Assembly (NCBI RefSeq): GCF_003813775.1
Contig: NZ_RPDH01000002.1
Coordinates: 1 to 64,000, forward strand
Direction: 5' to 3'
Length of the DNA stretch: 64,000 nucleotides
Source of the DNA: Chitinophaga lutea
GTDB lineage: Bacteria > Bacteroidota > Bacteroidia > Chitinophagales > Chitinophagaceae
Positions 1 through 64,000 of this stretch are shown here, piece by piece; the stretch's first letter is position 1; every line of letters starts with the position of its first letter. Both the position numbers and the translations under genes were made by a program. Under the pieces are notes generated by a model. It was not told the origin of the DNA, did no database searches, and was given only the letters and a program-made list of their open reading frames with translations.

Positions 1-168
1 ACAAAATCAAAAGGCGCCTTCCAATCCGAAGACGCCCTAATGAAACTTTTATTCCTCGTTCAGGAAAATATCTGCGCTAAGTGGAACAAACCGGTTCACA
101 ACTGGAATCAGACGCTTGCTCAACTATCTTTTATTATCTTTGGGGACAGGCTCAAACTCAATCTCTAA
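1..168 (+). CDS. IS256-family transposase, C-terminal fragment (cut by window edge)
   Basis: From base 1 the frame is open for 55 codons and ends in TAA at 166-168. The peptide has the end of the mutator-type (IS256) transposase pattern: a TKSKGAF stretch, then DALMKLL, a KW followed by P-V-x-N-W (residues 27-35), Q-L-S-F-I-I-F and a terminal GDRL. In this family these residues follow the DDE catalytic core, so only the last tail of the enzyme is visible. The start lies outside the window. It is called by motif resemblance without alignment; the ordered run of several family signatures makes chance unlikely. Confidence 0.8.
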   Translation, partial: TKSKGAFQSEDALMKLLFLVQENICAKWNKPVHNWNQTLAQLSFIIFGDRLKLNL

Positions 169-207
169 CAAACTGACACACTTTATGTAATACTACCTGA
201 GACTATT
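169..207. mobile_element. Probable right end (terminal inverted repeat) of the IS256-like element
   Basis: Just after the transposase stop comes a stretch containing acacactttatgtaatact followed by acc. IS256-family ends usually look like this: a CACxxTT core and a terminal ACTACC-like tip. The outer boundary is probably near 206. The left end and the target-site duplication cannot be seen because the element runs off the window. Confidence 0.5.
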
Positions 208-238
208 ACAAATCGAAGTAAATCCAAAGGAACAATCC

Positions 239-1030
239 TCACCCAACCCTCAACACCATCCCGGCCCCCTGTTTCGCATTACCCCAAATCCCCCCGTCCG
301 GCTCCGGTGAGCCCATCTGAATGCCTATCGCTAACATCAGCGTTTCGTCTTCAGCTGCCGCATGCGGCAGCTGCATCGTGATCGTCTGCCGGTCTGTGGG
401 CTGTGTCAGATGCACCCAGGGTGTTTCGGCGCTTTCGCGGCTTCTCGGGTACGGGCACCGCTGGTAGTCCCATTGAGGATCGTGCATAAAGTCCTGGATA
501 GGGCCGAAACTGAACACCAGCCGGTAGTACGACGCCTTCCACGGCGAAAACAGGTTCATCCCGGGCATGAGCGGCGGTATTTCGATGGTGGCCGTACCCC
601 TTTCCCGGTCGATGGAAGCATGCAGCGGCTGGCGGATGATGCCGCCGAAAGGGTGAGCGCGGTTGAGTTGAAACCCTTCCAGCAGGAACCGGTACCGTGA
701 AATCCGGATGTTTCGTTCCCCGCGATTGCCGGTGTCGCATTTGAGCTGGATTTTTTTCATGATGGCGGTCAGGGGCGGAAAGACGTTATAATCCGCCAGC
801 CGGGCCACGGGGTGTAGCTGGTCGTGGATGTAGGCGGCGACCTTTGCACAGCCGGAAAATTCCACGTTGTTCTGCCGGGTCCGCTCGAACTCGGGGGCTT
901 TTTTGATTCTTTTCTTCGATACCCCGCCTTTCCTGCGGACAATAATGCGGTCGATGCCGGGGAGGCGGTAGTAAGTAAAGTCACCAACGGTGCCGGTAAA
1001 CTGTGTAGCGTTCGGATCAAGGAATCCCAT
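239..1030 (-). CDS. Hypothetical protein, about 263 aa, function unknown
   Basis: A soluble-looking protein starting MGFLDPNATQFTG; I prefer this ATG at 1028-1030 to one eight codons upstream because MGFLDPN looks like a natural N terminus. There is no signal peptide or membrane segment. A basic segment (RRKGGVSKKRIKK, residues about 32-44) and an Arg-rich middle are visible, and the C-terminal half has alternating hydrophobic strands. I do not recognise a family with certainty. Proteins of this kind are common as lone hypothetical genes in Chitinophagaceae. It ends 32 bp from the insertion-sequence end, so the element may have landed just behind it. Confidence 0.6.
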   Translation of the reverse strand: MGFLDPNATQFTGTVGDFTYYRLPGIDRIIVRRKGGVSKKRIKKAPEFERTRQNNVEFSGCAKVAAYIHDQLHPVARLADYNVFPPLTAIMKKIQLKCDTGNRGERNIRISRYRFLLEGFQLNRAHPFGGIIRQPLHASIDRERGTATIEIPPLMPGMNLFSPWKASYYRLVFSFGPIQDFMHDPQWDYQRCPYPRSRESAETPWVHLTQPTDRQTITMQLPHAAAEDETLMLAIGIQMGSPEPDGGIWGNAKQGAGMVLRVG

Positions 1031-1554
1031 AGTGATAGCTTTAGGGTGAAACAATAGGAACTGAATTTAACACTATTTCCTGGACCTACTAACAAGCTAT
1101 TTCCCACCTAGTTAGTTCCTTCTTTTAAAAGAAGGAATCAATAAGGGATAGAGTAGGGCGGAACAAGGAAGGAACAAGGGCTCAACCCTCTGTAAATACA
1201 ATGTCAATAAAGCTTTTGACCTACTTCGAGGTTTGTTATACCATAGAACAGGCGTTGAGCGAGAAAATCCTGCAATCGGATTGACTTGCCTGGAATTAAT
1301 ATATTGTGAGTAATTCTGTAAAATTCAGGCATATTTTAAGGTAATATGAAATTAAAATCAATAAATATCAATCAAAACTCAATAAAAACCGTATTTTACA
1401 AACAATAAATGTGGATAGAAATAATTATAATATAATTACATTCTTCACCTGAAAACCGGAGGGAGCCCAGCGGACCATTATCCTGCATGTATGTGAAAGC
1501 CGCGACGGATCCCTCCACTTTTCAGGCGCCAACAGTCCTAAAATATCGAGAGTC
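1031..1554. other. Intergenic region between divergent genes
   Basis: About 520 bp without a convincing gene. It turns AT-rich after about 1290, holds a perfect 22-bp palindrome at 1116-1137 and a short direct repeat GGAACAAGG twice at about 1158-1179. A 27-codon frame starting at ATG 1201 is too short to support. Confidence 0.5.
1116..1137. repeat. Perfect 22-bp palindrome
   Basis: The left half TTCCTTCTTTT is followed directly by its exact reverse complement with no spacer. With no loop it is a poor terminator and looks more like a dimeric protein binding site. It lies 86 bp upstream of the hypothetical gene that starts at 1030. Confidence 0.7.
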
Positions 1555-2418
1555 ATGATTAGTGTTACTGCCGCCATGCAGCAAATAGCGGCCTGCCGGA
1601 CAAGCTGGGGAACAGAACAGGTGCAGCCGGAACAAGCTACAGGCAGGGTGATCTCCGAAGCGCTCACCGACCAGGAAGGAAATAAACTGCTCGATACCGG
1701 TACCCGCATCAATTTTCAGCACCTGGCCCTGCTCGTGTCCGCGGGCATCCGCCAGCTGAAGGTGCACCGCCCGCCGCGCGCGGCGATACTGACGGTGGAA
1801 GGAGATACGGCGAACAACTTCACTATCGCCGGGCTGCTCGAACAAAACGGCATCATTCCGGAAACAAACGAGCGGGCCACGGGGCCGAAAAAACTGGAGG
1901 CGGCGATGAAAGAAGCGCTGGAAACGGACCTGCTCGTCATCTGCGGGGAAGAAGGGGTGCACAAGGTATTGCAGGAGCTTGGGGTGGAACAGGTGTTCCA
2001 CAAAGTTCGGGCGAAGGCGCTCAAATCTTTCTGGCTGGGTTACAGCCCCACCAAAACGAGGGTCATGGTGTTCCCGGCGAACACCTTCTCGGTGCAGGTA
2101 GGCGGCAAGCTCTTCCTGGAGTCGTACATCCGGGCATGCTGGCAGCTGCCGGCCGTGCGGCCCTGGTTGCTGCCTTTCATGGAGAACCGGTCGGCGGTGA
2201 GCTCGTTCGATGAATTTGTGCCGGCCATGATGGTGAACAAAAACGGCCTGAAAATCAAAGGGCTTCACTTTCCCAAAACCGCGGAACTGGCGGCGGCCGC
2301 ACAGGCGCATGGCTTCATTTACCACAGCACCGACGCGGGCAGCCTGGAGCCGGGCTCACTCGTGCCGTTCTATCCCTGGGTGGAAGGGGTGTCGCCGGCG
2401 GTCAACGGGCAACACTAA
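1555..2418 (+). CDS. Shortened MoeA-like protein (molybdopterin molybdenumtransferase relative)
   Basis: MoeA inserts molybdenum into molybdopterin and is usually about 400 aa; this protein is 287 aa. Family landmarks are present: ISVTAAMQQI at the start, ATGRV at 28-32, DTGTRI at 47-52, HRPPRAAIL at 71-79 and FHKVRAK at 148-154. The segment that should hold SAMDGYA and all of domain II, between GRV and TGTRI, is missing; only about 15 residues remain. Active-site motifs are also altered: GGVSxGDYD appears as CGEEGVHK (130-137), PGKP as ALKS (155-158) and GLPGNP as VFPANTF (172-178). No other molybdenum-cofactor gene is nearby. It is probably not catalytic; a repurposed binding role is inference. 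Its 3' end is duplicated downstream. Confidence 0.65.
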   Translation: MISVTAAMQQIAACRTSWGTEQVQPEQATGRVISEALTDQEGNKLLDTGTRINFQHLALLVSAGIRQLKVHRPPRAAILTVEGDTANNFTIAGLLEQNGIIPETNERATGPKKLEAAMKEALETDLLVICGEEGVHKVLQELGVEQVFHKVRAKALKSFWLGYSPTKTRVMVFPANTFSVQVGGKLFLESYIRACWQLPAVRPWLLPFMENRSAVSSFDEFVPAMMVNKNGLKIKGLHFPKTAELAAAAQAHGFIYHSTDAGSLEPGSLVPFYPWVEGVSPAVNGQH

Positions 2419-2552
2419 ACGATTCAACGGGATGTGTCTGTCTCACGAGGCGCTGTCCTTCGTCAACGGCCAACATTAAACGATCCAACCGGAACTCATA
2501 TATCTATCCCGAGAGGTGTCGCCCTCCGTCAACAGACAATACCAGGCGACTA
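2389..2552 (+). repeat. Tandem decayed copies of the MoeA-like gene's 3' end
   Basis: The gene ends in gtcaacgggcaacactaa at 2401. Near-identical words start at 2462 (gtcaacggccaacattaa) and 2528 (gtcaacagacaatacc), so the spacing is 61 and 66 bp. The first copy keeps the stop codon and the downstream acgatccaac; the second has lost the stop. The preceding words (gtgtcgccggcg, gcgctgtccttc, ggtgtcgccctcc) also align. Confidence 0.8.
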
Positions 2553-2573
2553 TTATCAACCAATATCAAAAAA

Positions 2574-2598
2574 GGGTGCCGCTTCCGCAGCGGCACCC
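2574..2598. terminator. Hairpin terminator between convergent genes
   Basis: A perfect 10-bp stem, GGGTGCCGCT and AGCGGCACCC, encloses a 5-base loop. It is preceded by six A residues and followed by ttcgatttt, so it can act for both the MoeA-like gene and the PorP gene coming from the other side. Confidence 0.75.
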
Positions 2599-2661
2599 TT
2601 CGATTTTATGGAAAAGCTGAAAAAACGATTCGTATTGCTTTGACCCGGTGGGTGTCCGGAA

Positions 2662-2884
2662 AATTTCCACATTGGTATCGGTACCCGTAAAGCGCCGCCG
2701 CTATCTCACCGTCCTGATCTTTATCTGCAATCCAATGCTTTGTGGTCCCGGTGATTATTCATGTCCGTTACCTTGGCAGCCTGAGCTTTATCTCTTACGT
2801 TCACTTCTATGCTGTCCGTTACCTCGGCAGCCTGCTTTCTCCCCAATCCAACGTACATACCTCTACGCCGCATCCACGCACCTC
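2662..2884 (-). repeat. Tandem decayed copies of the PorP gene's 3' end
   Basis: Read on the minus strand, the gene ends GGATTGGGGATTAAGATC then AGGCTGTTCAGGTAA. Related words follow downstream at about 2812-2850 (GGATTGGGGAGAAAGCAGG, then CTGCCGAGGTAA), 2762-2795 (AGATAAAGCTCAGGCTGCC, then AAGGTAA) and 2700-2735 (GGATTGCAGATAAAGATCAG, then a TAG). A fourth remnant at 2662-2690 matches the tccacattggt word of the coding tail. Units are about 50-65 bp long and increasingly decayed. Confidence 0.7.
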
Positions 2885-3805
2885 TTACCTGAACAGCCTG
2901 ATCTTAATCCCCAATCCAAAATTCGCATCCACATTGGTTTTAGGCCCGGACGTCTGGGAGGTATAGCTCGCCTGCACTTCAATGGAGTTCTTGAACTGGA
3001 AGCCCACCCCGGCCGACACGGCATTGTTGGTATGGTACATCGCGAACATATTGACGGTGTTGCGGTAGAAGTTCACCTTCGCGCCCACATCACCCACCGG
3101 CTTGTAGCCTTTCACCCCGCGGAATGCCACCAGCGGTTCGATGGAATTGATCTGCGGGCATTTGGTGCCGAGTTTGTAAGACGCGGCCACGAAGAAGCTG
3201 GGTGTGCTGCGGGGCTCCACCTCGTCGCTGTTCCTGAACGTGCGGGTGATGTTCGGCAGGGAGGCCTGCAGGGTCAGTTTGTCGTTCGTATAGGCGATCC
3301 CGAAATCGGCCTGGAACTCGCTGCCCTTTTTGTTGAACGCCTCCACATAGGGGTCCTGTGGCATGTTTTTGCGTTTCTCGATGTGGCGGTTATCGATCGC
3401 GCCGGTCAGGCCGATGTGCAGGGATTCGTTGTCGTCTTCACTCAGCCGCAGATGATAGGCATAGGTGAGGGCCACCCGGTTTTGTTTGAGAGGACCGGCC
3501 TGGTCGTTGAACACGGTCAGACCGATGCCCATCTTTCTGCCCAGCCGGTAATCGCCGGTGAGCGCGAACGTTACGGGAGCGTCGGGTACTTCTTTCCATT
3601 GTTTGCGGTAACCGACGTTGATGCTCAGCCCGGAATCGGCGCCGGCCATCGCAGGGTTGGCGAGGTAGCGGTTCTGGAAATAGGAGATCATCAGCGGGTC
3701 CTGCGGGGGCATGGTTTTGTCGAAGCCCTGTGCGTGAAGCAGAACTGGCATTAAAGCCATGCAAGTCATTAATAATAAACGGGGAGTAAAAAATCTTTTC
3801 ATCAA
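2885..3805 (-). CDS. PorP/SprF-family type IX secretion membrane protein
   Basis: 306 aa with a signal peptide (MMKRFFTPRLLLMTCMAL up to LLHAQ). The mature protein opens with PLMISYFQNRYLANPAMAG, the family signature in which a tyrosine-rich stretch is followed by NPAxAG. The rest is a series of amphipathic beta strands ending in a terminal aromatic-basic strand (KIRLFR), which fits an outer-membrane barrel. Family members sit in the outer membrane and help secrete or anchor type IX cargo, usually one encoded next to them. No cargo gene is adjacent here, so its partner is unknown. It is transcribed away from TamL across a 580-bp gap that contains 90-bp repeats. Confidence 0.85.
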   Translation of the reverse strand: MMKRFFTPRLLLMTCMALMPVLLHAQGFDKTMPPQDPLMISYFQNRYLANPAMAGADSGLSINVGYRKQWKEVPDAPVTFALTGDYRLGRKMGIGLTVFNDQAGPLKQNRVALTYAYHLRLSEDDNESLHIGLTGAIDNRHIEKRKNMPQDPYVEAFNKKGSEFQADFGIAYTNDKLTLQASLPNITRTFRNSDEVEPRSTPSFFVAASYKLGTKCPQINSIEPLVAFRGVKGYKPVGDVGAKVNFYRNTVNMFAMYHTNNAVSAGVGFQFKNSIEVQASYTSQTSGPKTNVDANFGLGIKIRLFR

Positions 3806-4011
3806 ATATCAATTAGGTACAGGAAAATGAATGGGTCAAATCAAGTCGGACAGCAAATATAGAATATAATTTAAATTAAACAAAAACATTAATATGAATA
3901 AAAGTGAATGGGAGTAAGGGTTCTGGCGAATAACGGATTGGTTTTTAATCACAAAAAAAGAGCAGTTGAATAACTGCTCCAGCTGAAAAATCTTTAAAAA
4001 TATGGAGGAAA
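3806..4011. other. AT-rich intergenic stretch upstream of the PorP gene
   Basis: About 200 bp of AT-rich DNA that should hold the PorP promoter. At 3951-3986 there is a short hairpin, gagcagttgaataactgctc, which could end transcription coming from the tamL side. Nothing that looks coding was seen. Confidence 0.4.
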
Positions 4012-4281
4012 GGGCGACGTAACGGTCATAATGAGCCTGGTTGATGCTTCAATCCCGGCATTACACCCCGGTATTTGCCCTCCGGGAAGGCAATGAAAAA
4101 AGGACGATGTAACGGTCATAATGAGGTCGATTGATACTTCGATCCCGGCATTGCACCTCGATATTTGCCCTCCGGGAAGGCAATGGGAAAAGGGCGACGT
4201 AACGGTCATAATGAGATCGGTTGATGCTTCAATCCCGGCATTGCACCATGATATTGTGTCTACGGTCAAAGGCAACAGGAA
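4012..4281. repeat. 90-bp tandem repeat, three units
   Basis: The word aacggtcataatgag occurs at 4021, 4111 and 4201, an exact 90-bp spacing. Units 1 and 2 run through aatcccggcatt and tttgccctccgggaaggcaatg; unit 3 starts to diverge from about 4248 but keeps a ggcaacaggaaa end. Because 90 is divisible by three, frames stay open on both strands, but neither has a start context or plausible composition. I read it as non-coding. Confidence 0.85.
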
Positions 4282-4387
4282 AGAGCGCCGCCTCAGGCTT
4301 TCAGCTGCGATTTTGAATGGAACCTTCACCCAACAGACGGCCGGGCAGGAATAGGCCGCTATGCTGGGCACAACGGGGTCGAAAACC

Positions 4388-6694
4388 CTAAAACGGATAC
4401 CCGATCGCGATATTCAAAATCAGGTTCTCCTTCCGCCATTTCCCGTCCCCGAATGCAATCTGGTTAATGACCCAGCGTTCCCCCTGGGGCAGCCAGGGTT
4501 TCCGCAGCGGGAAAGCGATGTCGAACCGCACCAGCAGGATGGACGCATCTATCCGCAATCCCAACCCGGCGCCGACGGCGATCTCTTTTACGAAGCGGTT
4601 AAAGGCGAACACTTTCGCCTGCGCGGTATCGGGGGCTTTGCCCAGCCAGATATTACCGGCATCCACGAAGGCGGCGAGTTCAAGTAAATTGTTCGGCTTG
4701 TAGCGCAGCTCGGTGTTGAATTCGAGTTTGATGTCCCCGGCGGCGTTGGCCAGCAACAGGTTGCCGTCAGGCAGGGTATCGCGGTAAGATCCCGGGCCCA
4801 ACGCCCTGGCGCGGAAAGCGCGGATGCTGTTGCTACCGCCGGTGAAAAACTGCTTCACGAAGGGCAGCGTGGGAGGAGGCAGGGTGTCGGGATTTTTCCC
4901 ATAGGCGAAACCGTAACCGGCAAACAATCGGTTCACCCAGCGCAGGTTATCGCCCAACCGCCAGTAATGCCGGCCATCTACATTCACCCGGATGTACTGG
5001 GAGATCTCGTTGTTGAAGATGCGCTTCACCCCGTCGCCGGACTTCGGCACCACCAGCCCGGCGAGGTTGCCGGCGAGGTCGATATTAAACAATCCGAAGA
5101 AACTGTGATATTTCGCGGGTGATTGATTATTAAAGGTTAAGGTGTAGTTACTTCCTAAAATGAATTGTTTGGAAATGGACTGCGCCAGGGCGGGATCCTG
5201 CTTCTTTTGTTTCAGAAACTCCTCGGACTCATTCCCGGGCAGCACATAGGTGATCGCCACAGGGAACAGTTGGTGATCGATGTAACGCGTCTGTTTCCAC
5301 AAATACCCGTACAGCCCGGTAAACGCGTTCAGGTTGTAGAGGTTCGGCCGGTTGAGCAGTTCGTACCCCAGACTGAACCTCGTTTTCGGCACGTACGGCG
5401 TGCGGGGATTGAACTTGATAATGGGCGTATAAAACCGCGGCATGGTGATGGCCACCTCGGCATTGGCGCTGTAAGCGTTGGTCGACAGCTGCGTGGTCTT
5501 CCCGCCCACCTGTGTTTCAAAGCCACCGCCCAGGTTAATTTCCAGCAAATTGGCCTTCCGCTGGAAGTTCCGGTTCCTGGCGGAAATCTTCACCTGCGAT
5601 CCCACGAACCCGTTCGACTTGGAGGTGCCGGACACTTCGAATTGCAGCGACCGCTTGGGATAGGGGGTCAGGAAAAAACGGGCGAACAGCAGGGCACTGT
5701 CGCGCACGGGCCTGAAGTTGCCGCGCACGAACTTGAACGTACCGAGGTTCACCAGCCTTTGCAGGGTAATATTGTGGGAACTTATCCGGTACAGGCTGTC
5801 ACGCTGCAAAAACACGCTCCGGTCGAATACGATGGGCTTATAGAGCGAATCGGGGTCGATGATGGTGAAGTTCTGGTATTTGACGCCGGGGGTGTTCCGC
5901 TGCACGCTGTCTTTGGTCAGGTCGTAATTGGTGTAGAGCTCCACCTCCTTCATCCAGTACTGCCGGATGGCGGTGGCGGGGGTATTGGGCTTCAGCCGCA
6001 CGTACAGGTCTACCTGGCCTTTCAGCGTACTGTCGATCTGTACGAGCATGTAATCCGGCGTGAAATAATAAAAACCCTCTTCTTTCAGATGGTCGTGTAT
6101 CCGTTCGCGTTCGGCCTTGATACGGTCGAGACTGAAATTGTCGCCTGGCTTCAGTAAAGTTCTCCGGGTGTTTTTCATGATCTCGCGGGCCAGCACGCCG
6201 GTGTCGGTATCGAACCGCACCCGGTGGATGGTGTACCGGTGGTTGGGCGTGGCGGTAAACTCCACGCTGGCCTTTTTCTTCCCTTTATTTTTGATCTCAT
6301 GGGTCACTTCGGACTGGAAATACCCGTTGTCTTCGAGATAGCTGTTCAGGATATCGTCGTTCCGGTCTGCATTCAGCTGGCTGAGCAGCACGGGCGGCTC
6401 GCCCCATTTTTTGCGCAGCAGGTAATTGAGGCCTTTGCCTTTCGGTTCTTTCCCGAGGTTGTACAGCCATAATTTAAACGGCATGCCGAGGAACTTGCGG
6501 TTGGGGGTGGGGCGCACCCTGCTGTCCATCGCGCTTTTAAGATCGCTGTAATCCTTCGGTTTTTTCTTTTCCGTCCATTTGATCTCGTGGCCGGTGTACA
6601 GGCGGTCGCCCTCCGGCACGGTGCGGGTGGTGGAACAGGCTGCCCATACTGCCAGCAGCCCCATTAGTAAAAGATATCGTGCAAATGTCTTCAT
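4388..6694 (-). CDS. tamL: TamL-like outer-membrane assembly lipoprotein (BamA/Omp85 superfamily)
   Basis: 768 aa from the ATG at 6692-6694, chosen because it gives a clean lipoprotein signal, MKTFARYLLLMGLLAVWAAC with the lipobox cysteine at residue 20; an upstream ATG would bury this signal. The N-terminal half has POTRA-like segments (for example GVLAREIMKNTRRTLLKPGDNFSLDRIKAERERI, written here in part only as GVLAREI...ERERI), and the C-terminal half is a 16-strand-type barrel (surface antigen family) ending in NILNIAIGYPF with a terminal Phe. In Bacteroidota, TamL pairs with TamB to assemble outer-membrane proteins. It starts 4 bp after the tamB stop, so the two genes form an operon with tamB first. 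Confidence 0.9.
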   Translation of the reverse strand: MKTFARYLLLMGLLAVWAACSTTRTVPEGDRLYTGHEIKWTEKKKPKDYSDLKSAMDSRVRPTPNRKFLGMPFKLWLYNLGKEPKGKGLNYLLRKKWGEPPVLLSQLNADRNDDILNSYLEDNGYFQSEVTHEIKNKGKKKASVEFTATPNHRYTIHRVRFDTDTGVLAREIMKNTRRTLLKPGDNFSLDRIKAERERIHDHLKEEGFYYFTPDYMLVQIDSTLKGQVDLYVRLKPNTPATAIRQYWMKEVELYTNYDLTKDSVQRNTPGVKYQNFTIIDPDSLYKPIVFDRSVFLQRDSLYRISSHNITLQRLVNLGTFKFVRGNFRPVRDSALLFARFFLTPYPKRSLQFEVSGTSKSNGFVGSQVKISARNRNFQRKANLLEINLGGGFETQVGGKTTQLSTNAYSANAEVAITMPRFYTPIIKFNPRTPYVPKTRFSLGYELLNRPNLYNLNAFTGLYGYLWKQTRYIDHQLFPVAITYVLPGNESEEFLKQKKQDPALAQSISKQFILGSNYTLTFNNQSPAKYHSFFGLFNIDLAGNLAGLVVPKSGDGVKRIFNNEISQYIRVNVDGRHYWRLGDNLRWVNRLFAGYGFAYGKNPDTLPPPTLPFVKQFFTGGSNSIRAFRARALGPGSYRDTLPDGNLLLANAAGDIKLEFNTELRYKPNNLLELAAFVDAGNIWLGKAPDTAQAKVFAFNRFVKEIAVGAGLGLRIDASILLVRFDIAFPLRKPWLPQGERWVINQIAFGDGKWRKENLILNIAIGYPF

Positions 6695-6698
6695 GTCG

Positions 6699-9600
6699 CT
6701 ATTTGGTTTCCTTGCGCAGGCGCTCCTGTTTCTTTTCTTCTTTTTTCCTGCCGAATATTTCCCGGAACTCGTCATAATCCATGATGAGCATAAAAGTGAG
6801 CCCGGTTTCCACGATCTGCCCCTGCACCACGGTTTCGGTCACGTTCCGCTGGTACGCCCTGATGCGGTAGCGCCCGTCGGGCGTGAGGGTGTACTCGGCG
6901 GATACGTCGCCGATGATGGAGCTGGCGTCCTGCCCCTTCGTCTGTGATCCGGCGATGCCGATGTTGGAGCCCACGCTCACGGTGAGGCGGTCGCTGAACA
7001 GGCGTTTGCTCACATCCACCTTCAGGTTGGTGCTTTCTTCGCGGCTGCCGGCATCGGTGTATTCGTTCTCGCTCTGGAGGTCGAAGTTCACGTCAAAGCC
7101 TTTCACGAGGCTGCCGGCGAGATTGTTCAGCTGCTGCGACACGATCTTGCTCACACTTTTGCGGGCGATGTCTTCGGCCGCGCTGCCGCTCTTGCTGTCG
7201 AGCTGGTCGAACGGATTCTCGGAAATGAACCGGTTGAGCACCAGCAGCCCCATTACCTGCTTGTTCAGTTCGGAAGGCACCTGGTTGATCTGTTTGATGC
7301 GGGTATAGATCATACCGCCCAGCGCGCCCTGTTCGCGTTCGGGCATGTCGAGCTCGAAGGCGATGTCGGGTTTGAGCAGTTCCTTGGTGATCTTCAGGTA
7401 CACCTCCACGGGCACTTTCTGGTTGAAACGGCCGCGGGTGGGGTCGGAGGAAGAGATCTGGTCCTGCACCAGGTCGCCGGCCACGGCATTCACGTCGTAG
7501 CGGGCGGTGATGTTCACGTCGGCGCTCAGCGGGTCGCCGTTCCAGATGATGGTACTGCCTTTGACGATCTTGAACTCACGTTTGATCAGCTGGTTGAGCG
7601 ACATCTGGTATTTACCGTCGTCGATCTCATAACGCCCCGTCAGGCTCATTTTGCTGCTGGGGTCCATACTGAAGTTGAGGGTGGCGTTGCCTTTCACCTC
7701 CAGGTAATCTCCGTTGGCGCGGTCGATCACGATTTTCATGGACGATTCGGGTGTTACGGTGATGTCGCCGGAAAACACAAAGCCCTTCAGGCCGGTGGCC
7801 ACCACCTTGGCGGTGTCTTTCAGGCGCAGCGTGGTGTCGAGCCACATGGCGGGGTCAATGAACTCAATCACGCCGGCGCGGTCGGCGATGCCGGGGTCTT
7901 CCTCGGGTATCAGCACGGTTACCTGCGATTTTTCGCGGAGCTTCAGTTTCATTTCCACGCGGGGGAGGTCGAGCGTGCCGCGGATGCGGGCGGTTACGTC
8001 TACATAGGCAGGGCCGTAAAAATACTGGTCGGGGTCGTTCATGGCCTGCGGGCCGAGCGCCTGGAAGTTTTCGGCGGCCAGCTCAAGCTGCAGCTGGAAT
8101 TTCTCCAGGTCTTTCGTCAGTATCTGCCCGTTGATCACGGCCTCGTTGCCGCTGCTGTCGGCGATCACGAACTGGTTGAAACGGATGCCCTGGTCGTCGA
8201 GCTTCAGGTCTTCGGAAGGCAGCTGTATGATGCTGTTGATGGCCGTTACGCGGCCTTTCACTTTTTCGAAATGCAGGTCGCCCCGGACGATGGGCTTATC
8301 CATCGTGCCTCTCAACGTAACGGTGCCGCTGGTGGCGCCGCTCATCGTGGTCACGTTGCCGAAGGTGAACGGCTCCACGCTTTTCATATTGAGTTTGGCG
8401 ATGTCGAGCCGGAGGTCCATGACGTCGGCATAAGTGCCCTGGAGCGTCAGGTCGTTGTCGTTGCCCTTGACGGTGGCGTTGAGGGTCACGGCATTTTGGG
8501 CGTTGGTCTGCGCGGTGAGGTCGAGGGTGCCGATGGCGGCGCCCATCGCGGTGAGACTGTCTATTTTCAGTTTGCCGTCGATGGTGGGCATGGCGTCGAG
8601 GTTGCTGATCGTGATGCTGCCGTTGCTGATGCCTTCGGCCAGCGCGGTGTCTTTTTCAATGAGGCTGGTTACGGTGCTGAGGCGGAAGTCTTTGAGGCTG
8701 ACCGTCAGGTCGGGCAGGGTAGCGCCCGCGGCGCGTTCGCCGGTAACGATCTTCAGTTCCTGGCTGCCCTGCTGCAGGCCGATGTCGGCAAAGGCCACGC
8801 CGCCGTTGTGTATGACGACGTTATTATCCCCGCTCACGTTCCAGGCCTGCCGGTTGAGCAGCAGGTCCTTTTTAAGGGAAATCAGCAGGCTGTCGTGCTC
8901 GGCGAACCGTACCAGGCCGCCTAGTTTATATTTCGGGCGGTTGAGGTCGCGGCCCATCACCAGGTCCCAGTCGAGCAGGCCGCCCTGGGCCGACACGTCG
9001 AAACTGGTGCGGCGCAGCGGTATCTGCGGGTGATGCAGGGCGCCCAGCAGCACCTTGGCCTCCATGCGGCTGGTATCCGCGGAAATATCGGCCAGCAGGG
9101 TATCTACCTTGAAAGAGTCGTATCGCATGGTGGGCACGGCGATGTGCGCCACTACAAAGTTGCTGTCGGTGTCCATCCGGCCGTTAAGCGTAATGGGTTT
9201 GGGCAGGTCGATGTCGGGCAGCAGTTTGCGGAGCGATTTGGGAATGGAAATGCTGCCGCTGAACTGCATCCAATGGCTCTCGTGCCGCGTGGCGGCAGGG
9301 GGTGCCTTGGCGGCCAGGTGCCGGGTCACCAGGTCGCTGGCGGCGGTGGCGAAGGTCTGGTAGTTAAAATCCCCGAACGCGCGCACGAAACCGAACGGCC
9401 CGGTGAGCATGATCTCCTGGAGGCTGTCGGCCGCGGTGGCTTTCAGCAGGATGCTGTCCATCGCGTACATCTCCTTATCGTCGGTCAGCTGGATTTTATG
9501 GATGGCGGCAAACCCGGTGAGGCGGCGGGGGGAGAGGTTGGTCACCTCGGCATCCAGGCACGATTTGACGGTCATGGGGCTGGTGGTGAAGTTCGTGGCG

Positions 9601-11717
9601 AACAGGTCCAGCTTGTCGAGGTCCACTTTGGCCACGATGTCGGGGCGAAGGGTATCGAGCCGACCGGATGCTTCGAACCGCGCCTTCGCATTGGGGTCGG
9701 CGATGTTGCCCTTCACGGCGTAAGCGCCTTTTTGCAGGCTGCCGTCTATTTTAATATCCTGGTAGGTATAACGGTTATAGGTAAACGAACGGATGTCGAT
9801 ATTGGCCTTCGCCGATGCGGTCTGCGGGTCGGTGCCGCTGCCTTTGGCGGTAACCAGCCCGCTGAGGTTGCCCATGGCGGTGTCGCCCAGCAGCCGGCCC
9901 AGCTGAAGGCGGTCGGCATGGAGGGCTACGTCGTACCGGATCTTTTTGGGGTCCATAAAACTGGCCAGTTCGCCTTTGAGGGTAGCGTTCCCCATGTCTG
10001 TACTCAGCGCCAGGTTGGGCCTGATGACCTGCATGCCGCCGCGGGCGCTGCCGGTGAGCGACAGGCGGTTGGGCAGCTGCACGGAAGCGGGCAGGGTGTT
10101 GGGGGGTAACCACGACTGCACGCCACGCCGGCTGCTTTCGAGTTTGATGTTCACCAGGTCGGCGCCCATCCTTTCAGGGTCGGTCACCTGGTAGGCGGTG
10201 CCTTTTACATAGAGGTAATTCTGGTCGTTGTCTTTCACCTCCAGCCCGGGAATGTTCAGTTGGGCGAGGTTGCCCTTCACGCTACCGTGCATGGATAAAC
10301 GCTTTTTCCAGAGGGGTTGCAGGGAGGCGTTGGTCCGCATCTCCGGCACAAAAAACAGCGCTTCCTTCATGGCCAGCGAGGAGGGTCGGATGTCCGCATT
10401 CACTTCCAGCAAGGAAAGCCGGTCGGCCACGGTCGCCCAGGCATCCGTTTTCAGGTGCACGTCCGCGTCTACCTTGCTTTCGGCGGTCTGGAGCAGGAAA
10501 TTGCCCAGCTGCACTTCCTGGTTGGTGTAGCGCACTTTGCCTTTGAGGGCTTTGAGCTGCAGGCCGCTTTGTTCCTGCACGGCGGCGCCGCGGATATCCA
10601 CAAGTGTGCTGTCTGCACTATAATACAGGTTGTCTGCGTTGATCGTCAGCTGGCGGATGCTCAGGTGGTTATAGTCGACCGCACCGCGGTAGGGCAATGG
10701 TTTTGCGAGGTGATTGTTCATGTCGAAGTCCACCCCGTTGACCGACACTTTCCTGGCGGCCACCGTCCAGGTATTGGGTGAAGCCGTAGTGTCGTCCGGT
10801 GTTTGCAGGGTATCGAGCGGCTGGTAGAAGTCGAGGGCGGATTTGGTTTTCTCCACCACCATTTCATCGGCGGCGATGAGGGTGTTCACGAGGTCGAACC
10901 GCGCCTTCCGGAGCTGCACCTTCCCGATGCTCCCCGTGGAGGCCAGCCCGCTGCTTTCGTCTTTATACGACCATTGTGCGTTGCGGATGGCGAACTCCCG
11001 CACGGCCAGGTCGAACGGTGTGGCCGAAGTGTCCGGCGGCCCGGTATCGGGAACCGGGGGGCGGTATTGCTGCAGGATGGAGGCGGTCAGCCCGTCGAGC
11101 AGGAAGTTTTTGATATAATAGATGCCCTTGCCGGGACTGAGCGTGTCCGGTAGGGCTTCCAGTTTATGAAGGTCTATACTGGCGAGCATGCCGCCGAGCG
11201 AGTCGTTGAAATTTACGTGTATACGTTGGAGCTGGATGTCGCCGATCTGGTACTCGAGGGTGGTGCCGGACTCTTCGATGAGGGTGTCTTCCTTCGCGCC
11301 CGGGCTGCCGAAGGCGTCGATGGCGAACTGGTAATTGAACGCGGAATCGCCCGCGGGGCGGTAGATGTTGACCACGGCGTTTTCCCAGCGGACGGTATTT
11401 ATTTTCAGTTCGTTATTGAGAAGGCCGAGGAGGTTGTATTTCACGGCCAGTTCGCCGCTGGAAAGGAGGGTATCTTTCCTGGTATCGCCGATATAGACGC
11501 CTTTGAGCGTCATGGAGTTCCACCAGCTGAACCGGAGGCTGGCGATGTTGACTTCCGTTTTTAATTGCCTGCGCAGGTAAGCTTCGGCTTTGGAGCGCAT
11601 AAAATCCTGCACCACGGGCAATTGCAGCAGCAGCAACAGCACAACGGGCAGCAAAAGCAAGGTCAGCACGCTCCATATGATCCAGCGTAAAATCTTTTTC
11701 CGGCGGGGGGTAGTCAC
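6699..11717 (-). CDS. tamB: TamB-like translocation and assembly protein
   Basis: 1672 aa starting at a GTG (complement of 11715-11717). After a basic N terminus (TTPRRKKILR) comes one membrane helix at about residues 10-31, then a very long repeated beta-strand region of the AsmA/TamB type, with many VDF/INIDSL-type strands. The last 400 or so residues are the TamB domain, with GNATLNFSMDPSS, LTGRYEIDDGKY, the KFNQKVPVEVYLKITKxLL-like segment and a final barrel-like strand set. The family forms a hydrophobic groove spanning the periplasm, for outer-membrane protein assembly or lipid transport. The inner-membrane anchor fits this. It is co-transcribed with tamL immediately downstream. Confidence 0.92.
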   Translation of the reverse strand: MTTPRRKKILRWIIWSVLTLLLLPVVLLLLLQLPVVQDFMRSKAEAYLRRQLKTEVNIASLRFSWWNSMTLKGVYIGDTRKDTLLSSGELAVKYNLLGLLNNELKINTVRWENAVVNIYRPAGDSAFNYQFAIDAFGSPGAKEDTLIEESGTTLEYQIGDIQLQRIHVNFNDSLGGMLASIDLHKLEALPDTLSPGKGIYYIKNFLLDGLTASILQQYRPPVPDTGPPDTSATPFDLAVREFAIRNAQWSYKDESSGLASTGSIGKVQLRKARFDLVNTLIAADEMVVEKTKSALDFYQPLDTLQTPDDTTASPNTWTVAARKVSVNGVDFDMNNHLAKPLPYRGAVDYNHLSIRQLTINADNLYYSADSTLVDIRGAAVQEQSGLQLKALKGKVRYTNQEVQLGNFLLQTAESKVDADVHLKTDAWATVADRLSLLEVNADIRPSSLAMKEALFFVPEMRTNASLQPLWKKRLSMHGSVKGNLAQLNIPGLEVKDNDQNYLYVKGTAYQVTDPERMGADLVNIKLESSRRGVQSWLPPNTLPASVQLPNRLSLTGSARGGMQVIRPNLALSTDMGNATLKGELASFMDPKKIRYDVALHADRLQLGRLLGDTAMGNLSGLVTAKGSGTDPQTASAKANIDIRSFTYNRYTYQDIKIDGSLQKGAYAVKGNIADPNAKARFEASGRLDTLRPDIVAKVDLDKLDLFATNFTTSPMTVKSCLDAEVTNLSPRRLTGFAAIHKIQLTDDKEMYAMDSILLKATAADSLQEIMLTGPFGFVRAFGDFNYQTFATAASDLVTRHLAAKAPPAATRHESHWMQFSGSISIPKSLRKLLPDIDLPKPITLNGRMDTDSNFVVAHIAVPTMRYDSFKVDTLLADISADTSRMEAKVLLGALHHPQIPLRRTSFDVSAQGGLLDWDLVMGRDLNRPKYKLGGLVRFAEHDSLLISLKKDLLLNRQAWNVSGDNNVVIHNGGVAFADIGLQQGSQELKIVTGERAAGATLPDLTVSLKDFRLSTVTSLIEKDTALAEGISNGSITISNLDAMPTIDGKLKIDSLTAMGAAIGTLDLTAQTNAQNAVTLNATVKGNDNDLTLQGTYADVMDLRLDIAKLNMKSVEPFTFGNVTTMSGATSGTVTLRGTMDKPIVRGDLHFEKVKGRVTAINSIIQLPSEDLKLDDQGIRFNQFVIADSSGNEAVINGQILTKDLEKFQLQLELAAENFQALGPQAMNDPDQYFYGPAYVDVTARIRGTLDLPRVEMKLKLREKSQVTVLIPEEDPGIADRAGVIEFIDPAMWLDTTLRLKDTAKVVATGLKGFVFSGDITVTPESSMKIVIDRANGDYLEVKGNATLNFSMDPSSKMSLTGRYEIDDGKYQMSLNQLIKREFKIVKGSTIIWNGDPLSADVNITARYDVNAVAGDLVQDQISSSDPTRGRFNQKVPVEVYLKITKELLKPDIAFELDMPEREQGALGGMIYTRIKQINQVPSELNKQVMGLLVLNRFISENPFDQLDSKSGSAAEDIARKSVSKIVSQQLNNLAGSLVKGFDVNFDLQSENEYTDAGSREESTNLKVDVSKRLFSDRLTVSVGSNIGIAGSQTKGQDASSIIGDVSAEYTLTPDGRYRIRAYQRNVTETVVQGQIVETGLTFMLIMDYDEFREIFGRKKEEKKQERLRKETK

Positions 11718-11818
11718 GTATTAATTACAATTTATATCGGTAAATGGTTACAACCAATCAAATATTGTACCTCCGCGCAAAAATAAGGCATTAGGGGCTA
11801 TGATGGCGGAGAATGGAG

Positions 11819-11840
11819 ATTATAATCATATGATTATAAT
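11819..11840. repeat. Perfect 22-bp palindrome in the tamB upstream region
   Basis: The half site ATTATAATCAT is followed by its exact reverse complement. It lies 102 bp upstream of the tamB start and 112 bp upstream of the divergent barrel gene, in an otherwise AT-rich control region, and could bind a dimeric regulator acting on both genes. Confidence 0.7.
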
Positions 11841-11951
11841 TGTAATAACAGGGAAAATTGTATAATTTCGTCCCCGGTTATAGGCGTTATAAATACTTAA
11901 AATGGCATTGCAGCGTTCTAATAATCAGTAACCTGTTAAAACCATACCACC

Positions 11952-12812
11952 TTGAAAAAGATCATCGGGTTTGTTTTATTCATCTCTGCCCCTTTCATTT
12001 GTTCTGCACAGGATTGGCATGTGGGCCTTATTGCCGGGATCAGTAATTACAGCGGGGACCTTTCCGAAAAACGCGTCGACTTCCGGTATACCCGCCCCAT
12101 GGTGGGTATCATGGTGAAGAAGGATATGAACCGTTATCTCACGCTGCGGGCAGGCTTCAGCTTCGGCATGATCGCCGCGGCAGACAGCACCAATAAAAGC
12201 ATCGCATTACAGGCACGTAACCTCAGCTTCCGTTCCAATATCTGGGAAGGGCAGCTTGGCGCCGAATGGAATATCCTGGACATCGATGAAAAAGGTTTCA
12301 CCCCGTACATATTCGGCGGTGTGGCCCTCTTCAGTTTTTATCCCTGGGCGAAAGACGTGGACGGTAACAAAATAGCCCTGCGCCGTTTGAGCACCGAAGG
12401 GCAGGGGTTGCCGCAGTATCCCGAAAGAGGGAACCAGTATGCCCTGCACCAGGTATCGATACCTTTCGGCGCCGGTTTCAAATACCTGTTCACCGACCGC
12501 TGGACGCTGGGCGTCGAGATCGGCCTGCGCCCCACCTTCACCGATTATCTCGATGACGTGAGCACCGGTTACATCGACCAGAACACCCTGCTCGCGGAAA
12601 GGGGACAGCTGGCGGTAGACATGGCCTACCGGGGCGATGAGGTAGGGCACAAAATGCCGGCCGGCACTTACCCGCTCGACGGCGCGCAACGCGGTTCCGC
12701 GAAACATAAAGACTGGTACAGCTTCTCCGGCATCACGGTGATGTACCGTTTCGGTAGCGGCAGCGGTGGCGGCGGAAGGAGCACCAATTTTTCCCGCTGC
12801 TTCAAAATGTAA
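11952..12812 (+). CDS. DUF6089-like outer-membrane beta-barrel protein
   Basis: 286 aa from a TTG start (11952-11954), the only start that leaves the signal peptide intact: (M)KKIIGFVLFISAPFICSAQ. The mature part begins DWHVGLIAGISNYSGDLSEK and continues with YTRPMVGIMVKKDMNRYLTLRAG, the pattern of the DUF6089 barrel family of Bacteroidota, in which a short barrel is followed by YIFGGVALF and a LGVEIGLRPTFTDYLDDVS strand. Its exact function is unknown; family members are predicted outer-membrane proteins. A TAATTTCG element 20 bp after a TTG at about 11845-11875 resembles a Bacteroidota promoter with one mismatch. It is divergent from tamB. Confidence 0.85.
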   Translation: MKKIIGFVLFISAPFICSAQDWHVGLIAGISNYSGDLSEKRVDFRYTRPMVGIMVKKDMNRYLTLRAGFSFGMIAAADSTNKSIALQARNLSFRSNIWEGQLGAEWNILDIDEKGFTPYIFGGVALFSFYPWAKDVDGNKIALRRLSTEGQGLPQYPERGNQYALHQVSIPFGAGFKYLFTDRWTLGVEIGLRPTFTDYLDDVSTGYIDQNTLLAERGQLAVDMAYRGDEVGHKMPAGTYPLDGAQRGSAKHKDWYSFSGITVMYRFGSGSGGGGRSTNFSRCFKM

Positions 12813-12885
12813 AAATATTATTTGGCATGAAGGTTGTTGATAAGAGATTATCACACCCCCAATCAAGTCCACATAGAAAAAAGGA

Positions 12886-12915
12886 AAAGACTGCTTTTAT
12901 TGGCAGTCTTTTTTT
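12886..12915 (+). terminator. Rho-independent terminator
   Basis: A 9-bp stem, AAAGACTGC and GCAGTCTTT, with an 8-base loop runs into a T tract ending at 12915. It lies 74 bp after the barrel gene stop and should end its transcript. Confidence 0.85.
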
Positions 12916-13109
12916 ATTGCATTCACGCATGCGACGCGAATTCAAATCTTCCCGAACGGTGATGGAAATGTGAAACCCCTTCCAGTAAAGGCTTTCAGAA
13001 GAAACAACCATATTGGCATACTTCTTGAATTTACTGCAGTAAGCCCGTCCGCCGAAATCAAAAAGGGGACAACGGGCTTCGAAAAACCAATTTTCTAAAA
13101 CAGCAGGCT

Positions 13110-13454
13110 ATGAAGAAGCTACTTCTGGTAACGCTCCTGGTGGGAGCAGCGTATGCAACGCAGGCACAGCGACGAGGCTACGACCATTATCCGCAACGCA
13201 CCGTGTATTCAGACCGTTACGAGCGCCACGACCGTGACGACGACTGGGATGATGACGACAGGCGTGGCAGGGGCCATGGTCATGGGCATTACAAGCACAA
13301 GAAGTACAAGCACCGTGACTACCGCAGAGACGATTGTTATCGTGAAGAAAGAGTGGTGGTAGTAAGGCCTCGCTATCCGTACCCTCCTCCGCCGCCACCG
13401 TTCCCGGTTCCGCGCAGGCCCAGGGTATCCGGTGTCATCGTGTTCGGTAACTAA
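13110..13454 (+). CDS. Small secreted His/Asp/Arg-rich protein
   Basis: 114 aa with a clear signal peptide (MKKLLLVTLLVGAAYATQAQ). The mature part is extremely polar: an acidic block DRDDDWDDDD (about residues 41-50), then a His/Gly/Lys block RGHGHGHYKHKKYKHR (about 54-69), a single Cys and a poly-proline run of six before a hydrophobic tail, VSGVIVFGN. Clustered His and Asp suggest metal or polyanion binding, but that is inference. An 8-bp inverted repeat (13041-13048 and 13072-13079) lies in its 5' region. Small proteins of this build are common in Chitinophagaceae and have no assigned function. Confidence 0.75.
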   Translation: MKKLLLVTLLVGAAYATQAQRRGYDHYPQRTVYSDRYERHDRDDDWDDDDRRGRGHGHGHYKHKKYKHRDYRRDDCYREERVVVVRPRYPYPPPPPPFPVPRRPRVSGVIVFGN

Positions 13455-13511
13455 CACGCACCTTTGCCAACATTAACCTAATTTATTCTTGTTGTCACAA
13501 TAACCTGGACC

Positions 13512-13538
13512 GGGCCGCTTTTTCAGCGGCCCCTTTTT
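13512..13538 (+). terminator. Terminator of the small His-rich gene
   Basis: The 8-bp stem GGGCCGCT and AGCGGCCC with a TTTTC loop is followed by cctttttt. It lies 58 bp after the stop codon. Confidence 0.85.
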
Positions 13539-13579
13539 TGCCACCGCTTTTATCCAGATTGTGTTATCAAACCCCAGGG

Positions 13580-13606
13580 CCCCGGTTCACCGGGGTCTCT
13601 TTGTTT
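13580..13606 (+). terminator. Second terminator-like hairpin in the same gap
   Basis: The 6-bp stem CCCCGG and CCGGGG with loop TTCA runs into tctctttgttt. It is followed by gccgcatc, much as the first hairpin is followed by gccaccgc. Confidence 0.55.
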
Positions 13607-13630
13607 GCCGCATCCCCGGCATACCAATAG

Positions 13631-13671
13631 AAGCGGCTGCACCAGGAACCGGTACAGCCGCTTTTATTTTT
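13631..13671 (+). terminator. Third terminator-like hairpin in the same gap
   Basis: The 9-bp stem AAGCGGCTG and CAGCCGCTT with a 15-base loop runs into ttattttt and then ccgcatttc, again like the tail of the other hairpins. Confidence 0.6.
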
Positions 13672-13780
13672 CCGCATTTCGCAAATCTGATTCCCGAACT
13701 CGTAAACCATTGCGCGGATACAATGATAGTTTTACAGCCATCTTTATTTCACGCAATAATTGAGTTGGTCGTACATGCAA

Positions 13781-13813
13781 ACGGCGCCTTTTAAGGCGCC
13801 GTCTTTATTTTTA
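13781..13813. terminator. Terminator at the prfC 3' end
   Basis: ACGGCGCCTT pairs with AAGGCGCCGT around a two-base loop and is followed by a T-rich run on the plus strand. On the minus strand, the direction of prfC, the run is short (tgcatg), so it may mainly stop plus-strand transcripts. Confidence 0.7.
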
Positions 13814-15394
13814 TTTGTGGATTTCAGAGCTGAAATGGAACTCGATGTCCGGGTTGTTGGCCCGTTCGGTGTTCAGGTACCATTCGGACTGGGCGAGGTA
13901 TACGAGATGCCCGTCTTTGTCCTGCACCACGTTCGCGCCTTTGAAGCGGGTGAACTCTTCGAGTTTCTTTTTATCGCCGGTGATCCAGCAGGCTTTGTAG
14001 AAAGGCAGTGTATTGAACTGGCACGAAGCGCCGTATTCCTGGAGCAGGCGGTACTGGATCACTTCAAACTGGAGGTCGCCCACGCAGCCGATGATCTTGC
14101 GGTTGCCGTTGTGCTGGGTGAACAGCTGGGCCACGCCTTCGTCCGTCAGCTGGGAAATGCCTTTTTCCAGCTGCTTGGTTTTCATCGGGTCTTTGTTCAC
14201 CAGTTCCTTGAACAGTTCGGGCGAGAAGCTGGGAATGCCGGTGAAATAAAAATCTTCGCCTTCGGTGAGGGTGTCGCCGATCTTGAAGTTGCCGGTGTCG
14301 AACAAACCTACTACATCGCCGGGGAAGGCATCGTCCACGATATTTTTCTCACGCGCCAGGAAGCTGTAAGGGTTGGCGAAGCGCACGTCTTTGTCGAGGC
14401 GCACGTGATGGAAGTATTTGTTCCGCTCGAACTTGCCGGAGCACACGCGCAGGAACGCGATGCGGTCGCGGTGACGGGGATCGAGGTTGGCGTGTATCTT
14501 GAAAATGAAGCCGGAGAATTTGTCTTCCGTCACTTTTACCTGGCGGGTGCTGGCTTCGCGGTCGCGGGGCGTGGGGGCGATCTCCACGAAAGTATCGAGC
14601 AGGTCCTTCACGCCGAAGTTATTCACGGCGCTGCCGAAAAATACGGGCGCCAGTTTGCCTTCGAGGTAAGGCTGTTTGTCGAACGTATCGTACACGCCTT
14701 CGATCAGCTCCACATCGTTGCGCAGCTGCGCGGCATCCTGCGCGTTGAACAGTTCGTCCACTTCCTTGCTGCTCAGGTCAGAGAGGGGCACGATGTCTTC
14801 ATCGGTGGCCTTGCGGTTGGCGGCGAAGGAAACGAAACTTTTATCGTAGAGGTTGTATACGCCTTTGAAGTCTTTACCCATGTTGATGGGCCAGCTGAGA
14901 GGGCGTACGCGGATGTTGAGCAGTTCTTCCAGTTCGTCGAGCAGGTCGAAGGGGTTTTTACCGTCGCGGTCGAGCTTGTTCACGAAAATGATCACAGGCG
15001 TATCACGCATGCGGCATACTTCCATGAGTTTTTTGGTCTGCTCTTCCACGCCCTTCACGCAGTCGATCACCAGTACCACACTGTCTACCGCCGTGAGGGT
15101 GCGGTAGGTGTCTTCCGCAAAGTCTTTGTGGCCCGGGGTATCGAGCAGGTTCACGAGAATGTCGCGGTATTCGAAGGTCATCACGGAAGTGGCCACGGAG
15201 ATACCTCTCTGGCGCTCGATTTCCATGAAGTCGGAGGTAGTATGTTTTTTGATCTTGTTGGACTTCACCGCGCCGGCCGTCTGGATAGCGCCCCCGAAAA
15301 GGAGGAATTTCTCCGTGAGGGTGGTTTTACCGGCATCCGGGTGGGCGATGATGGCGAATGACTTCCTTTTATTGATCTCGTTCAGGTATTTCAT
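13811..15394 (-). CDS. prfC: Peptide chain release factor 3
   Basis: 527 aa, the normal length for RF3. It is a GTPase that removes RF1/RF2 from the ribosome after peptide release. The G motifs are complete: AHPDAGKTT (residues 17-25), DTPGH (85-89) and NKLD (139-142); the switch region RQRGISV (61-67) is typical of RF3 rather than EF-G. The C-terminal RF3 domain ([26 protein letters not shown], in part) is present. A TACCTTTG element sits 17 bp upstream of the ATG on its strand. No operon partner follows; the next gene upstream diverges. Confidence 0.96.
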
Positions 15395-15411
15395 TATTTT
15401 ATAAATGGCTG

Positions 15412-15419
15412 CAAAGGTA
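15412..15419 (-). promoter_or_regulatory. prfC promoter -7 element
   Basis: On the minus strand TACCTTTG, a match to the Bacteroidota consensus TAnnTTTG, lies 17 bp before the prfC ATG. No clear -33 TTG was found at the expected distance, so this is a partial promoter call. Confidence 0.5.
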
Positions 15420-15500
15420 ACTATTTCTCCGAAAACCCTGCTTTACGACCTTTCTTCCTATTCGAATTGTCCGCATCACATTATATGCTAAATTTGAAAT

Positions 15501-16751
15501 ATGCTTTCTACCCTTAAAATATTGTGGAGCAGTTTCAAAATGGCCCTGCAGGAGCTGCGGGTCAACAAACTCCGCACGTTTTTGTCGCTGCTGGGCATCA
15601 CCATCGGCATTTTCTGCATTATTGCCGTGCTGACGGTGACGGACAGTATGGAAAGCACTATCCGGAACGACCTGAAGTCGCTCGGCACCAACGTGGTATA
15701 CCTCCAGAAGTGGCCCTGGGACGGCGATGGCGAATGGTGGCGGTACATGAACCGCCCCGAGCCGGAATATTCCGAAATGAGATCGATCAAGGAAAAGGTG
15801 GCCACGGCCGATGCGGTGACTTACCTCTTTTCTTCCGGTGGCCGCAAAATCGAATTCGGCGCCGATTATATGGAGAACGTGGAGTTGCTGGCCGTGACGA
15901 TGGACCTTGACAAGATGCAGGCCGTGGACATCGCGGCCGGCCGTTATTTCAGTCCTTCCGAGCTCATGAACGGCAGTAATGTGATCGTGCTGGGGGCCAA
16001 TATCTGGGAAGGCCTCTTTTTCACGGCCGACGCGGCCGTGGGCAAGGTGGTCCGCTTTTCCAACCGCAATTGCAAAGTGGTGGGCGCCCTGAAAAAGAAA
16101 GGGGAAAGCATGATGGGCGGCGTTTTCGGGGATAATACGGTGATCATGCCGTACCTGTTCGCCCGGACCATTATCGACGAAAGGCGTTTCGCCGACCCGT
16201 TTTATATGATACGCGCGCGGCCTGATGTGGCCGTGGGTGAGCTGAAAGACGACCTCACCGGGGCGATGCGGGCCATTCACCGGCTGAAGCCCACGCAGGA
16301 CAACGACTTCGCCCTCAACGAAATCACCACCGTGCAGGGAGAGCTCGAGTCCGTATTCAGCGTGCTGAACATCGCCGGCTGGCTGATCGCGGGGTTTGCC
16401 CTCGTGGTGGGCGGTTTCGGCATCGCCAATATCATGTTCGTGACCGTAAAGGAAAGGACCAATATTATCGGCCTGAAAAAGGCCATCGGCGCCCGCCCGG
16501 GCATCATCCTGCTCGAATTCCTGCTCGAAGCCATCCTGCTCTGCCTGATCGGCGGAGGATTGGGGCTGCTGCTGGTATTTTCGGGCACCCTGATAGCCGG
16601 TAACATGTTCGACAGCTTCCAGATCGCCCTGTCTACCGGGAATATCGTGCTGGGCCTGTCCATCTCCGCGATCGTGGGCATCCTCGCCGGTTTCATCCCC
16701 GCATTCACCGCCAGCCGCCTCGACCCGGTGGTGGCCATCCGCAGCAATTAA
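15501..16751 (+). CDS. MacB/FtsX-type ABC transporter permease
   Basis: 416 aa. A first membrane helix (LRTFLSLLGITIGIFCIIAVLTV, in part, residues about 22-45) is followed by a roughly 230-residue MacB periplasmic core and three C-terminal helices (GWLIAGFALVVGGFGIANIMF, LLGLLLVFSG region and ISAIVGILAGFIPAF), with the ERTNIIGLKKAIGA coupling segment. Such permeases work with a MacB-type ATPase in lipoprotein or antimicrobial export. No ATPase gene is adjacent, so it must use one encoded elsewhere or be a lone subunit. It is divergent from prfC and ends about 105 bp before tsaD. Confidence 0.88.
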   Translation: MLSTLKILWSSFKMALQELRVNKLRTFLSLLGITIGIFCIIAVLTVTDSMESTIRNDLKSLGTNVVYLQKWPWDGDGEWWRYMNRPEPEYSEMRSIKEKVATADAVTYLFSSGGRKIEFGADYMENVELLAVTMDLDKMQAVDIAAGRYFSPSELMNGSNVIVLGANIWEGLFFTADAAVGKVVRFSNRNCKVVGALKKKGESMMGGVFGDNTVIMPYLFARTIIDERRFADPFYMIRARPDVAVGELKDDLTGAMRAIHRLKPTQDNDFALNEITTVQGELESVFSVLNIAGWLIAGFALVVGGFGIANIMFVTVKERTNIIGLKKAIGARPGIILLEFLLEAILLCLIGGGLGLLLVFSGTLIAGNMFDSFQIALSTGNIVLGLSISAIVGILAGFIPAFTASRLDPVVAIRSN

Positions 16752-16841
16752 CGGAAGTTGACCCGACAGGTAACCGGCGTTTCCGCCGGCCGGGCGACCT
16801 TTGCTTTCAAGGCATGGCCTCCCAAAAATCGAATAATGTGG

Positions 16842-16849
16842 TACCTTTG
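16842..16849 (+). promoter_or_regulatory. tsaD promoter -7 element
   Basis: TACCTTTG matches the Bacteroidota TAnnTTTG element and lies only 8 bp before the tsaD ATG, so the transcript would have a very short leader or none. A good -33 TTG is not visible. Confidence 0.5.
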
Positions 16850-16857
16850 CGCCTCGT

Positions 16858-17862
16858 ATGCCAGTCAACATATTAGCCATAGAATCTTCGTGCGACGAAA
16901 CGAGCGCTTCCGTGATCGCCGACGGGAAGGTGTTATCCAATATCATCGCCAACCAGACCGTGCATGAACAGTACGGCGGCGTGGTGCCCGAGCTGGCTTC
17001 GCGCGCGCACCAGGAGAACATCGTGCCCGTGGTGGACCTCGCGCTGAAAAAAGCCGGCATGCAGCCCGCAGATCTCAGCGCCGTAGCCTTTACACAGTCG
17101 CCCGGCCTCATCGGCTCCCTGCTGGTGGGCAGCTGTTTCGCCAAATCGATGGCGCTGGCGCTGGATGTGCCGCTGATCGGGGTGCATCACATGCAGGCGC
17201 ACGTGCTGGCTAATTTCATCGAAGAGCCGAAACCCGCTTTTCCATTTCTCTGCCTCACCGTATCCGGCGGCCACACCCAGATCGTGCATTGCGACGGCCC
17301 GCTCGACATGCGGATCATCGGCGAAACGCTCGACGACGCGGCGGGAGAGGCCTTCGATAAAAGCGCGAAACTGCTGGGGCTCCCGTATCCCGGCGGCCCG
17401 CTGATCGACAAGTATGCCCAGACCGGCAATCCCGCCCGGTTCAAATTCCCCGAACCGCAGATCCCCGGGCTCAACTTCAGTTTCTCCGGCCTGAAAACGG
17501 CCATTTTATATTTCCTGCAGGAAAACAAGGCGAAGAACCCCGGTTTCGTGGAAGAAAACCTCGCCGATATCTGCGCCTCCATCCAGCATAGAATCATTAC
17601 CATCCTGATGAACAAGCTGGTGAAAGCCGCCGCCGAAACCGGCGTAACGGAGATCGGCATCGCCGGCGGGGTAAGCGCCAATTCCGGTTTGCGCAAGGCG
17701 CTGGCCGAATACGGCGAAAAACACGGCTGGAAAACGTACATCCCGAAATTCGAATATTGCACGGACAATGCGGCCATGATCGCCATTTCCGCGCATTACA
17801 AATACCTGGCCGGCCGCTTCACCCCGATGGATGCGGTGCCCAGCGCCAGGGCGGTGTTTTGA
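16858..17862 (+). CDS. tsaD: tRNA N6-adenosine threonylcarbamoyltransferase
   Basis: 334 aa, normal length. TsaD, with TsaB and TsaE, places threonylcarbamoyl on A37 of tRNAs that read ANN codons. It starts with MPVNILAIESSCDET, the ATP-binding ASKHA fold signature, and has the metal-binding histidines in GVHHMQAH at residues 111 and 115, as in E. coli TsaD. The SGGHTQ motif, the GEAFDKSAKLLGLPYPGGP segment and IAGGVSANSGLR are all present. The gene ends 1 bp before the next start, so it is probably co-transcribed with the tRNA methyltransferase gene that follows. Confidence 0.97.
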   Translation: MPVNILAIESSCDETSASVIADGKVLSNIIANQTVHEQYGGVVPELASRAHQENIVPVVDLALKKAGMQPADLSAVAFTQSPGLIGSLLVGSCFAKSMALALDVPLIGVHHMQAHVLANFIEEPKPAFPFLCLTVSGGHTQIVHCDGPLDMRIIGETLDDAAGEAFDKSAKLLGLPYPGGPLIDKYAQTGNPARFKFPEPQIPGLNFSFSGLKTAILYFLQENKAKNPGFVEENLADICASIQHRIITILMNKLVKAAAETGVTEIGIAGGVSANSGLRKALAEYGEKHGWKTYIPKFEYCTDNAAMIAISAHYKYLAGRFTPMDAVPSARAVF

Positions 17863-17863
17863 T

Positions 17864-18583
17864 ATGGGGAATCAATATTTTCAATTCAAACAGTTCACGG
17901 TGCAGCAGGCGGGGAGCGCCATGAAAGTCTGTACGGACGCCTGCATCCAGGGGGCGTTCACGGCGGCGTATATACGCGAACAGCTGCCGGGCGCAAGTCC
18001 CGTGCTCGACATCGGCGCCGGTACCGGCCTGTTAAGCCTTATGCTGGCCCAATCCGGCAACGGCACGATAGACGCCGTAGAGCTGGATGCCGCGGCGGCG
18101 CAGCAGGCGGCTGAAAACTTCGCCGCGTCGCCCTGGAGCGAACGCCTCCGCGTATTTCACACGGACATTGCCCATTTCAACCCGGCGCAACGGTACCCCT
18201 TCATCATCACCAATCCCCCTTTTTTCGACAACGACCTGCAAGGCCCGCACCAGCGGCGCACGGCGGCGATGCATACCGTTACGCTGGGGTATGAGGCATT
18301 GCTTGAAGCCATCATCAGGCTATTGGCGCCCGGCGGTTCCTTTTCGATCCTGTTGCCCCGCGGGGGATTCGACCGCTTCCGGCGGATGGCGGAAAATGAA
18401 GGATTTGTATTGCGGAAATTGCTGGAGGTACGGCAAACGACCGGCCACAGCCCCTTCCGGAGCATCGGCATATTCGGCCCTGCTGCGGAGCCGCAGCGCG
18501 AAGAGCTGGTGATTTACAATGAGCAAAGGCAGTACACCCCGGCCTTTGTTACGCTGCTGAAGGATTATTACCTGTACCTGTAG
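17864..18583 (+). CDS. trmN6: tRNA1(Val) (adenine37-N6)-methyltransferase (TrmN6/YfiC type)
   Basis: 239 aa from the ATG at 17864, one base after the tsaD stop. It has the family opening FQFKQFTVQQ with a methyltransferase fold: motif I VLDIGAGTGLLSLMLAQ (residues 47-63), an acidic motif II (AVELD, 71-75) and the adenine N6 catalytic motif NPPF (117-120). The enzyme makes m6A37 in tRNA-Val. The pairing with tsaD makes a small tRNA-modification operon in which both genes act on position 37. Its last 12 codons are duplicated downstream. A related SAM enzyme such as PrmC is less likely because of the FxFKQF start. Confidence 0.88.
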   Translation: MGNQYFQFKQFTVQQAGSAMKVCTDACIQGAFTAAYIREQLPGASPVLDIGAGTGLLSLMLAQSGNGTIDAVELDAAAAQQAAENFAASPWSERLRVFHTDIAHFNPAQRYPFIITNPPFFDNDLQGPHQRRTAAMHTVTLGYEALLEAIIRLLAPGGSFSILLPRGGFDRFRRMAENEGFVLRKLLEVRQTTGHSPFRSIGIFGPAAEPQREELVIYNEQRQYTPAFVTLLKDYYLYL

Positions 18584-18712
18584 CATAATCGGTCAGGTAG
18601 GCATACCGCCTGGTAAGGCGATCGGCGTCGTTACGCTGCTGAAGGATTATTACCTGTAGCATAATCGGTCAGGTAGGCATACCGCTTCGTAAGACCGTTG
18701 GCATCCGCGATG
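18549..18712. repeat. 82-bp tandem duplication spanning two convergent gene ends
   Basis: The word ttacgctgctgaaggattat begins at 18549 and again at 18631, 82 bp apart; both copies continue through tacctgtagcataatcggt and then caggtaggcataccgc. Copy 1 has a 6-bp extra ctgtac. Copy 1 carries the last codons and stop of the plus-strand methyltransferase. Copy 2 carries the last codons and stop of the minus-strand dehydrogenase. The tail of each gene is therefore also present as a second copy beyond its stop. Confidence 0.9.
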
Positions 18713-19860
18713 GTCGCTTTTTCGATCATGTCGCTCCGGCCTTTCATCAATTCATCGAACACATATTTCATCAGGTGATCGCCGAAGAACTGCGAAGCGT
18801 CGCGCGGCAGTTCGTTAGGGAGGTTGCCCACGCACATCATGGTCACGCCGTCTTCATCGTAAGGCCCGGTTTTCTCCCGTGTGTAGCGGTTTACGCCGTA
18901 GGAGGGGTTTTCGATGGTGGCATCGCCCAGGTTGCAGGGAATGGAGCCGTTTTTATCGTCGGTGATGTCCGCGATCACTTTGATGCGGAAATTGTCTTTG
19001 GTGAGGTCGTCCCAGCTGAAGAGGCGCTCGATGTTCTTATCCCAGTAGATGCCGTTGAGGAGGATGTCGCTGCACGTCACGTACGGCAGGAATTTACAGT
19101 CGTACGCGCCGGGGTTGGCATGGAAGTCTTCCCGGCTGTAGGTTTTATCCGTTTTGCGGAGATACAGCTCGCCTGCCTTCAGCTGTGTATAGACCGGGTA
19201 GGCGTATTCGTTGATGAGGAATTCCTCCGGCGGGATGTATTTGATGCCCAGCAGGCCCATTACTTCCAGGATGCCCGCCGTTACGCGGCCGGAGCCTGTG
19301 GCGACGATTTTCAGCGGGGGGAGCTTGACGCCGAAGTAGTGGGTGATGAGCTCCTGGAAGTCGTGGCACTCGTGCACCCTTTTGAAATCAAACGTGCCGG
19401 TGCGGCGCCCGTATTCGAGCAGCCCGTTGTGCGCGCCCACGACGCCCGCGAAGAAGCCGAAGCCCAGGATGCGCTGGCCGTCTTCATGCACGAGGCATTC
19501 ATAGTCGATGAGCGTGATTTTTTTCTCCAGTATATCGTGCAGCATGGCCTGGTTCTGCGGCTGCTGCTTTTTGGTGTGCGAAAAGAAAAGGTAGGTTTTG
19601 CCCGGCAGCAGTTTTTCCACCGGCACTTCTTTAATCCCGAGGAGGATGTTGCAATGGGACAGGTCTTCACTCATCCGGATGCCGGCCGCGCGGTATTCCT
19701 CGTCCTTAAAACAGCGGTGGGGAGAGGGTTGTACGGTGATCAGCACATGCGGGTAATGCGTCATGATCCACTGGCACTGCATGGGGGTGAAAGCGACGCG
19801 GTTGTCCTGCGGTATTTTTTCCTCCCTGATGAGCCCGATCTGTACTACGTGGTTTGCCAT
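18631..19860 (-). CDS. Saccharopine dehydrogenase-like / alanine dehydrogenase N-terminal domain protein
   Basis: 409 aa from the ATG at 19858-19860 (MANHVVQIGLIREEK); the frame is open 27 codons further up but that part reads as intergenic. The AlaDH/PNT N-terminal fold is clear: IGLIREEKIPQDNRVAFTP at residues 7-25, then ILLGIKEVP and TYLFFSHTKKQQPQN, which is specific to the lysine-forming saccharopine dehydrogenase (Lys1-like) branch, and GFGFFAGVVGAHNGL. A glycine-rich nucleotide site ATGSGRVTAG follows. The substrate is uncertain; an NAD(P)-linked amino-acid dehydrogenase is the safe call. It is convergent with trmN6 and divergent from the HscB-like gene. Confidence 0.82.
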   Translation of the reverse strand: MANHVVQIGLIREEKIPQDNRVAFTPMQCQWIMTHYPHVLITVQPSPHRCFKDEEYRAAGIRMSEDLSHCNILLGIKEVPVEKLLPGKTYLFFSHTKKQQPQNQAMLHDILEKKITLIDYECLVHEDGQRILGFGFFAGVVGAHNGLLEYGRRTGTFDFKRVHECHDFQELITHYFGVKLPPLKIVATGSGRVTAGILEVMGLLGIKYIPPEEFLINEYAYPVYTQLKAGELYLRKTDKTYSREDFHANPGAYDCKFLPYVTCSDILLNGIYWDKNIERLFSWDDLTKDNFRIKVIADITDDKNGSIPCNLGDATIENPSYGVNRYTREKTGPYDEDGVTMMCVGNLPNELPRDASQFFGDHLMKYVFDELMKGRSDMIEKATIADANGLTKRYAYLTDYATGNNPSAA

Positions 19861-19939
19861 GAGATTGTTTAGGGTATTTGAAACGAATGCATGCAACATT
19901 ACTGTAAATTTGCATTTTAGCAAAATCAGGATAGTGGCC

Positions 19940-20392
19940 ATGAATTACTTTGAAATGTTTAATATACCGGTGTCGCTGGAGGTGCATGAAGGCCTGCTGC
20001 AGCAGCGGTACCTGGGCATGCCGGGCACGGACGAAAACAGGGAGGCGTACCTGACGCTGGTGGATCCCTGCCGGCTGCTGCCGTATGTGCTCGAACTGAA
20101 GGGCGTGCTGCGGCCCGGCGAAAAGATGCAGCTGCCGCATATGTTCATGATGGAAATGATGCCGCTGGGAGAGCAGCTGTTTGCCCTGGAGGCGGCGCCG
20201 GAGGGGGAGGTACTGAAATTCAGGCGGCAGATGGAGAAACTGCTGGCCCGGATGTGGGCCGAAGTGGAGCCCATCGGGGAGCTGACCCCCGAAAAACTGC
20301 AGGAGCTCAAAGAACTGCATTTCAAGCAAAAATATTTGTTGCGGATGTTGGAGAGAATCTCTACATTTGCATCCCGCGATCAGGTTTTATGA
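19940..20392 (+). CDS. HscB-like protein lacking the HPD motif
   Basis: 150 aa; HscB, the J-protein co-chaperone of HscA in iron-sulphur cluster assembly, is usually about 170. MNYFEMFNIPVS matches the N-terminal J-domain helix (MNYFxLFxLPVS) and QQRYLGM the start of helix II, but HPD and the surrounding roughly 25 residues are missing; the sequence jumps to AYLTLVDPCRLLPYVLELKG. The C-terminal HscB domain is intact: MFMMEMMPLGEQL (about 69-81) and the last helices to LRMLERIS. Without HPD it should not stimulate an Hsp70 ATPase. A TAAATTTG -7-like element lies 27 bp before the ATG. The tRNA-Leu gene follows 8 bp later. Confidence 0.7.
   Translation: MNYFEMFNIPVSLEVHEGLLQQRYLGMPGTDENREAYLTLVDPCRLLPYVLELKGVLRPGEKMQLPHMFMMEMMPLGEQLFALEAAPEGEVLKFRRQMEKLLARMWAEVEPIGELTPEKLQELKELHFKQKYLLRMLERISTFASRDQVL
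20339..20369 (+). promoter_or_regulatory. tRNA-Leu promoter inside the HscB-like gene
   Basis: TTG at 20339-20341 and TACATTTG at 20362-20369 are separated by 20 bp, a full match to the Bacteroidota -33/-7 pattern. It lies 31 bp upstream of the tRNA and inside the last codons of the preceding gene. Confidence 0.65.
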
Positions 20393-20400
20393 CCTGGTTT

Positions 20401-20484
20401 GCCCAGATGGCGGAACTGGTAGACGCGCTAGACTCAAAATCTTGTTTCGGCAACGGAGTGCAGGTTCGATTCCTGTTCTGGGCA
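20401..20484 (+). tRNA. tRNA-Leu (anticodon CAA)
   Basis: An 84-nt class II tRNA. The acceptor stem GCCCAGA (20401-20407) pairs with TCTGGGC (20477-20483), and the discriminator base is A. The anticodon loop CTCAAAA gives CAA at 20435-20437, reading UUG. A long variable arm (ttgtttcggcaacgga region) and a standard T loop, GGTTCGATTCC, are present. CCA is not encoded. It marks the left border of the AT-rich block. Confidence 0.95.
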
Positions 20485-20506
20485 CACCTGAAAATCAGGA
20501 AATTTT

Positions 20507-20541
20507 AAAGGCCATCATTTTGATGGCCTTTTTGTTTTTTT
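20507..20541 (+). terminator. Terminator after tRNA-Leu
   Basis: The 11-bp stem AAAGGCCATCA and TGATGGCCTTT with loop TTT is followed by ttgttttttt. A small hairpin, CCTGAAAATCAGG, precedes it at 20487-20499. Confidence 0.9.
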
Positions 20542-20827
20542 AGAAGTTTGCCGGCAACTACCGGGTTGTAAAATTTTTGCGGCAATAAGGACACAAATGA
20601 TAATTGTATTGCCGGTTTGGGCACGCAATGAGCACGCTATTTGGGAAGCAGTAAATAATTATAAATAATTGATTACATTAGCGCCAAGTTTTTTACCCGA
20701 GTCCCTTTCGTCTATGAAAAGAATTGTTTTTACCCGCTCTCAGAGAAAAACAGCTGGACGATATACCGCCAGCTGCCTGATATTTCAGCCCGACTGTCGG
20801 AACAAATCGGAACTATTACAACTTATA
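20542..20827. other. Intergenic DNA at the left edge of the AT-rich block
   Basis: No supported gene. One plus-strand frame (about 20675-20890, without a start codon) reads as protein-like (SEKNSWTIYRQLPDISARL and on) but overlaps the 3' end of the SDR gene in antisense. It may be the tail of a deleted gene at the border of an insertion. Confidence 0.3.
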
Positions 20828-21619
20828 TTAGCTTTTTGCAGTCCAAGCTTCCACTTGAAGCTGCTTCACGAAATCTTCAGTTTCTTTTGGATGAACATTT
20901 CTAAAGTTTGAGTTGTCATCTAAAATTACTTCCACCATACGGTCAGCCATTGATTGAGGATCTAATTGACTTGCTAAAGATTCTGCTGCACCATCAAATG
21001 CGGATAGTGGGGTAAAATTAGCTTCAGGGTTATACCAACGGAAAATCGAATCAACGCCACGGTCATTAAATCCTGTACCAAAAACACCTGGGTTACACGT
21101 TGCAATTTTAATATTGAATTGTGCCAGTTCTGTCTTTAAACCTTCTGCTATCGCTCCCATAGCATGCTTAGATGAACAGTATGCTGCAACGTACGGTACT
21201 GTCCATAGTTCACCCATTGAAGTAGTAAATACAATCTTTGCAGCTTTCTTCTGTTCTACCCATTTTTTAATAAAGCCCTGAGCAACCTGAAGACCTCCGA
21301 AAACATTAACATCAAACATGTCTCGGATCAAATCAATTGGTTGTTCTGCTATTGGTCCTCCCTGCATAATACCTGCATTACTTACCAAGATATCTATATC
21401 ATATCTCTGATGAATATAGTCCAGATCGCGCGCATCAGTTACATCCAGTTTATCAACAATAAGATCAAGACCTTGTTCACCTGCCTCTCTTTTAAGGTCA
21501 CTTACCTGTGGATAAACCTGCGCTGTTGCAATTACCGTATGTCCTTTTTTTGCCAGATCAAAAGCTACAAGTTTACCAAACCCACTTGCTGCGCCTGTAA
21601 TTAAAATAGTTTTGCTCAT
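20828..21619 (-). CDS. SDR-family NAD(P)-dependent oxidoreductase
   Basis: 263 aa, classical short-chain dehydrogenase length. It has the cofactor motif TGAASGFG (residues 9-16), NAG at 81-83, catalytic Ser134 in TTSMGEL and the YxxxK pair Tyr147/Lys151 in AAYCSSKHA. It reduces or oxidises a carbonyl or alcohol with NAD(P); the substrate is unknown. Codon use is AT-rich compared with the surrounding chromosome, as in the next four genes, which suggests transfer from a lower-GC Bacteroidota. It lies 260 bp downstream of the regulator operon on the same strand and could be its target. Confidence 0.92.
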   Translation of the reverse strand: MSKTILITGAASGFGKLVAFDLAKKGHTVIATAQVYPQVSDLKREAGEQGLDLIVDKLDVTDARDLDYIHQRYDIDILVSNAGIMQGGPIAEQPIDLIRDMFDVNVFGGLQVAQGFIKKWVEQKKAAKIVFTTSMGELWTVPYVAAYCSSKHAMGAIAEGLKTELAQFNIKIATCNPGVFGTGFNDRGVDSIFRWYNPEANFTPLSAFDGAAESLASQLDPQSMADRMVEVILDDNSNFRNVHPKETEDFVKQLQVEAWTAKS

Positions 21620-21880
21620 TTCTATATTATTTAAATGTGATAAATTGTCTATATGTAAAGGTCGAAATTTCGAATGGCAACCAATATCACTATAAAGCTC
21701 ATTTTTGTATTACCAGATAGTCCTCTTTAAATTTTGTATTTTAATGCTAAAATTTGCAACCGGGAGCTGCAAACATCTGGAAGTTGATTCAAGGGGGTAC
21801 TTCTTATTTATGAAACTATTTAACCTACTTTAAAAATGTAAAGTATCTAACATCCTTCATTTATAGGTCAAATATTCAAA

Positions 21881-22393
21881 TTACTGTTGCATAGTATGCT
21901 CGAGGCCATCTAACAAATGGATATTCCTGTTATGCAAGAATGTATCGACAACCAACAGTCCCATACATAAGACCGCAAATCCAAGACTGATTCCTTTGTA
22001 ATATTCTTTTAGAAAAAACAAAGATGACAAGGCGAAAATTGCTCCGAGAACAACCCATGTTAATCTCAATATTTTATAAATATTGTTGTCTTTCTGAACT
22101 TTCTTGTATTCTACCTTAAACACCTGCGCCGGATGCTTTTTTATCTGCTCCTGCAATTTTTGAACATCAGTACCTCTTACCGAAAGAAGATACGTACCAT
22201 AACATAAGTTGACTGCAAGGAGAAATGAGATCGGAATAGCCATCCCTTGTCCAAGGCTCATCTCACTACTTTTGAAAAGCAGCGCTACAACGGGAATAAA
22301 CAGTACAGCTGTCATGATCATCCATTTACCCTGTTCAATTTCGCCTCTTGTCCATAATTGAAAATGCTGAATCAGTTCTGTTTTTTCCATCAA
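21881..22393 (-). CDS. Four-helix membrane protein, function unknown
   Basis: 170 aa. After a soluble start (MEKTELIQHFQLWTRGEIEQGKW) come two membrane helices (MIMTAVLFIPVVALLF and GMAIPISFLLAVNLCYGTYLL), a charged cytosolic segment of about 35 residues (KLQEQIKKHPAQVFKVEYKKVQKD), and two more helices ending near residue 154. I do not recognise a named family. It is the last gene of a three-gene minus-strand unit: the AraC regulator gene ends 15 bp upstream. The AT-rich base use matches the block. Confidence 0.75.
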   Translation of the reverse strand: MMEKTELIQHFQLWTRGEIEQGKWMIMTAVLFIPVVALLFKSSEMSLGQGMAIPISFLLAVNLCYGTYLLSVRGTDVQKLQEQIKKHPAQVFKVEYKKVQKDNNIYKILRLTWVVLGAIFALSSLFFLKEYYKGISLGFAVLCMGLLVVDTFLHNRNIHLLDGLEHTMQQ

Positions 22394-22408
22394 TGTTAAT
22401 ATGATTAT

Positions 22409-23215
22409 TTAAGCAATTTCAGAAGTTGTAGTTCCGTATTTCAGCTTGAACGAAGAGTAGAAGTGAGATAGATTTTCAAATCCCAGATCAAGGTAAAAAT
22501 GGGTCGGCTTCTGCTTCTTATATTTAATGAGATGGTATGCTTCCTCTAAACGCTTATCTTTGATCCATTGTTTTGGCGGACAATTGAATACTTTTGCAAA
22601 GTCACGTTTAAAGGCAGAAATACTCCTTCCTGTTAGCTTGGCAAAAGTTTCCAGAGGAACATTGAACATATAGTTATTTGTCATAAATTCCTCCAGATCA
22701 ATTGCATGAGGCTTTGAAAAATCAAAAAGAATATATTTAAAGTCTGGATTACTGTCCAAAAGCAACTCGATGGCTTCCCTGATCTTTAAATCGGCCAATT
22801 TAGGTGTAGCCTGCTTGGTTTTATTGATATACGGAGCCAGTGACAGAAAGTAACTATGTAAAAATTCGTTGGGTTCAAAAAACAATTTCTGGTTTCCATT
22901 ATAACGCTCCTTAACTGCAATCTTATTTTCTAAGGCATACTGCTGTAAAGTTGTTTTATCCAATGTAATTGCAATAAATTTATAGTTCCCTGATTTTGAA
23001 GGGTATTTAATAGTACGGATCAACTGGTTTTTCCTAACCAGCACCACAGTATTTTCCTTGATGATTATTGAGCCCTGTTCATGGAAGGCCTGCGTCTCAC
23101 CGGCCAATTGAAATCCCAAAAAATGATCAGGATAGAATTCTTCTGTTCCGCGCTGTGTCTCATAAATGCATGAATACACCAGCTTGTCAAAAATCATTTC
23201 TCGTGAAGATTCCAT
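22409..23215 (-). CDS. AraC-family transcriptional regulator
   Basis: 268 aa. The N-terminal part (residues 1-150) is an effector or cupin-like domain of the ExsA/YqhC-type (GSIIIKENTVVLVRKNQLIRTIKY, in part). The C-terminal part is a two-helix-turn-helix AraC domain: PLETFAKLTGRSISAFKRDFAKVFNCPPKQWIKDKRL and then FYLDLGFENLSHFYSSFKLKYGT, read in pieces. It probably controls its own operon (GlcG/HbpS-like protein and membrane protein) and perhaps the SDR gene. It starts 15 bp after the GlcG-like gene's stop. The inducer is unknown. Confidence 0.92.
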   Translation of the reverse strand: MESSREMIFDKLVYSCIYETQRGTEEFYPDHFLGFQLAGETQAFHEQGSIIIKENTVVLVRKNQLIRTIKYPSKSGNYKFIAITLDKTTLQQYALENKIAVKERYNGNQKLFFEPNEFLHSYFLSLAPYINKTKQATPKLADLKIREAIELLLDSNPDFKYILFDFSKPHAIDLEEFMTNNYMFNVPLETFAKLTGRSISAFKRDFAKVFNCPPKQWIKDKRLEEAYHLIKYKKQKPTHFYLDLGFENLSHFYSSFKLKYGTTTSEIA

Positions 23216-23230
23216 AACAAAATTTTTTAG

Positions 23231-23632
23231 TTACATCATTGCAGAAGCTCCGGAACTTGCAATTTCTTTATCCTGATCTGCCGTTCCACCTGAGCATCCT
23301 ATGGCACCGATAACAACGCCATCCTTATTTTTTATCACAACACCACCTGCAATTGTCAAAAGCCCGCCATTGGAATTAATCATCCCATATGAGTGAAGTT
23401 CTGCTCCTGCAATAATGGTTCCCATAACATCGCTGTCCACTCCAAACATTACAGCTGTCCTTGCCTTTTTTATCGCGAAATCGACAACTCCATAAACACT
23501 GTCCAGTCTTGCAAAAGCGACCAGATGGCCTCCTGTGTCCACAACTGCAATACTTACAGGTAAGTTTAAGCTTTTTGCTTTCTCAATTGCAGGATTTAAT
23601 ATCAAATTTGATTGTTCGTAACTGATATTCAT
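23231..23632 (-). CDS. GlcG/HbpS-family heme- or corrinoid-binding protein
   Basis: 133 aa, a single GlcG/HbpS domain (DUF336). Typical features: IEKAKSLNLPVSIAVVDTGGHLVAFARLDS early, KARTAVMFG in the middle and GGLLTIAGGVVIKNKDGVVIGAIGCSGG near the end, followed by D-x-E and an alanine-rich tail. No signal peptide is present, so it should be cytosolic. Family members bind heme or cobalamin or act as sensors next to redox enzymes; no direct function can be assigned here. It is the first gene of the three-gene unit. Confidence 0.88.
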   Translation of the reverse strand: MNISYEQSNLILNPAIEKAKSLNLPVSIAVVDTGGHLVAFARLDSVYGVVDFAIKKARTAVMFGVDSDVMGTIIAGAELHSYGMINSNGGLLTIAGGVVIKNKDGVVIGAIGCSGGTADQDKEIASSGASAMM

Positions 23633-24046
23633 TTTATATTTTATTTTCCTGAATTATTCTCTCTTATTAAGCTTGTACAACGCCACATTTTTTCCAAATA
23701 TGTCTTCTAAAGTAAACAGCCCCTACCTAATTCATCATGATGTGCTTTCCCTTTTCTAATGTTTCAGCCGAAACGGCGTGCGTTTAAAATTGCCAGGGAA
23801 TTGTTTATTTTAAGAAGCCCGAATTTCCACTTCAATTCTGTTCCATCCTAATTATAATGTAAATGTACAACAATCAGAAAGGGGATTGTAGTTGTATTCG
23901 GTTCAATTTTATATTTCCAAAAAGCCCAATCTTTTTGTAAAGACATAACCAGATCAACGTAAAATTCCTTATTAAATATATTTGCTAAATGGGCCTGTTA
24001 TCTTTAATCTTCAATTCTGATTAAGGGCGAAAAGAATTTCCGGTGA
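23633..24046. other. AT-rich intergenic DNA between divergent genes
   Basis: About 410 bp with no supported gene. It must hold the promoter for the GlcG-AraC operon. An imperfect inverted repeat with TACAAC arms (about 23866-23896) could be an operator. Nothing coding is seen until about 24047. Confidence 0.4.
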
Positions 24047-24178
24047 GCCGGAGTTAGGAAAATTGGGCAGGAACGGTTGCCAACAAGGAAAATCGATAAC
24101 TTTAAGCACGCATAGGTAAGCGGCCAACAGAAATAGAAGTTTTACAAAACAGACGGCAAAGAATACATCAAAGTATAA
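24047..24178 (+). pseudogene. Possible decayed toxin C-terminal fragment upstream of an immunity gene
   Basis: One frame, 24047-24178, reads like protein across two TAG stops: PTRKIDNFKHA, stop, VSGQQK, stop, KFYKTDGKEYIKV, then TAA at 24176-24178. The final run looks like a genuine C terminus and ends 15 bp before the YezG-like immunity gene, exactly where a polymorphic-toxin tip would be. There is no start codon and the fragment is short, so this is a tentative reading. Confidence 0.25.
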
Positions 24179-24193
24179 TTAGGATCAAAGAAT

Positions 24194-24538
24194 ATGACAG
24201 TTGATGAAATTTATTTAAACATTGGACAGAGCATCATGAATGCTATAGAAGCAGATAATTGGACGAATGCGCAGTTGAATATTGAAATTGTAGGAACAGG
24301 AGTCGTAGGATATACCGGGGACTACAATATCGGGACGGCCAAGCATGACATCTCCGTCAGAAAAATCCCCCGGGAGATCAGGAATTGGCTTAAGGAGTTG
24401 CACGAAATAACTACTGAAGGTGGCAGCAATAAATGGAATAAGTCAGTTTTTACCCTATCGCCCGATGGTAAATTCGATATGAAGTTTATTTGGGATCAGG
24501 AGTTGTATGATGAAATCGAAAGACTGGCAAAAGCCTAA
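24194..24538 (+). CDS. YezG-like (DUF600) putative immunity protein
   Basis: 114 aa, acidic and soluble. MTVDEIYLNIGQSIMNAIEADNW, then TNAQLNIEI and a GDYNIG turn, and the closing LSPDGKFDMKFIWDQELYDEIERLAKA resemble the YezG/DUF600 family of immunity proteins, in which a DGKF-F strand precedes an acidic helix. Such proteins neutralise polymorphic nuclease toxins. No intact toxin gene is next to it, only a possible fragment 15 bp upstream, so it would be an orphan immunity gene. The family call is by eye and moderate. Confidence 0.55.
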   Translation: MTVDEIYLNIGQSIMNAIEADNWTNAQLNIEIVGTGVVGYTGDYNIGTAKHDISVRKIPREIRNWLKELHEITTEGGSNKWNKSVFTLSPDGKFDMKFIWDQELYDEIERLAKA

Positions 24539-24590
24539 GGTGCTTTACAGATAGTATGAATGCGTCGATCCAACCCTGAACCGGATTTAA

Positions 24591-25457
<867 letters not shown>

Positions 25458-25493
25458 TCGGGACTGCCCGCCTGCCTGTTCCGGGCAGGGTGA

Positions 25494-25526
25494 AAGCCTG
25501 CAAATTATTGACTTGCGGGCTTTTTT
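25494..25526 (+). terminator. Terminator after the esterase gene
   Basis: AAGCCTGCAA and TTGCGGGCTT form a 10-bp stem with one G-T pair, a 9-base loop and a following T run. A second hairpin, CTGCCCG to CGGGCAG, lies just before it at 25464-25487. Confidence 0.8.
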
Positions 25527-25585
25527 ATAACCGACAACATGCTCGCGATACCAGGCACCACCTGCACTTACAGGTAGCCGGTCCT

Positions 25586-26026
25586 TCAGTCCGCTTTTGT
25601 GATGACATCCGTGAGCCGCTCCTGTATATACTGCGTCCATGCGGGCGCGCAGGAATCGTAACATTCAAACGCGGGCACCAGTCCTATGTGCGTGAACGTG
25701 ATTTTAGTTTTGCCGGCTTCTTCCGAGATGTCAAAACTGATCCTGGTGCCTTCCCATTCGTCCACCTTATCTACAAAGCTGAGATTGGCTTCCGTCACCA
25801 GCCAGACCACCTTCTTCCCCGGCACCAGTTCCACCAGTTTTTGTTTGGTATAATGCATGCCGCCTCCCGCGAGAAAACTGAATTCATCGCCGGGCTTTTC
25901 GGAGCTTCCTTCAAATGATTCGCCATGCAGGCCCGACCACCAGGCCCTGACATTTAAGATGGCATTAAAAGCGGCTGCGGGTGTTTGTTCCACCCAGATG
26001 GCGGTAGTGAAATCCTGATTCGTCAT
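25586..26026 (-). CDS. SRPBCC (AHSA1/Aha1-like) domain protein
   Basis: 146 aa, a single START/SRPBCC fold: TTAIWVEQTPAAAFNAILNVRAWW at the start, then KKVVWLVTEANL and the terminal helix beginning TQYIQERLTDV. Such small proteins bind hydrophobic ligands or act as AHSA1-type helpers; the natural ligand is unknown. The gene starts one base after the stop of the DinB-type gene, so the two are co-transcribed. In Bacteroidota these two families are often found as neighbours. Confidence 0.85.
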   Translation of the reverse strand: MTNQDFTTAIWVEQTPAAAFNAILNVRAWWSGLHGESFEGSSEKPGDEFSFLAGGGMHYTKQKLVELVPGKKVVWLVTEANLSFVDKVDEWEGTRISFDISEEAGKTKITFTHIGLVPAFECYDSCAPAWTQYIQERLTDVITKAD

Positions 26027-26027
26027 G

Positions 26028-26525
26028 TTACCTGGTTTTTAAAAATTGCAGTTGTCCCAAATGATAATCAAAATGGCTCGTTCTGCTTAAAACAACGTTG
26101 AGTTTATTGCGGTGCGGTTCTTTTTCAAAATCCTCCTGCGATACGGAAGTATGCCTTTGAAACCATTCCTCCGGACTAATGGCCGCCATTTTTTCCGCCA
26201 GTGATGTTTTTACCCTGGTCCATTCCTGCCGCAGTTCGCTGACAGCGGGCAATTCGCCGGTTTGTTTATCAGGCGTGTGTACGAATGGCTGGAACAGGTG
26301 TTCGGCTATCTTCTCATACCCGAGCAAAGGGAATATGGAATCGGCCAGCGCGGTAAGATGCCCCAGCAGGTAGATGCCCCTGTTCCTGCCCGGGGCCACT
26401 TCTTTTTGCAGCTGTTCGTCCGATAGCTCGGATAACAGTTTGTCGAACTGGCCGAGTTTGGAATGCCAGGCGTCGTGCACCATTTTGACGAATACCTGTT
26501 GTTGTGCGGTGTTATTTCCTGTCAT
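26028..26525 (-). CDS. DinB/YfiT-like four-helix protein
   Basis: 165 aa. The DinB-like superfamily layout is visible: a first helix with MVHDAWHSKLGQFDKLLSELSDEQLQ (in part), then GIYLLGHLTALADSIF with the metal-site His in GHL, and the last helix with SRTSHFDYHLGQL, containing the second and third His positions. The family includes metal-dependent thiol transferases and proteins without known activity. It is upstream of and co-transcribed with the SRPBCC gene. Its promoter region faces that of the GlxA-type regulator. Confidence 0.82.
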   Translation of the reverse strand: MTGNNTAQQQVFVKMVHDAWHSKLGQFDKLLSELSDEQLQKEVAPGRNRGIYLLGHLTALADSIFPLLGYEKIAEHLFQPFVHTPDKQTGELPAVSELRQEWTRVKTSLAEKMAAISPEEWFQRHTSVSQEDFEKEPHRNKLNVVLSRTSHFDYHLGQLQFLKTR

Positions 26526-26640
26526 GATCTTATGGATTAAAAGTGTGGTATTGGCTTGATGAGTTTGTGTTCTTCGTGGTAAAACAAAAGTAGTGTCTAT
26601 CCGAAAGACGCAGCGGTGGTGAAATGGACATTATGGCGGG

Positions 26641-26671
26641 TTGATTTGGACAGGGTATATCCTTACCTTTG
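26641..26671 (+). promoter_or_regulatory. Promoter of the GlxA-type regulator
   Basis: TTG at 26641-26643 and TACCTTTG at 26664-26671 are 20 bp apart, a full Bacteroidota -33/-7 match with the same spacing as the tRNA-Leu promoter. The ATG follows at 26689. Confidence 0.7.
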
Positions 26672-26688
26672 TTGAAAGACCATTCCGG

Positions 26689-27678
26689 ATGAAGCACATC
26701 ACGTTATTATATCCCGAGGGGCAGTGCAACCTCAGCACCATCGCCTGCATACTGGGCACGGTAGAGATCTTTTCAAGGGCCGGGGAGTACTGGGTACAGG
26801 CTGGTAACACCCCCAGGTACCGGCTGGTAGTGGCGGCCACCGTTCCCAAAACACAATACGTCCATAACCTGGTGGCCCTCAGCCCGGAAACCTACATCGG
26901 GGATATCGCAAAAACGGACCTGATTATCATTCCGTCCGCCATGCCGGGCGAAAACACGGCCGACCGCCAGGTCATGTTCGACTGGATAAACCGGCAATAC
27001 AAGGCCGGCGCGGAAATAGCGAGCATGTGCTCGGGGGCTTTTATCCTGGCGGCTACGGGTATTATGGACGGCAGAAGCTGTTCCACGCATTGGGCGTTCG
27101 CAGACCGGTTCAGGAACATGTATCCTGAAGTGAACCTGCATTCGGATAAACTGATTACGGATGAAAAAGGCATCTATACCAATGGCGGCGCCTATTCTTT
27201 TCTGAACCTGCTGATATACCTCGTTGAAAAATATTACGACAGGCAAACGGCCATTTTCTGTTCCAAAGTGTTCCAGATAGAAATGGACAGGAACAGCCAG
27301 TCGTCATTTGCCATCTTCACAGGGCAGAAACAACATGGCGATACCATGGTGCAGCAGGCCCAGGCTTACATTGAGAACAATATCGACGAAAAAATCTCTG
27401 TGGAAGGCCTGTCTTCAAAGTTCGCCACCGGCCGCAGGAATTTCGACAGGCGGTTTATCAGGGCTACCGGTAATACCCCTGTGGAATACGCGCAAAGGGT
27501 GAAGATCGAGTCGGCGAAAAAGGCGCTGGAAAGCACCCGGAAAACCGTTAACGAGGTGATGTACGAAGTGGGTTATTCGGATGTAAAGGCCTTCCGGGAA
27601 GTGTTCCGCAAGATTACTGGACTGTCGCCACAGGAGTATAAAAACAGGTATAATAAGGAGACCGCCGGAAAATACTGA
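26689..27678 (+). CDS. GlxA-family transcriptional regulator (DJ-1/PfpI plus AraC domains)
   Basis: 329 aa from ATG 26689, 17 bp after the -7 element. Residues 1-180 are a DJ-1/PfpI-like domain beginning MKHITLLYPEGQCNLSTIA, with the nucleophile-elbow analogue MCSGAFILAATG and then a STHWAFADRF segment. Residues about 225-325 are an AraC domain: VEGLSSKFATGRRNFDRRFIRATGNTPVEY (in part) and VMYEVGYSDVKAFREVFRKITGLSPQEY. Proteins of this type sense small molecules and activate nearby genes; the divergent DinB/SRPBCC pair is a plausible target. Confidence 0.9.
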   Translation: MKHITLLYPEGQCNLSTIACILGTVEIFSRAGEYWVQAGNTPRYRLVVAATVPKTQYVHNLVALSPETYIGDIAKTDLIIIPSAMPGENTADRQVMFDWINRQYKAGAEIASMCSGAFILAATGIMDGRSCSTHWAFADRFRNMYPEVNLHSDKLITDEKGIYTNGGAYSFLNLLIYLVEKYYDRQTAIFCSKVFQIEMDRNSQSSFAIFTGQKQHGDTMVQQAQAYIENNIDEKISVEGLSSKFATGRRNFDRRFIRATGNTPVEYAQRVKIESAKKALESTRKTVNEVMYEVGYSDVKAFREVFRKITGLSPQEYKNRYNKETAGKY

Positions 27679-27754
27679 CGGATAACAACATCACCCGGCA
27701 GGCCGGAAATTACATCATGCCATGGTGTTGTACCTTCGTCACATATCAATCATC

Positions 27755-28846
27755 ATGAGAACCTTGACAAACGTTATGATCGGTGTCGGTTTATCATTGT
27801 CGGCATCCGGAAACGTACACCCCGGATGGACCGCTAACCGCCTGTTGCCGGTGAAAGCCAGCATGGATACAACGGTTACGCCTGTCAGGCATTATATTTT
27901 CTTTTCGCGGGACAGGGAAAAAATCCATACCGATACTGCTTTTTTGTTGCACCCCGGCATCGAGGGCGCACAAATAACGTACGCCTGGCGGCAGCTGGAA
28001 CGCGCGAAGGATGTGTATGATTTCAGTGAAATTGAGGACGACCTGAATTTTCTGAAATCAAACGGCAAGAAATTGTTCATCCAGGTACAGGATGTAACCT
28101 TTTGGGAGAAGAACCACGCCGTACCGGAATACCTGACTACCGATACTGCCTATCACGGAGGAGAAGAGCGTCAATGCGTAACGCTGGAAAACGGGCAGGA
28201 TCGGTGCGGCGGATGGTACGCCCGCCGGTGGGACCCGAATGTGGCGGCCCGCTACCACAAACTGCTGCAGCAACTGGCGGAAAAATTCGATGGGCGCATT
28301 GAAGGCATCAACCTGCCTGAAACATCCATCGACGTTTCGGAAAAAAAGCCGCCTGCTGGTTACAGTCATGAAAGATACCTGGTGGCCCAGAAAAACAATA
28401 TGAAAGCGCTGCGGGACTATTTTAAGCGATCGGTGCCCATCCTGTACGCCAACTTTATGCCTGGCGGGACCGGTTACCTGAAGCCACTCTATGACTATGC
28501 GCGGGAAATGAAAGTAGGTATGGGAGGTCCCGACATTAAAGTGTACCGCAGAATGCAGATGAAAAACAGTTACCCCTTGATCAGGGAGCTGTCGGGCATT
28601 GTGCCTACCGGCGCAGCCGTTCAGGACGGCAATTACAACTTAATCAACGACAAAACGAAAGATACCGTTAAACTGGCTGAAATCCTGGACTTCGCACAGC
28701 ATTACCTGCGGTTGAATTATGTTTTCTGGTGTACGGAAGAACCCTTCTATTCCAAAGAAGTGTTGCCGTTATTGGGGAGGCTGCATGAGGCCGGTGTTGT
28801 TCGCCGGAACGGACAGCCGGTACTTTCTGGGCTTCTAGTTGACTGA
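27755..28846 (+). CDS. Secreted TIM-barrel glycosidase-like protein
   Basis: 363 aa from ATG 27755, preceded by a TACCTTCG element close to the promoter consensus. A signal-like start (MRTLTNVMIGVGLSLSASG) is followed by a barrel: GAQITYAWRQLERAKDVYDFSEIEDDL is the substrate-barrel opening seen in GH42/GH5-like enzymes. RIEGINLPET places a candidate acid/base Glu189 at the end of a central strand, and NYVFWCTEEP offers a second Glu at 328-329. The activity cannot be named. It abuts the sulfatase gene on the other strand with no gap, which hints at joint use on a sulfated glycan, though convergent orientation rules out an operon. Confidence 0.7.
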   Translation: MRTLTNVMIGVGLSLSASGNVHPGWTANRLLPVKASMDTTVTPVRHYIFFSRDREKIHTDTAFLLHPGIEGAQITYAWRQLERAKDVYDFSEIEDDLNFLKSNGKKLFIQVQDVTFWEKNHAVPEYLTTDTAYHGGEERQCVTLENGQDRCGGWYARRWDPNVAARYHKLLQQLAEKFDGRIEGINLPETSIDVSEKKPPAGYSHERYLVAQKNNMKALRDYFKRSVPILYANFMPGGTGYLKPLYDYAREMKVGMGGPDIKVYRRMQMKNSYPLIRELSGIVPTGAAVQDGNYNLINDKTKDTVKLAEILDFAQHYLRLNYVFWCTEEPFYSKEVLPLLGRLHEAGVVRRNGQPVLSGLLVD

Positions 28847-30196
28847 TCACTTTCTCAGCGCCGGCAGCGCCCTGAACCAGGCCAATGCCTTCCCAGTCAA
28901 TTGTGCCGTTTCAGCGGGGTGTTGCCTGGATAGATCGTGTTGTTCGCCCGGGTCTTTTTCAAGATCATATAGTTCCGCACCGGCGCCATTCGCATTCACC
29001 AGCAGTTTCCATTTGCCCTGCCGTACCGCAACTGAGGGGCTGCGGTTTTTGCCGCGCGGATAACCGAAAGTACTGTCGTTGCGCCCATACTCCCAGAACA
29101 GGGTGCGTTCGCGCGGGGACGGCTTTCCCAGCAGCACATCCGCGCGGTCCACACCGTCGACGGCCGGTTGCGGCACCTGTTTGACGCCGGCCAGTTTGCA
29201 GAACGTGGGCAACATATCCGTAGCGCTCAATATGGAAACGCTGTCTACCCGCCCGCCCTTCGTGGCGCCAGGGTACCGCACGATCAGCGGCATCCTGATG
29301 CCGCCTTCGTACAGCGACAGCTTCGAGCCTCTGTATTGTCCGGAGCGGGTATCGAACGTGGGCAGTGCGCCGTTATCAGACGTGAAAACGACGATCGTGT
29401 GCTGATCGATCCCGAGTTTCTTCAATCCTTCCATCAAGCGGCCCATCTGGCGGTCATAATTTTTCATGACGGCTTCAAACTGCCGCCGTCCCTGCGCGCC
29501 TTCCGGGTATCGCTGCATGTCCTTTTCGTCGGCTACCCAGGGGGTATGCACATCGTCCGGCCAGAGGTTGATAAAGCAGGGCTGGCCTTTGTGTTTGGCG
29601 AGAAATGCCAGCGTTCTGTCTACGAAGTACCCGGTACGGTCCCAGCGTTTCACGCTGTCTGTTTTCGACCAGATCCAGTTCTCCGCGGTGATCAGCGGAT
29701 CCGGGTCGGGGCTTTCCCAGGTGCTGCTGTATTCATCAAAACCATATGCCTGAATGGAGGGCGCGTTTTTTACGTCCCGGCCTCCGCCGAGGTGCCATTT
29801 GCCGAAGTGTCCGGTATGATACCCGGCACTTTTCAGCAGTTTGGCAACGGTGGGAACATCCGCCCGGAGAAAGTCCGCCTGTTCGCATGCCGCGTTGCCT
29901 TTCCGGGTTTGCAGGTAGCTGGTGATGTTCCACCGGGCGGGATAGCTGCCCGTGAGGAGGCCGGCGCGTGAAGGGGAACAGATAGGCGAGGCGCTGTAGT
30001 ATTGCGTAAAACGGATGCCTTCGGCGGCCATCCTGTCGAGGTGCGGGGTTGGGACGAGGCTGCCGCCGTAACAGGCGATGTCGCCCACGCCCATATCGTC
30101 TGTCAGCACCAGGATGATATTGGGCTTTTGTTGCGCAAAGGCTGCGGACGCGGTCAGGCAGAGGCAGATGGCGGCGAGGAATGTTGTGATTTTCAT
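28847..30196 (-). CDS. Secreted sulfatase (formylglycine-dependent)
   Basis: 449 aa from the ATG at 30194-30196, chosen for its signal peptide MKITTFLAAICLCLTASAAFAQ. NIILVLTDDMGVGD carries the metal-binding Asp pair (33-34). CSPSR at 73-77 is the cysteine-type sulfatase signature, whose Cys73 becomes formylglycine. GYHTGHFGKWHLG with its Lys/His and TIVVFTSDNGALP with DN complete the active site. The family removes sulfate from glycans or small aryl sulfates. A maturase (anaerobic or FGE-type) must be encoded elsewhere. It is convergent with the barrel protein. Confidence 0.95.
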   Translation of the reverse strand: MKITTFLAAICLCLTASAAFAQQKPNIILVLTDDMGVGDIACYGGSLVPTPHLDRMAAEGIRFTQYYSASPICSPSRAGLLTGSYPARWNITSYLQTRKGNAACEQADFLRADVPTVAKLLKSAGYHTGHFGKWHLGGGRDVKNAPSIQAYGFDEYSSTWESPDPDPLITAENWIWSKTDSVKRWDRTGYFVDRTLAFLAKHKGQPCFINLWPDDVHTPWVADEKDMQRYPEGAQGRRQFEAVMKNYDRQMGRLMEGLKKLGIDQHTIVVFTSDNGALPTFDTRSGQYRGSKLSLYEGGIRMPLIVRYPGATKGGRVDSVSILSATDMLPTFCKLAGVKQVPQPAVDGVDRADVLLGKPSPRERTLFWEYGRNDSTFGYPRGKNRSPSVAVRQGKWKLLVNANGAGAELYDLEKDPGEQHDLSRQHPAETAQLTGKALAWFRALPALRK

Positions 30197-30534
30197 AAAA
30201 GTCTTGTTCGGCTGCCGGCAATGCCGGGGTGTAATGGTTTGGGCGGCAACCGGTTCTCCGGAACCGGTTATCCATGAAAATAGCGCGATTTTTAAAGCCC
30301 GGAGAATGCTGACAACAACGCGTTGAAAGCCTCCGCGCCCGTTGATGACAATCACTGCGGGTGTTGACAGGCGTCAATGAATAAGAACGTTTATAATCCT
30401 AGTTTTAATACAGATTTCACGTAAAGATCAGGTCAGGACGAAGCACTGCAAACCGGGAACCGCTATATATTGAATCCTGTCATTATCGCCTGCGGTAACA
30501 GCGGCATCAATGAACAACAATAAAAGCATTTAAT

Positions 30535-31119
30535 ATGAAAAAGCGAAATCCAATTCTCATACTTGCCGGTATCCTGTTTGCCTTTTCCCCGGCCATGGCC
30601 CAAAAAGACAGTAGCGGTATTTACCGTACAGCCACCGACTTCCAGCAAAGGAAACTGACCTACGCAATCAACTACAAAACCGAAAAGCACAAGATAAGGA
30701 GGAATATTTTATTGAAGGGCGGCGAAATAAAGGTCAGGCACAATGGCCGGACCTATACGCTCGATAAAAACGCGACGTACGGTTTCAAGGATACGAACGG
30801 GAAGGTGTTCAGGTTCGTTGGCGGGAAGGAATACCTGTTGCTGAACCCGGATGAGCCCATCCTGCTATACGAGTATAAGCACATCGCCCATTCTCCCAGG
30901 GAGACGGACAAATATCCGCCGGAATATTACTTCAGCAAGGATGCATTTTCGGCGCCGCAGCCATTGACGAAATCGAATCTCAAAGCAGCCTTCCCTGATA
31001 ATCACAAATTCCATGACGGGCTTGATGCTGCGATGGCATACGACTCCGGGTTGCATGCCTATGACAGTTTTCATAAAATGTACAAAGTGAACTGGATTTT
31101 ACGAAACGCCGGCAAATAG
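30535..31119 (+). CDS. Secreted protein of unknown function at the head of the Cus-type operon
   Basis: 194 aa with a signal peptide (MKKRNPILILAGILFAFSPAMAQ). The mature part is basic and strand-rich (YRTATDFQQRKLTYAINYKTEKHKIRR, in part; GGKEYLLLNPDEPILLYEY) and ends with FHKMYKVNWILRNAGK. There is no known domain that I can name and no Cys or Met cluster. It lies 53 bp upstream of the metal-efflux pump gene on the same strand and is probably co-transcribed with it. A role in metal handling is only suggested by position. Confidence 0.7.
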   Translation: MKKRNPILILAGILFAFSPAMAQKDSSGIYRTATDFQQRKLTYAINYKTEKHKIRRNILLKGGEIKVRHNGRTYTLDKNATYGFKDTNGKVFRFVGGKEYLLLNPDEPILLYEYKHIAHSPRETDKYPPEYYFSKDAFSAPQPLTKSNLKAAFPDNHKFHDGLDAAMAYDSGLHAYDSFHKMYKVNWILRNAGK

Positions 31120-31172
31120 CGTACTGCCGGCAATCACCGATATCCCATACCCATTCCGTTAAATCCGTAACA

Positions 31173-32444
31173 ATGATTGAGAAAATCATTTCCTGGTCGA
31201 TTCATAACCGTTTTTTTGCGTGGCTGGGGATTATGCTGATAGTTGCCGGGGGTGTTTACTCCATCAGGGAAACGCCGGTGGATGCATTGCCGGACCTGTC
31301 GGAAAACCAGGTCATCATTTTTACGGAATACATGGGCCGCAACCCCCGGATTATCGAGGATCAGGTTACCTATCCCCTGGTATCGAACCTGCAGGGGATC
31401 CCACGCATCAAATCCATCAGGGCAACATCCATGTTCGGCATGAGTTTCATATTCGTGGTGTTTAAGGACAACGTGGATATCTACTGGGCGCGCACAAGAG
31501 TACTGGAGCGACTGAATTACGCACAGCGGTTTTTGCCCCAGGGCGTCACACCCAGCCTGGGGCCTGACGGCACGGGGCTGGGGCATGTTTTCTGGTACAC
31601 CCTCGAAGGCAAGGGATATAATCTGGGCGAGCTGCGGGCTTTGCAGGACTGGTACGTAAAATTCGCGCTGCAGAATGTTGAGGGCGTGAGCGAAGTGGCT
31701 TCTTTCGGCGGTTTTCAAAAAAGGTACCAGGTGACCGTTGATCCCCACAAGCTGGTGTATTACGGCGTATCGCTGATGGATGTGACCCGCGCCGTGGCGG
31801 CCAACAACCGGGATGCCGGCGGCAGCATGTATGAAATGAACGCCACGGGTTACCTTATCAGGGGAGCGGGGTATATCACTGGCCTGGAGGATATTCGGGA
31901 AATACCGGTAGGCACTTATAAATCCATTCCCATCAAATTGAGTGATGTTTCGGAGGTGCAGATGAGCTCGGAAGTTCGCCTGGGTATTGTAGAAGAAAAC
32001 GGTGAAGGGGAAGTGGTGGGCGGCATTGTGATCATGCGGTTCGGGGAAAATGCCAAAGATGTCATCGAAAGGGCGAAAGCAAGGATGGCGGATGTTGAAA
32101 AAGGCCTTCCGCCGGGTGTCCGGTTCAAAACGGCGTATGACAGGAGCGATCTGATACTGGGTGCAATCGGCACGCTGAAGGAAGCATTGTGGCAGGAAGT
32201 TTTGATTGTCTGCTTTATCGTAGTCCTCTTCTTGTTCAGCATACGAAGCGGGCTGATCGCGGTTTTTTGCATTCTGCTTTCCGTGCTGATCGGGTTCATG
32301 TTGATGAAGCTGTTCGGCATTACGGCCAATATACTTTCCCTCGGGGGCATCGCCCTGGCGATCGGGGATGTTGTAGATCCCAGTATCGTGATGGCTGAAA
32401 ACGCCTACCGGCAATTAACCAACCGGGTGCTTCAGCATAAATAA
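31173..32444 (+). CDS. cusA: CusA/CzcA-type RND metal efflux pump, N-terminal part
   Basis: 423 aa covering TM1, the first periplasmic loop and TM2-TM4 of a heavy-metal RND pump. Visible are PVDALPDLSENQVIIFTEYMGR at 32-53 (in part), DIYWARTRVLERL, the TM2-TM4 block and the proton-relay helix GGIALAIGDVVDPSIVMAEN, which is of the CusA (monovalent Cu/Ag) type. The frame stops at TAA (32442-32444) in the cytosolic loop after TM4. The following gene continues in the same frame only four codons later. See the next entry; together they make about 1076 residues, the normal CusA length. Confidence 0.85.
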   Translation: MIEKIISWSIHNRFFAWLGIMLIVAGGVYSIRETPVDALPDLSENQVIIFTEYMGRNPRIIEDQVTYPLVSNLQGIPRIKSIRATSMFGMSFIFVVFKDNVDIYWARTRVLERLNYAQRFLPQGVTPSLGPDGTGLGHVFWYTLEGKGYNLGELRALQDWYVKFALQNVEGVSEVASFGGFQKRYQVTVDPHKLVYYGVSLMDVTRAVAANNRDAGGSMYEMNATGYLIRGAGYITGLEDIREIPVGTYKSIPIKLSDVSEVQMSSEVRLGIVEENGEGEVVGGIVIMRFGENAKDVIERAKARMADVEKGLPPGVRFKTAYDRSDLILGAIGTLKEALWQEVLIVCFIVVLFLFSIRSGLIAVFCILLSVLIGFMLMKLFGITANILSLGGIALAIGDVVDPSIVMAENAYRQLTNRVLQHK

Positions 32445-32456
32445 AAACGATGCGGT

Positions 32457-34403
32457 ATGACGGAGAGAAAAACAGTAAAAGAGAAAGAGCGGATCGGGCA
32501 CACCCGGGAAATACCGGAAAGTGAAAGAGTCTCGATCATCGAGGCCTCGTCCCGGGCCCTGGGACGTCCTGTTTTCTTTTCGGTGATTATCATGATCATT
32601 TCTTTCGCGCCTGTTCTATTCCTTACGGGGCAGGAGAAGAAGCTTTTCTCGCCGCTGGTTTTGACAAAAACTTTTTCCCTGCTGGGAGCCGCCTTTCTAG
32701 CCATCACAATCGCCCCGATGTTAACCCGGTCGTTCATGCAGTGCAGGCTGGTCCCCGAAAGCAGGAACCCGGTGTCCCGGTTCTTCATTACGATCTATAA
32801 ACCGGTAGCAAGATGGTGCCTTACCTGGCGTAAAACCGTTTTGGCGATGTGCCTGGCCCTGGTAGCCGGCAGCGTGCCGCTGGTCATTCATCTCGGAACG
32901 GAATTTATGCCGCCGCTGGATGAAGGCTCGTTGTTATTGATGCCGGTCACATTACCGGATGTTTCCAACTCGGAAGCGAAGCGGATCATGCAATTGCAGG
33001 ACAAGATCATAAAAGGGATTCCTGAAGTGGACAATGTATTGGGGAAAGCCGGGCGCGCCTATACCGCTACCGACAACGCGCCTGTCAGCATGATTGAGAC
33101 CATTATCGTGCTGAAGCCCAAGAGTAAATGGAGGAAAGGAATGACGAAAGAAAAGCTCATCAGGGAGATGAGTGACAAGATACAGATACCCGGGGTCGTG
33201 GTCGGCTGGACGCAGCCGATCATCAACCGTATCAATATGCTTTCGACGGGCATACGTACGGATGTGGGCGTCAAAATATACGGCAAGGACCTCGACAGTA
33301 TCTATGATATCGGGCGTAAGCTCGAAGGGGCCCTGAAGGATATCCCCGGACTGGTTGACCTGTATGTGGAGCAACTGACAGGGGGGAAATACCTTGATAT
33401 CAGGATCAGGAGGCCGGACGCGGCGAGGTATGGATTGAACATAGATGATGTGAACATGGTCATTGAAAGCGCGCTGGGCGGCATGAACCTGACCACAACG
33501 GTGGAAGGAAGGGAGCGCTTTAGCGTGAACCTCCGGCTGGCGCAGGAGTACAGGGACGATATTGACGAGATCCGGCGCATACCCGTGCAAACGATGAAGT
33601 ACGGCGTCATTCCCCTTTCGTCAGTGGCAGACGTGGAGGTGGCGGAGGGGCCGCCGATGATCAATTCCGAAAATGCCATGCTGCGGGGCACGGTATTGTT
33701 TAATGTCCGCGGCAGGGATATGGGAAGTGTGGTGAACGATGCCAGGAAAAAGGTAGAAGAGACCTTCCGGCAACTGCCGCAGGGATATTATATTGAGTGG
33801 AGCGGGCAATATGAAAACCAGGAAAGGGCGCAACAACGGCTGGCCGTTATCATCCCGGTGGTATTGCTGCTTATTGCCGTTATATTATATTTCACTTTTC
33901 ATTCGTTCACGGAAGCGGCGATCATATTCATCAGCGTACCGGTGGCGCTGATAGGCGGCGTGTATTCACTTTATTATTACCAGGTCAATTTTTCCGTGGC
34001 TGTTGCGGTCGGCTTCATCGCGTTGTTTGGGGTGGCGGTTGAAATGGGGGTGCTGATGATCGCCTACCTCAACGATTCCATCAGGAAACTCGTGGAAGAA
34101 AGCGGCAAAATGGCCGCCCCGGTCACCAGGGAAGATCTGAAGGCAACCTTCCTGACAGGCGCCACGCAGCGCGTGCGCCCCCTGCTGATGACCGTGTTGG
34201 CAAACATTTTCGGCCTCATACCGGTATTGGTTTCAACCGGTACGGGCAGCGACGTAATGAAACCAATTGCGATCCCGTTCGTTTTTGGCCTTATCACTGC
34301 CACATTGTTCGTGTTGATCGTACTGCCGGTGATTTATCACCTGATAAAAGAACGGGAGCTGAAAAAATATGGCCGGCCGGCCACCGTATCCGTTAAAACG
34401 TAA
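32457..34403 (+). CDS. cusA: CusA/CzcA-type RND metal efflux pump, C-terminal part
   Basis: 648 aa from ATG 32457, in the same reading frame as the upstream part. It starts in the cytosolic loop (MTERKTVKEKERIGHTREIP), then IIEASSRALGRPVFFSVIIM begins TM5. Conserved pump features: EFMPPLDEGSLLLMP, the metal-site methionine in INMLSTGIRTDVGVK (CusA Met573 equivalent), GGMNLTTTVEG, GPPMINSENAM, and the final helices with TGATQRVRPLLMTVLA. The N-terminal 40 residues make the loop longer than usual. Either the gene is broken by one stop codon, or the pump is made as two chains that meet in the membrane. The upstream DNA is A-rich (taaataaaaa), which can support initiation in Bacteroidota. Confidence 0.85.
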   Translation: MTERKTVKEKERIGHTREIPESERVSIIEASSRALGRPVFFSVIIMIISFAPVLFLTGQEKKLFSPLVLTKTFSLLGAAFLAITIAPMLTRSFMQCRLVPESRNPVSRFFITIYKPVARWCLTWRKTVLAMCLALVAGSVPLVIHLGTEFMPPLDEGSLLLMPVTLPDVSNSEAKRIMQLQDKIIKGIPEVDNVLGKAGRAYTATDNAPVSMIETIIVLKPKSKWRKGMTKEKLIREMSDKIQIPGVVVGWTQPIINRINMLSTGIRTDVGVKIYGKDLDSIYDIGRKLEGALKDIPGLVDLYVEQLTGGKYLDIRIRRPDAARYGLNIDDVNMVIESALGGMNLTTTVEGRERFSVNLRLAQEYRDDIDEIRRIPVQTMKYGVIPLSSVADVEVAEGPPMINSENAMLRGTVLFNVRGRDMGSVVNDARKKVEETFRQLPQGYYIEWSGQYENQERAQQRLAVIIPVVLLLIAVILYFTFHSFTEAAIIFISVPVALIGGVYSLYYYQVNFSVAVAVGFIALFGVAVEMGVLMIAYLNDSIRKLVEESGKMAAPVTREDLKATFLTGATQRVRPLLMTVLANIFGLIPVLVSTGTGSDVMKPIAIPFVFGLITATLFVLIVLPVIYHLIKERELKKYGRPATVSVKT

Positions 34404-34418
34404 ATACCCGAATTAAAG

Positions 34419-35669
34419 ATGAAGCGCATCCTGATATATGTCCTGTTATTGCGGTTGATGGAAAACGCCGCCGAAGCGCAGCCACTTCCAAGGCTTGGCG
34501 TGCAGGACGTGTTGGCCGCGCTTGACAGAAATTACCCATCGCTGCAGATATACGATTCGAAGATTGCGGCGCTCCGATCGATGGCCGGTGGCGCAAAGGC
34601 CTGGATGCCGCCCACCGTCGCATTTGCGCTCGACCGGTTTCCCTACCGCGTATCCATGCTGAAGGAAAAAATTCCCGATAACCAGGCCGGCATCATGCTC
34701 TCCGTGCAGCAGATGATACCCAACCCGTCCCGGCTGAATGCCAGGAAAAATTACCTCGCGTCACTGGAGGAAGTTTTCCGGAATGACAGGGAGTGGCAGA
34801 AAAACGTACTGCACCTGGCCGCGAAGCTCTACTACTACCGGCGCTATACCGCAGAGAAAAAGATCAATATCGTCAGGGAGTACGAGGACCTGCTGCGAAT
34901 GCTGATAAAGACCGGGAAGGACAAGTACAAGTATAACCAGGCCGAGCTGCCTGTCATCTTTAAAGCGGAAGCCCTGCTGGGCGAACTGGCCAATATGGAA
35001 ACCATGTTCGTTTCGCAGGTAGCTGAATGCAATATCGGCCTGAATACCCTGATGAACCGCGATGCGGGATTTCTTATTGATACGTTATTGCTCCCGCAGG
35101 ACTATGGCGCCCGGTATCCGGCGACCCTGGATAGCGCGGCGTTTCAGAGGAGCGACATTCTTGCCGCCGAAAGCCGCATCCGGTCCATGCGGTTCAGTCA
35201 AAAAACGGCGGCCACGGGCTCCAAACCTGAGTTCGGTGTCCAGGTTACCCATGGGAAGATGCTGGGTATGCCGGATCAATTTTCCATCATGGGAATGATG
35301 ACCATTCCCATCGCACCCTGGGCGTCGAAAATGTACAGGTCTGACGTCAGGTCGATGGGCTTTGAAATTGAAGCCATGCAATCGGAAAAATCGACCATGC
35401 AACTGATGGCTCGCCAGATGATCCGCGAAAAGGCCGCCATGTTGCTGGCTGAAAACAGGCAGCTGGACAATTACGACAGGAATATCCTGCCGGCTTACCG
35501 GAAAAATCTCGACGCCAGCCTGCTGGCGTGGCGGCAGAATACGGGGAGTCTGTTTGTGTTGCTGGATGCGTGGAATATGTTGTTGATGAAGGAGCTCGAA
35601 CGGGCGGAAAAGCTCGGCCAGGTGTTCACGATGCAATCGGAATTCGAGTATCAAAGCGCGATAAAATAA
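34419..35669 (+). CDS. cusC: TolC-family outer-membrane efflux protein
   Basis: 416 aa with a signal (MKRILIYVLLLRLMENAAEAQ). Alternating long helices and short strands are typical of TolC/CusC: LGVQDVLAALDRNYPSLQIYDSKIAALRS early, then NARKNYLASLEEVFRNDREWQKNVLHLAAKLYY, and a second repeat with MAFSQKTAATGSKPEFGVQV-like strands and ENRQLDNYDRNILPAYRKNLDASL (all in part). It would form the outer-membrane channel of the tripartite metal pump. It starts 15 bp after the pump gene and ends 2 bp before the adaptor gene, so it is within one operon. Confidence 0.88.
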   Translation: MKRILIYVLLLRLMENAAEAQPLPRLGVQDVLAALDRNYPSLQIYDSKIAALRSMAGGAKAWMPPTVAFALDRFPYRVSMLKEKIPDNQAGIMLSVQQMIPNPSRLNARKNYLASLEEVFRNDREWQKNVLHLAAKLYYYRRYTAEKKINIVREYEDLLRMLIKTGKDKYKYNQAELPVIFKAEALLGELANMETMFVSQVAECNIGLNTLMNRDAGFLIDTLLLPQDYGARYPATLDSAAFQRSDILAAESRIRSMRFSQKTAATGSKPEFGVQVTHGKMLGMPDQFSIMGMMTIPIAPWASKMYRSDVRSMGFEIEAMQSEKSTMQLMARQMIREKAAMLLAENRQLDNYDRNILPAYRKNLDASLLAWRQNTGSLFVLLDAWNMLLMKELERAEKLGQVFTMQSEFEYQSAIK

Positions 35670-35671
35670 CC

Positions 35672-36925
35672 ATGAACGATACAAAACGATATGGAAGCAG
35701 CCGGTGGGTGGCCATTTGTATCCGGAGCGTCGCCATGCTGTCAATAGTTGCGATATGGGCATGCAGCGCCGGCGACCGGCGGCAGGGCGGGCCTCAACCC
35801 GGTTTGCCTGTTGACACCGGCGGCATGCGGCATGGAGCGCGGGATGAAACTTACTGGCTCTCGTTGCCTGCCAATCAAACAGTGATCGCCCGTCAAAAGG
35901 CGGAGGAACCGTCTTTTGGCACCGTCGATTTCGCCGTGTCCGGCAATGGATACATCACGTTTGACACGCGCCGGAACCGTACGGTGCCGATCAGGGTGGG
36001 AGGGCGGATTGAGCGGTTGTATGTGAAGTACAATTACCAGTATATCCATAAGGGAGAAAAGATGCTTGAGCTGTACAGCCCTGAATTGAATACATACATG
36101 GAAGAATATCTCTACATCATGCGGCAGGCTTCGGACACCCTGCTGCAAAATGAGGCAAAGCGGAAATTGCAGCTGACTGGCCTTACGCCGTCGCAAATAA
36201 GGCATATTGAGCTGGCCGGCAGCGCATCGCTCACCATTCCGATATACAGCCCCGCTGAAGGTTACATTCTGTTCGCCCCCGCTGCTGCCGGAGAGATGAG
36301 TGCGGACGGCGGCAGTTCCGGAAGCATGGGCGGCGATATGGGTGAGGCGGGGAAATCATTGTCTCCCGTACCGGGCTCCGTGCTGCCTGACGAAAGCATC
36401 CGGGAAGGCATGTATGTGAGTAAAGGTCAGACCTTGTTCTGGATCAACGATTTCAAAGAAGCCTGGGGGATCATCGCGTTTACGAAGGAGAATGAAAAAT
36501 ACATCCGCCCGGGGCAGGCCGTCACGATCACCAGCGAAATGCTCCCCGGGAAGCCGATAAAAACGACTGTCCGGCTGGTTGAACAGGTATACCGGCATGG
36601 GCAGAAATTCACGCAGGCACGGGTGTATATTTCCAATGACGGCGGCATCTTAAAACAAAATTCGTTGATCTCCGCTGCCGTGACTTTGCCGGTGAAGTCG
36701 CTGATGGTGCGGGCGAGCAGTGTCTATTACCTGGGTAAATCGGCTATTGTCTGGGTGCAGGTTGGCGCCACTGGTGACGGGAGCAATATTTTTCGCCCGA
36801 GAGTGGTAAAAGTGGGGCATCGAAACCGGGACAAAGTGGAAATACTGGAAGGGCTGGCGGAAAACGAAAGAATCGCCAGCGACGCCGCTTTCCTCGCGGA
36901 CAGCGAAACGATCATTCAATATTAA
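35672..36925 (+). CDS. cusB: CusB-like periplasmic adaptor (lipoprotein), first of two
   Basis: 417 aa from the ATG at 35672, chosen because it gives a lipoprotein signal ending AIWAC (Cys about 31). The membrane-fusion layout follows: VRVGGRIERLYVKYNYQYIHKGEKMLELYSPEL (barrel-sandwich half), helical hairpin YMEEYLYIMRQASDTLLQNEAKRK, second half, then beta-barrel AWGIIAFTKENEKYIRPGQAVTI and membrane-proximal strands (all in part). Unusual is a Gly/Ser/Met-rich insert (GEMSADGGSSGSMGGDMGEA, about residues 208-227) inside the second sandwich half. It lies in the same operon as the pump and TolC genes. Confidence 0.87.
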   Translation: MNDTKRYGSSRWVAICIRSVAMLSIVAIWACSAGDRRQGGPQPGLPVDTGGMRHGARDETYWLSLPANQTVIARQKAEEPSFGTVDFAVSGNGYITFDTRRNRTVPIRVGGRIERLYVKYNYQYIHKGEKMLELYSPELNTYMEEYLYIMRQASDTLLQNEAKRKLQLTGLTPSQIRHIELAGSASLTIPIYSPAEGYILFAPAAAGEMSADGGSSGSMGGDMGEAGKSLSPVPGSVLPDESIREGMYVSKGQTLFWINDFKEAWGIIAFTKENEKYIRPGQAVTITSEMLPGKPIKTTVRLVEQVYRHGQKFTQARVYISNDGGILKQNSLISAAVTLPVKSLMVRASSVYYLGKSAIVWVQVGATGDGSNIFRPRVVKVGHRNRDKVEILEGLAENERIASDAAFLADSETIIQY

Positions 36926-36936
36926 ACCGGGAGTGT

Positions 36937-38073
36937 ATGAAAGACAACAGGATAAAAATTGTTTTTTTACTATGCCTTATCATACCAGGCGCACTGTCCT
37001 GCACCGATAAAGGAACGGCGGTTCATGACCAGGAGCATGGCGGCCATGCGGAGCAGGAGAAGCGCATGGAGACGAACATGATTATCCTCTCAAAGCGTGA
37101 CGAGCAATACGCGAACATCGGGCTGGATACGGTGAAATTGAAAAACATGGCGGAATACACCACATTGTTGGGCACCACCGGTTTCGACGAACGGAAAATC
37201 GCGGTGGTGACATCCCGTGTCCGCGGCCGGCTGGATAAATTATTCGTACGGGACCCGCAGCAAATGATAGCTGCCGGGCAGCCATTGTATGCCATCTATA
37301 GCGAGGAGCTGCTGTCCCATGAAAACGAATTGCTGGTATTGCTGCAGCAACGGTCGCAGCCGGTCAATGCCATGCAATTGGAACAATTGATAGCGGGGGC
37401 AAGGAAAAAACTGCTGCTATGGGGGCTGACGAACGAGCAGATCGCCACACTGGAAAAGACCCGGGAAGCATCCCCGTTGTCTACTTTCTTCAGCGACGCG
37501 CCGGGTACCCTGGCGGAGCTTTTGGTGAGCGAAGGGCAATACGTGGAAACGGGCACGCCCCTGTTTCGAATCGCCGATTTATCGCAGCTCTGGATTGAAG
37601 CCCAGGTATATGCCGGCGAATTAAGATGGATGTTCGAAAAACCTGCTGTTACCGCCGAGTTTGATGCATATCCCGGCGAAATATTCGCCGTAACCCCGGT
37701 GTTTGACAATCCAGTGCTGGAGACGGATAAGAAGGTCAGCCTGGTCAGGTTGCTCGTCGCCAACCGGAAATACTTGCTGAAACCGGGTATGATGGCCTAT
37801 GTCAATGTTCGCCGGAACGAGCGGAGGACCCTGGTCATTCCAAAATCCGCTGTCCTGATGGGCAATATGGTCACAGCATGGGTAAAGACTGGCGATGGCC
37901 GGTACGAGAACAGGATGATAGAACTGGGCATCCAGAACAAAAAGGAAGCGGAGGTGCGCAGCGGCTTGAAGGAAGGGGAACTGGTTGTTACCAGCGGAGC
38001 GTACCTGCTGAACAGCGCCTGGATCCTGAAAAACGGAGCCGGGGCGCATAGCATGGAAGGAATGGCTCCATAA
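36937..38073 (+). CDS. Second CusB-like periplasmic adaptor (lipoprotein)
   Basis: 378 aa with a lipobox PGALSC (Cys 22). After the lipid site comes a short His/Glu/Met-rich stretch (HDQEHGGHAEQEKRMETNM), a plausible metal-collecting tail. The adaptor core follows: TSRVRGRLDKLFVRDPQQMIAAGQPLYAIYSEEL, a helical hairpin, EGQYVETGTPLFRIADLSQLWIEAQVY and the barrel MMAYVNVRRNERRTLVIPKSAVL, ending with EVRSGLKEGELVVTSGAYLL (all in part). It begins 11 bp after the first adaptor. Two adaptors with a single pump suggest a mixed adaptor ring or different metal-loading roles; this is inference. Confidence 0.87.
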   Translation: MKDNRIKIVFLLCLIIPGALSCTDKGTAVHDQEHGGHAEQEKRMETNMIILSKRDEQYANIGLDTVKLKNMAEYTTLLGTTGFDERKIAVVTSRVRGRLDKLFVRDPQQMIAAGQPLYAIYSEELLSHENELLVLLQQRSQPVNAMQLEQLIAGARKKLLLWGLTNEQIATLEKTREASPLSTFFSDAPGTLAELLVSEGQYVETGTPLFRIADLSQLWIEAQVYAGELRWMFEKPAVTAEFDAYPGEIFAVTPVFDNPVLETDKKVSLVRLLVANRKYLLKPGMMAYVNVRRNERRTLVIPKSAVLMGNMVTAWVKTGDGRYENRMIELGIQNKKEAEVRSGLKEGELVVTSGAYLLNSAWILKNGAGAHSMEGMAP

Positions 38074-38139
38074 ACATAGTACCGTACAATTTTTACAAGC
38101 GCGCTGCAACGGGGAACGAATCCTGTGAGGCCGGTTTTG

Positions 38140-38961
38140 TTATTTGAAAGCCGTAGTGATATTGGATGTCCACTGGAAATACAGCCTGCCGTTTACTATA
38201 TGGGTAGACAAACGGTCGAATACCAATCTTTTCACCTGTTCCCGCGAAGTTGGCGGCAAGTTGCGCAGGGCTTCCACAATTGCCGAACTGACGGTGGTAA
38301 CGTAATCCCAGTATTCTTCCATTGAGTTGAAGGAGACGATGCCGGTAAGCTCCTGTTCCGTGATACTCCGGAATCCGCTTATATCCAGCCATTCGGTAGT
38401 AAAGCCGGGTTGCATGCAATAAAACATGCCAGGAGTGAAGGTCCGGTAGACTTTGGCTTGAGTTACAGCGGATACCTGCGTCAATACAATATCGAGCCAG
38501 AGGTTTTTGGATAATTGCCCCCAGGTACAGAGGTGTATGCTGCCACCGGGTTTCAGCAACCGGTGCATTTCCCGCAGGGCCTTTGCCAGATCCGGGAAAA
38601 ACATGATGCCGTTCCGGCAGATGATAGCATGGAAGCGCTCGTCTTCAAAAGGGGTTTCACCTGCATCAGATTGACAGACCGAGTAGTTGGGCACATTCCT
38701 CCTGACCGCATTTTTACCGGCCACGGTCAGCATCCGGGCCGACAAATCAAGACCCACTACCTGCAATAATGGATTTGTTTCAGCCAGTGTAATGCCCGGC
38801 TCTCCGGTACCTGTAGCCACATCAAGAATGTATCCCTCCGAGAGGTTTACCAACGGTTCAATCAGCTTGCCGGAAATCGGGGCGAGAAAATGATGGGCGA
38901 CTTTTTCCAACCGGTCCCTGTCCACAGACAGGGAATCCCAGCCTTCACAATAGGGCGTCAT
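38140..38961 (-). CDS. Class I SAM-dependent methyltransferase (UbiE-like)
   Basis: 273 aa. Motif I is YILDVATGTGEPGITLAE (residues about 43-60), motif II VVGLDLSARML and the post-II segment ETPFEDERFHAIICRNGIMFFPDL, all as in the UbiE/COQ5-type Methyltransf_11 group. The C-terminal substrate region has VSFNSMEEYWDYVTTVSS. The substrate is unknown. It stands alone on the minus strand, convergent with the metal-efflux operon (66 bp apart) and divergent from the propeller lipoprotein. Confidence 0.88.
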   Translation of the reverse strand: MTPYCEGWDSLSVDRDRLEKVAHHFLAPISGKLIEPLVNLSEGYILDVATGTGEPGITLAETNPLLQVVGLDLSARMLTVAGKNAVRRNVPNYSVCQSDAGETPFEDERFHAIICRNGIMFFPDLAKALREMHRLLKPGGSIHLCTWGQLSKNLWLDIVLTQVSAVTQAKVYRTFTPGMFYCMQPGFTTEWLDISGFRSITEQELTGIVSFNSMEEYWDYVTTVSSAIVEALRNLPPTSREQVKRLVFDRLSTHIVNGRLYFQWTSNITTAFK

Positions 38962-39154
38962 GGGACAACAATTTGCGTTAATAGGTCAATGGTGCCTGCA
39001 ATTTAGTCGCGTGCGCCGCACGCTGGTTAACCTGACTGCATCTTCAGTGCGTAGGAATTTAGGCTTATCACAGCAAAGATGCGGATTGTACCTGAAGTAT
39101 TACCTCAGTGGCACATCATATTTTTGAATTTTTAACTTCCAAATTGAAAGCCTT

Positions 39155-40369
39155 ATGAAAAAAATGCTCCTGTACATTGTTGTAACACTGTTTTGTTTTC
39201 CCGGATGTGATGAGTCGCCTGGATCCCCCCATGTTTCCCAAACCAGTTTTATTATTGATTACCGCGACCTTTCGGGTGTTTCGGATGGTATCGCCATCAT
39301 CGAACTGGATCCGGAATCGCCGCAGTTCGGCAAAATCACTAGTAGAATCGAGCTCGGAAAAGATGTTCTGCCGCATCATATTTATTTCGACAGAAGGCAG
39401 AAAAGAGTGTATAATACGGCCCTGGGATTCCCGTACCTCTACGAGCTGAAACTGAAACATGGCCCTGACGGCAGGCCATACATCGCCAAGGCGGAACCGA
39501 TCAACACAGGGGGGAACCAGGTGGGGGAAGATATGTTCTTCACCAATGACGGCCGTTATTTCGTCACCTTCATGGGTGGCAGGGGGAATGAGCATGGCGG
39601 GACCGTTGGCGTATTCCGTGCAACGGACAACAGGCTGATACATACCATCGAGGCGGATATGCACCACGACAGCACAAAGTTCATCATGCACCCGCACGGA
39701 ATCTCCATGAACGAATCTACGCGGCGGTTGATGGTAACTTCCACGATCCATCCCGGTTTAACCTCCGGTGTCGGCAGTACCGTTACGTTGATAAATGCGG
39801 ATAATTATTCTCTTATAAAAACTTACAAAGTGGCTGATGCAGGCGCGCCGGCTTCCAGCCCGGTTGAAGTATTACTCCTTCGCAATGGGTTCCTCCCATA
39901 TGCGCTTGTCACCACGATGTTGGGCGGGGATGTGTGGATCGCGCCCCGTGATCCTAAAACGAATAATTACGGGGAATTCACGAAATTTTTTGACGGTAGT
40001 GACCATGGTTTGGGTTGGGCACTGGAATTTTACGTCAGCGCGGAAAAATTGCTATATGTGAGTTTTGCCAAGCCGGGTGTGGTTAAGGTTTTTGATATTG
40101 CCGCACTACCGGCGGTAAAGGTGGTGCGTACCCTGCAGTCTGATCCCGGAGCGCACCATATGGCCTTCTTTAAGACCAAATCGGGCAGGGACGTGGTTGC
40201 CGTGCAGAACAACATGCTGAACCTGCCGGATATCAATGCCGGCACCATTGCCGTGTTTGATGTGAAAACCGGGGAGCGGCTGGCCACGGCCCAGGTCAAA
40301 AAAAATTATAATATCCAGCCGGAATCCATCGAGTGGGCGAACGGCAATGGACATTATATGCATCACTGA
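39155..40369 (+). CDS. YncE/selenium-binding-like beta-propeller lipoprotein
   Basis: 404 aa with a lipobox (CFPGC, Cys 18). The body is made of propeller-blade repeats: IAIIELDPESPQFGKI, HHIYFDRRQKRVYNTALG, MFFTNDGRYFVTFMGG, MHPHGISMNESTRRLMVTS, KLLYVSFAKPGVVKVFD and GTIAVFDVKTGERLA. It ends with a PESIEWANGNGHYMHH tail. The His pairs in PHHIYF, MHPHGIS and GAHHMAFF could bind a metal, as in selenium-binding proteins. Function unknown; exposed at a membrane. A DoxX gene follows 120 bp later on the same strand. Confidence 0.75.
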   Translation: MKKMLLYIVVTLFCFPGCDESPGSPHVSQTSFIIDYRDLSGVSDGIAIIELDPESPQFGKITSRIELGKDVLPHHIYFDRRQKRVYNTALGFPYLYELKLKHGPDGRPYIAKAEPINTGGNQVGEDMFFTNDGRYFVTFMGGRGNEHGGTVGVFRATDNRLIHTIEADMHHDSTKFIMHPHGISMNESTRRLMVTSTIHPGLTSGVGSTVTLINADNYSLIKTYKVADAGAPASSPVEVLLLRNGFLPYALVTTMLGGDVWIAPRDPKTNNYGEFTKFFDGSDHGLGWALEFYVSAEKLLYVSFAKPGVVKVFDIAALPAVKVVRTLQSDPGAHHMAFFKTKSGRDVVAVQNNMLNLPDINAGTIAVFDVKTGERLATAQVKKNYNIQPESIEWANGNGHYMHH

Positions 40370-40490
40370 CGGCCGATGTTGAAATATACCATAAAAAGGC
40401 CTTTTATACCATAATCCGGGCATTTATTATCTGATATTTGCAGCATGGTGTTTTACCCATATCGGAACAAACTGCAAATCCGGAACCGAC

Positions 40491-40919
40491 ATGCTTCAAA
40501 AAATCATACGTACCAACCTATCCGGCACTACCATGCTTCTCCGGTTGATGGTAGGGGCCGTGTTCCTTTCTGAGGGAATACAGAAGTTCCTGTTCCCGGC
40601 GACGTTGGGTGCCGGCCGTTTTGCAAAGGCGGGTTTGCCCAACCCGGAATTTTTGGGCCCGTTTGTGGGCAGCTTTGAGATCATCTGCGGAGGATTGGTG
40701 CTGGTGGGGCTATTCACCCGGCTCGCAGCCGTTCCGTTACTCACGATCATGCTGGTGGCTATTGCCACAACAAAGGCCACGGTATTAGCCAACGACGGTT
40801 TTTGGGAAATGATGCACGGCAGCCGCACCGATTGGTCCATGCTGTTAGGCAGCATTTTCCTCATTGTCGAGGGAGGAGGCCGATGGTCGTTTGACAGGGC
40901 GCTCACCAGGCAGCGATGA
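40491..40919 (+). CDS. DoxX-family membrane protein
   Basis: 142 aa with four membrane helices. MLLRLMVGAVFLSEGIQKFLFP, the GAGRFAKAGLPNPEFLGPFVG segment and the FEIICGGLVLVGLFTRLAAVPL helix are the DoxX signature, followed by the HGSRTDWSMLLGSIFLIVEG helix (in part). DoxX proteins are small quinone-related or thiol-redox membrane proteins of loosely defined role. The gene is not in a tight operon; an AraC regulator gene follows 140 bp later. Confidence 0.92.
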   Translation: MLQKIIRTNLSGTTMLLRLMVGAVFLSEGIQKFLFPATLGAGRFAKAGLPNPEFLGPFVGSFEIICGGLVLVGLFTRLAAVPLLTIMLVAIATTKATVLANDGFWEMMHGSRTDWSMLLGSIFLIVEGGGRWSFDRALTRQR

Positions 40920-41058
40920 AAAATTCTGTAACACCGGCCTCGTTTGCCAAAACCTGGAAAATCAACGAAGCGGCAGCTTGTTGCTGCCATGCAGTTGTTG
41001 GGTGACGTTTAGGGGCAGGTTCCGTATATTGCAAACATTGAGCGCAACACGTTGATCA

Positions 41059-41883
41059 ATGAACTACCATACAATCGCTCCGCCCGCTAAACTTGCGGAA
41101 TACGTCCAGTTTTTCTGGGCGCTGGACGGTTCGGCCTCGGCAGAAAAACCATTCCATCATCGCGTGCTGGCAGAGAGCTCGCCGGAGTGGGTATTTTACT
41201 GTAAAGGGCAGTTCGACCTGTACGGCTCGGCACCGGACCGATATAAGACTTCTTTCTCCGCACTGTCCGGTCAGATGCAGCATTTTAAAAAGCTGTACAC
41301 GCTGAACGATTTCTGCCTGTTCGGCGTATACTTTTTCCCTTATGCGATTCCCGCCGTATTCGGCTTGCCGGCGCACGCGCTGAGCGATCAGGCTGTGGAT
41401 ACGGCAACGCTGCTGGGCCGGGAAGGGCAGCTGCTCGAGCAAAAAGTACTCGCGGCAGCGGACCACCGGCAACGCGCCAGGCTCATTTCGCAATTTATCC
41501 TGCAGCGGCTGGCAAAGAGCCGCGAAACAGCAAGCCCTGTTTTCCATTCGGTAAGGCAGATACTCTTTTCTTCCACGGCATTATCCATCCCGGCGCTGGC
41601 GGACAGCTGCTATTTATCCCGCCGGCAGTTTGAAAGGAAATTTGTTCATTATGCGGGGTATAGTCCCAAACAGTTCCAGCGAATTGCGCGGTTTAATGCG
41701 GTGATAAAGGGATTTGACAAGCGACCCTCGTCCCTGACCGAAATGGCATACAATTGCGGCTATTACGATCAGTCCCATTTTATTCACGACTTCCGGTTGT
41801 TTTCCGGGTATAACCCGAAAGCATTTTTCACACATCAAAAAGACGCGGCCGATTACCGGGCGTTTGAGGAATTTAACCCCTGA
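41059..41883 (+). CDS. AraC-family transcriptional regulator
   Basis: 274 aa. The N-terminal 150 residues are a DUF6597-like sensor region (PPAKLAEYVQFFWALDG at 8-24, HRVLAESSPEWVFY, GVYFFPYAIPAVFGLPAHAL). The DNA-binding part lies at about 175-262, with SIPALADSCYLSRRQFERKFVHYAGYSPKQFQRIARF (in part) and LTEMAYNCGYYDQSHFIHDFRLFSGYNPKAF, both helix-turn-helices present. The inducer and target are unknown; DoxX upstream and the DUF6223-like gene downstream are the nearest candidates. Confidence 0.9.
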   Translation: MNYHTIAPPAKLAEYVQFFWALDGSASAEKPFHHRVLAESSPEWVFYCKGQFDLYGSAPDRYKTSFSALSGQMQHFKKLYTLNDFCLFGVYFFPYAIPAVFGLPAHALSDQAVDTATLLGREGQLLEQKVLAAADHRQRARLISQFILQRLAKSRETASPVFHSVRQILFSSTALSIPALADSCYLSRRQFERKFVHYAGYSPKQFQRIARFNAVIKGFDKRPSSLTEMAYNCGYYDQSHFIHDFRLFSGYNPKAFFTHQKDAADYRAFEEFNP

Positions 41884-41935
41884 GCGGCCACTGAAAAATG
41901 TCGCGATTTTCCAATTTTGCCGGCGGCACCGGGCG

Positions 41936-41943
41936 TAGCTTTG
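41936..41943 (+). promoter_or_regulatory. -7 element upstream of the DUF6223-like gene
   Basis: TAGCTTTG matches TAnnTTTG and lies 15 bp before the ATG at 41959. A TTG at 41917-41919 is only 16 bp upstream, shorter than the usual spacing, so the call is tentative. Confidence 0.4.
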
Positions 41944-41958
41944 TTTAAAAAAGAGCAT

Positions 41959-42420
41959 ATGACTTCACAGGGCAAAACCATATCGGACAAATGTTTCCCG
42001 TTTATTTTACCGGCATGCCTCGCGCTCCTTCTTTTTGTTCTGGCGGCGGGAGCGGTGGTTGCACAAACAACGCCCGATGGCTCGTCGCCGGCTGTTACCG
42101 GCATTACCGCCGGGAGGGCCAGGTCGCTGGTGGGGGCGGTGATCGCGCTCGCAAGCCTGGTGATGGGATGGCGGGTCAAAGCCCGCTCGAAGGCGGCCGG
42201 CCATTCCGGCGCCGGAAACGGCGGCAGTCTGCGAACACAAGCCATCATTGCCCTGTTACTGGGCGGGATAGCCATTATCCTCAGCGTGGTGCATCTCGGC
42301 GCCTCCGCAGGGGCGGTTTACGGTTCGGGCAGCGGAAAGGCGGGGGCTATTGTCGCCCTTGTACTGGGCCTGGCCGGCGCGGCCCTGAGCGGCCTGTCGC
42401 TGCGCACGAAGAGAGGTTAA
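41959..42420 (+). CDS. DUF6223-like small membrane protein
   Basis: 153 aa from ATG 41959. A signal or first helix (FILPACLALLLFVLAAGAVVAQ) is followed by three hydrophobic, Gly/Ala-rich helices: TAGRARSLVGAVIALASLVMGW, TQAIIALLLGGIAIILSVVHL and KAGAIVALVLGLAGAALSGLSLRTK. The arrangement TAGR-helix-(spacer)-helix-GxGxGKxGAIVALVLG resembles DUF6223 proteins, known from several phyla and without assigned function. It is convergent with the 6-helix membrane protein gene, 48 bp apart. Confidence 0.65.
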   Translation: MTSQGKTISDKCFPFILPACLALLLFVLAAGAVVAQTTPDGSSPAVTGITAGRARSLVGAVIALASLVMGWRVKARSKAAGHSGAGNGGSLRTQAIIALLLGGIAIILSVVHLGASAGAVYGSGSGKAGAIVALVLGLAGAALSGLSLRTKRG

Positions 42421-42468
42421 AGTAAAAAGTAAACAGCTTACTGGTTCTTAAATATTGGCATCTGTTGT

Positions 42469-43128
42469 TTAAGACGCCAATATTTTGATCCCTGCTGCTC
42501 TGCCGTTTTTTGTTTGATAGATGTAATATGCCATCCAGAAATACGCCGCGGACCAGAGGGCATTTGCAAAAAACTGCACGAAAACGCCGGGGACCGGTAT
42601 CAGTGCAAAACCGAGCAGCGCTGTCCAGCCGGAAAGCTTCGGGAGTTTGCCGCTCTTTTGTATCGCCACCGCCATGCAAAACAAACCTGCCATGGTAGTG
42701 ATAAGCGACAGGGCGAAGAACCCACCCAGGGCGCCTTTCATCGTAACAAAGGGAATGGCGCCCTGTACGCCTTCCTGGAATAGGTGTCCCGCTGCCGGGA
42801 ATAAAAAGACCGCAATCGCAAATACGCCCATCCCCAGCATCTGATGCGTAAGCGTGAGCAACAGCCCGGCGAAGGCCCACTTTTCCGCTTTCGAGTTTTT
42901 CAGATGGAGATAAAGTCCCACCGTACCGATCATCTCCAGAAAAACCCCTGCGAATCCACGCCCTGCCCACCACAAATAAGACGTGGAAGTGGTCAGAGCC
43001 GAAAATTTTTCAGGTTCGAGATCGGCTTTGAAAATCACATTTTCCTGGTCGATCAAAAGGTCGCCAAAGGCAAAAACAAGTCCTGCCACCCCTAAACAGC
43101 ATAGGGATGCTACTACTCTTCTTTTCAT
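42469..43128 (-). CDS. Six-helix membrane protein, function unknown
   Basis: 219 aa with about six membrane helices: VASLCCLGVAGLVFAFGDL, WWAGRGFAGVFLEMIGTVGLYL, AGLLLTLTHQMLGMGVFAIAVFLFP, GALGGFFALSLITTMAGLFCM, ALLGFALIPVPGVFVQFFANALW and a last short one. I do not recognise a named family with certainty; a DUF4386-like protein is possible. It is co-transcribed with the AraC/GyrI-like regulator, whose gene ends 18 bp upstream, so it is probably that regulator's target. Confidence 0.7.
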   Translation of the reverse strand: MKRRVVASLCCLGVAGLVFAFGDLLIDQENVIFKADLEPEKFSALTTSTSYLWWAGRGFAGVFLEMIGTVGLYLHLKNSKAEKWAFAGLLLTLTHQMLGMGVFAIAVFLFPAAGHLFQEGVQGAIPFVTMKGALGGFFALSLITTMAGLFCMAVAIQKSGKLPKLSGWTALLGFALIPVPGVFVQFFANALWSAAYFWMAYYIYQTKNGRAAGIKILAS

Positions 43129-43146
43129 ATGTTGTTTGTTATGGAA

Positions 43147-43965
43147 TTACGCTATCGGGAGGTACCAGTGAATGAACAGATTGTCGATATTCCCGGGATC
43201 CGGAAGGGTATCGAATTTAAAATAGGAAACACCGTGGCGGTGCTGTACGCCGGCCTCTTTGGCCAGCCAGCTGTTGATTTCCGTGCTCACTGCATGATAG
43301 TCCTGCACTTTGCTGCAAAAATTGAACCTGATGTAGTTGCCTTCCAGCACGTTTGTCTGTAAAAAGGGCTCGGCGGGAAGCTCGAATCCTTTCGGGACAA
43401 TGGCGGCGTCGTACCGGCATTCTTGATTACCGGTCATGTGCGGGCATTCGTGCAGGATGGCGTAATATTCAAAATCTTCGGGGGTTTTATTGACGGACGC
43501 GATATAGGCCGCTGCGTCGTTCCATATCGCGTACACACGCTCGGAAAAATAATCCCCCCTTGAAGGGAAAACGCGCGCTGCTTTTTTTCTTTCCCTGGTT
43601 GTCACGCCGTTCGCTGAGATATATTTAAAGGTCTGCAGCGGGAATTCCTGCTGATGCTTTTTAGACTTTCTGTACTGAAGCGGGGATACACGGTACAATT
43701 GCCTGAACGCCCTGCTAAAAGCGCTGTTATCTTCAAATCCTACATGGTGTTTGATATCGTTCAGCGGCATCCTGGTCAACGCCAGAAAATAAGCCGCGGC
43801 ATGCAGTCGCTGGTGCTGAATGTATTTTCCCAAGCTGGTGCCCAGCTCGGCGCTGAGTTTTTTGTGTAAATGATGGGGGGAATATCCTGTTACGTTGGAT
43901 AGTACCTCCAAAGTGATCTTACTGTCGAGATGATTGTTGATATAGGCCAGGACTTCGCTGATCAT
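43147..43965 (-). CDS. AraC-family regulator with GyrI-like effector domain
   Basis: 272 aa from the ATG at 43963-43965 (MISEVLAYINNHL); nine further codons upstream are open but unlikely. The AraC domain is N-terminal, ITLEVLSNVTGYSPHHLHKKLSAELG and IKHHVGFEDNSAFSRAFRQLYRVSPLQYRK (in part), and is followed by a GyrI-like/effector-binding domain (FERVYAIWNDAAAYIA, RYDAAIVPKGFELPAEPF, FIHWYLPIA) of the Rob/SbmC type that binds small hydrophobic compounds. It likely controls the downstream six-helix protein. Confidence 0.9.
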   Translation of the reverse strand: MISEVLAYINNHLDSKITLEVLSNVTGYSPHHLHKKLSAELGTSLGKYIQHQRLHAAAYFLALTRMPLNDIKHHVGFEDNSAFSRAFRQLYRVSPLQYRKSKKHQQEFPLQTFKYISANGVTTRERKKAARVFPSRGDYFSERVYAIWNDAAAYIASVNKTPEDFEYYAILHECPHMTGNQECRYDAAIVPKGFELPAEPFLQTNVLEGNYIRFNFCSKVQDYHAVSTEINSWLAKEAGVQHRHGVSYFKFDTLPDPGNIDNLFIHWYLPIA

Positions 43966-44106
43966 GTTCCTTTTTTTGCATTTACATTGCAAATGTAAGG
44001 CGTGCCGGGAATATAAAATGTGCAGATCTTGTGGTGGGCCGCCAGCCGGGCGCCTGGGGCAATACCCATGCCGGAGGGCCTTCTTTCAATACATGTGGGC
44101 GCAAAA

Positions 44107-44137
44107 AAGGCCGCCCGAGGGTACTGCGGGCGGCCTT
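44107..44137 (-). terminator. Terminator of the serine hydrolase gene
   Basis: AAGGCCGCCCG pairs with CGGGCGGCCTT around a 9-base loop. On the minus strand it is followed by six T residues. It lies 16 bp after the stop of the gene at 44153. Confidence 0.85.
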
Positions 44138-44152
44138 AAAAAGAGCTGAGCC

Positions 44153-45307
44153 CTATCTCCAGGCGTTGTCGTACGCCCTGCCGGCCAGCCCGAAGGGGTC
44201 GACGATACCGGTCTGGATGGAATTCGTGTGCCAGGCGATCTGCACGTTGTTGGGGAAATGCATCACATAGGTAAAGATGCCCCGCATGTCATTATCAAAC
44301 CAATACCCGTTTTTCCAGTAATAGTTGCCGTGTTTGCCGGGAACCACCCCGTCGTAGCCCATCAGCAGCGTCTTCATCCGCCCCAGCATGCCGGTGGAAA
44401 CGTATTTTCCGGCCTCCGCGGTCAACAGCACCTGCGTCATTTCGGGCGAGTTCAGGAACCATCCGCCGGCGCCGGCTTCTTTGTAGCTGGTGTACACCAT
44501 GATACCGGGCAGGGTGGGCTTGGAGAAATTGTAGTACATCGTCATCTGCCGGTCCGGGGATTTTGACGAAATAGGACCGTTGGCGTTCCAGGGGCCGATG
44601 TTGATCTTCTGCCAGTCGGGAAGCCCTGCCACCTTGAATATTTTAGTACGTACATAATCGCGGTGGGCCTGTGATACGGCTTCATCCGCCGCCTCGTCGG
44701 TCATGTTCGCATACGTCTGTTTGCCATTCACCACGCAGGGGATCAGCACCCGGCACAGCAGGAAATTGACGTTGTCGTATTTCCGGTCGAGGTTCTGCCC
44801 GTAACCGGTGGTTTTGGTCTCCATCGTTTTGCGCAGTGATGCATAGTCGTCGCCGAAATATTTCAGGCCGGCTTTGTGCGCCAGCATGTGCGACACCTTG
44901 ATCTTGCGGTTTTCGTCGGGAATGGTCCAGGATGAAGGCAGCAGGTCTGCGAGGTAAGCGTCTTCGTCGTCGCCGTTGGCTTCGAGCGCGCCCAGCAGCG
45001 CGAGTGCGGAGATGGTTTTGCTGCAGCTGCCGGTGGCCTGGCGGGTGACGGGCGTGTAGGTCACTTCATTGTCGTTGGTGCTGAGGCGGGCTTTACCGTC
45101 CGCATCTATTTGCACGATCTTTCCGTTCTGCGAGATGGCGAACGACCAGCCCACCGTTTTCCCATTGAGGCCTTCGCGCATGTTCTTCGCAAAGAGCGCG
45201 GCGTCAAATCCTTTGTTGACGATTACACCCGATGGTTTCTGACAACCGCCCAGCATGAGGCCGGCGGCGCATACCGCCAGCGCGGCGGAAGAAATAAACT
45301 GTTTCAT
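44153..45307 (-). CDS. Serine beta-lactamase-like hydrolase, lipoprotein
   Basis: 384 aa with a lipobox LGGC (Cys 22). The catalytic tetrad region is typical of class C/penicillin-binding-like hydrolases: Ser94-x-x-Lys97 in GSCSKTIS and Tyr177-x-Asn179 in KYDNVNF, with HKAGL as the usual HxxGL segment. These enzymes hydrolyse esters, peptides or beta-lactams; the natural substrate cannot be read from the sequence. It is placed in the outer membrane or facing the periplasm. It has its own terminator and no operon partner. Confidence 0.85.
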   Translation of the reverse strand: MKQFISSAALAVCAAGLMLGGCQKPSGVIVNKGFDAALFAKNMREGLNGKTVGWSFAISQNGKIVQIDADGKARLSTNDNEVTYTPVTRQATGSCSKTISALALLGALEANGDDEDAYLADLLPSSWTIPDENRKIKVSHMLAHKAGLKYFGDDYASLRKTMETKTTGYGQNLDRKYDNVNFLLCRVLIPCVVNGKQTYANMTDEAADEAVSQAHRDYVRTKIFKVAGLPDWQKINIGPWNANGPISSKSPDRQMTMYYNFSKPTLPGIMVYTSYKEAGAGGWFLNSPEMTQVLLTAEAGKYVSTGMLGRMKTLLMGYDGVVPGKHGNYYWKNGYWFDNDMRGIFTYVMHFPNNVQIAWHTNSIQTGIVDPFGLAGRAYDNAWR

Positions 45308-45486
45308 TTTTTTGAGGTTTTTTTGGATTACCCGACAAAGATGAAAAACCCGGTAGCAGTGGCGGGTGCTGAATTAACGAGCAGGGGATTCCGGTTAACA
45401 GACGGGCGGTTCAGCATCCGTTTATCGTAGGTGAACACGGCACAAGCGTTGAAACAGCTGTGCCGGCCGCAGGAATGCAGCACAGT

Positions 45487-45509
45487 TTTTGAAATGTTAT
45501 ATTTCAAAA
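45487..45509 (+). promoter_or_regulatory. Operator-like inverted repeat upstream of the alpha/beta hydrolase
   Basis: TTTTGAAAT and ATTTCAAAA flank a 5-base spacer, 10 bp before the ATG at 45520. It overlaps a TATATTTC element close to the -7 consensus, so a bound protein could block transcription. Confidence 0.55.
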
Positions 45510-45519
45510 TAGCAACAAT

Positions 45520-46368
45520 ATGAAACCCTTTGCTCCAGCACACCGGCAGGTAACCGTTGACGGTGCTTCGATACATATCGTGGAAGCCGGTAACGGCGAG
45601 GCCCGCACCATCATATTGCTTCACGGCTATCCCGGATCCTGGCTATCGTTTGAACGGGTGATGGCGCTGTTGAGCGACCGGTTTCACGTGGTTGCTGTGG
45701 ACCTTCCCGGTATCGGCGCATCGAAAGGGAATAGCCCCGCCGATAAAAAATCCATTGCCGCCTGCCTGGACGGGTTGATGGAACGACTCGGTGTAAAGGA
45801 GGTGCTGCTGGCCGGCCACGACATCGGCGGCATGGTGGTGTATGCTTTCCTCCGTCATTTCCCGCAGCGTTTGTCGCGGGCCGTGATCCTGGATACCGCC
45901 GTGCCCGGTATTGCGCCCTGGGAGGAAGTGAAAAAGAATCCCAACATATGGCATTTTGCGTTTTATGCCGTGCCGGCACTACCGGAAGCACTGGCCGCGG
46001 GCAAACAAAAGCTGCTGTTTGATTATTTCTACAATACGCTGGCGGCTGCGCCCGGCGTCATTCCCGCATCCAACCGCATTGCCCATGCGGAGGCCTACCG
46101 GGAACCGGCGGCTTTGAAAACCAGTTTCGACTGGTACCGGGCGTTTCCACAGGATGAAAAGGATAATGCCGGCACCTCGTCGCCCGGCATTCCGCTGCTG
46201 TACGTACGAGGGGAGAAGGAGCCCGGCGATATAAACGATTACGTCAACGGCTTCCGCAAAAGCGGGCTGCGGGACGTTACCGGCAAAATCATTCCCGGCA
46301 GCGGTCATTTTTCCCCGGAGGAGCAGCCGGAAGCAGTAGCGGAAGCGCTGGCTGCGTTTATGGCATGA
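45520..46368 (+). CDS. Alpha/beta hydrolase of the epoxide hydrolase type
   Basis: 282 aa without a signal peptide. IILLHGYPGSW (residues 31-41) is the HGxP oxyanion motif of epoxide hydrolases and haloalkane dehalogenases. The nucleophile is an aspartate, Asp101 in AGHDIGG, which excludes a lipase-type serine enzyme. A cap domain follows, and His in GSGHFSPEEQPE near the end completes the triad. The substrate is unknown. An inverted repeat just before the start suggests dedicated regulation. Confidence 0.88.
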   Translation: MKPFAPAHRQVTVDGASIHIVEAGNGEARTIILLHGYPGSWLSFERVMALLSDRFHVVAVDLPGIGASKGNSPADKKSIAACLDGLMERLGVKEVLLAGHDIGGMVVYAFLRHFPQRLSRAVILDTAVPGIAPWEEVKKNPNIWHFAFYAVPALPEALAAGKQKLLFDYFYNTLAAAPGVIPASNRIAHAEAYREPAALKTSFDWYRAFPQDEKDNAGTSSPGIPLLYVRGEKEPGDINDYVNGFRKSGLRDVTGKIIPGSGHFSPEEQPEAVAEALAAFMA

Positions 46369-46543
46369 TGTAAGCGGTACTGTGGATCGGCTGCATGCAT
46401 ATGTTTTACAGGCGTTTCCCCATGCAGACCATCCCTGAGGATTTTTCCGCCGCTTTTTATTTAAGCCTTATATTTGAGTTTTACGGGTGCGGAACGGAAT
46501 GCCCGCAGCCCGGTGAACATTTTTAATGTATTAACCCGCCGCC

Positions 46544-48805
46544 ATGCTGGATGCAGAACAATTACAATCGCTTTACGATCAGGGAAACTATCAGCAATGC
46601 CTTGAAGAGATCAATCTCCTGTTACTTTTTAATACGCACGACACCGCCGCTTTATTACTGAAAGGCAAATGCCTGTACCAGGTTGCCGTGAGCGAGGCGG
46701 AGTCCGGCGACGAGGCCGGCTTTACCGCTGCCGCCGGCTGTTTTGAAGAGGTGCTGGCGCTGTCGCCCGCCCATGAAGAAGCACTGACTTTTGCCGCATA
46801 TATCAACATCTTCATCACGCAGGCGGACCTGCCTGCGGCCATCGGCTATTGCACCAGGCTGGCTGCTGCCGCCGATCAGGTTGTACGGGCCGGCGCCCTG
46901 CGGTATCGCCAGGAGGCATATTGCCGCACGGGTGATTTTGCGCTTGCGCTGGAAGATCTGGCATTGCTGGCGGATCTGAACAGGGAAATTTATCACGACA
47001 ACCTGCCCGCGCTGGACCAGGAATCCGGCGATGTGTATTTCAGGATAGGAAAAATATACCTCGAGGAATTCGCCGACCGGGCCAAAGGGCTGGAAGCTTT
47101 CAGGGAAGTGCTGAAACACGGGCATGCCGATTTCAGGGCGTATTGCCAGATAGCGGAAGTGGCATTGGCTGACGAAGATTACGGCACCGGCGGAGACGCC
47201 GCCGTAGAGGCTTTTTTCAGCGACAATCCGGATCCGGAAAATGAACGGCTTGCATTATACCATCAGCTGGAAGCGCTGAACGGGCAGGGTATCCATCACC
47301 CATCGCTGGTGAAAGCCATGTTCGTAGGCCAGCGGATATTTGCGGATGCAGTAGGGGCCGATACTACCGAGTTACTGAGCTTCACGCAGCAGTATATAAA
47401 AATGTACCCGGACTGGTTCTGGGCCTGGCACTACGCCGGCTCCGCGTTATACGACGCCGGGCATTATGAAGCAGCGCTGCCTTACCTGGCCAAAAGCCTG
47501 GAACTGGGCGGCACCGCCACCGGTTTACAGCGTTTCATCGAAACGGCCTACCGCGTCAACGGCGAATTGCCGGCCGTCCCAAAATGGCCGGAAGATTCTC
47601 CCATGTTCTATTACAATGCGGGTGTGAATTTCGCTGAATTCGAAGCGCTGCTGGCCGGTACGGCCATGGCGCCCAAACTGCTGGAGATCAGGATCGGGTT
47701 TTACCGCAGGTCCTACGATGGTTTTTATGATTATTTCCACAGCAGCAAGGGAAAAGCCGGATTTCATGAAGGCCATATTTTCGCCATGTGCTGCAATAAC
47801 TACGGTATTGCGCTGACGGCAGGCGGGGCATACGAACAGGCGGTGGACATACATACGCTGGGTTATTCCATTTCTCCTTTCTGGGAGCAATCGAGCAGCC
47901 TCGGTACCGCCCTGATGCGGCTGGAACGGTATGATGAGGCCATCGCCGTGTTTAACCGCGCTCTTGAAGACGGGCAGCGGCTGCTCGACTTTGCCGGTTA
48001 CATCGAATTAAAGGGAGAGATACTGACGGCACTGTCGAACCTCGGCCGTACCGAAGAATTGACTGCCCTGTTGCAGCGCACGGAAGAAGAATACAATGAT
48101 TACATCAGCAGCTACGGCGCCGAACTGTCGGAAGATGAACGGTTCATTTTGAGCGAGCGGTACATTACCGTACAGAATGCGCGGCACGACCTGCTCGCCG
48201 GCGGCACCACCGAAGATGCCGTCAGGGCCTGGCAGGAACAGCTGGCCAAACACCCCGACGATAATTCCGCATGGTATATGCTGATGCAAAACTATTTCCA
48301 GCTGAAGGACTATCATCAATGCATCGCCTGCGCCAACAATTACCAGTCCGTAAAAGGGGAGGCGATGAAACCCGACTCTGTGATGAAAGTGCACTACATG
48401 CGCGGTGTTTCTTACCTGCAGGTTGAAAAGTACCAGCAGGCCAGGGCCGACCTGGTGGTGGTATTGAACGGATGCGATCCTGCGGAGGAGAGCGGCCGGG
48501 TGAGCATCTGCAACACCAGCATGCACCTGGCGGAATGCTGCGCCAAGCTGGAGCAGTGGGAGGACTGTAAAACGTATGCCTGGGACGCCATTGCCTGTTA
48601 CAACGACAATGGCTGGCGATGGGACGACGCATGTATCGCCACCGCCCTGCTTTATGCGGACGCCTGCATGGCTACCGGCGACAAGCATGCAGCCACCGGA
48701 ACGGTGGATGTTGTGCTGGGTGTAGCGCCGGGCAATGAAGAAGCCCTGAAACGGAAAAAGGAATGGAAATCCGGCGGGTTGTTTTCATTCCTGAAAAAGA
48801 GATAA
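46544..48805 (+). CDS. Large TPR-repeat protein
   Basis: 753 aa, soluble, made almost entirely of paired helices with TPR spacing: LYDQGNYQQCLEEINLLLLFNTHDTAALLLKGKCLYQ at the start and DYHQCIACANNYQSVKG and YLQVEKYQQARADLVVVL later (in part). It ends with a basic KRKKEWKSGGLFSFLKKR tail. TPR arrays are protein-binding scaffolds; the partner is unknown. A TATATTTG -7-like element lies at 46469-46476, 68 bp before the ATG. It stands alone between the hydrolase and the small lipoprotein. Confidence 0.82.
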   Translation: MLDAEQLQSLYDQGNYQQCLEEINLLLLFNTHDTAALLLKGKCLYQVAVSEAESGDEAGFTAAAGCFEEVLALSPAHEEALTFAAYINIFITQADLPAAIGYCTRLAAAADQVVRAGALRYRQEAYCRTGDFALALEDLALLADLNREIYHDNLPALDQESGDVYFRIGKIYLEEFADRAKGLEAFREVLKHGHADFRAYCQIAEVALADEDYGTGGDAAVEAFFSDNPDPENERLALYHQLEALNGQGIHHPSLVKAMFVGQRIFADAVGADTTELLSFTQQYIKMYPDWFWAWHYAGSALYDAGHYEAALPYLAKSLELGGTATGLQRFIETAYRVNGELPAVPKWPEDSPMFYYNAGVNFAEFEALLAGTAMAPKLLEIRIGFYRRSYDGFYDYFHSSKGKAGFHEGHIFAMCCNNYGIALTAGGAYEQAVDIHTLGYSISPFWEQSSSLGTALMRLERYDEAIAVFNRALEDGQRLLDFAGYIELKGEILTALSNLGRTEELTALLQRTEEEYNDYISSYGAELSEDERFILSERYITVQNARHDLLAGGTTEDAVRAWQEQLAKHPDDNSAWYMLMQNYFQLKDYHQCIACANNYQSVKGEAMKPDSVMKVHYMRGVSYLQVEKYQQARADLVVVLNGCDPAEESGRVSICNTSMHLAECCAKLEQWEDCKTYAWDAIACYNDNGWRWDDACIATALLYADACMATGDKHAATGTVDVVLGVAPGNEEALKRKKEWKSGGLFSFLKKR

Positions 48806-48859
48806 CAATCCTGCCCGGTAGCGATATGCGGTGCCGGGCAGGATGCTGTATTCCGGGTG

Positions 48860-49240
48860 TCAGAAACTAAATGCAAGCGCCGGCAGCGATAACTCCCCCA
48901 ACGCGCCCGCTGTGGCTGTGCCGGAACGTACCAGCGTGCCGCCGGCATAGATTTTCACCGTCACCGTCTGCCCCGGCGTCCCTGCCGCAGTGGCATTCCC
49001 GCCAATGCCGATGGCCGCTACCGTGCCGGGGTAACTCACCTCTTTACTCCAGGGTACAGTGGCGTTGTTGACAACCGTGTTGCCATTCACGTTATCGTTG
49101 TACAGGATGAGCAGCTTGCCGGCAAAATTGCCGGTAATTTCATATTTCACATTCCGGGACGGGGCTTTGTCGTCATCCTTTTTCTTGCTGCATGCAGACA
49201 GTACTGCAAGTGATAGAATCAGCGGTGTAATCAATTTCAT
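48860..49240 (-). CDS. Small lipoprotein of unknown function
   Basis: 126 aa with a lipobox VLSAC (Cys 17), then a charged linker (SKKKDDDKAP). The rest is a small beta-sandwich: RNVKYEITGNFAGKLLILYNDNVNG, then TVPWSKEVSYPGTVAAIGIGG and GQTVTVKIYAGGTLVRSGTATAG (in part). The arrangement resembles MmpS-type transport accessory domains, seen in many Bacteroidota lipoproteins. It is the second gene of a two-gene minus-strand unit with the short gene at 49268 (27 bp apart). Confidence 0.75.
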   Translation of the reverse strand: MKLITPLILSLAVLSACSKKKDDDKAPSRNVKYEITGNFAGKLLILYNDNVNGNTVVNNATVPWSKEVSYPGTVAAIGIGGNATAAGTPGQTVTVKIYAGGTLVRSGTATAGALGELSLPALAFSF

Positions 49241-49267
49241 GTTTTATTCGTTTTGATAAGTTGGGCG

Positions 49268-49501
49268 TTAGAACTTCATCCCGACATGCAGCCCGGCTCG
49301 GGGAAAAACGTTTTTCGGCGTAACCCGGTTGGCGAAATTAAACTGGACAGACCCCGGCGGATTAGGGGTGTCGGGAAGGAGGTCGGCCAGCAAAAAAATG
49401 TACTGCCGGCAAAGAATTTCCGGTAAGCTGAATGATGCTTGCGCCCTGATGCTGAGTAAGACGAATAATAGCGGCAGGAGGGCAAACTTTCGTTTCATCA
49501 T
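49268..49501 (-). CDS. 77-aa secreted protein, possibly a shrunken outer-membrane protein
   Basis: It has a signal peptide (MMKRKFALLPLLFVLLSIRAQA) and only about 55 mature residues, ending FPRAGLHVGMKF. That end looks like the last strand of an outer-membrane barrel with a terminal Phe, while the middle is too short for a barrel. It could be a barrel gene that lost its centre, or a short lipophilic peptide. The frame has no internal stop. I cannot assign a family. Confidence 0.4.
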   Translation of the reverse strand: MMKRKFALLPLLFVLLSIRAQASFSLPEILCRQYIFLLADLLPDTPNPPGSVQFNFANRVTPKNVFPRAGLHVGMKF

Positions 49502-49590
49502 ATTGCATGAATGGCTTTGAATAATGATGCAATATTACTGTGCGGCAGCCCTTCGGTTGGTTCACTTAAGTTAAGAAATCGGGGAAGGGG

Positions 49591-49760
49591 TTATTTTTTC
49601 ACGAGCCTGGTGCGCATGCGGCTCAACGATTGGGTGTAATGCCCAGGTAGCTGGCCAGTTGCTACTATGGCACTCTTTGCACATGTCCGGCCGGTTTTCC
49701 AGCAGGTTGACGTAGCGTTGCTCCGGGGAGGAGGTTTGAAATCATCGAAAGAAGACCGTT
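49591..49760 (-). pseudogene. Decayed Crp/Fnr-family regulator, C-terminal part
   Basis: Read on the minus strand from about 49760: SPEQRYVNLLENRPDM is followed after a one-base shift by VQRVP, two TAG stops, QLASYLGITP, then a further shift to QSLSRMRTRLVKK and TAA (49593-49591). In order these match the Crp/Fnr pattern (A/S)EERYxxLLxxRPD, QRVPLxxIASYLGITPExLSRIR. Two frameshifts and two stops show the gene is dead. The upstream sensor domain is not recognisable in the following 100 bp. Confidence 0.75.
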
Positions 49761-50147
49761 ACTGTCAACCGGCAGACGCTGTGGGATGCTTCCGTTCCGG
49801 GGCAATGATGTCCGTTAGCGGAGACGGTGACCGCCGTCCGTTTTTCGTTGACGAATAACGGTGCCGGATAACACGAAAGTTATGCCTGCGGGCTTGTTGC
49901 AAAGGGTTAAGTTTCAGTATCTTTGCAACATCAAACAGGGCATGAATAACCGTAACACCTAGAGAGTCATTGAAGCGGCAACGAAAGCGCTGATAAACAT
50001 ATCCTTAAACCGTAACCGATAGAAGAACTGAAAACACCTTTACACCAGCACTACGTTTATTACAGCTGAATTTTCTCCATTTCGACTTCAACGGATACAC
50101 CGGGTAATACCTTCCGAACAGCCATAAAAGCTGAAGGGGGAGGCTGC
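49761..50147. other. Leader region of the large adhesin gene
   Basis: About 390 bp without a gene, holding a full promoter at 49897-49925 and so a 5' leader of roughly 215 bases before the adhesin start. No obvious hairpin pairs were found in the leader. Confidence 0.4.
49897..49925 (+). promoter_or_regulatory. Promoter of the adhesin-PorP operon
   Basis: TTG at 49897-49899 (another TTG at 49894) and TATCTTTG at 49918-49925 fit the Bacteroidota -33/-7 pattern with 18 (or 21) bp between. It is the only good match in the upstream gap. Confidence 0.6.
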
Positions 50148-53100
50148 ATGCCTATGAATCATTCTATGAAACGAGATCGCATCAGGCTTCTTTTAACGGC
50201 CTTCTTCACCATTTGCGCGTTTGCTGCCGCCGGCCAGCTGCCTTCCAGTCCCTGCGGGACGAGCGGAGGCAAGCGGGCGGACGTGCTCGGTACGGAAGCC
50301 CAATACAGCAGTCCCGGCGCCAGCGCTCCCGTTTTCACGATCCCGGCAGGCACAAAATCCATCTCAGTATACGTTTCGTCCGAAACCGGGAAGACCTCCG
50401 GGGGGAACGACTTTGCGCAGGGCGATGAGGATTTTCTTTCCATCAGCGCCATCATCGACCTGACGTCCAACACTTCTTCCGGTTATGTCAACTATGCCAA
50501 GAGCACGTTCATGGACGGCTCGGGCACCAATCTCTATGGGTGGAAAAACGCCCCCCTGGGCAGTTTTATCCCGGTCGGCGCCCGTATCGGAGATGCGGTG
50601 CCGGAGTTGAACAACGTCAATTTCCTGGTCCAGGGCAATACGCTGACCATCACACAAAGCAACAGCGGCGTCCATTCCTCCTTCTACGTACAATATTTAT
50701 CGCCTTTCAACAATTCCCTGAACCCGATGGAGCCGCAGGTAAAAGCACTGCTGCATGGTACGGCTGTTGCCAATACCGACCTGGTAATGCCCATTCCCGC
50801 GGGCGCCGACGTCATCTTTATTTCCGGGAAGGGTACTAACTCGAGCGCCCGCGATCTGAACACGGCTGAAGGGTCGGAAGAAGGGTATTCCAATCTGCGT
50901 TTTACGATCGACCTGCAAAAGGGCACTACAACGGGTTTTATCACCGTGGCCAACGGCGGTTCGGCCAACAAGCGCTCTACCTATGCCATCAACAACCTGA
51001 GCAGTTCATATACGGGCCATATGGTGGCCGCCGGCCCGCCGGCCGTATCCGGCGACAATACCAACGGGAAGTCCGGCAATGAGGGCTCGGTCGGCATTTA
51101 TGACCCGGCTATTTACGTACTGAACGGTAACCTGTACATCAAACGGGACGCCGACTACGCCCGCGACTTCGATGATGCCTACGTGGTGGAGTTTTACAAA
51201 CGGGCAGGGCAGGGTATGAGCGCGGAGTTTGTAAGCTCGGAGATCCAGTTCATTCCTACCGGGCTCAGTTCCACGGCAGGCGTATCCAGAACGTTTAACA
51301 TCCCGCCGGGCACCAATGCCGTATACCTGACCGCCACGGGCAATGCCGTCAACAAAAACTCGGAAAGCAACGAAAATTCCCTCGAAGCATACGCCTACAT
51401 CGACCTGACCGCGGGTACCGCCACGGGTTACTTCTACCAGCAGGTGGGCCTGGATCAGACCACGCGCAGGGATGATAACTACGCCTTCAAGGGCGTGCCT
51501 CTCAACAACAGCAGCACCCGCGCCCATACCAATACCGTCGGTTTCAAGGGACCCTATGCATATGATATTTCCTTTTCCCTCTCGGCCGACAAAAGCCAGC
51601 TGACGGTTACCAACAAAACCGGCCTGGCCAACCCCGACTACCAGTTACTGCTGTCGATCGACAACTTCGGCTCCAAGCCCGACCTGGCTTTCGGTACCCC
51701 GGCCGTTACGTTTACAAAATATCCTGGCACCAAAACGATCAAGACAGACCTCACGGTTTGCAATCCTGGCGCCGGCAACAGTACCCAGGGGGTGCCGTTT
51801 GCCGTGTACCAGGGTAACCCGGTTACCAACCCCCAGGCGAAACTGCTGTACACCGGTACCCTGCCGGAAGCTCTGCAGGCCGGCGAATGCAAAGCGTTTT
51901 CTTTCGACCTGGACCTGGGTAGTTACGACAACCTGAACATCGGCCTTACCATTGTGCTGAACGACGACGGCAGTTACGTTTCCGGCGGCATCGGTGGCAC
52001 GGTGGGCACCGTCTTTACGCTGGCCTCCCTGGCCAGCCAGCATGCCGGCTTCGAGGAATGTTATTACGACAACAACCTCGTTACCGGCACGATTGCCGTG
52101 AACAATGCGCCGGTGATCGATCCGGACCCCAACAACAGTTCGGGCGCCCCCGGCACCTACAGCTACCTGAACTATTTTGATGCGGGCAGCACCGGGGCCA
52201 CTATCATGGATGCGGATATGAGCATCACCGACCCGGACGCGCCGGCTATTTCGGGCGCTACCATCACGCTGACCAACCGCCCGGATGCCGGTAGTGAAAC
52301 ATTGTTCCTGAACGGCGTACTGCCGGCAGGCATTACCATTTCCGGCAATAACACGAATGTGGTACAGTTGTCCGGCCAGGCATCGCTGGCGGATTACACC
52401 GCCGCCATGAAAATGCTGGAGTACCGCAATAGTAATTTTTCGCCGGTTACCGACAACCGCATCATCACCACGGTGGTGACCGACGGCATTGAATCCAGCC
52501 CGCTCGCCACCACTACGATCGTAATACAGACCACGCCACGTATCAACGTGGCAGGCAACGGCATCACCATCGCAGACGACGCCACCGCCAGGGTGGCCGC
52601 AGACGGTACTGATTTCGGCATGGCTGCCGGCAGCGTGATCACACATACTTTTTCCATTCATAATGTAGGCACCGGCAGCATCAATCTCACCGGTTCGCCT
52701 GCCGTGACCATTACCGGCGCTGGTTTCAGCATCGCGGCACAGCCCGGTTCAAATGCCCTCATCAGCGGCGGCAGCACCACGTTCGAAATCAGTTACGATC
52801 CCACGGCGCAGGCCGGCGGCACACATACCGCCATCGTCCGGATACAGAATAATGATCCTGATGCAGACAGGGCCGACTATACGTTTACCATTTCCGCCAC
52901 GATCAATATTCTGCCGACGGTGATGGACAACAGTGTTACCGGCGAAGAAGACCACACCTACGAATTCAAAGCCACTGATTTCTCAAACGCATTCAGCGAC
53001 GGCAACGGCACAACGTTATCTGCGATCCGGATCAACAGCCTGCCGCAGCACGGCAGCCTCCTGCTGAACGGCGTTGCTCTTACAGCCGGGACCGAAGTAC

Positions 53101-56100
53101 CATACGCCAGCCTGGAGCTGCTGACCTTTGTGCCGGACGCGCAGTGGAACGGTGTTACGGGGCTGGATTGGAACGCTACCGACGGCACAGGTTATTCACC
53201 TGCCCCCGCGCATCTGACCATCAACATCACCGCCGTGAACGATGCGCCGGTCATCACTCTTCCTGCCGGGGCGGCAGTTACCGAGGACGTGCCCTTTGCC
53301 GTGGAAGACATTGTTTTTTCAGATGTGGATGTGGAAACTGGCACCGTTACCGCTATATTTTCAGTGGCCGGTGGTACGTTAAGCGCGCTGTCGGGGAGCG
53401 GGGTGACCGTTGGCGGCCTTGCCGATGCGCTTAAACTGGAAGGCCGGCTCTCTGCCATCAATGCATTCATAGCGGCAGGGAAACTTTCCTATTCAGCCCC
53501 GCAGGCTGTAGTGGGCGCCATTTCCCTGCTGGTGGATATTTCGGATAACGGGAACACGGGAACGGGCGGCGCTTTGCACGATACAAAATCGATGCTCCTG
53601 AACATCATCACGGTCAACGATGTACCGTCAGCCACAGACGACAACCAAACCACCAATGAAGATACGCCGGTGAACGGTGCGGTGAGTGGTGCGGATGCGG
53701 ATGGAGACGTGCTCACTTTCAGCAAGGGGACCGATCCCGCGAATGGAACCGTGATCGTGAATCCGGACGGCAGCTATACTTATACGCCGAATGCAAATTA
53801 TGTCGGCACAGACCACTTCACGATCACTGTGGACGATGGCAACGGTGGCACCGCCGCAGCGAATGTAGATATTACGGTTTCCCCGGTGAACGATGCGCCC
53901 TCCGGTACAGGCGATCATAAAACGACGGCTGAAGATACGCCGGTCGATGGCGCGGTAAGCGGCTCCGATGCGGATGGGGATGCGCTGGTATTCAGTAAAG
54001 CGTCAGACCCTGTAAATGGTGCCGTGGTAGTGCGTACGGACGGCACCTATACGTATACGCCGGACGCAAACTACGTGGGCACCGATATTTTTACGATCAC
54101 CATCACTGATGGTAACGGTGGTGCCGCTACCGTGACTGTCAACATCACCGTTTCTCCCGTTAACGATGCGCCCACCGGTACCGGCGATAACAAAACGACG
54201 GCTGAAGATACACCCGTCAATGGCGCGGTAACCGGTTCGGATACAGATCTGGATGCACTTACCTTTACCAGGGCCTCGGAACCGGCGAACGGCACCGCAG
54301 TGGTGAATCCGGATGGCAGTTATACCTATTCGCCGAAAGCGGACTACGTTGGTACGGACAACTTTACGATCACCGTCGACGATGGTAACGGTGGCACTGC
54401 TACCGTGACTGTCAATATCATCGTATCTCCCGTTAACGATGCACCTACCGGTACGGGAGACAATAAAACCACGCCCGAGGATACGCCGGTCAGCGGCGCG
54501 GTAAGCGGTTCGGATACAGATCTTGATGCGCTTACCTTTACCAAAGCCTCGGAACCGGCAAACGGTACAGCCGTGGTGAATACGGACGGCAGCTATACCT
54601 ACTCGCCGAAAGCAGACTATGTCGGCGCGGATCACTTTACCATCACTGTCGAAGATGGCCATGGCGGTACGGCCACGGTAACCGTCAACATCACCGTATC
54701 TCCCGTCAATGATGCACCTACTATTTCAGATGATAATAAAACCACCGAAGAAGACACGCCGGTAAACGGCACCGTATCCGGCGCAGATGCAGACAGCGAC
54801 GCGCTTACCTTTACCAGAGCTTCTGAACCTGTGAATGGCATCGTGGTGGTCAATACGGACGGGAGTTATGTTTATACGCCGAAAGCAGACTATGTTGGGA
54901 CAGACCATTTTACGGTCACTGTCGCCGACGGCAACGGGGGCACTGCTACTGCAACCGTTAACATTACCGTGTCTCCCGTCAACGATGCGCCCACGGGTAA
55001 GGGGGACAATAAGACTACTTTGGAGGATACCCCGGTAGACGGTATGGTAAGCGGTGAAGATGCAGATGGGGACGCGCTTACATTCACGAAAGCAGCAGAG
55101 CCGGCCCATGGCGCCGTGACAGTGAATCTGAACGGTACTTACACGTATACACCGGGTACTGATTACGTCGGTTCTGATAACTTTACGGTGACCGTGAGCG
55201 ATGGCAACGGCGGTACTGCTACCGTAACCGTCAACATCACCGTATCTCCCGTTAATGATGCGCCCACCGGTACAGGAGACAACAAAACAACGCCTGAGGA
55301 TACGCCTGTAAGCGGCGTGGTAAGTGGCACCGATGCGGACGGCGATGTACTTACTTTCACCAAAGCTTCGGAGCCTGCAAATGGTGCCGTAGTGGTGGAT
55401 GCAAGCGGCAGCTATACTTATACACCGAGTGCAGATTATGTCGGCGCAGACAACTTTACCGTTACAGTGAGCGATGGTAAGGGCGGCACTGCAATTGTAA
55501 CTGTCAACATTACGGTTTCTCCCGTTAATGATGCGCCCACCGGTACGGGCGATAACAAAACCACCCCGGAGGATACACCTGTAAATGGTGCGGTGAACGG
55601 GGCAGATACGGAAGGCGATGCACTTACTTTTACCAGGGCTACGGAACCTGCTAACGGCACCGTAATCGTAAATCCGGACGGCAGCTATATGTACACGCCC
55701 AAAGCGGATTATGTCGGCGCAGACCACTTTACGATCACTGTTTCCGACGGCAACGGCGGCACTGCTACGGCGACCGTCAACATCACCGTAACGCCGGTTA
55801 ATGATTCGCCCACCGGCACCGGCGACAGTAAAACCACGCCCGAAGATACACCGGTAAACGGAGCGGTAACCGGCACCGATACGGATGGCGATGCACTGAT
55901 TTATTTAAAGGCCACCGACCCCGTTAACGGTACCGTGAGGGTAAATGCCGACGGCAGTTACATCTACACGCCGAACGTAAACTATGTTGGTGCGGATCAC
56001 TTTGCGGTTACGATCAGCGATGGCAATGGTGGCGCAGCGACGGCAACCGTCAACATCACCGTAACACCGGTTAACGATGCGCCTGCCGGCAGCGGTGATT

Positions 56101-58328
56101 CAAAAACGACCGATGAAGATACCCCCGTCAGCGGTTCCGTAACAGGGACGGATACGGACGGAGATCAGCTCATATTCACTACATCCGGCCAACCCGCCAA
56201 CGGCACGGTGATTGTCAATACCAACGGTACCTATACGTACACACCGAACCCTGATTTTAGCGGGCCGGACAGTTTTGTAATCATCGTCAGCGACGGGAAG
56301 GGCGGTACCACCACCGTGACAGTTCACATCACCGTGGCGCCCGGCAATGATGCGCCTGTGGGGAAAGGGGATGCAAAATCCACTCCCGAAGATACTCCTG
56401 TAAACGGCGCTGCCAGCGGAACCGACAAAGACGGTGATGCGCTCACGTTCACAAAGGCCTCAGATCCCCTGAACGGCAGCGTAACGGTGCGTACGGATGG
56501 TAACTATACCTACACGCCGAATCCGCAATATAACGGCGCGGATAACTTCACCGTCACCATCAGCGACGGCCACGGCGGCACCGCGACAGTTACGGTGCAG
56601 ATCGAAGTATTGCCGGCGAACGACGCGCCAACCGGCACGGGCGACAACAGGACTACCGAAGAAGATGTGCCGGTAAACGGTGCTGTGACCGGTACGGATA
56701 CGGACGGGGATCAACTGACATTTACGCAGGCGGGGAACCCGGCACACGGCTCCGTGGTCGTGCATGCCAACGGCACCTATACCTACACCCCGGATGCAGA
56801 CTATAATGGCACAGATCAGTTCACGGTAAACATCAGCGATGGCCACGGCGGTTCAGTGACTGTTATGGTGAACATTACCGTTACGCCGGTACACGATGTG
56901 CCCACAGGTAAAGGAGACGCCAAAACCACCCCGGAAGACACCCCGGTGAGCGGCACCGTTACGGGCAGCACCGGCGACCGGGTGACGCTCGTGTATTCCG
57001 GCGGCACAACGCCGGCGCACGGGTCGGTGGAAGTGAATGCCAATGGTGCCTATACCTATACGCCTGAAGCCAACTATTTCGGCCAGGATAATTTTAACAT
57101 CATCATCTCCGATAAACACGGCGGCACCATCACCGTACCCGTCAATATACTGGTAACACCGGTGAACGACCTGCCTGCCGGCACGGGCGATGAAAAAACG
57201 ACGCTTGAAAATACGCCTGTCAGCGGCCGCGTGAAAGGCAGCGACATCGATGGCGATGCCCTCGACTTCAGCAGGGCTACCAACCCCGCCCACGGAGCGG
57301 CAACGGTGAATGCGGATGGCTCGTATACTTACACGCCCTCGTCCGGATATACCGGCCCGGACCAGTTCGATATCAATATTTCGGATGGTAAAGGTGGCAC
57401 CGTTGCGGTGACCGTACGTATCACGGTAAGCCCCGTTACGGGCGGCATCGCGCTGGTGAAAACCGCGGCGCCGGACAAGATCAATATCGTGTATACCCTT
57501 ACGGTGACCAATACCAGCAATGTTGCACTGCACCAGGTCACCATCACCGACCCGATGCTGGGCTTAAAACGGACACTGCCGGGTGAATTGCAGCCGGGGG
57601 CCTCGGTTTCCGTCACCGCCACCTACAAAATCACGCAGGAAGACCGTGAGCGCGGAAAAGTCACCAATACCGCCGAAGCCACCGCATTAACACCAGTCAA
57701 TAAAGAGGTGAGGGACGTTTCCGGTACTACCAGCACGAACAATACGTCCACCGTAACTATCGTGACCGGGGCGCCGCAGGCAGTGAACGATGCCGCCGGC
57801 ACCCGGGTGAACACTCCGGTGACCGTGCCGGTGCTCGAAAACGACAATGCCGGTGCATCTACGTTTAACAAAAGGAGCCTGCGCATCATTACCCAGCCCA
57901 GGTACGGACAGCTGGTGCTGCATGGCGACGGCAGGGTTACTTACATACCGGAAAGTACTTACCGTGGCGATGATGCCTTTACCTACCGCGTGGACGACGT
58001 AGACGGCTACACGACCAATATCGCCGCGGTGAAGATCACCGTGGAAACAGAAGGCCTCGAGATTCCGACACTGTTTACGCCCAACGGCGACGGCAAAAAC
58101 GATGTGTTCGAAATCCGCGGGCTACATAAATATGCGGAAAATGAGCTCGTGATCGTGAACCGATGGGGCAACGAAGTATACCGGCAGAAGAATTATCAAA
58201 GCAACTGGAGAGGCGATGGATTGAACGAAGGGACCTATTATTACCTGTTGCGGGTCAAAAAAACCGGTTCTTCCAATTGGGAGGTACTGAAAGGGTTTAC
58301 CACCCTGATCCGTAAATTCAAACAATAA
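50148..58328 (+). CDS. Giant type IX-secreted adhesin with 14 tandem 91-residue repeats and CHU_C sorting domain
   Basis: 2726 aa. I use the ATG at 50148 because GGGGGAGG ends four bases before it; ATGs at 50154 and 50166 also precede the signal peptide (KRDRIRLLLTAFFTICAFAAAG). Order: three related 130-160-residue modules (about 53-510); SDYN/FGTP-type linker domains; a choice-of-anchor/ASH domain (about 797-920); two cadherin-like domains; 14 repeats of exactly 91 residues on average (1157-2430), each with EDTPV, GDALTF and GSYTYTP; a DUF11 domain (VKTAAPDKINIVYTLTVTN); a further cadherin-like domain; and the gliding-motility C-terminal domain (IPTLFTPNGDGKNDVFEI, from about 2636), a type B sorting signal. 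It should be surface-anchored or released. PorP/SprF follows 18 bp later. Confidence 0.92.
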   Translation: MPMNHSMKRDRIRLLLTAFFTICAFAAAGQLPSSPCGTSGGKRADVLGTEAQYSSPGASAPVFTIPAGTKSISVYVSSETGKTSGGNDFAQGDEDFLSISAIIDLTSNTSSGYVNYAKSTFMDGSGTNLYGWKNAPLGSFIPVGARIGDAVPELNNVNFLVQGNTLTITQSNSGVHSSFYVQYLSPFNNSLNPMEPQVKALLHGTAVANTDLVMPIPAGADVIFISGKGTNSSARDLNTAEGSEEGYSNLRFTIDLQKGTTTGFITVANGGSANKRSTYAINNLSSSYTGHMVAAGPPAVSGDNTNGKSGNEGSVGIYDPAIYVLNGNLYIKRDADYARDFDDAYVVEFYKRAGQGMSAEFVSSEIQFIPTGLSSTAGVSRTFNIPPGTNAVYLTATGNAVNKNSESNENSLEAYAYIDLTAGTATGYFYQQVGLDQTTRRDDNYAFKGVPLNNSSTRAHTNTVGFKGPYAYDISFSLSADKSQLTVTNKTGLANPDYQLLLSIDNFGSKPDLAFGTPAVTFTKYPGTKTIKTDLTVCNPGAGNSTQGVPFAVYQGNPVTNPQAKLLYTGTLPEALQAGECKAFSFDLDLGSYDNLNIGLTIVLNDDGSYVSGGIGGTVGTVFTLASLASQHAGFEECYYDNNLVTGTIAVNNAPVIDPDPNNSSGAPGTYSYLNYFDAGSTGATIMDADMSITDPDAPAISGATITLTNRPDAGSETLFLNGVLPAGITISGNNTNVVQLSGQASLADYTAAMKMLEYRNSNFSPVTDNRIITTVVTDGIESSPLATTTIVIQTTPRINVAGNGITIADDATARVAADGTDFGMAAGSVITHTFSIHNVGTGSINLTGSPAVTITGAGFSIAAQPGSNALISGGSTTFEISYDPTAQAGGTHTAIVRIQNNDPDADRADYTFTISATINILPTVMDNSVTGEEDHTYEFKATDFSNAFSDGNGTTLSAIRINSLPQHGSLLLNGVALTAGTEVPYASLELLTFVPDAQWNGVTGLDWNATDGTGYSPAPAHLTINITAVNDAPVITLPAGAAVTEDVPFAVEDIVFSDVDVETGTVTAIFSVAGGTLSALSGSGVTVGGLADALKLEGRLSAINAFIAAGKLSYSAPQAVVGAISLLVDISDNGNTGTGGALHDTKSMLLNIITVNDVPSATDDNQTTNEDTPVNGAVSGADADGDVLTFSKGTDPANGTVIVNPDGSYTYTPNANYVGTDHFTITVDDGNGGTAAANVDITVSPVNDAPSGTGDHKTTAEDTPVDGAVSGSDADGDALVFSKASDPVNGAVVVRTDGTYTYTPDANYVGTDIFTITITDGNGGAATVTVNITVSPVNDAPTGTGDNKTTAEDTPVNGAVTGSDTDLDALTFTRASEPANGTAVVNPDGSYTYSPKADYVGTDNFTITVDDGNGGTATVTVNIIVSPVNDAPTGTGDNKTTPEDTPVSGAVSGSDTDLDALTFTKASEPANGTAVVNTDGSYTYSPKADYVGADHFTITVEDGHGGTATVTVNITVSPVNDAPTISDDNKTTEEDTPVNGTVSGADADSDALTFTRASEPVNGIVVVNTDGSYVYTPKADYVGTDHFTVTVADGNGGTATATVNITVSPVNDAPTGKGDNKTTLEDTPVDGMVSGEDADGDALTFTKAAEPAHGAVTVNLNGTYTYTPGTDYVGSDNFTVTVSDGNGGTATVTVNITVSPVNDAPTGTGDNKTTPEDTPVSGVVSGTDADGDVLTFTKASEPANGAVVVDASGSYTYTPSADYVGADNFTVTVSDGKGGTAIVTVNITVSPVNDAPTGTGDNKTTPEDTPVNGAVNGADTEGDALTFTRATEPANGTVIVNPDGSYMYTPKADYVGADHFTITVSDGNGGTATATVNITVTPVNDSPTGTGDSKTTPEDTPVNGAVTGTDTDGDALIYLKATDPVNGTVRVNADGSYIYTPNVNYVGADHFAVTISDGNGGAATATVNITVTPVNDAPAGSGDSKTTDEDTPVSGSVTGTDTDGDQLIFTTSGQPANGTVIVNTNGTYTYTPNPDFSGPDSFVIIVSDGKGGTTTVTVHITVAPGNDAPVGKGDAKSTPEDTPVNGAASGTDKDGDALTFTKASDPLNGSVTVRTDGNYTYTPNPQYNGADNFTVTISDGHGGTATVTVQIEVLPANDAPTGTGDNRTTEEDVPVNGAVTGTDTDGDQLTFTQAGNPAHGSVVVHANGTYTYTPDADYNGTDQFTVNISDGHGGSVTVMVNITVTPVHDVPTGKGDAKTTPEDTPVSGTVTGSTGDRVTLVYSGGTTPAHGSVEVNANGAYTYTPEANYFGQDNFNIIISDKHGGTITVPVNILVTPVNDLPAGTGDEKTTLENTPVSGRVKGSDIDGDALDFSRATNPAHGAATVNADGSYTYTPSSGYTGPDQFDINISDGKGGTVAVTVRITVSPVTGGIALVKTAAPDKINIVYTLTVTNTSNVALHQVTITDPMLGLKRTLPGELQPGASVSVTATYKITQEDRERGKVTNTAEATALTPVNKEVRDVSGTTSTNNTSTVTIVTGAPQAVNDAAGTRVNTPVTVPVLENDNAGASTFNKRSLRIITQPRYGQLVLHGDGRVTYIPESTYRGDDAFTYRVDDVDGYTTNIAAVKITVETEGLEIPTLFTPNGDGKNDVFEIRGLHKYAENELVIVNRWGNEVYRQKNYQSNWRGDGLNEGTYYYLLRVKKTGSSNWEVLKGFTTLIRKFKQ
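53616..57437 (+). repeat. 14 tandem 273-bp coding repeats (91 aa each)
   Basis: From the first NDVPSATDD to the last ITVSPV is 3822 bp, exactly 14 x 273. Each unit has ND-x-P, (E/T)EDTPV-x-G, D-x-DGD-x-L-x-F, NGTV-x-V, GSYTYTP, Y-x-G-x-D-F-T-(I/V) and DG-GG-(T/S)-x-V-x-V-x-I-x-V. Units 2-9 are most alike and units 10-14 more divergent, suggesting newer expansion in the first half. Confidence 0.95.
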
Positions 58329-58346
58329 CACTTTATCACATTCAAC

Positions 58347-59327
58347 ATGAAAAGAGGGATTGTATTTATCGGGATGCTGTTACTGTTGGGCCGCGCGGGA
58401 TTCGCGCAGCAAAACGCACAGTACAGCCAGTACATGTTTAATGGTATCTACATCAACCCCGCATATGCGGGCTACAAGGAAGTGCTGAACATACATGGTT
58501 ATTACCGGACGCAGTGGACGGGCATAGAAGGCGCGCCAAGGAGCTTTTCGGTGGCCGCGGACGGCATCGCCAACGACGGTAACGTGGGGCTGGGAGTGCA
58601 GGTGGCGAGCGACAAACAGGGGGCGCAGAGCACACAATCGATTTACGCCAGCTACGCCTACCGCCTGCGGATGAACGAAGAAGGCACGGCGCGTTTATCG
58701 TTCGGCATCAGCGCGGGCGCTGTACAGCTGGGCATCGACGGCTCCATGCTGCATACGCTCGATCCGGAGTTCGAATCGCCGGTAGGAGTGCAGCGCACCA
58801 TCGTGCCGGATGCAAGGGCGGGCATTTATTACGCGGATGAACGTTTTTACGCGGGCTTTTCCGTGGATAACCTGGTGTCGCCCTATATCGGCAAATCCCG
58901 CTTTGTATACATCCCTCAGCCGAAGCAGCACTTCTTCCTGACGGCTGGCATGCTGCTGCCGTTGAGCGAAGACATCCACCTTAAACCTTCGTTTTTGCTG
59001 AAAGACGACCTGGCCGGACCGACCAGCCTCGACCTGAACGCCTTCCTGCTCTTCCGGGACAAAATATGGCTGGGTGGCTCGTACCGCACCGGCGTACGCC
59101 TGTACGAAAAAGGTCACCTGGAAAGTACCTTGAGGAAGGGCAGCGCTGCGGTGGCCGCCATCGAAGTATTCCCGGTAACCGGGCTCCGTATCGGCTATGC
59201 GTATGACTTCACGTTGGGCGGGTTACAATCTTACAGCGGCGGATCGCACGAAGTGTCCATCGGCTTCTCATTGAGCGGTGCAGGACCCAATGGCAGCAGG
59301 CAGGTGTCGTGCCCGAAATATTTCTGA
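58347..59327 (+). CDS. PorP/SprF-family protein paired with the adhesin
   Basis: 326 aa with signal MKRGIVFIGMLLLLGRAGFAQ. The mature start AQYSQYMFNGIYINPAYAGYKE is the family hallmark. The rest alternates beta strands (RLSFGISAGAVQLGIDGS, YADERFYAGFSVDNLVSP, IWLGGSYRTGVRLY, LRIGYAYDFTLGGLQSYSGGSHEVSIGFSL, in part). Such proteins sit in the outer membrane and attach or export type B sorted cargo; its gene starts 18 bp after the adhesin stop, so that adhesin is the likely client. An extra Cys (SCPKYF) lies at the C terminus. Confidence 0.93.
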   Translation: MKRGIVFIGMLLLLGRAGFAQQNAQYSQYMFNGIYINPAYAGYKEVLNIHGYYRTQWTGIEGAPRSFSVAADGIANDGNVGLGVQVASDKQGAQSTQSIYASYAYRLRMNEEGTARLSFGISAGAVQLGIDGSMLHTLDPEFESPVGVQRTIVPDARAGIYYADERFYAGFSVDNLVSPYIGKSRFVYIPQPKQHFFLTAGMLLPLSEDIHLKPSFLLKDDLAGPTSLDLNAFLLFRDKIWLGGSYRTGVRLYEKGHLESTLRKGSAAVAAIEVFPVTGLRIGYAYDFTLGGLQSYSGGSHEVSIGFSLSGAGPNGSRQVSCPKYF

Positions 59328-59339
59328 CGGTATAAAATT

Positions 59340-59373
59340 CCCGCGGCCCGGGCTACGTGAGCCGGGCCGCGGG
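59340..59373. terminator. Very stable hairpin after the adhesin operon
   Basis: CCCGCGGCCCGG pairs with CCGGGCCGCGGG, extendable to AGC/GCT with one bulged G. No T run follows on the plus strand; on the minus strand it runs into AATTTTA. It may end both convergent transcripts or protect their 3' ends. Confidence 0.7.
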
Positions 59374-59393
59374 ACCAATATTCAATGTGCATC

Positions 59394-59600
59394 CTATTTT
59401 TTGGGCGGGTGTTGCGGAAATCTTTCGTGTTCCTCTTTTTTTTCTTTTTTCTCGTGTTGTTTTTTGCCTCTTGGAACAATGATATTCAGCGTATCGTCCT
59501 GCTGTTTTTCCCGGGTGATATTTCTGCCGTAGTCATTGCCCAGGTTGTCTCCGCCCTGTTCCAGACCGTCATTTCCGATGATTTTACTTCTTGGTGCCAT
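59394..59600 (-). CDS. Small hydrophilic protein, function unknown
   Basis: 68 aa, very polar: MAPRSKIIGNDGLEQGGDNLGNDYGRN, then a Lys/Glu-rich half (KKQHEKKEKKEEHERF) and a PQHPPKK end. There is no signal peptide or membrane segment. The composition is plausible for a disordered protein but low in information, so the gene is only moderately supported. It lies between the adhesin operon and the serine hydrolase. Confidence 0.45.
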   Translation of the reverse strand: MAPRSKIIGNDGLEQGGDNLGNDYGRNITREKQQDDTLNIIVPRGKKQHEKKEKKEEHERFPQHPPKK

Positions 59601-59733
59601 GACGTTTAAGTTTGGTGATCAAACCATACAGGCCCCAAAACCATGCCACGGGGTAACAGCTTTGTTCAGCGAAAAACAGCGTGGAAAATTCTCTTCATAG
59701 CCGGGCATTTCGCCCCAACAGCACTGGCCTTCC

Positions 59734-61014
59734 TCAATCAGCCATGGCCTGATAGGTGAGCACCCTGAACATCTGCTGGTATTCATTCCATTTCGGCGTA
59801 CCGAATTCCTGCGTATAAAACAATGCAATCAGGTCTTCCTGCGGATCCACCCAATAGTAGGTCGCTACCGCTCCCTCCCAGCTGAAACTGCCTTTCCGCA
59901 GTGGCTGCAGGTGATCGTTACGGTCGGTCTCCAGCGCAAAACCCAGCCCGAACTGGAAATTTTCCGGCATAGCGGGGTAGGGAGAGGTACCCACATTGTC
60001 ATTCAACTGGTTGGTCAGCATCATGGCCACGGTATGCGGGCTCAGCAGCTGTTTTCCTTTATAATTCCCTTTGTGCAGCACCATCTGCAGAAACTTCGCA
60101 TAATCCGCCGTGGTGGAGCTTAAACCGCCGCCGCCGGACAGGTAGGTATGGGCAATGGCGGGATAGTTGCCGGGGCCGCGGTCGAACACCCGTTCTGCCT
60201 TGACCAGCCGGCCGTTTTCCAACGGCTGGTATACGCTGATCAGTCGTGCCGCTTTATCCGCCGGCAGATTGAAATACGTGTCGTTCATTTCCAGCGGGCC
60301 GAGAATGCGCTCGCGGAAAAATGTTTCCAGGTTCTGGCCGCTCCAGATCTCCACGAGGTAACCGAGCAGGTCGGAGCTGAGGCCGTAGGTGAAAGTTTCT
60401 CCGGGGTCGTGCAGCAGCGGCAGTTTCGCCAGGTCTTGCATCTTATCGCCTACGGTAGCGCCCGGTGCGCCCAGCAGGGAGGGGATGCCGGCCTTGTTAT
60501 AAATAGCGGCCAGTCCCGGATCACCCATATAAGGCAACTGGTAAATGAGGCCGGAGGTATGCGTGAGCAGGTGGCGGACGGTGATTTCCCGTTTTGCCGG
60601 GCGGGTGGTGTAGCTGCTGTCTTTCGGGTTAAAGCCCGTCAGCACTTTCGGCGCCCGGAATGCGGGGATGTATTTGGAGATGGGATCGTCGAGCAGGAAT
60701 TTGCCTTCTTCCCAGAGGAGCATGGCGGCCACGCTGGTAACGGCTTTCGTCTGCGACGCCACGCGGAAGATGTCGTCCGTTTTCATGCGTCTTTTGCTTT
60801 CGATGTCTGCATACCCGAATGCTTTGTTGTACACCACCTGTCCTTTTTTGATCAGCAGCACCGAAGCGCCGGGGATGCGGTGTTCCTCTATTTCTTTTTC
60901 GATGAAGCGGTCTATCCGTTGCAGTCTGGCCGGGTCGAACCCTTTCTGGTTTGTCTGTGCCGTACTGTGCAGCGTGATAGCGGAGAGTAATGCGGCGATA
61001 TGGAGTGTTTTCAT
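59734..61014 (-). CDS. Secreted serine hydrolase (class C beta-lactamase/esterase family)
   Basis: 426 aa with signal MKTLHIAALLSAITLHSTAQ. The catalytic motif Ser87-Gln-Thr-Lys90 (VASQTKAV) is followed by HTSGL and then the Tyr motif in FTYGLSSDLLGYLVE. The end GFALETDRND...GSFSWEGAVATYYWVDPQEDL has the GxFxWxGAxxTxxWVDPxxD pattern of family VIII carboxylesterases. It would hydrolyse esters or beta-lactams. It starts 4 bp after the oxidoreductase stop and is co-transcribed with it. Confidence 0.9.
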   Translation of the reverse strand: MKTLHIAALLSAITLHSTAQTNQKGFDPARLQRIDRFIEKEIEEHRIPGASVLLIKKGQVVYNKAFGYADIESKRRMKTDDIFRVASQTKAVTSVAAMLLWEEGKFLLDDPISKYIPAFRAPKVLTGFNPKDSSYTTRPAKREITVRHLLTHTSGLIYQLPYMGDPGLAAIYNKAGIPSLLGAPGATVGDKMQDLAKLPLLHDPGETFTYGLSSDLLGYLVEIWSGQNLETFFRERILGPLEMNDTYFNLPADKAARLISVYQPLENGRLVKAERVFDRGPGNYPAIAHTYLSGGGGLSSTTADYAKFLQMVLHKGNYKGKQLLSPHTVAMMLTNQLNDNVGTSPYPAMPENFQFGLGFALETDRNDHLQPLRKGSFSWEGAVATYYWVDPQEDLIALFYTQEFGTPKWNEYQQMFRVLTYQAMAD

Positions 61015-61018
61015 TTGG

Positions 61019-61978
61019 CTATAACGTAACGATGATTTTACCTTTTGTTTTACCGGTTTCTATTTGCTCATGGGCTTTGGGCAGTTCGCTGAAATCAAAT
61101 TCCGCGGCAATCACGGAACGAAGATGGCCGTCGGCCAGCAGTCCCGCGATCTGCTGCATGTCGTTCCCGTTTGATGTGACAGTCATGCGGATCGAGAACA
61201 GCTGCTTTTGCTGTATCGCCTCTTTTACGGCATCGGCGCCGAGGAAGTTCTGTATGCTGATGAGGCGCCCGCCGTTCCGCAGGGATTGAATGGAGTGGAG
61301 CACGTGCTCATCCGGGTACATGGGCTCGATCACCACATCTGCATCTTTCACCACATCGGTGAAGGATTGTTGGTTGTAGTCGATGTACTCGTCTGCACCA
61401 AGGCTAAGCGCCAGCTTCCTGCCTGCTTCCGAGCCCGTGGCCACCACGTGGGCGCCCAGGTGTTTGGCGATCTGCACGGCATAATGCCCCACGCCGCCGG
61501 CCGCTGCGTGAATGAGCACCTTTTCGCCCTGTTGCACGCGTGCATGCGTTACGAGCGCCTGCCATGCCGTGAGGGCCGCCAGCGTGGCCGCAGCAGCTTC
61601 CCCGTGGGAAATACCGGCCGGTTTCAGCGCGAGGTGCGCTTCAGGAGCAGCCACATATTCCGCGTAGGCTTTGCCCTGCCCGAAAAAGTTCACCATGCCG
61701 AACACTTCATCGCCCACTTTGAACTGTGTGGCGTGTTCGCCGGTTTCCACCACGGTGCCGGCCACGTCCCAGCCCAGTATCCAGGGCGCCTGTTCGGGCG
61801 TGGTTTGCAGGATGTGCAGGAGACCTTTACGGTCGCGACGTACATAAGCGTCGACAGGATTGATGGCGATGGCGCGGGTCCGGACCAATACTTCGTGGAG
61901 GCCTGCTTTGGGCCGTTCGGTTTCGGTCAGCACCAGGTGCTCAGGTGCGCCGTTATCTTGAAGGAGATATGCTTTCAT
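61019..61978 (-). CDS. Zinc-independent NADP quinone oxidoreductase (MDR superfamily)
   Basis: 319 aa from the ATG at 61976-61978 (MKAYLLQDNGAPEHL). The MDR fold is clear: DVAGTVVETGEHATQFKVGDEVFG (in part), the cofactor motif VLIHAAAGGVGHYAVQIAKHLGAHVVATGS (AAxGGVGxxxxQ) and the C-terminal LPKAHEQIETGKTKGKIIV. Zinc ligands of alcohol dehydrogenases are missing, so it belongs to the QOR/zeta-crystallin branch that reduces quinones or enones with NADPH. It is the first gene of a two-gene unit, divergent from an AraC regulator. Confidence 0.92.
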   Translation of the reverse strand: MKAYLLQDNGAPEHLVLTETERPKAGLHEVLVRTRAIAINPVDAYVRRDRKGLLHILQTTPEQAPWILGWDVAGTVVETGEHATQFKVGDEVFGMVNFFGQGKAYAEYVAAPEAHLALKPAGISHGEAAAATLAALTAWQALVTHARVQQGEKVLIHAAAGGVGHYAVQIAKHLGAHVVATGSEAGRKLALSLGADEYIDYNQQSFTDVVKDADVVIEPMYPDEHVLHSIQSLRNGGRLISIQNFLGADAVKEAIQQKQLFSIRMTVTSNGNDMQQIAGLLADGHLRSVIAAEFDFSELPKAHEQIETGKTKGKIIVTL

Positions 61979-62034
61979 AATGATCTGTATTGTATAATGC
62001 AAAGGTGCGAAGGTTTCATGTCTGAACTTTGGTA

Positions 62035-62042
62035 TAACTTTG
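62035..62042 (+). promoter_or_regulatory. -7 element of the AraC regulator at 62067
   Basis: TAACTTTG matches TAnnTTTG, 24 bp before the ATG. The -33 position shows TTT rather than TTG. The opposite strand has CACCTTTG at 62000-62007 for the divergent oxidoreductase, a weaker match. Confidence 0.45.
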
Positions 62043-62066
62043 GGCTTATTTTGTAATATTCAAGGA

Positions 62067-62936
62067 ATGACGATACAGCACCTCTTCAAACCGTTTGAAA
62101 TAGAACATTTCGAAGTCGACTCCTGCCCGTGCAAGATTCACAAGCACACTTTTTTCGAAATCACTTATATCCTCAAAGGGGAGGGCACCTACTATATCAA
62201 CGGCAACAAGTTCAGCTTCAAAGCGAATGATCTTTTTCTGATCATGCCGGACACGGAGCATTACACCCGGTTGAAGATGACCTCGGGCTTCCTGTTCATC
62301 CGCTTCAACAATATTTACCTCCAGGCGCAGCAGGCTTCCGGCCGGCAGTACAGCGACCTGGGCGAATGGATACAGAAGCTGGAATACATTCTCGAGAACG
62401 GCCACCCTCTGCGTGGCCCGGTGAACCTGCACGACGGCGACCAGCCGCTCGTCCAAGCCGTGTGCGAGGCCATCCTGCAGGGGCAGCACGCCCAGCAGGT
62501 GCTGCAAAAGGAACTGACGCAACAGCTGATCAATACCCTCATCACGGTAGTGGCACGCAACGTCGCCCTGTTCAACCTGCAGCCCGAAGGGCAGCCGCAG
62601 GCCGGGCGAGACATCCTGCACTACATCCACCAGCACATTTACGAACCGGAAAAACTCAAAGCGGAAAATATCGCGGCGCATTTTAACATCTCGCTCAACT
62701 ACGTCAGCGAATATTTCAAAAAACATGCGCAGGGCGGCATGCAGCAATACATCATCAACTACAAACTCTCCCTCATCGAAATCCGCCTGCGGCACAGCGA
62801 TATGCGGCTGAATGAGATCGCCGGGGAATTCGGGTTTACGGACGAAAGCCACTTCACCAAAACCTTCAAAAAACACAAAGGCGTCAGCCCTTCCGCATAC
62901 CGGAAAGGACTGGAGAAAGAGACGCCGGTAAATTGA
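62067..62936 (+). CDS. AraC-family regulator with cupin domain
   Basis: 289 aa from ATG 62067 (MTIQHLFKPFEIEHFEV). The N-terminal cupin is typical: CKIHKHTFFEITYILKGEGTYYINGNKFSFKANDLFLIMPDTEHY, in part, with His residues placed as for metal or sugar binding. The C-terminal AraC domain has LKAENIAAHFNISLNYVSEYFKKHAQGG and LNEIAGEFGFTDESHFTKTFKKHKGVSPSAYRK. It is divergent from the quinone oxidoreductase/serine hydrolase unit and shares its control region, so it is a good candidate regulator of that unit. Confidence 0.92.
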   Translation: MTIQHLFKPFEIEHFEVDSCPCKIHKHTFFEITYILKGEGTYYINGNKFSFKANDLFLIMPDTEHYTRLKMTSGFLFIRFNNIYLQAQQASGRQYSDLGEWIQKLEYILENGHPLRGPVNLHDGDQPLVQAVCEAILQGQHAQQVLQKELTQQLINTLITVVARNVALFNLQPEGQPQAGRDILHYIHQHIYEPEKLKAENIAAHFNISLNYVSEYFKKHAQGGMQQYIINYKLSLIEIRLRHSDMRLNEIAGEFGFTDESHFTKTFKKHKGVSPSAYRKGLEKETPVN

Positions 62937-63041
62937 AGCGGAATTTCCAGCCAGACGCACTCGCCGGATGCGGCAGGGATGTCACCTGCCGGCATGCTGC
63001 GGACGGACGGATGCCGGGAATAGTTTTTAACTGATTCAATA

Positions 63042-63072
63042 GAAAAAGGGGAACATTGCGTTCCCCTTTTTC
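63042..63072. terminator. Bidirectional terminator between convergent genes
   Basis: GAAAAAGGGGAAC and GTTCCCCTTTTTC form a perfect 13-bp stem with a 5-base loop, A-rich on one side and T-rich on the other. It serves the AraC gene and the secreted-protein gene that faces it. Confidence 0.85.
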
Positions 63073-63094
63073 TGTAACAAATGTTCCGGGTAAC

Positions 63095-63499
63095 TTAATA
63101 AGCCCACACCAGGATGTTGATCGGCGTGGCGCCGCCCGCCGCGATCCATGTTTCGGATCCCATCACGGTGCGCTCCTGCCCGTTGGAGCTGGCTTTGATG
63201 ATGAACTGCGACATCACCTCCACTGCATATTCCCCGTCGGGAATGCTGGTGGCAAAGGGCAGGTCTTCGCCCGCGGGCTCACCGAATACAGGCGATTGAT
63301 AGACCACCGCGCCGGTGCTGATGTTCTTTACCTTCACGAGGAACTGACCGGCAGGCGGTGAATAGCCGGGTTTCACGGCCACGGTGAAATTGTTAAAGAC
63401 GGCTTTTTTTCCAGAAGCGGCATTCCTGCCGAAAGGGGACAAAAAAAGGGCGAGGCATGCGCACAGCGCCAGCATACGTACTACATTGCGACGTTTCAT
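63095..63499 (-). CDS. Secreted beta-rich protein, function unknown
   Basis: 134 aa from the ATG at 63497-63499 (MKRRNVVRMLALCACLALFLSPFGRNAASG), chosen for the signal peptide; the frame is open 28 codons further up without support. The mature part is one beta-sandwich: FNNFTVAVKPGYSPPAGQFLVKVKNISTGAVVYQSPVFG, IPDGEYAVEVMSQFIIKASSNGQER (in part). It looks like a small carbohydrate-binding or fibre-type domain, but no family is named with confidence. Confidence 0.65.
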   Translation of the reverse strand: MKRRNVVRMLALCACLALFLSPFGRNAASGKKAVFNNFTVAVKPGYSPPAGQFLVKVKNISTGAVVYQSPVFGEPAGEDLPFATSIPDGEYAVEVMSQFIIKASSNGQERTVMGSETWIAAGGATPINILVWAY

Positions 63500-63664
63500 G
63501 TGTGGGTGATTTTTAGGTAAAACAAAAATGAAGAGGGTTGAATACATATTTCCGGCCCACGTCTGGTCCGGGTATTTGTTCACTGTGTTATCTGGTTTAA
63601 GGGTTACCGGGCGCTTTCATAGTCTTTGCACTGAATAAATATAAGGATAAGTTTTTGAAATAAA

Positions 63665-63686
63665 AAAGGGGGCCAAAGCCCCCTTT
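63665..63686 (-). terminator. Terminator of the discoidin-type gene
   Basis: AAAGGGGGC and GCCCCCTTT form a 9-bp stem with loop CAAA; on the minus strand it runs into TTTTTTA. It lies 34 bp after the stop of the gene at 63720. Confidence 0.85.
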
Positions 63687-63719
63687 ACGTTGTGTTAAAT
63701 ATACGACAGTACTACTAAG

Positions 63720-64000
63720 CTATTTGCTGGCGAACGCCTCTATTTCGGCGATGAATGCATTTTTCACCGGCCCTTCGAGTGCAGTCAGCTTCAGGTAACG
63801 GACGGCCGTGGCAGACAATACCGGGAAGCTCTGCGCGGTTCTGGTAGCGCCCACAAACGTGAGATTATCCGCAAGCGGTATCCAGTTACTACCGTCAACG
63901 CTGCCTTCGATTTTGAACTTCGCCATGCCGTTGGCATTGTTCTGGCGGGCGGTCACTTCCACAGACACCAGTTTGATAGCCGTTTTCATATCGATGTTCA
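63720..64000 (-). CDS. F5/8 type C (discoidin) domain protein, C-terminal fragment cut by window edge
   Basis: The frame is open to the window end. It reads NIDMKTAIKLVSVEVTARQ, then FKIEGSVDGSNWIPLADN and VRYLKLTALEGPVKNAFIAEIEAFASK at the C terminus. This is the last part of a discoidin/F5-8 type C domain, whose hallmark is (I)DM-x-x-x-x-x-(I/V)xxVxxxxR, then S-x-D-G-x-x-W and R-Y-(V/L)-K. Such domains bind glycans and often sit at the end of secreted glycosidases or SusD/SusC-system lipoproteins. The internal ATG at 63987-63989 is not the real start; the gene begins outside the window. Confidence 0.8.
   Translation of the reverse strand, partial: NIDMKTAIKLVSVEVTARQNNANGMAKFKIEGSVDGSNWIPLADNLTFVGATRTAQSFPVLSATAVRYLKLTALEGPVKNAFIAEIEAFASK

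Follow-up and report, generated by a model that had tools for sequence, protein, structure and literature searches.

Introduction

Tandem duplication followed by random loss is a model of gene rearrangement in mitochondria, in which a duplication crosses a gene junction, each gene keeps one copy intact and whatever is left over decays. Among bacterial repeats, REP elements are dispersed palindromic families. Their units lie behind genes, mainly in convergent and uni-directional gaps (PMC3733652). In prokaryotes, 10-mers repeated at close range are for the most part over-represented in intergenic DNA (PMC4060949); the word "convergent" is absent from the main text of that article. Direct repeats lying close together in bacterial spacers are thus already known. 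Variable intergenic segments of small size, among them minisatellites, have likewise been described (PMC2884548).

The window covers the opening 64 kb of contig C2 in a Chitinophaga genome of 6.61 Mb. The locus described here lies within it: a MoeA-like gene and a PorP/SprF-family gene converge on a gap of 466 bp (Table 1). Its repeats resemble close direct repeats and short tandem duplications of the minisatellite kind in being two or a few neighbouring copies of adjacent sequence, above chance, but they differ in carrying a gene tail with its stop codon and in their bias to convergent ends. Like REP and BIME elements, such units sit downstream of genes, in convergent and co-directional gaps. 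Unlike them, they are unique to their locus and come from the adjacent gene; we found neither a unit dispersed over many gaps nor a palindromic unit of 20-40 bp. The duplication across a junction recalls the mitochondrial model, but here gene ends of some 50-115 bp are duplicated rather than whole genes, and gene order is unchanged. Gene-tail arrays at convergent ends are not described in the literature titles and abstract openings that we covered, a set with few subscription journals in it. Within this scope the tail-copy form, the concentration at convergent ends and the route from overlap to spacer were not found.

Table 1. Positions of the MoeA/PorP gap features and of further duplications in the window
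Feature	Position	Strand	Details
MoeA-like gene	1555..2418	+	stop 2416-2418; 287 aa; tail gave rise to the MoeA-side copies
MoeA source tail	2385..2422	+	stop TAA 2416-2418
MoeA tail copy 2	2446..2493	+	core 2462-2493 28/32 identical; stop TAA 2477-2479
MoeA tail copy 3	2512..2549	+	24/31; CAG 2543-2545 at the place of the stop
Terminator stem	2572..2606	both	perfect 12-bp inverted repeat 2572-2583/2589-2600; single copy; between the copy sets
Stretch with weak partial PorP tail copy 5	2640..2689	-	17/21
PorP tail copy 4	2690..2747	-	20/23; stop TAG 2701-2703
PorP tail copy 3	2748..2801	-	20/25; stop TAA 2768-2770
PorP tail copy 2	2802..2865	-	28/35 against gene; stop TAA 2819-2821; nearest to copy 3 (27/31)
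PorP/SprF-family type IX secretion membrane protein	2885..3805	-	PF11751, TIGR03519; stop 2885-2887; tail gave rise to the PorP-side copies
90-bp unit, 2.7 copies	4009..4255		co-directional gap behind Omp85-family gene
Methyltransferase gene, TrmN-like under cut-off	17864-18583	+	ends in left copy of the duplication below
Tandem duplication (~80 bp) across convergent junction	18548..18693		between genes 17864-18583 (+) and 18631-19860 (-)
AlaDh/PNT-domain protein gene	18631-19860	-	ends in right copy of the duplication above

Results and Discussion

Both gene ends are copied into the gap

The MoeA-like protein has no Pfam match and scores far under the cut-offs of the NCBIfam MoeA/Glp models, so that its sequence suggests only a remote relation to MoeA. 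It is also short, where about 400 aa would be usual. The protein or a strong relative of it is present in 15 of the 79 genomes of the genus, its own genome counted.

A repeat search recovered the tail of this gene three times in register, at 2385-2422, 2446-2483 and 2512-2549, with the spacings of 61 and 66 bp that a sequence-only reading of this DNA had given. Aligned with the source tail, both copies reached identities that none of 2000 shuffles equalled (p=0.0005 each; Table 1), and the local alignment of the tail with the gap downstream scored 44, with a maximum of 30 among 2000 shuffles. On the other side the same search returned words of the PorP tail at 2719/2835/2903, 2702/2886 and 2762/2813. 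The extra PorP tails follow one another at steps of 66, 51 and 67 bp. The reading had counted about four of them; three are clear (copies 2, 3 and 4 against the gene, each p=0.0005) and the fourth is just a weak partial match (copy 5, p=0.0015 in the shuffles). The PorP tail scored 33 against its downstream gap, compared with at most 26 in 2000 shuffles, and its last 78 nt ranked first, itself included, among the tails scored against that gap (34; next 31 and 28).

In its central claim, that the gap is made of tandem decayed copies of both flanking ends, the reading is thus borne out by five clear copies. A stop codon is kept at the equivalent place in four of these five, both sides taken together, and is lost in MoeA copy 3; the perfect terminator that had been placed between the two sets is there as well. 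The further claim that divergence rises with distance from the gene fails, as the identities do not change monotonically (Table 1). Tail copies score nearer to their gene than to one another, as would be expected if selection holds the gene while the copies drift. Only PorP copies 2 and 3 depart from this; from their mutual identity, one was probably derived from the other. A custom finder called the terminator on both the + and the - strand, and its stem is the sole inverted repeat of at least 12 bp found in 2200-3100, which speaks against a palindromic repeat unit.

The copies arose within this lineage

Other Chitinophaga retain the convergent gene pair. We examined 16 PorP loci, the present one included, and 13 others gave a gap length: 100, 44, -8, -8, 9, 87, 0, 31, -8, 39, 100, 69 and 101 bases. 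The value of 31, from genome G044, was counted past an internal MoeA stop and would be longer if taken from that stop. As measured, all 13 gaps are at most 101 bp, against 466 bp here. Left out of the count were G042, whose locus has no MoeA match, and G081, a 65% complete genome in which the MoeA frame is broken. In G006, which is not among the 13 and is the only other genome with a strong MoeA relative, the MoeA and PorP protein matches lie 86 bases apart. By eye, several of the short orthologous gaps contain a terminator-like hairpin.

The relatives thus show the single-copy state from which a duplication would be derived. A longer ancestral gene is out as the source, since the gaps measured in relatives are at most 101 bp or the genes overlap. 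The copies also fit the tails of their own genes better than those of C. alhagiae, the closest relative found (taken here as genome G012). The present tails score 26 and 27 against the MoeA copies and 34, 25, 31 and 23 against the PorP copies; the corresponding C. alhagiae scores are 13 and 16, and 12, 14, 14 and 20. This places the origin of the copies later than the divergence from C. alhagiae. Judged from such comparisons, the gap reads as old, decayed tandem copies of both gene ends, made in this lineage.

A young duplication illustrates the scheme

The same window contains a younger case, at 18548-18693, which is the simplest demonstration of duplication across a junction. A 6-base gap and a few substitutions distinguish its two copies. 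In C. alhagiae a single copy contains both stops, and the genes overlap by 35 bp. We looked up 12 genomes, three of which had no partner gene at the locus; among the nine relatives with a convergent partner, seven (C. alhagiae included) have an overlap of 35-38 bp, and the remaining two give 6 and 1254. In the present genome the pair has a gap of +47 and the duplication. The overlap in seven of nine relatives argues for gain here and not loss there. Most likely the duplication separated genes that had overlapped by 35-38 bp and left a spacer of 47 bp between them. This is the sole young event for which a relative retains the single-copy state; as to microhomology, some 2 bases are shared at its junction when read by eye.

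The mechanism we propose would begin with a short tandem duplication that starts inside the last few dozen bases of a gene and ends just past its stop codon. The gene-proximal copy would be left whole and the protein unchanged, and a spare tail with its stop would be put into the spacer. At a convergent junction the left gene would keep the left copy and the right gene the right copy, so that overlapping genes would come apart. Such an event should be nearly neutral because the junction holds no promoter or ribosome site. Spare copies, not being purged, would then decay neutrally. The duplications themselves would come from slippage or illegitimate recombination; we infer this source, as well as the neutrality and the absence of function. 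If correct, tail duplication accounts for the repeated stop codons of the spacer, and junction duplication with one copy for each gene gives a concrete, countable way for bacterial spacers to lengthen and for overlapping convergent genes to come apart.

There are further cases. For the co-directional one at 4009-4255, the aligned blocks on either side stand ~280 bp closer together in C. alhagiae. Elsewhere on the contig, 567358-567574 holds about four copies of a ~50-bp tail, and duplications with steps of 93, 112 and 47 bp lie at 773790-773958, 1206912-1207221 and 1542739-1542918, the last adjoining a short called gene. The 567-kb pair has a gap of 251 bp here and 139 in C. alhagiae; other loci of its protein family have no partner and may be paralogues. 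At 1206 kb the gaps are 297 and 8. The 773-kb gap, 286 bp here, is 71 in C. alhagiae and -18, -18, 60 and 55 in four more relatives. No repeat scoring at least 30 was found behind any of the 36 relatives' loci analysed, across 12 genomes, for these four pairs, the 18.6-kb one included (12, 12, 3 and 9); four more loci, two from each of two of these pairs, stand outside the 36.

Across five duplication-bearing pairs, the gap is 47-466 bp in the present genome and -35 to 139 in C. alhagiae. The pairs were picked for having the duplication here, which biases them to longer gaps, so the comparison speaks for derivation and not for a general lengthening trend. Between the 1.6 Mb of the present genome and the stretches of G012, of which C8:1-400000 proved not to be syntenic with it, six gaps could be used. 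Three had changed length by at least 60, one of them with a duplication; the other two had none, so duplication is not the sole route of gap change.

Duplicated gaps concentrate at convergent gene ends

We searched 1.6 Mb of the present genome (1.2 Mb at first) and 0.4 Mb each of G012 and G057 for ungapped direct repeats that lie 25-250 bp from each other and score at least 38. Genes were called by a custom ORF-scoring script and not taken from annotation, and RNA genes are uncalled. Duplicated gaps numbered 21/183 convergent, 20/808 co-directional and 1/183 divergent in the present genome, 5/45, 3/241 and 0/45 in G012, and 3/40, 2/235 and 0/39 in G057. Pooled over the three Chitinophaga (2.4 Mb), this makes 29/268, 25/1284 and 1/267, with convergent gaps ahead of both divergent (p=2.7e-8) and co-directional ones (p=5.5e-10). 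After shuffling of the gaps, one convergent and one co-directional gap were left at the same threshold in each of three runs.

At score thresholds of 32, 38, 45, 55 and 70, the present genome gave 21, 21, 14, 11 and 6 convergent, 26, 20, 17, 13 and 11 co-directional, and 2, 1, 1, 1 and 1 divergent gaps; per gap, convergent ones were the most often duplicated at all five. Ten of the 21 convergent cases extend into the gene tail. When gene tails were compared with the DNA downstream at a score of at least 28, a test in which MoeA itself falls under the threshold, 7/521 3' ends matched in the present genome (0.2 expected) and 3/216 in G012 (0 expected). Gene heads compared with the DNA upstream gave 4/613 (0.2 expected) and 1/240 (0 expected). 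One region, 367-368 kb, supplies two of the seven 3' matches and one of the four 5' matches of the present genome.

The MoeA/PorP gap is therefore one case among the short local duplications behind gene ends in this Chitinophaga. The suspicion that the process is a repeated one agrees with these counts, as duplications recur at convergent pairs in all three genomes.

Tolerance behind stop codons or a raised rate

Within 100 bp of a start, none of 43158 bases of divergent gaps is duplicated, and in co-directional gaps the fraction is 0.001-0.021. Convergent gaps have 0.08-0.14 of their bases duplicated at less than 400 bp from a stop. Co-directional DNA at least 200 bp from a start and less than 400 bp from a stop is like them, at 0.04-0.13. 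Most of the excess behind gene ends thus comes down to the DNA near starts, where divergent gaps have no duplications and co-directional gaps have few. We consider it probable that the MoeA/PorP gap is best explained in these terms: tandem duplication behind stop codons is tolerated, is neutral and then decays.

The main competitor is a mutational hotspot, in which transcription ends or convergent transcription would raise the rate of tandem duplication at 3' ends through positive supercoiling, gyrase cutting, R-loops, or collisions of polymerases or forks. Positive supercoils reportedly accumulate where genes converge (PMC8360656), which would suit this idea, as do the pooled excess of duplicated convergent over co-directional gaps and the fall in density beyond 400 bp from stops (about 0.02 against 0.04-0.14 in unmasked DNA), a drop that tolerance alone would not predict. 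However, once ORFs of at least 75 codons are masked, these far classes become small and inconsistent (0.019 co-directional, 0.013 convergent and 0.101 divergent), and co-directional DNA away from starts is as dense as convergent DNA, masked too, so convergence is not needed.

Terminators divide the evidence further; our finder is insensitive and found them at just 365 of 1149 ends. In co-directional gaps with a terminator, away from starts, 0.052 of the bases before it are duplicated against 0.016 beyond it, as a hotspot would have it. Convergent gaps do not favour the transcribed part, with 0.053 inside and 0.052 outside where both terminators were found, and 0.052 inside against 0.186 outside where one was. 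Because the masked 3' effect is inconsistent and the terminator test mixed, we prefer tolerance and regard a hotspot as unlikely. The sequence-only reading had offered slippage or repair at transcription end points; we keep the slippage as a presumed source and take the end points to be an unlikely cause. The system lends itself to asking whether gene ends are duplicated more often or are merely more tolerant.

Comparison with E. coli K-12, for which we used 13 stretches totalling 650 kb, bears on the same question. Duplicated gaps there numbered 8/90 convergent, 4/335 co-directional and 1/87 divergent. Taken whole, the convergent fraction does not differ from that of Chitinophaga (29/268; p=0.69). 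With seven REP-like gaps, recognised by a motif pattern, and one rRNA gap removed, it becomes 0/89 (p=2e-4), and 2/90 if two of the REP-like calls are kept as local (p=0.009). Among the remaining E. coli cases are tRNA clusters and a gene that was missed, since the caller omits RNA genes. These figures suggest that the rate or the retention of duplications differs between lineages, a difference that plain tolerance does not explain. A bolder version, which we offer as a long shot, is that a process common to the Chitinophaga lineage repeatedly duplicates stretches of some 50-115 bp at 3' ends, at a higher rate than in other places, drives convergent genes apart and makes new spacer from their tails, and that in E. 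coli these positions are taken by REP arrays.

We think it improbable that the extra tails were selected, whether as separators against read-through, antisense transcription or overlap, or as RNA elements of the 3' UTR. The longer gaps of the five pairs, chosen as they were for their duplications, and the stops retained in most of the clear copies would accord with such a functional spacer. Against it, the copies are decayed and different at each locus, all 13 measured relatives do without them, and the terminator is single. Nor does Rfam hold a family for the gap, its one match having an E value of 0.23 and 20 bits, where the gathering score is 114.

A dispersed or mobile repeat, such as a REP/BIME-like element or a MITE that happens to sit at gene ends, has almost no probability left. 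In its favour are the position behind genes, which is that of REPs (PMC3733652), and the same orientation bias in the REP-like arrays of E. coli. The MoeA/PorP gap, however, has no second genomic copy beyond chance: when its halves were searched against the 6.6-Mb genome, the matches elsewhere at E<=1 were just one of 19 bases (E 0.65) and one of 26 (E 0.53), which refutes the idea at this locus. Among the 42 duplicated gaps of the present genome, 37 match no other part of the 1.6 Mb, and the five that do comprise two forming a neighbouring pair and three with short, weak matches. Together with the short gaps of the relatives, this upholds the earlier view of the units as copies of tails, neither remnants of an ancestral gene nor a dispersed repeat.

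Chance resemblance in an ordinary long gap, for which one could cite the three of 1123 other genes' tails that equal the score of the 78-nt MoeA tail against the gap (27) in a weaker test, where that tail ends at the stop and the MoeA match runs on beyond it, is refuted by the shuffle tests of the five clear copies and by the three MoeA-side copies in register, and is in our judgement practically nil.

Other tandem arrays

Two convergent gaps about 2 kb apart on the contig, at 1509159-1509587 and 1511161-1511800, share arrays of a common ~115-bp unit that are about 93% identical, with terminator-like hairpins repeated within the unit. Either one array was copied into the second gap or both arrived with a larger duplication. 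In the window itself, a 273-bp tandem repeat of nine copies occupies 53634-56083, within a long ORF (50166-58328), and probably represents repeated protein domains.
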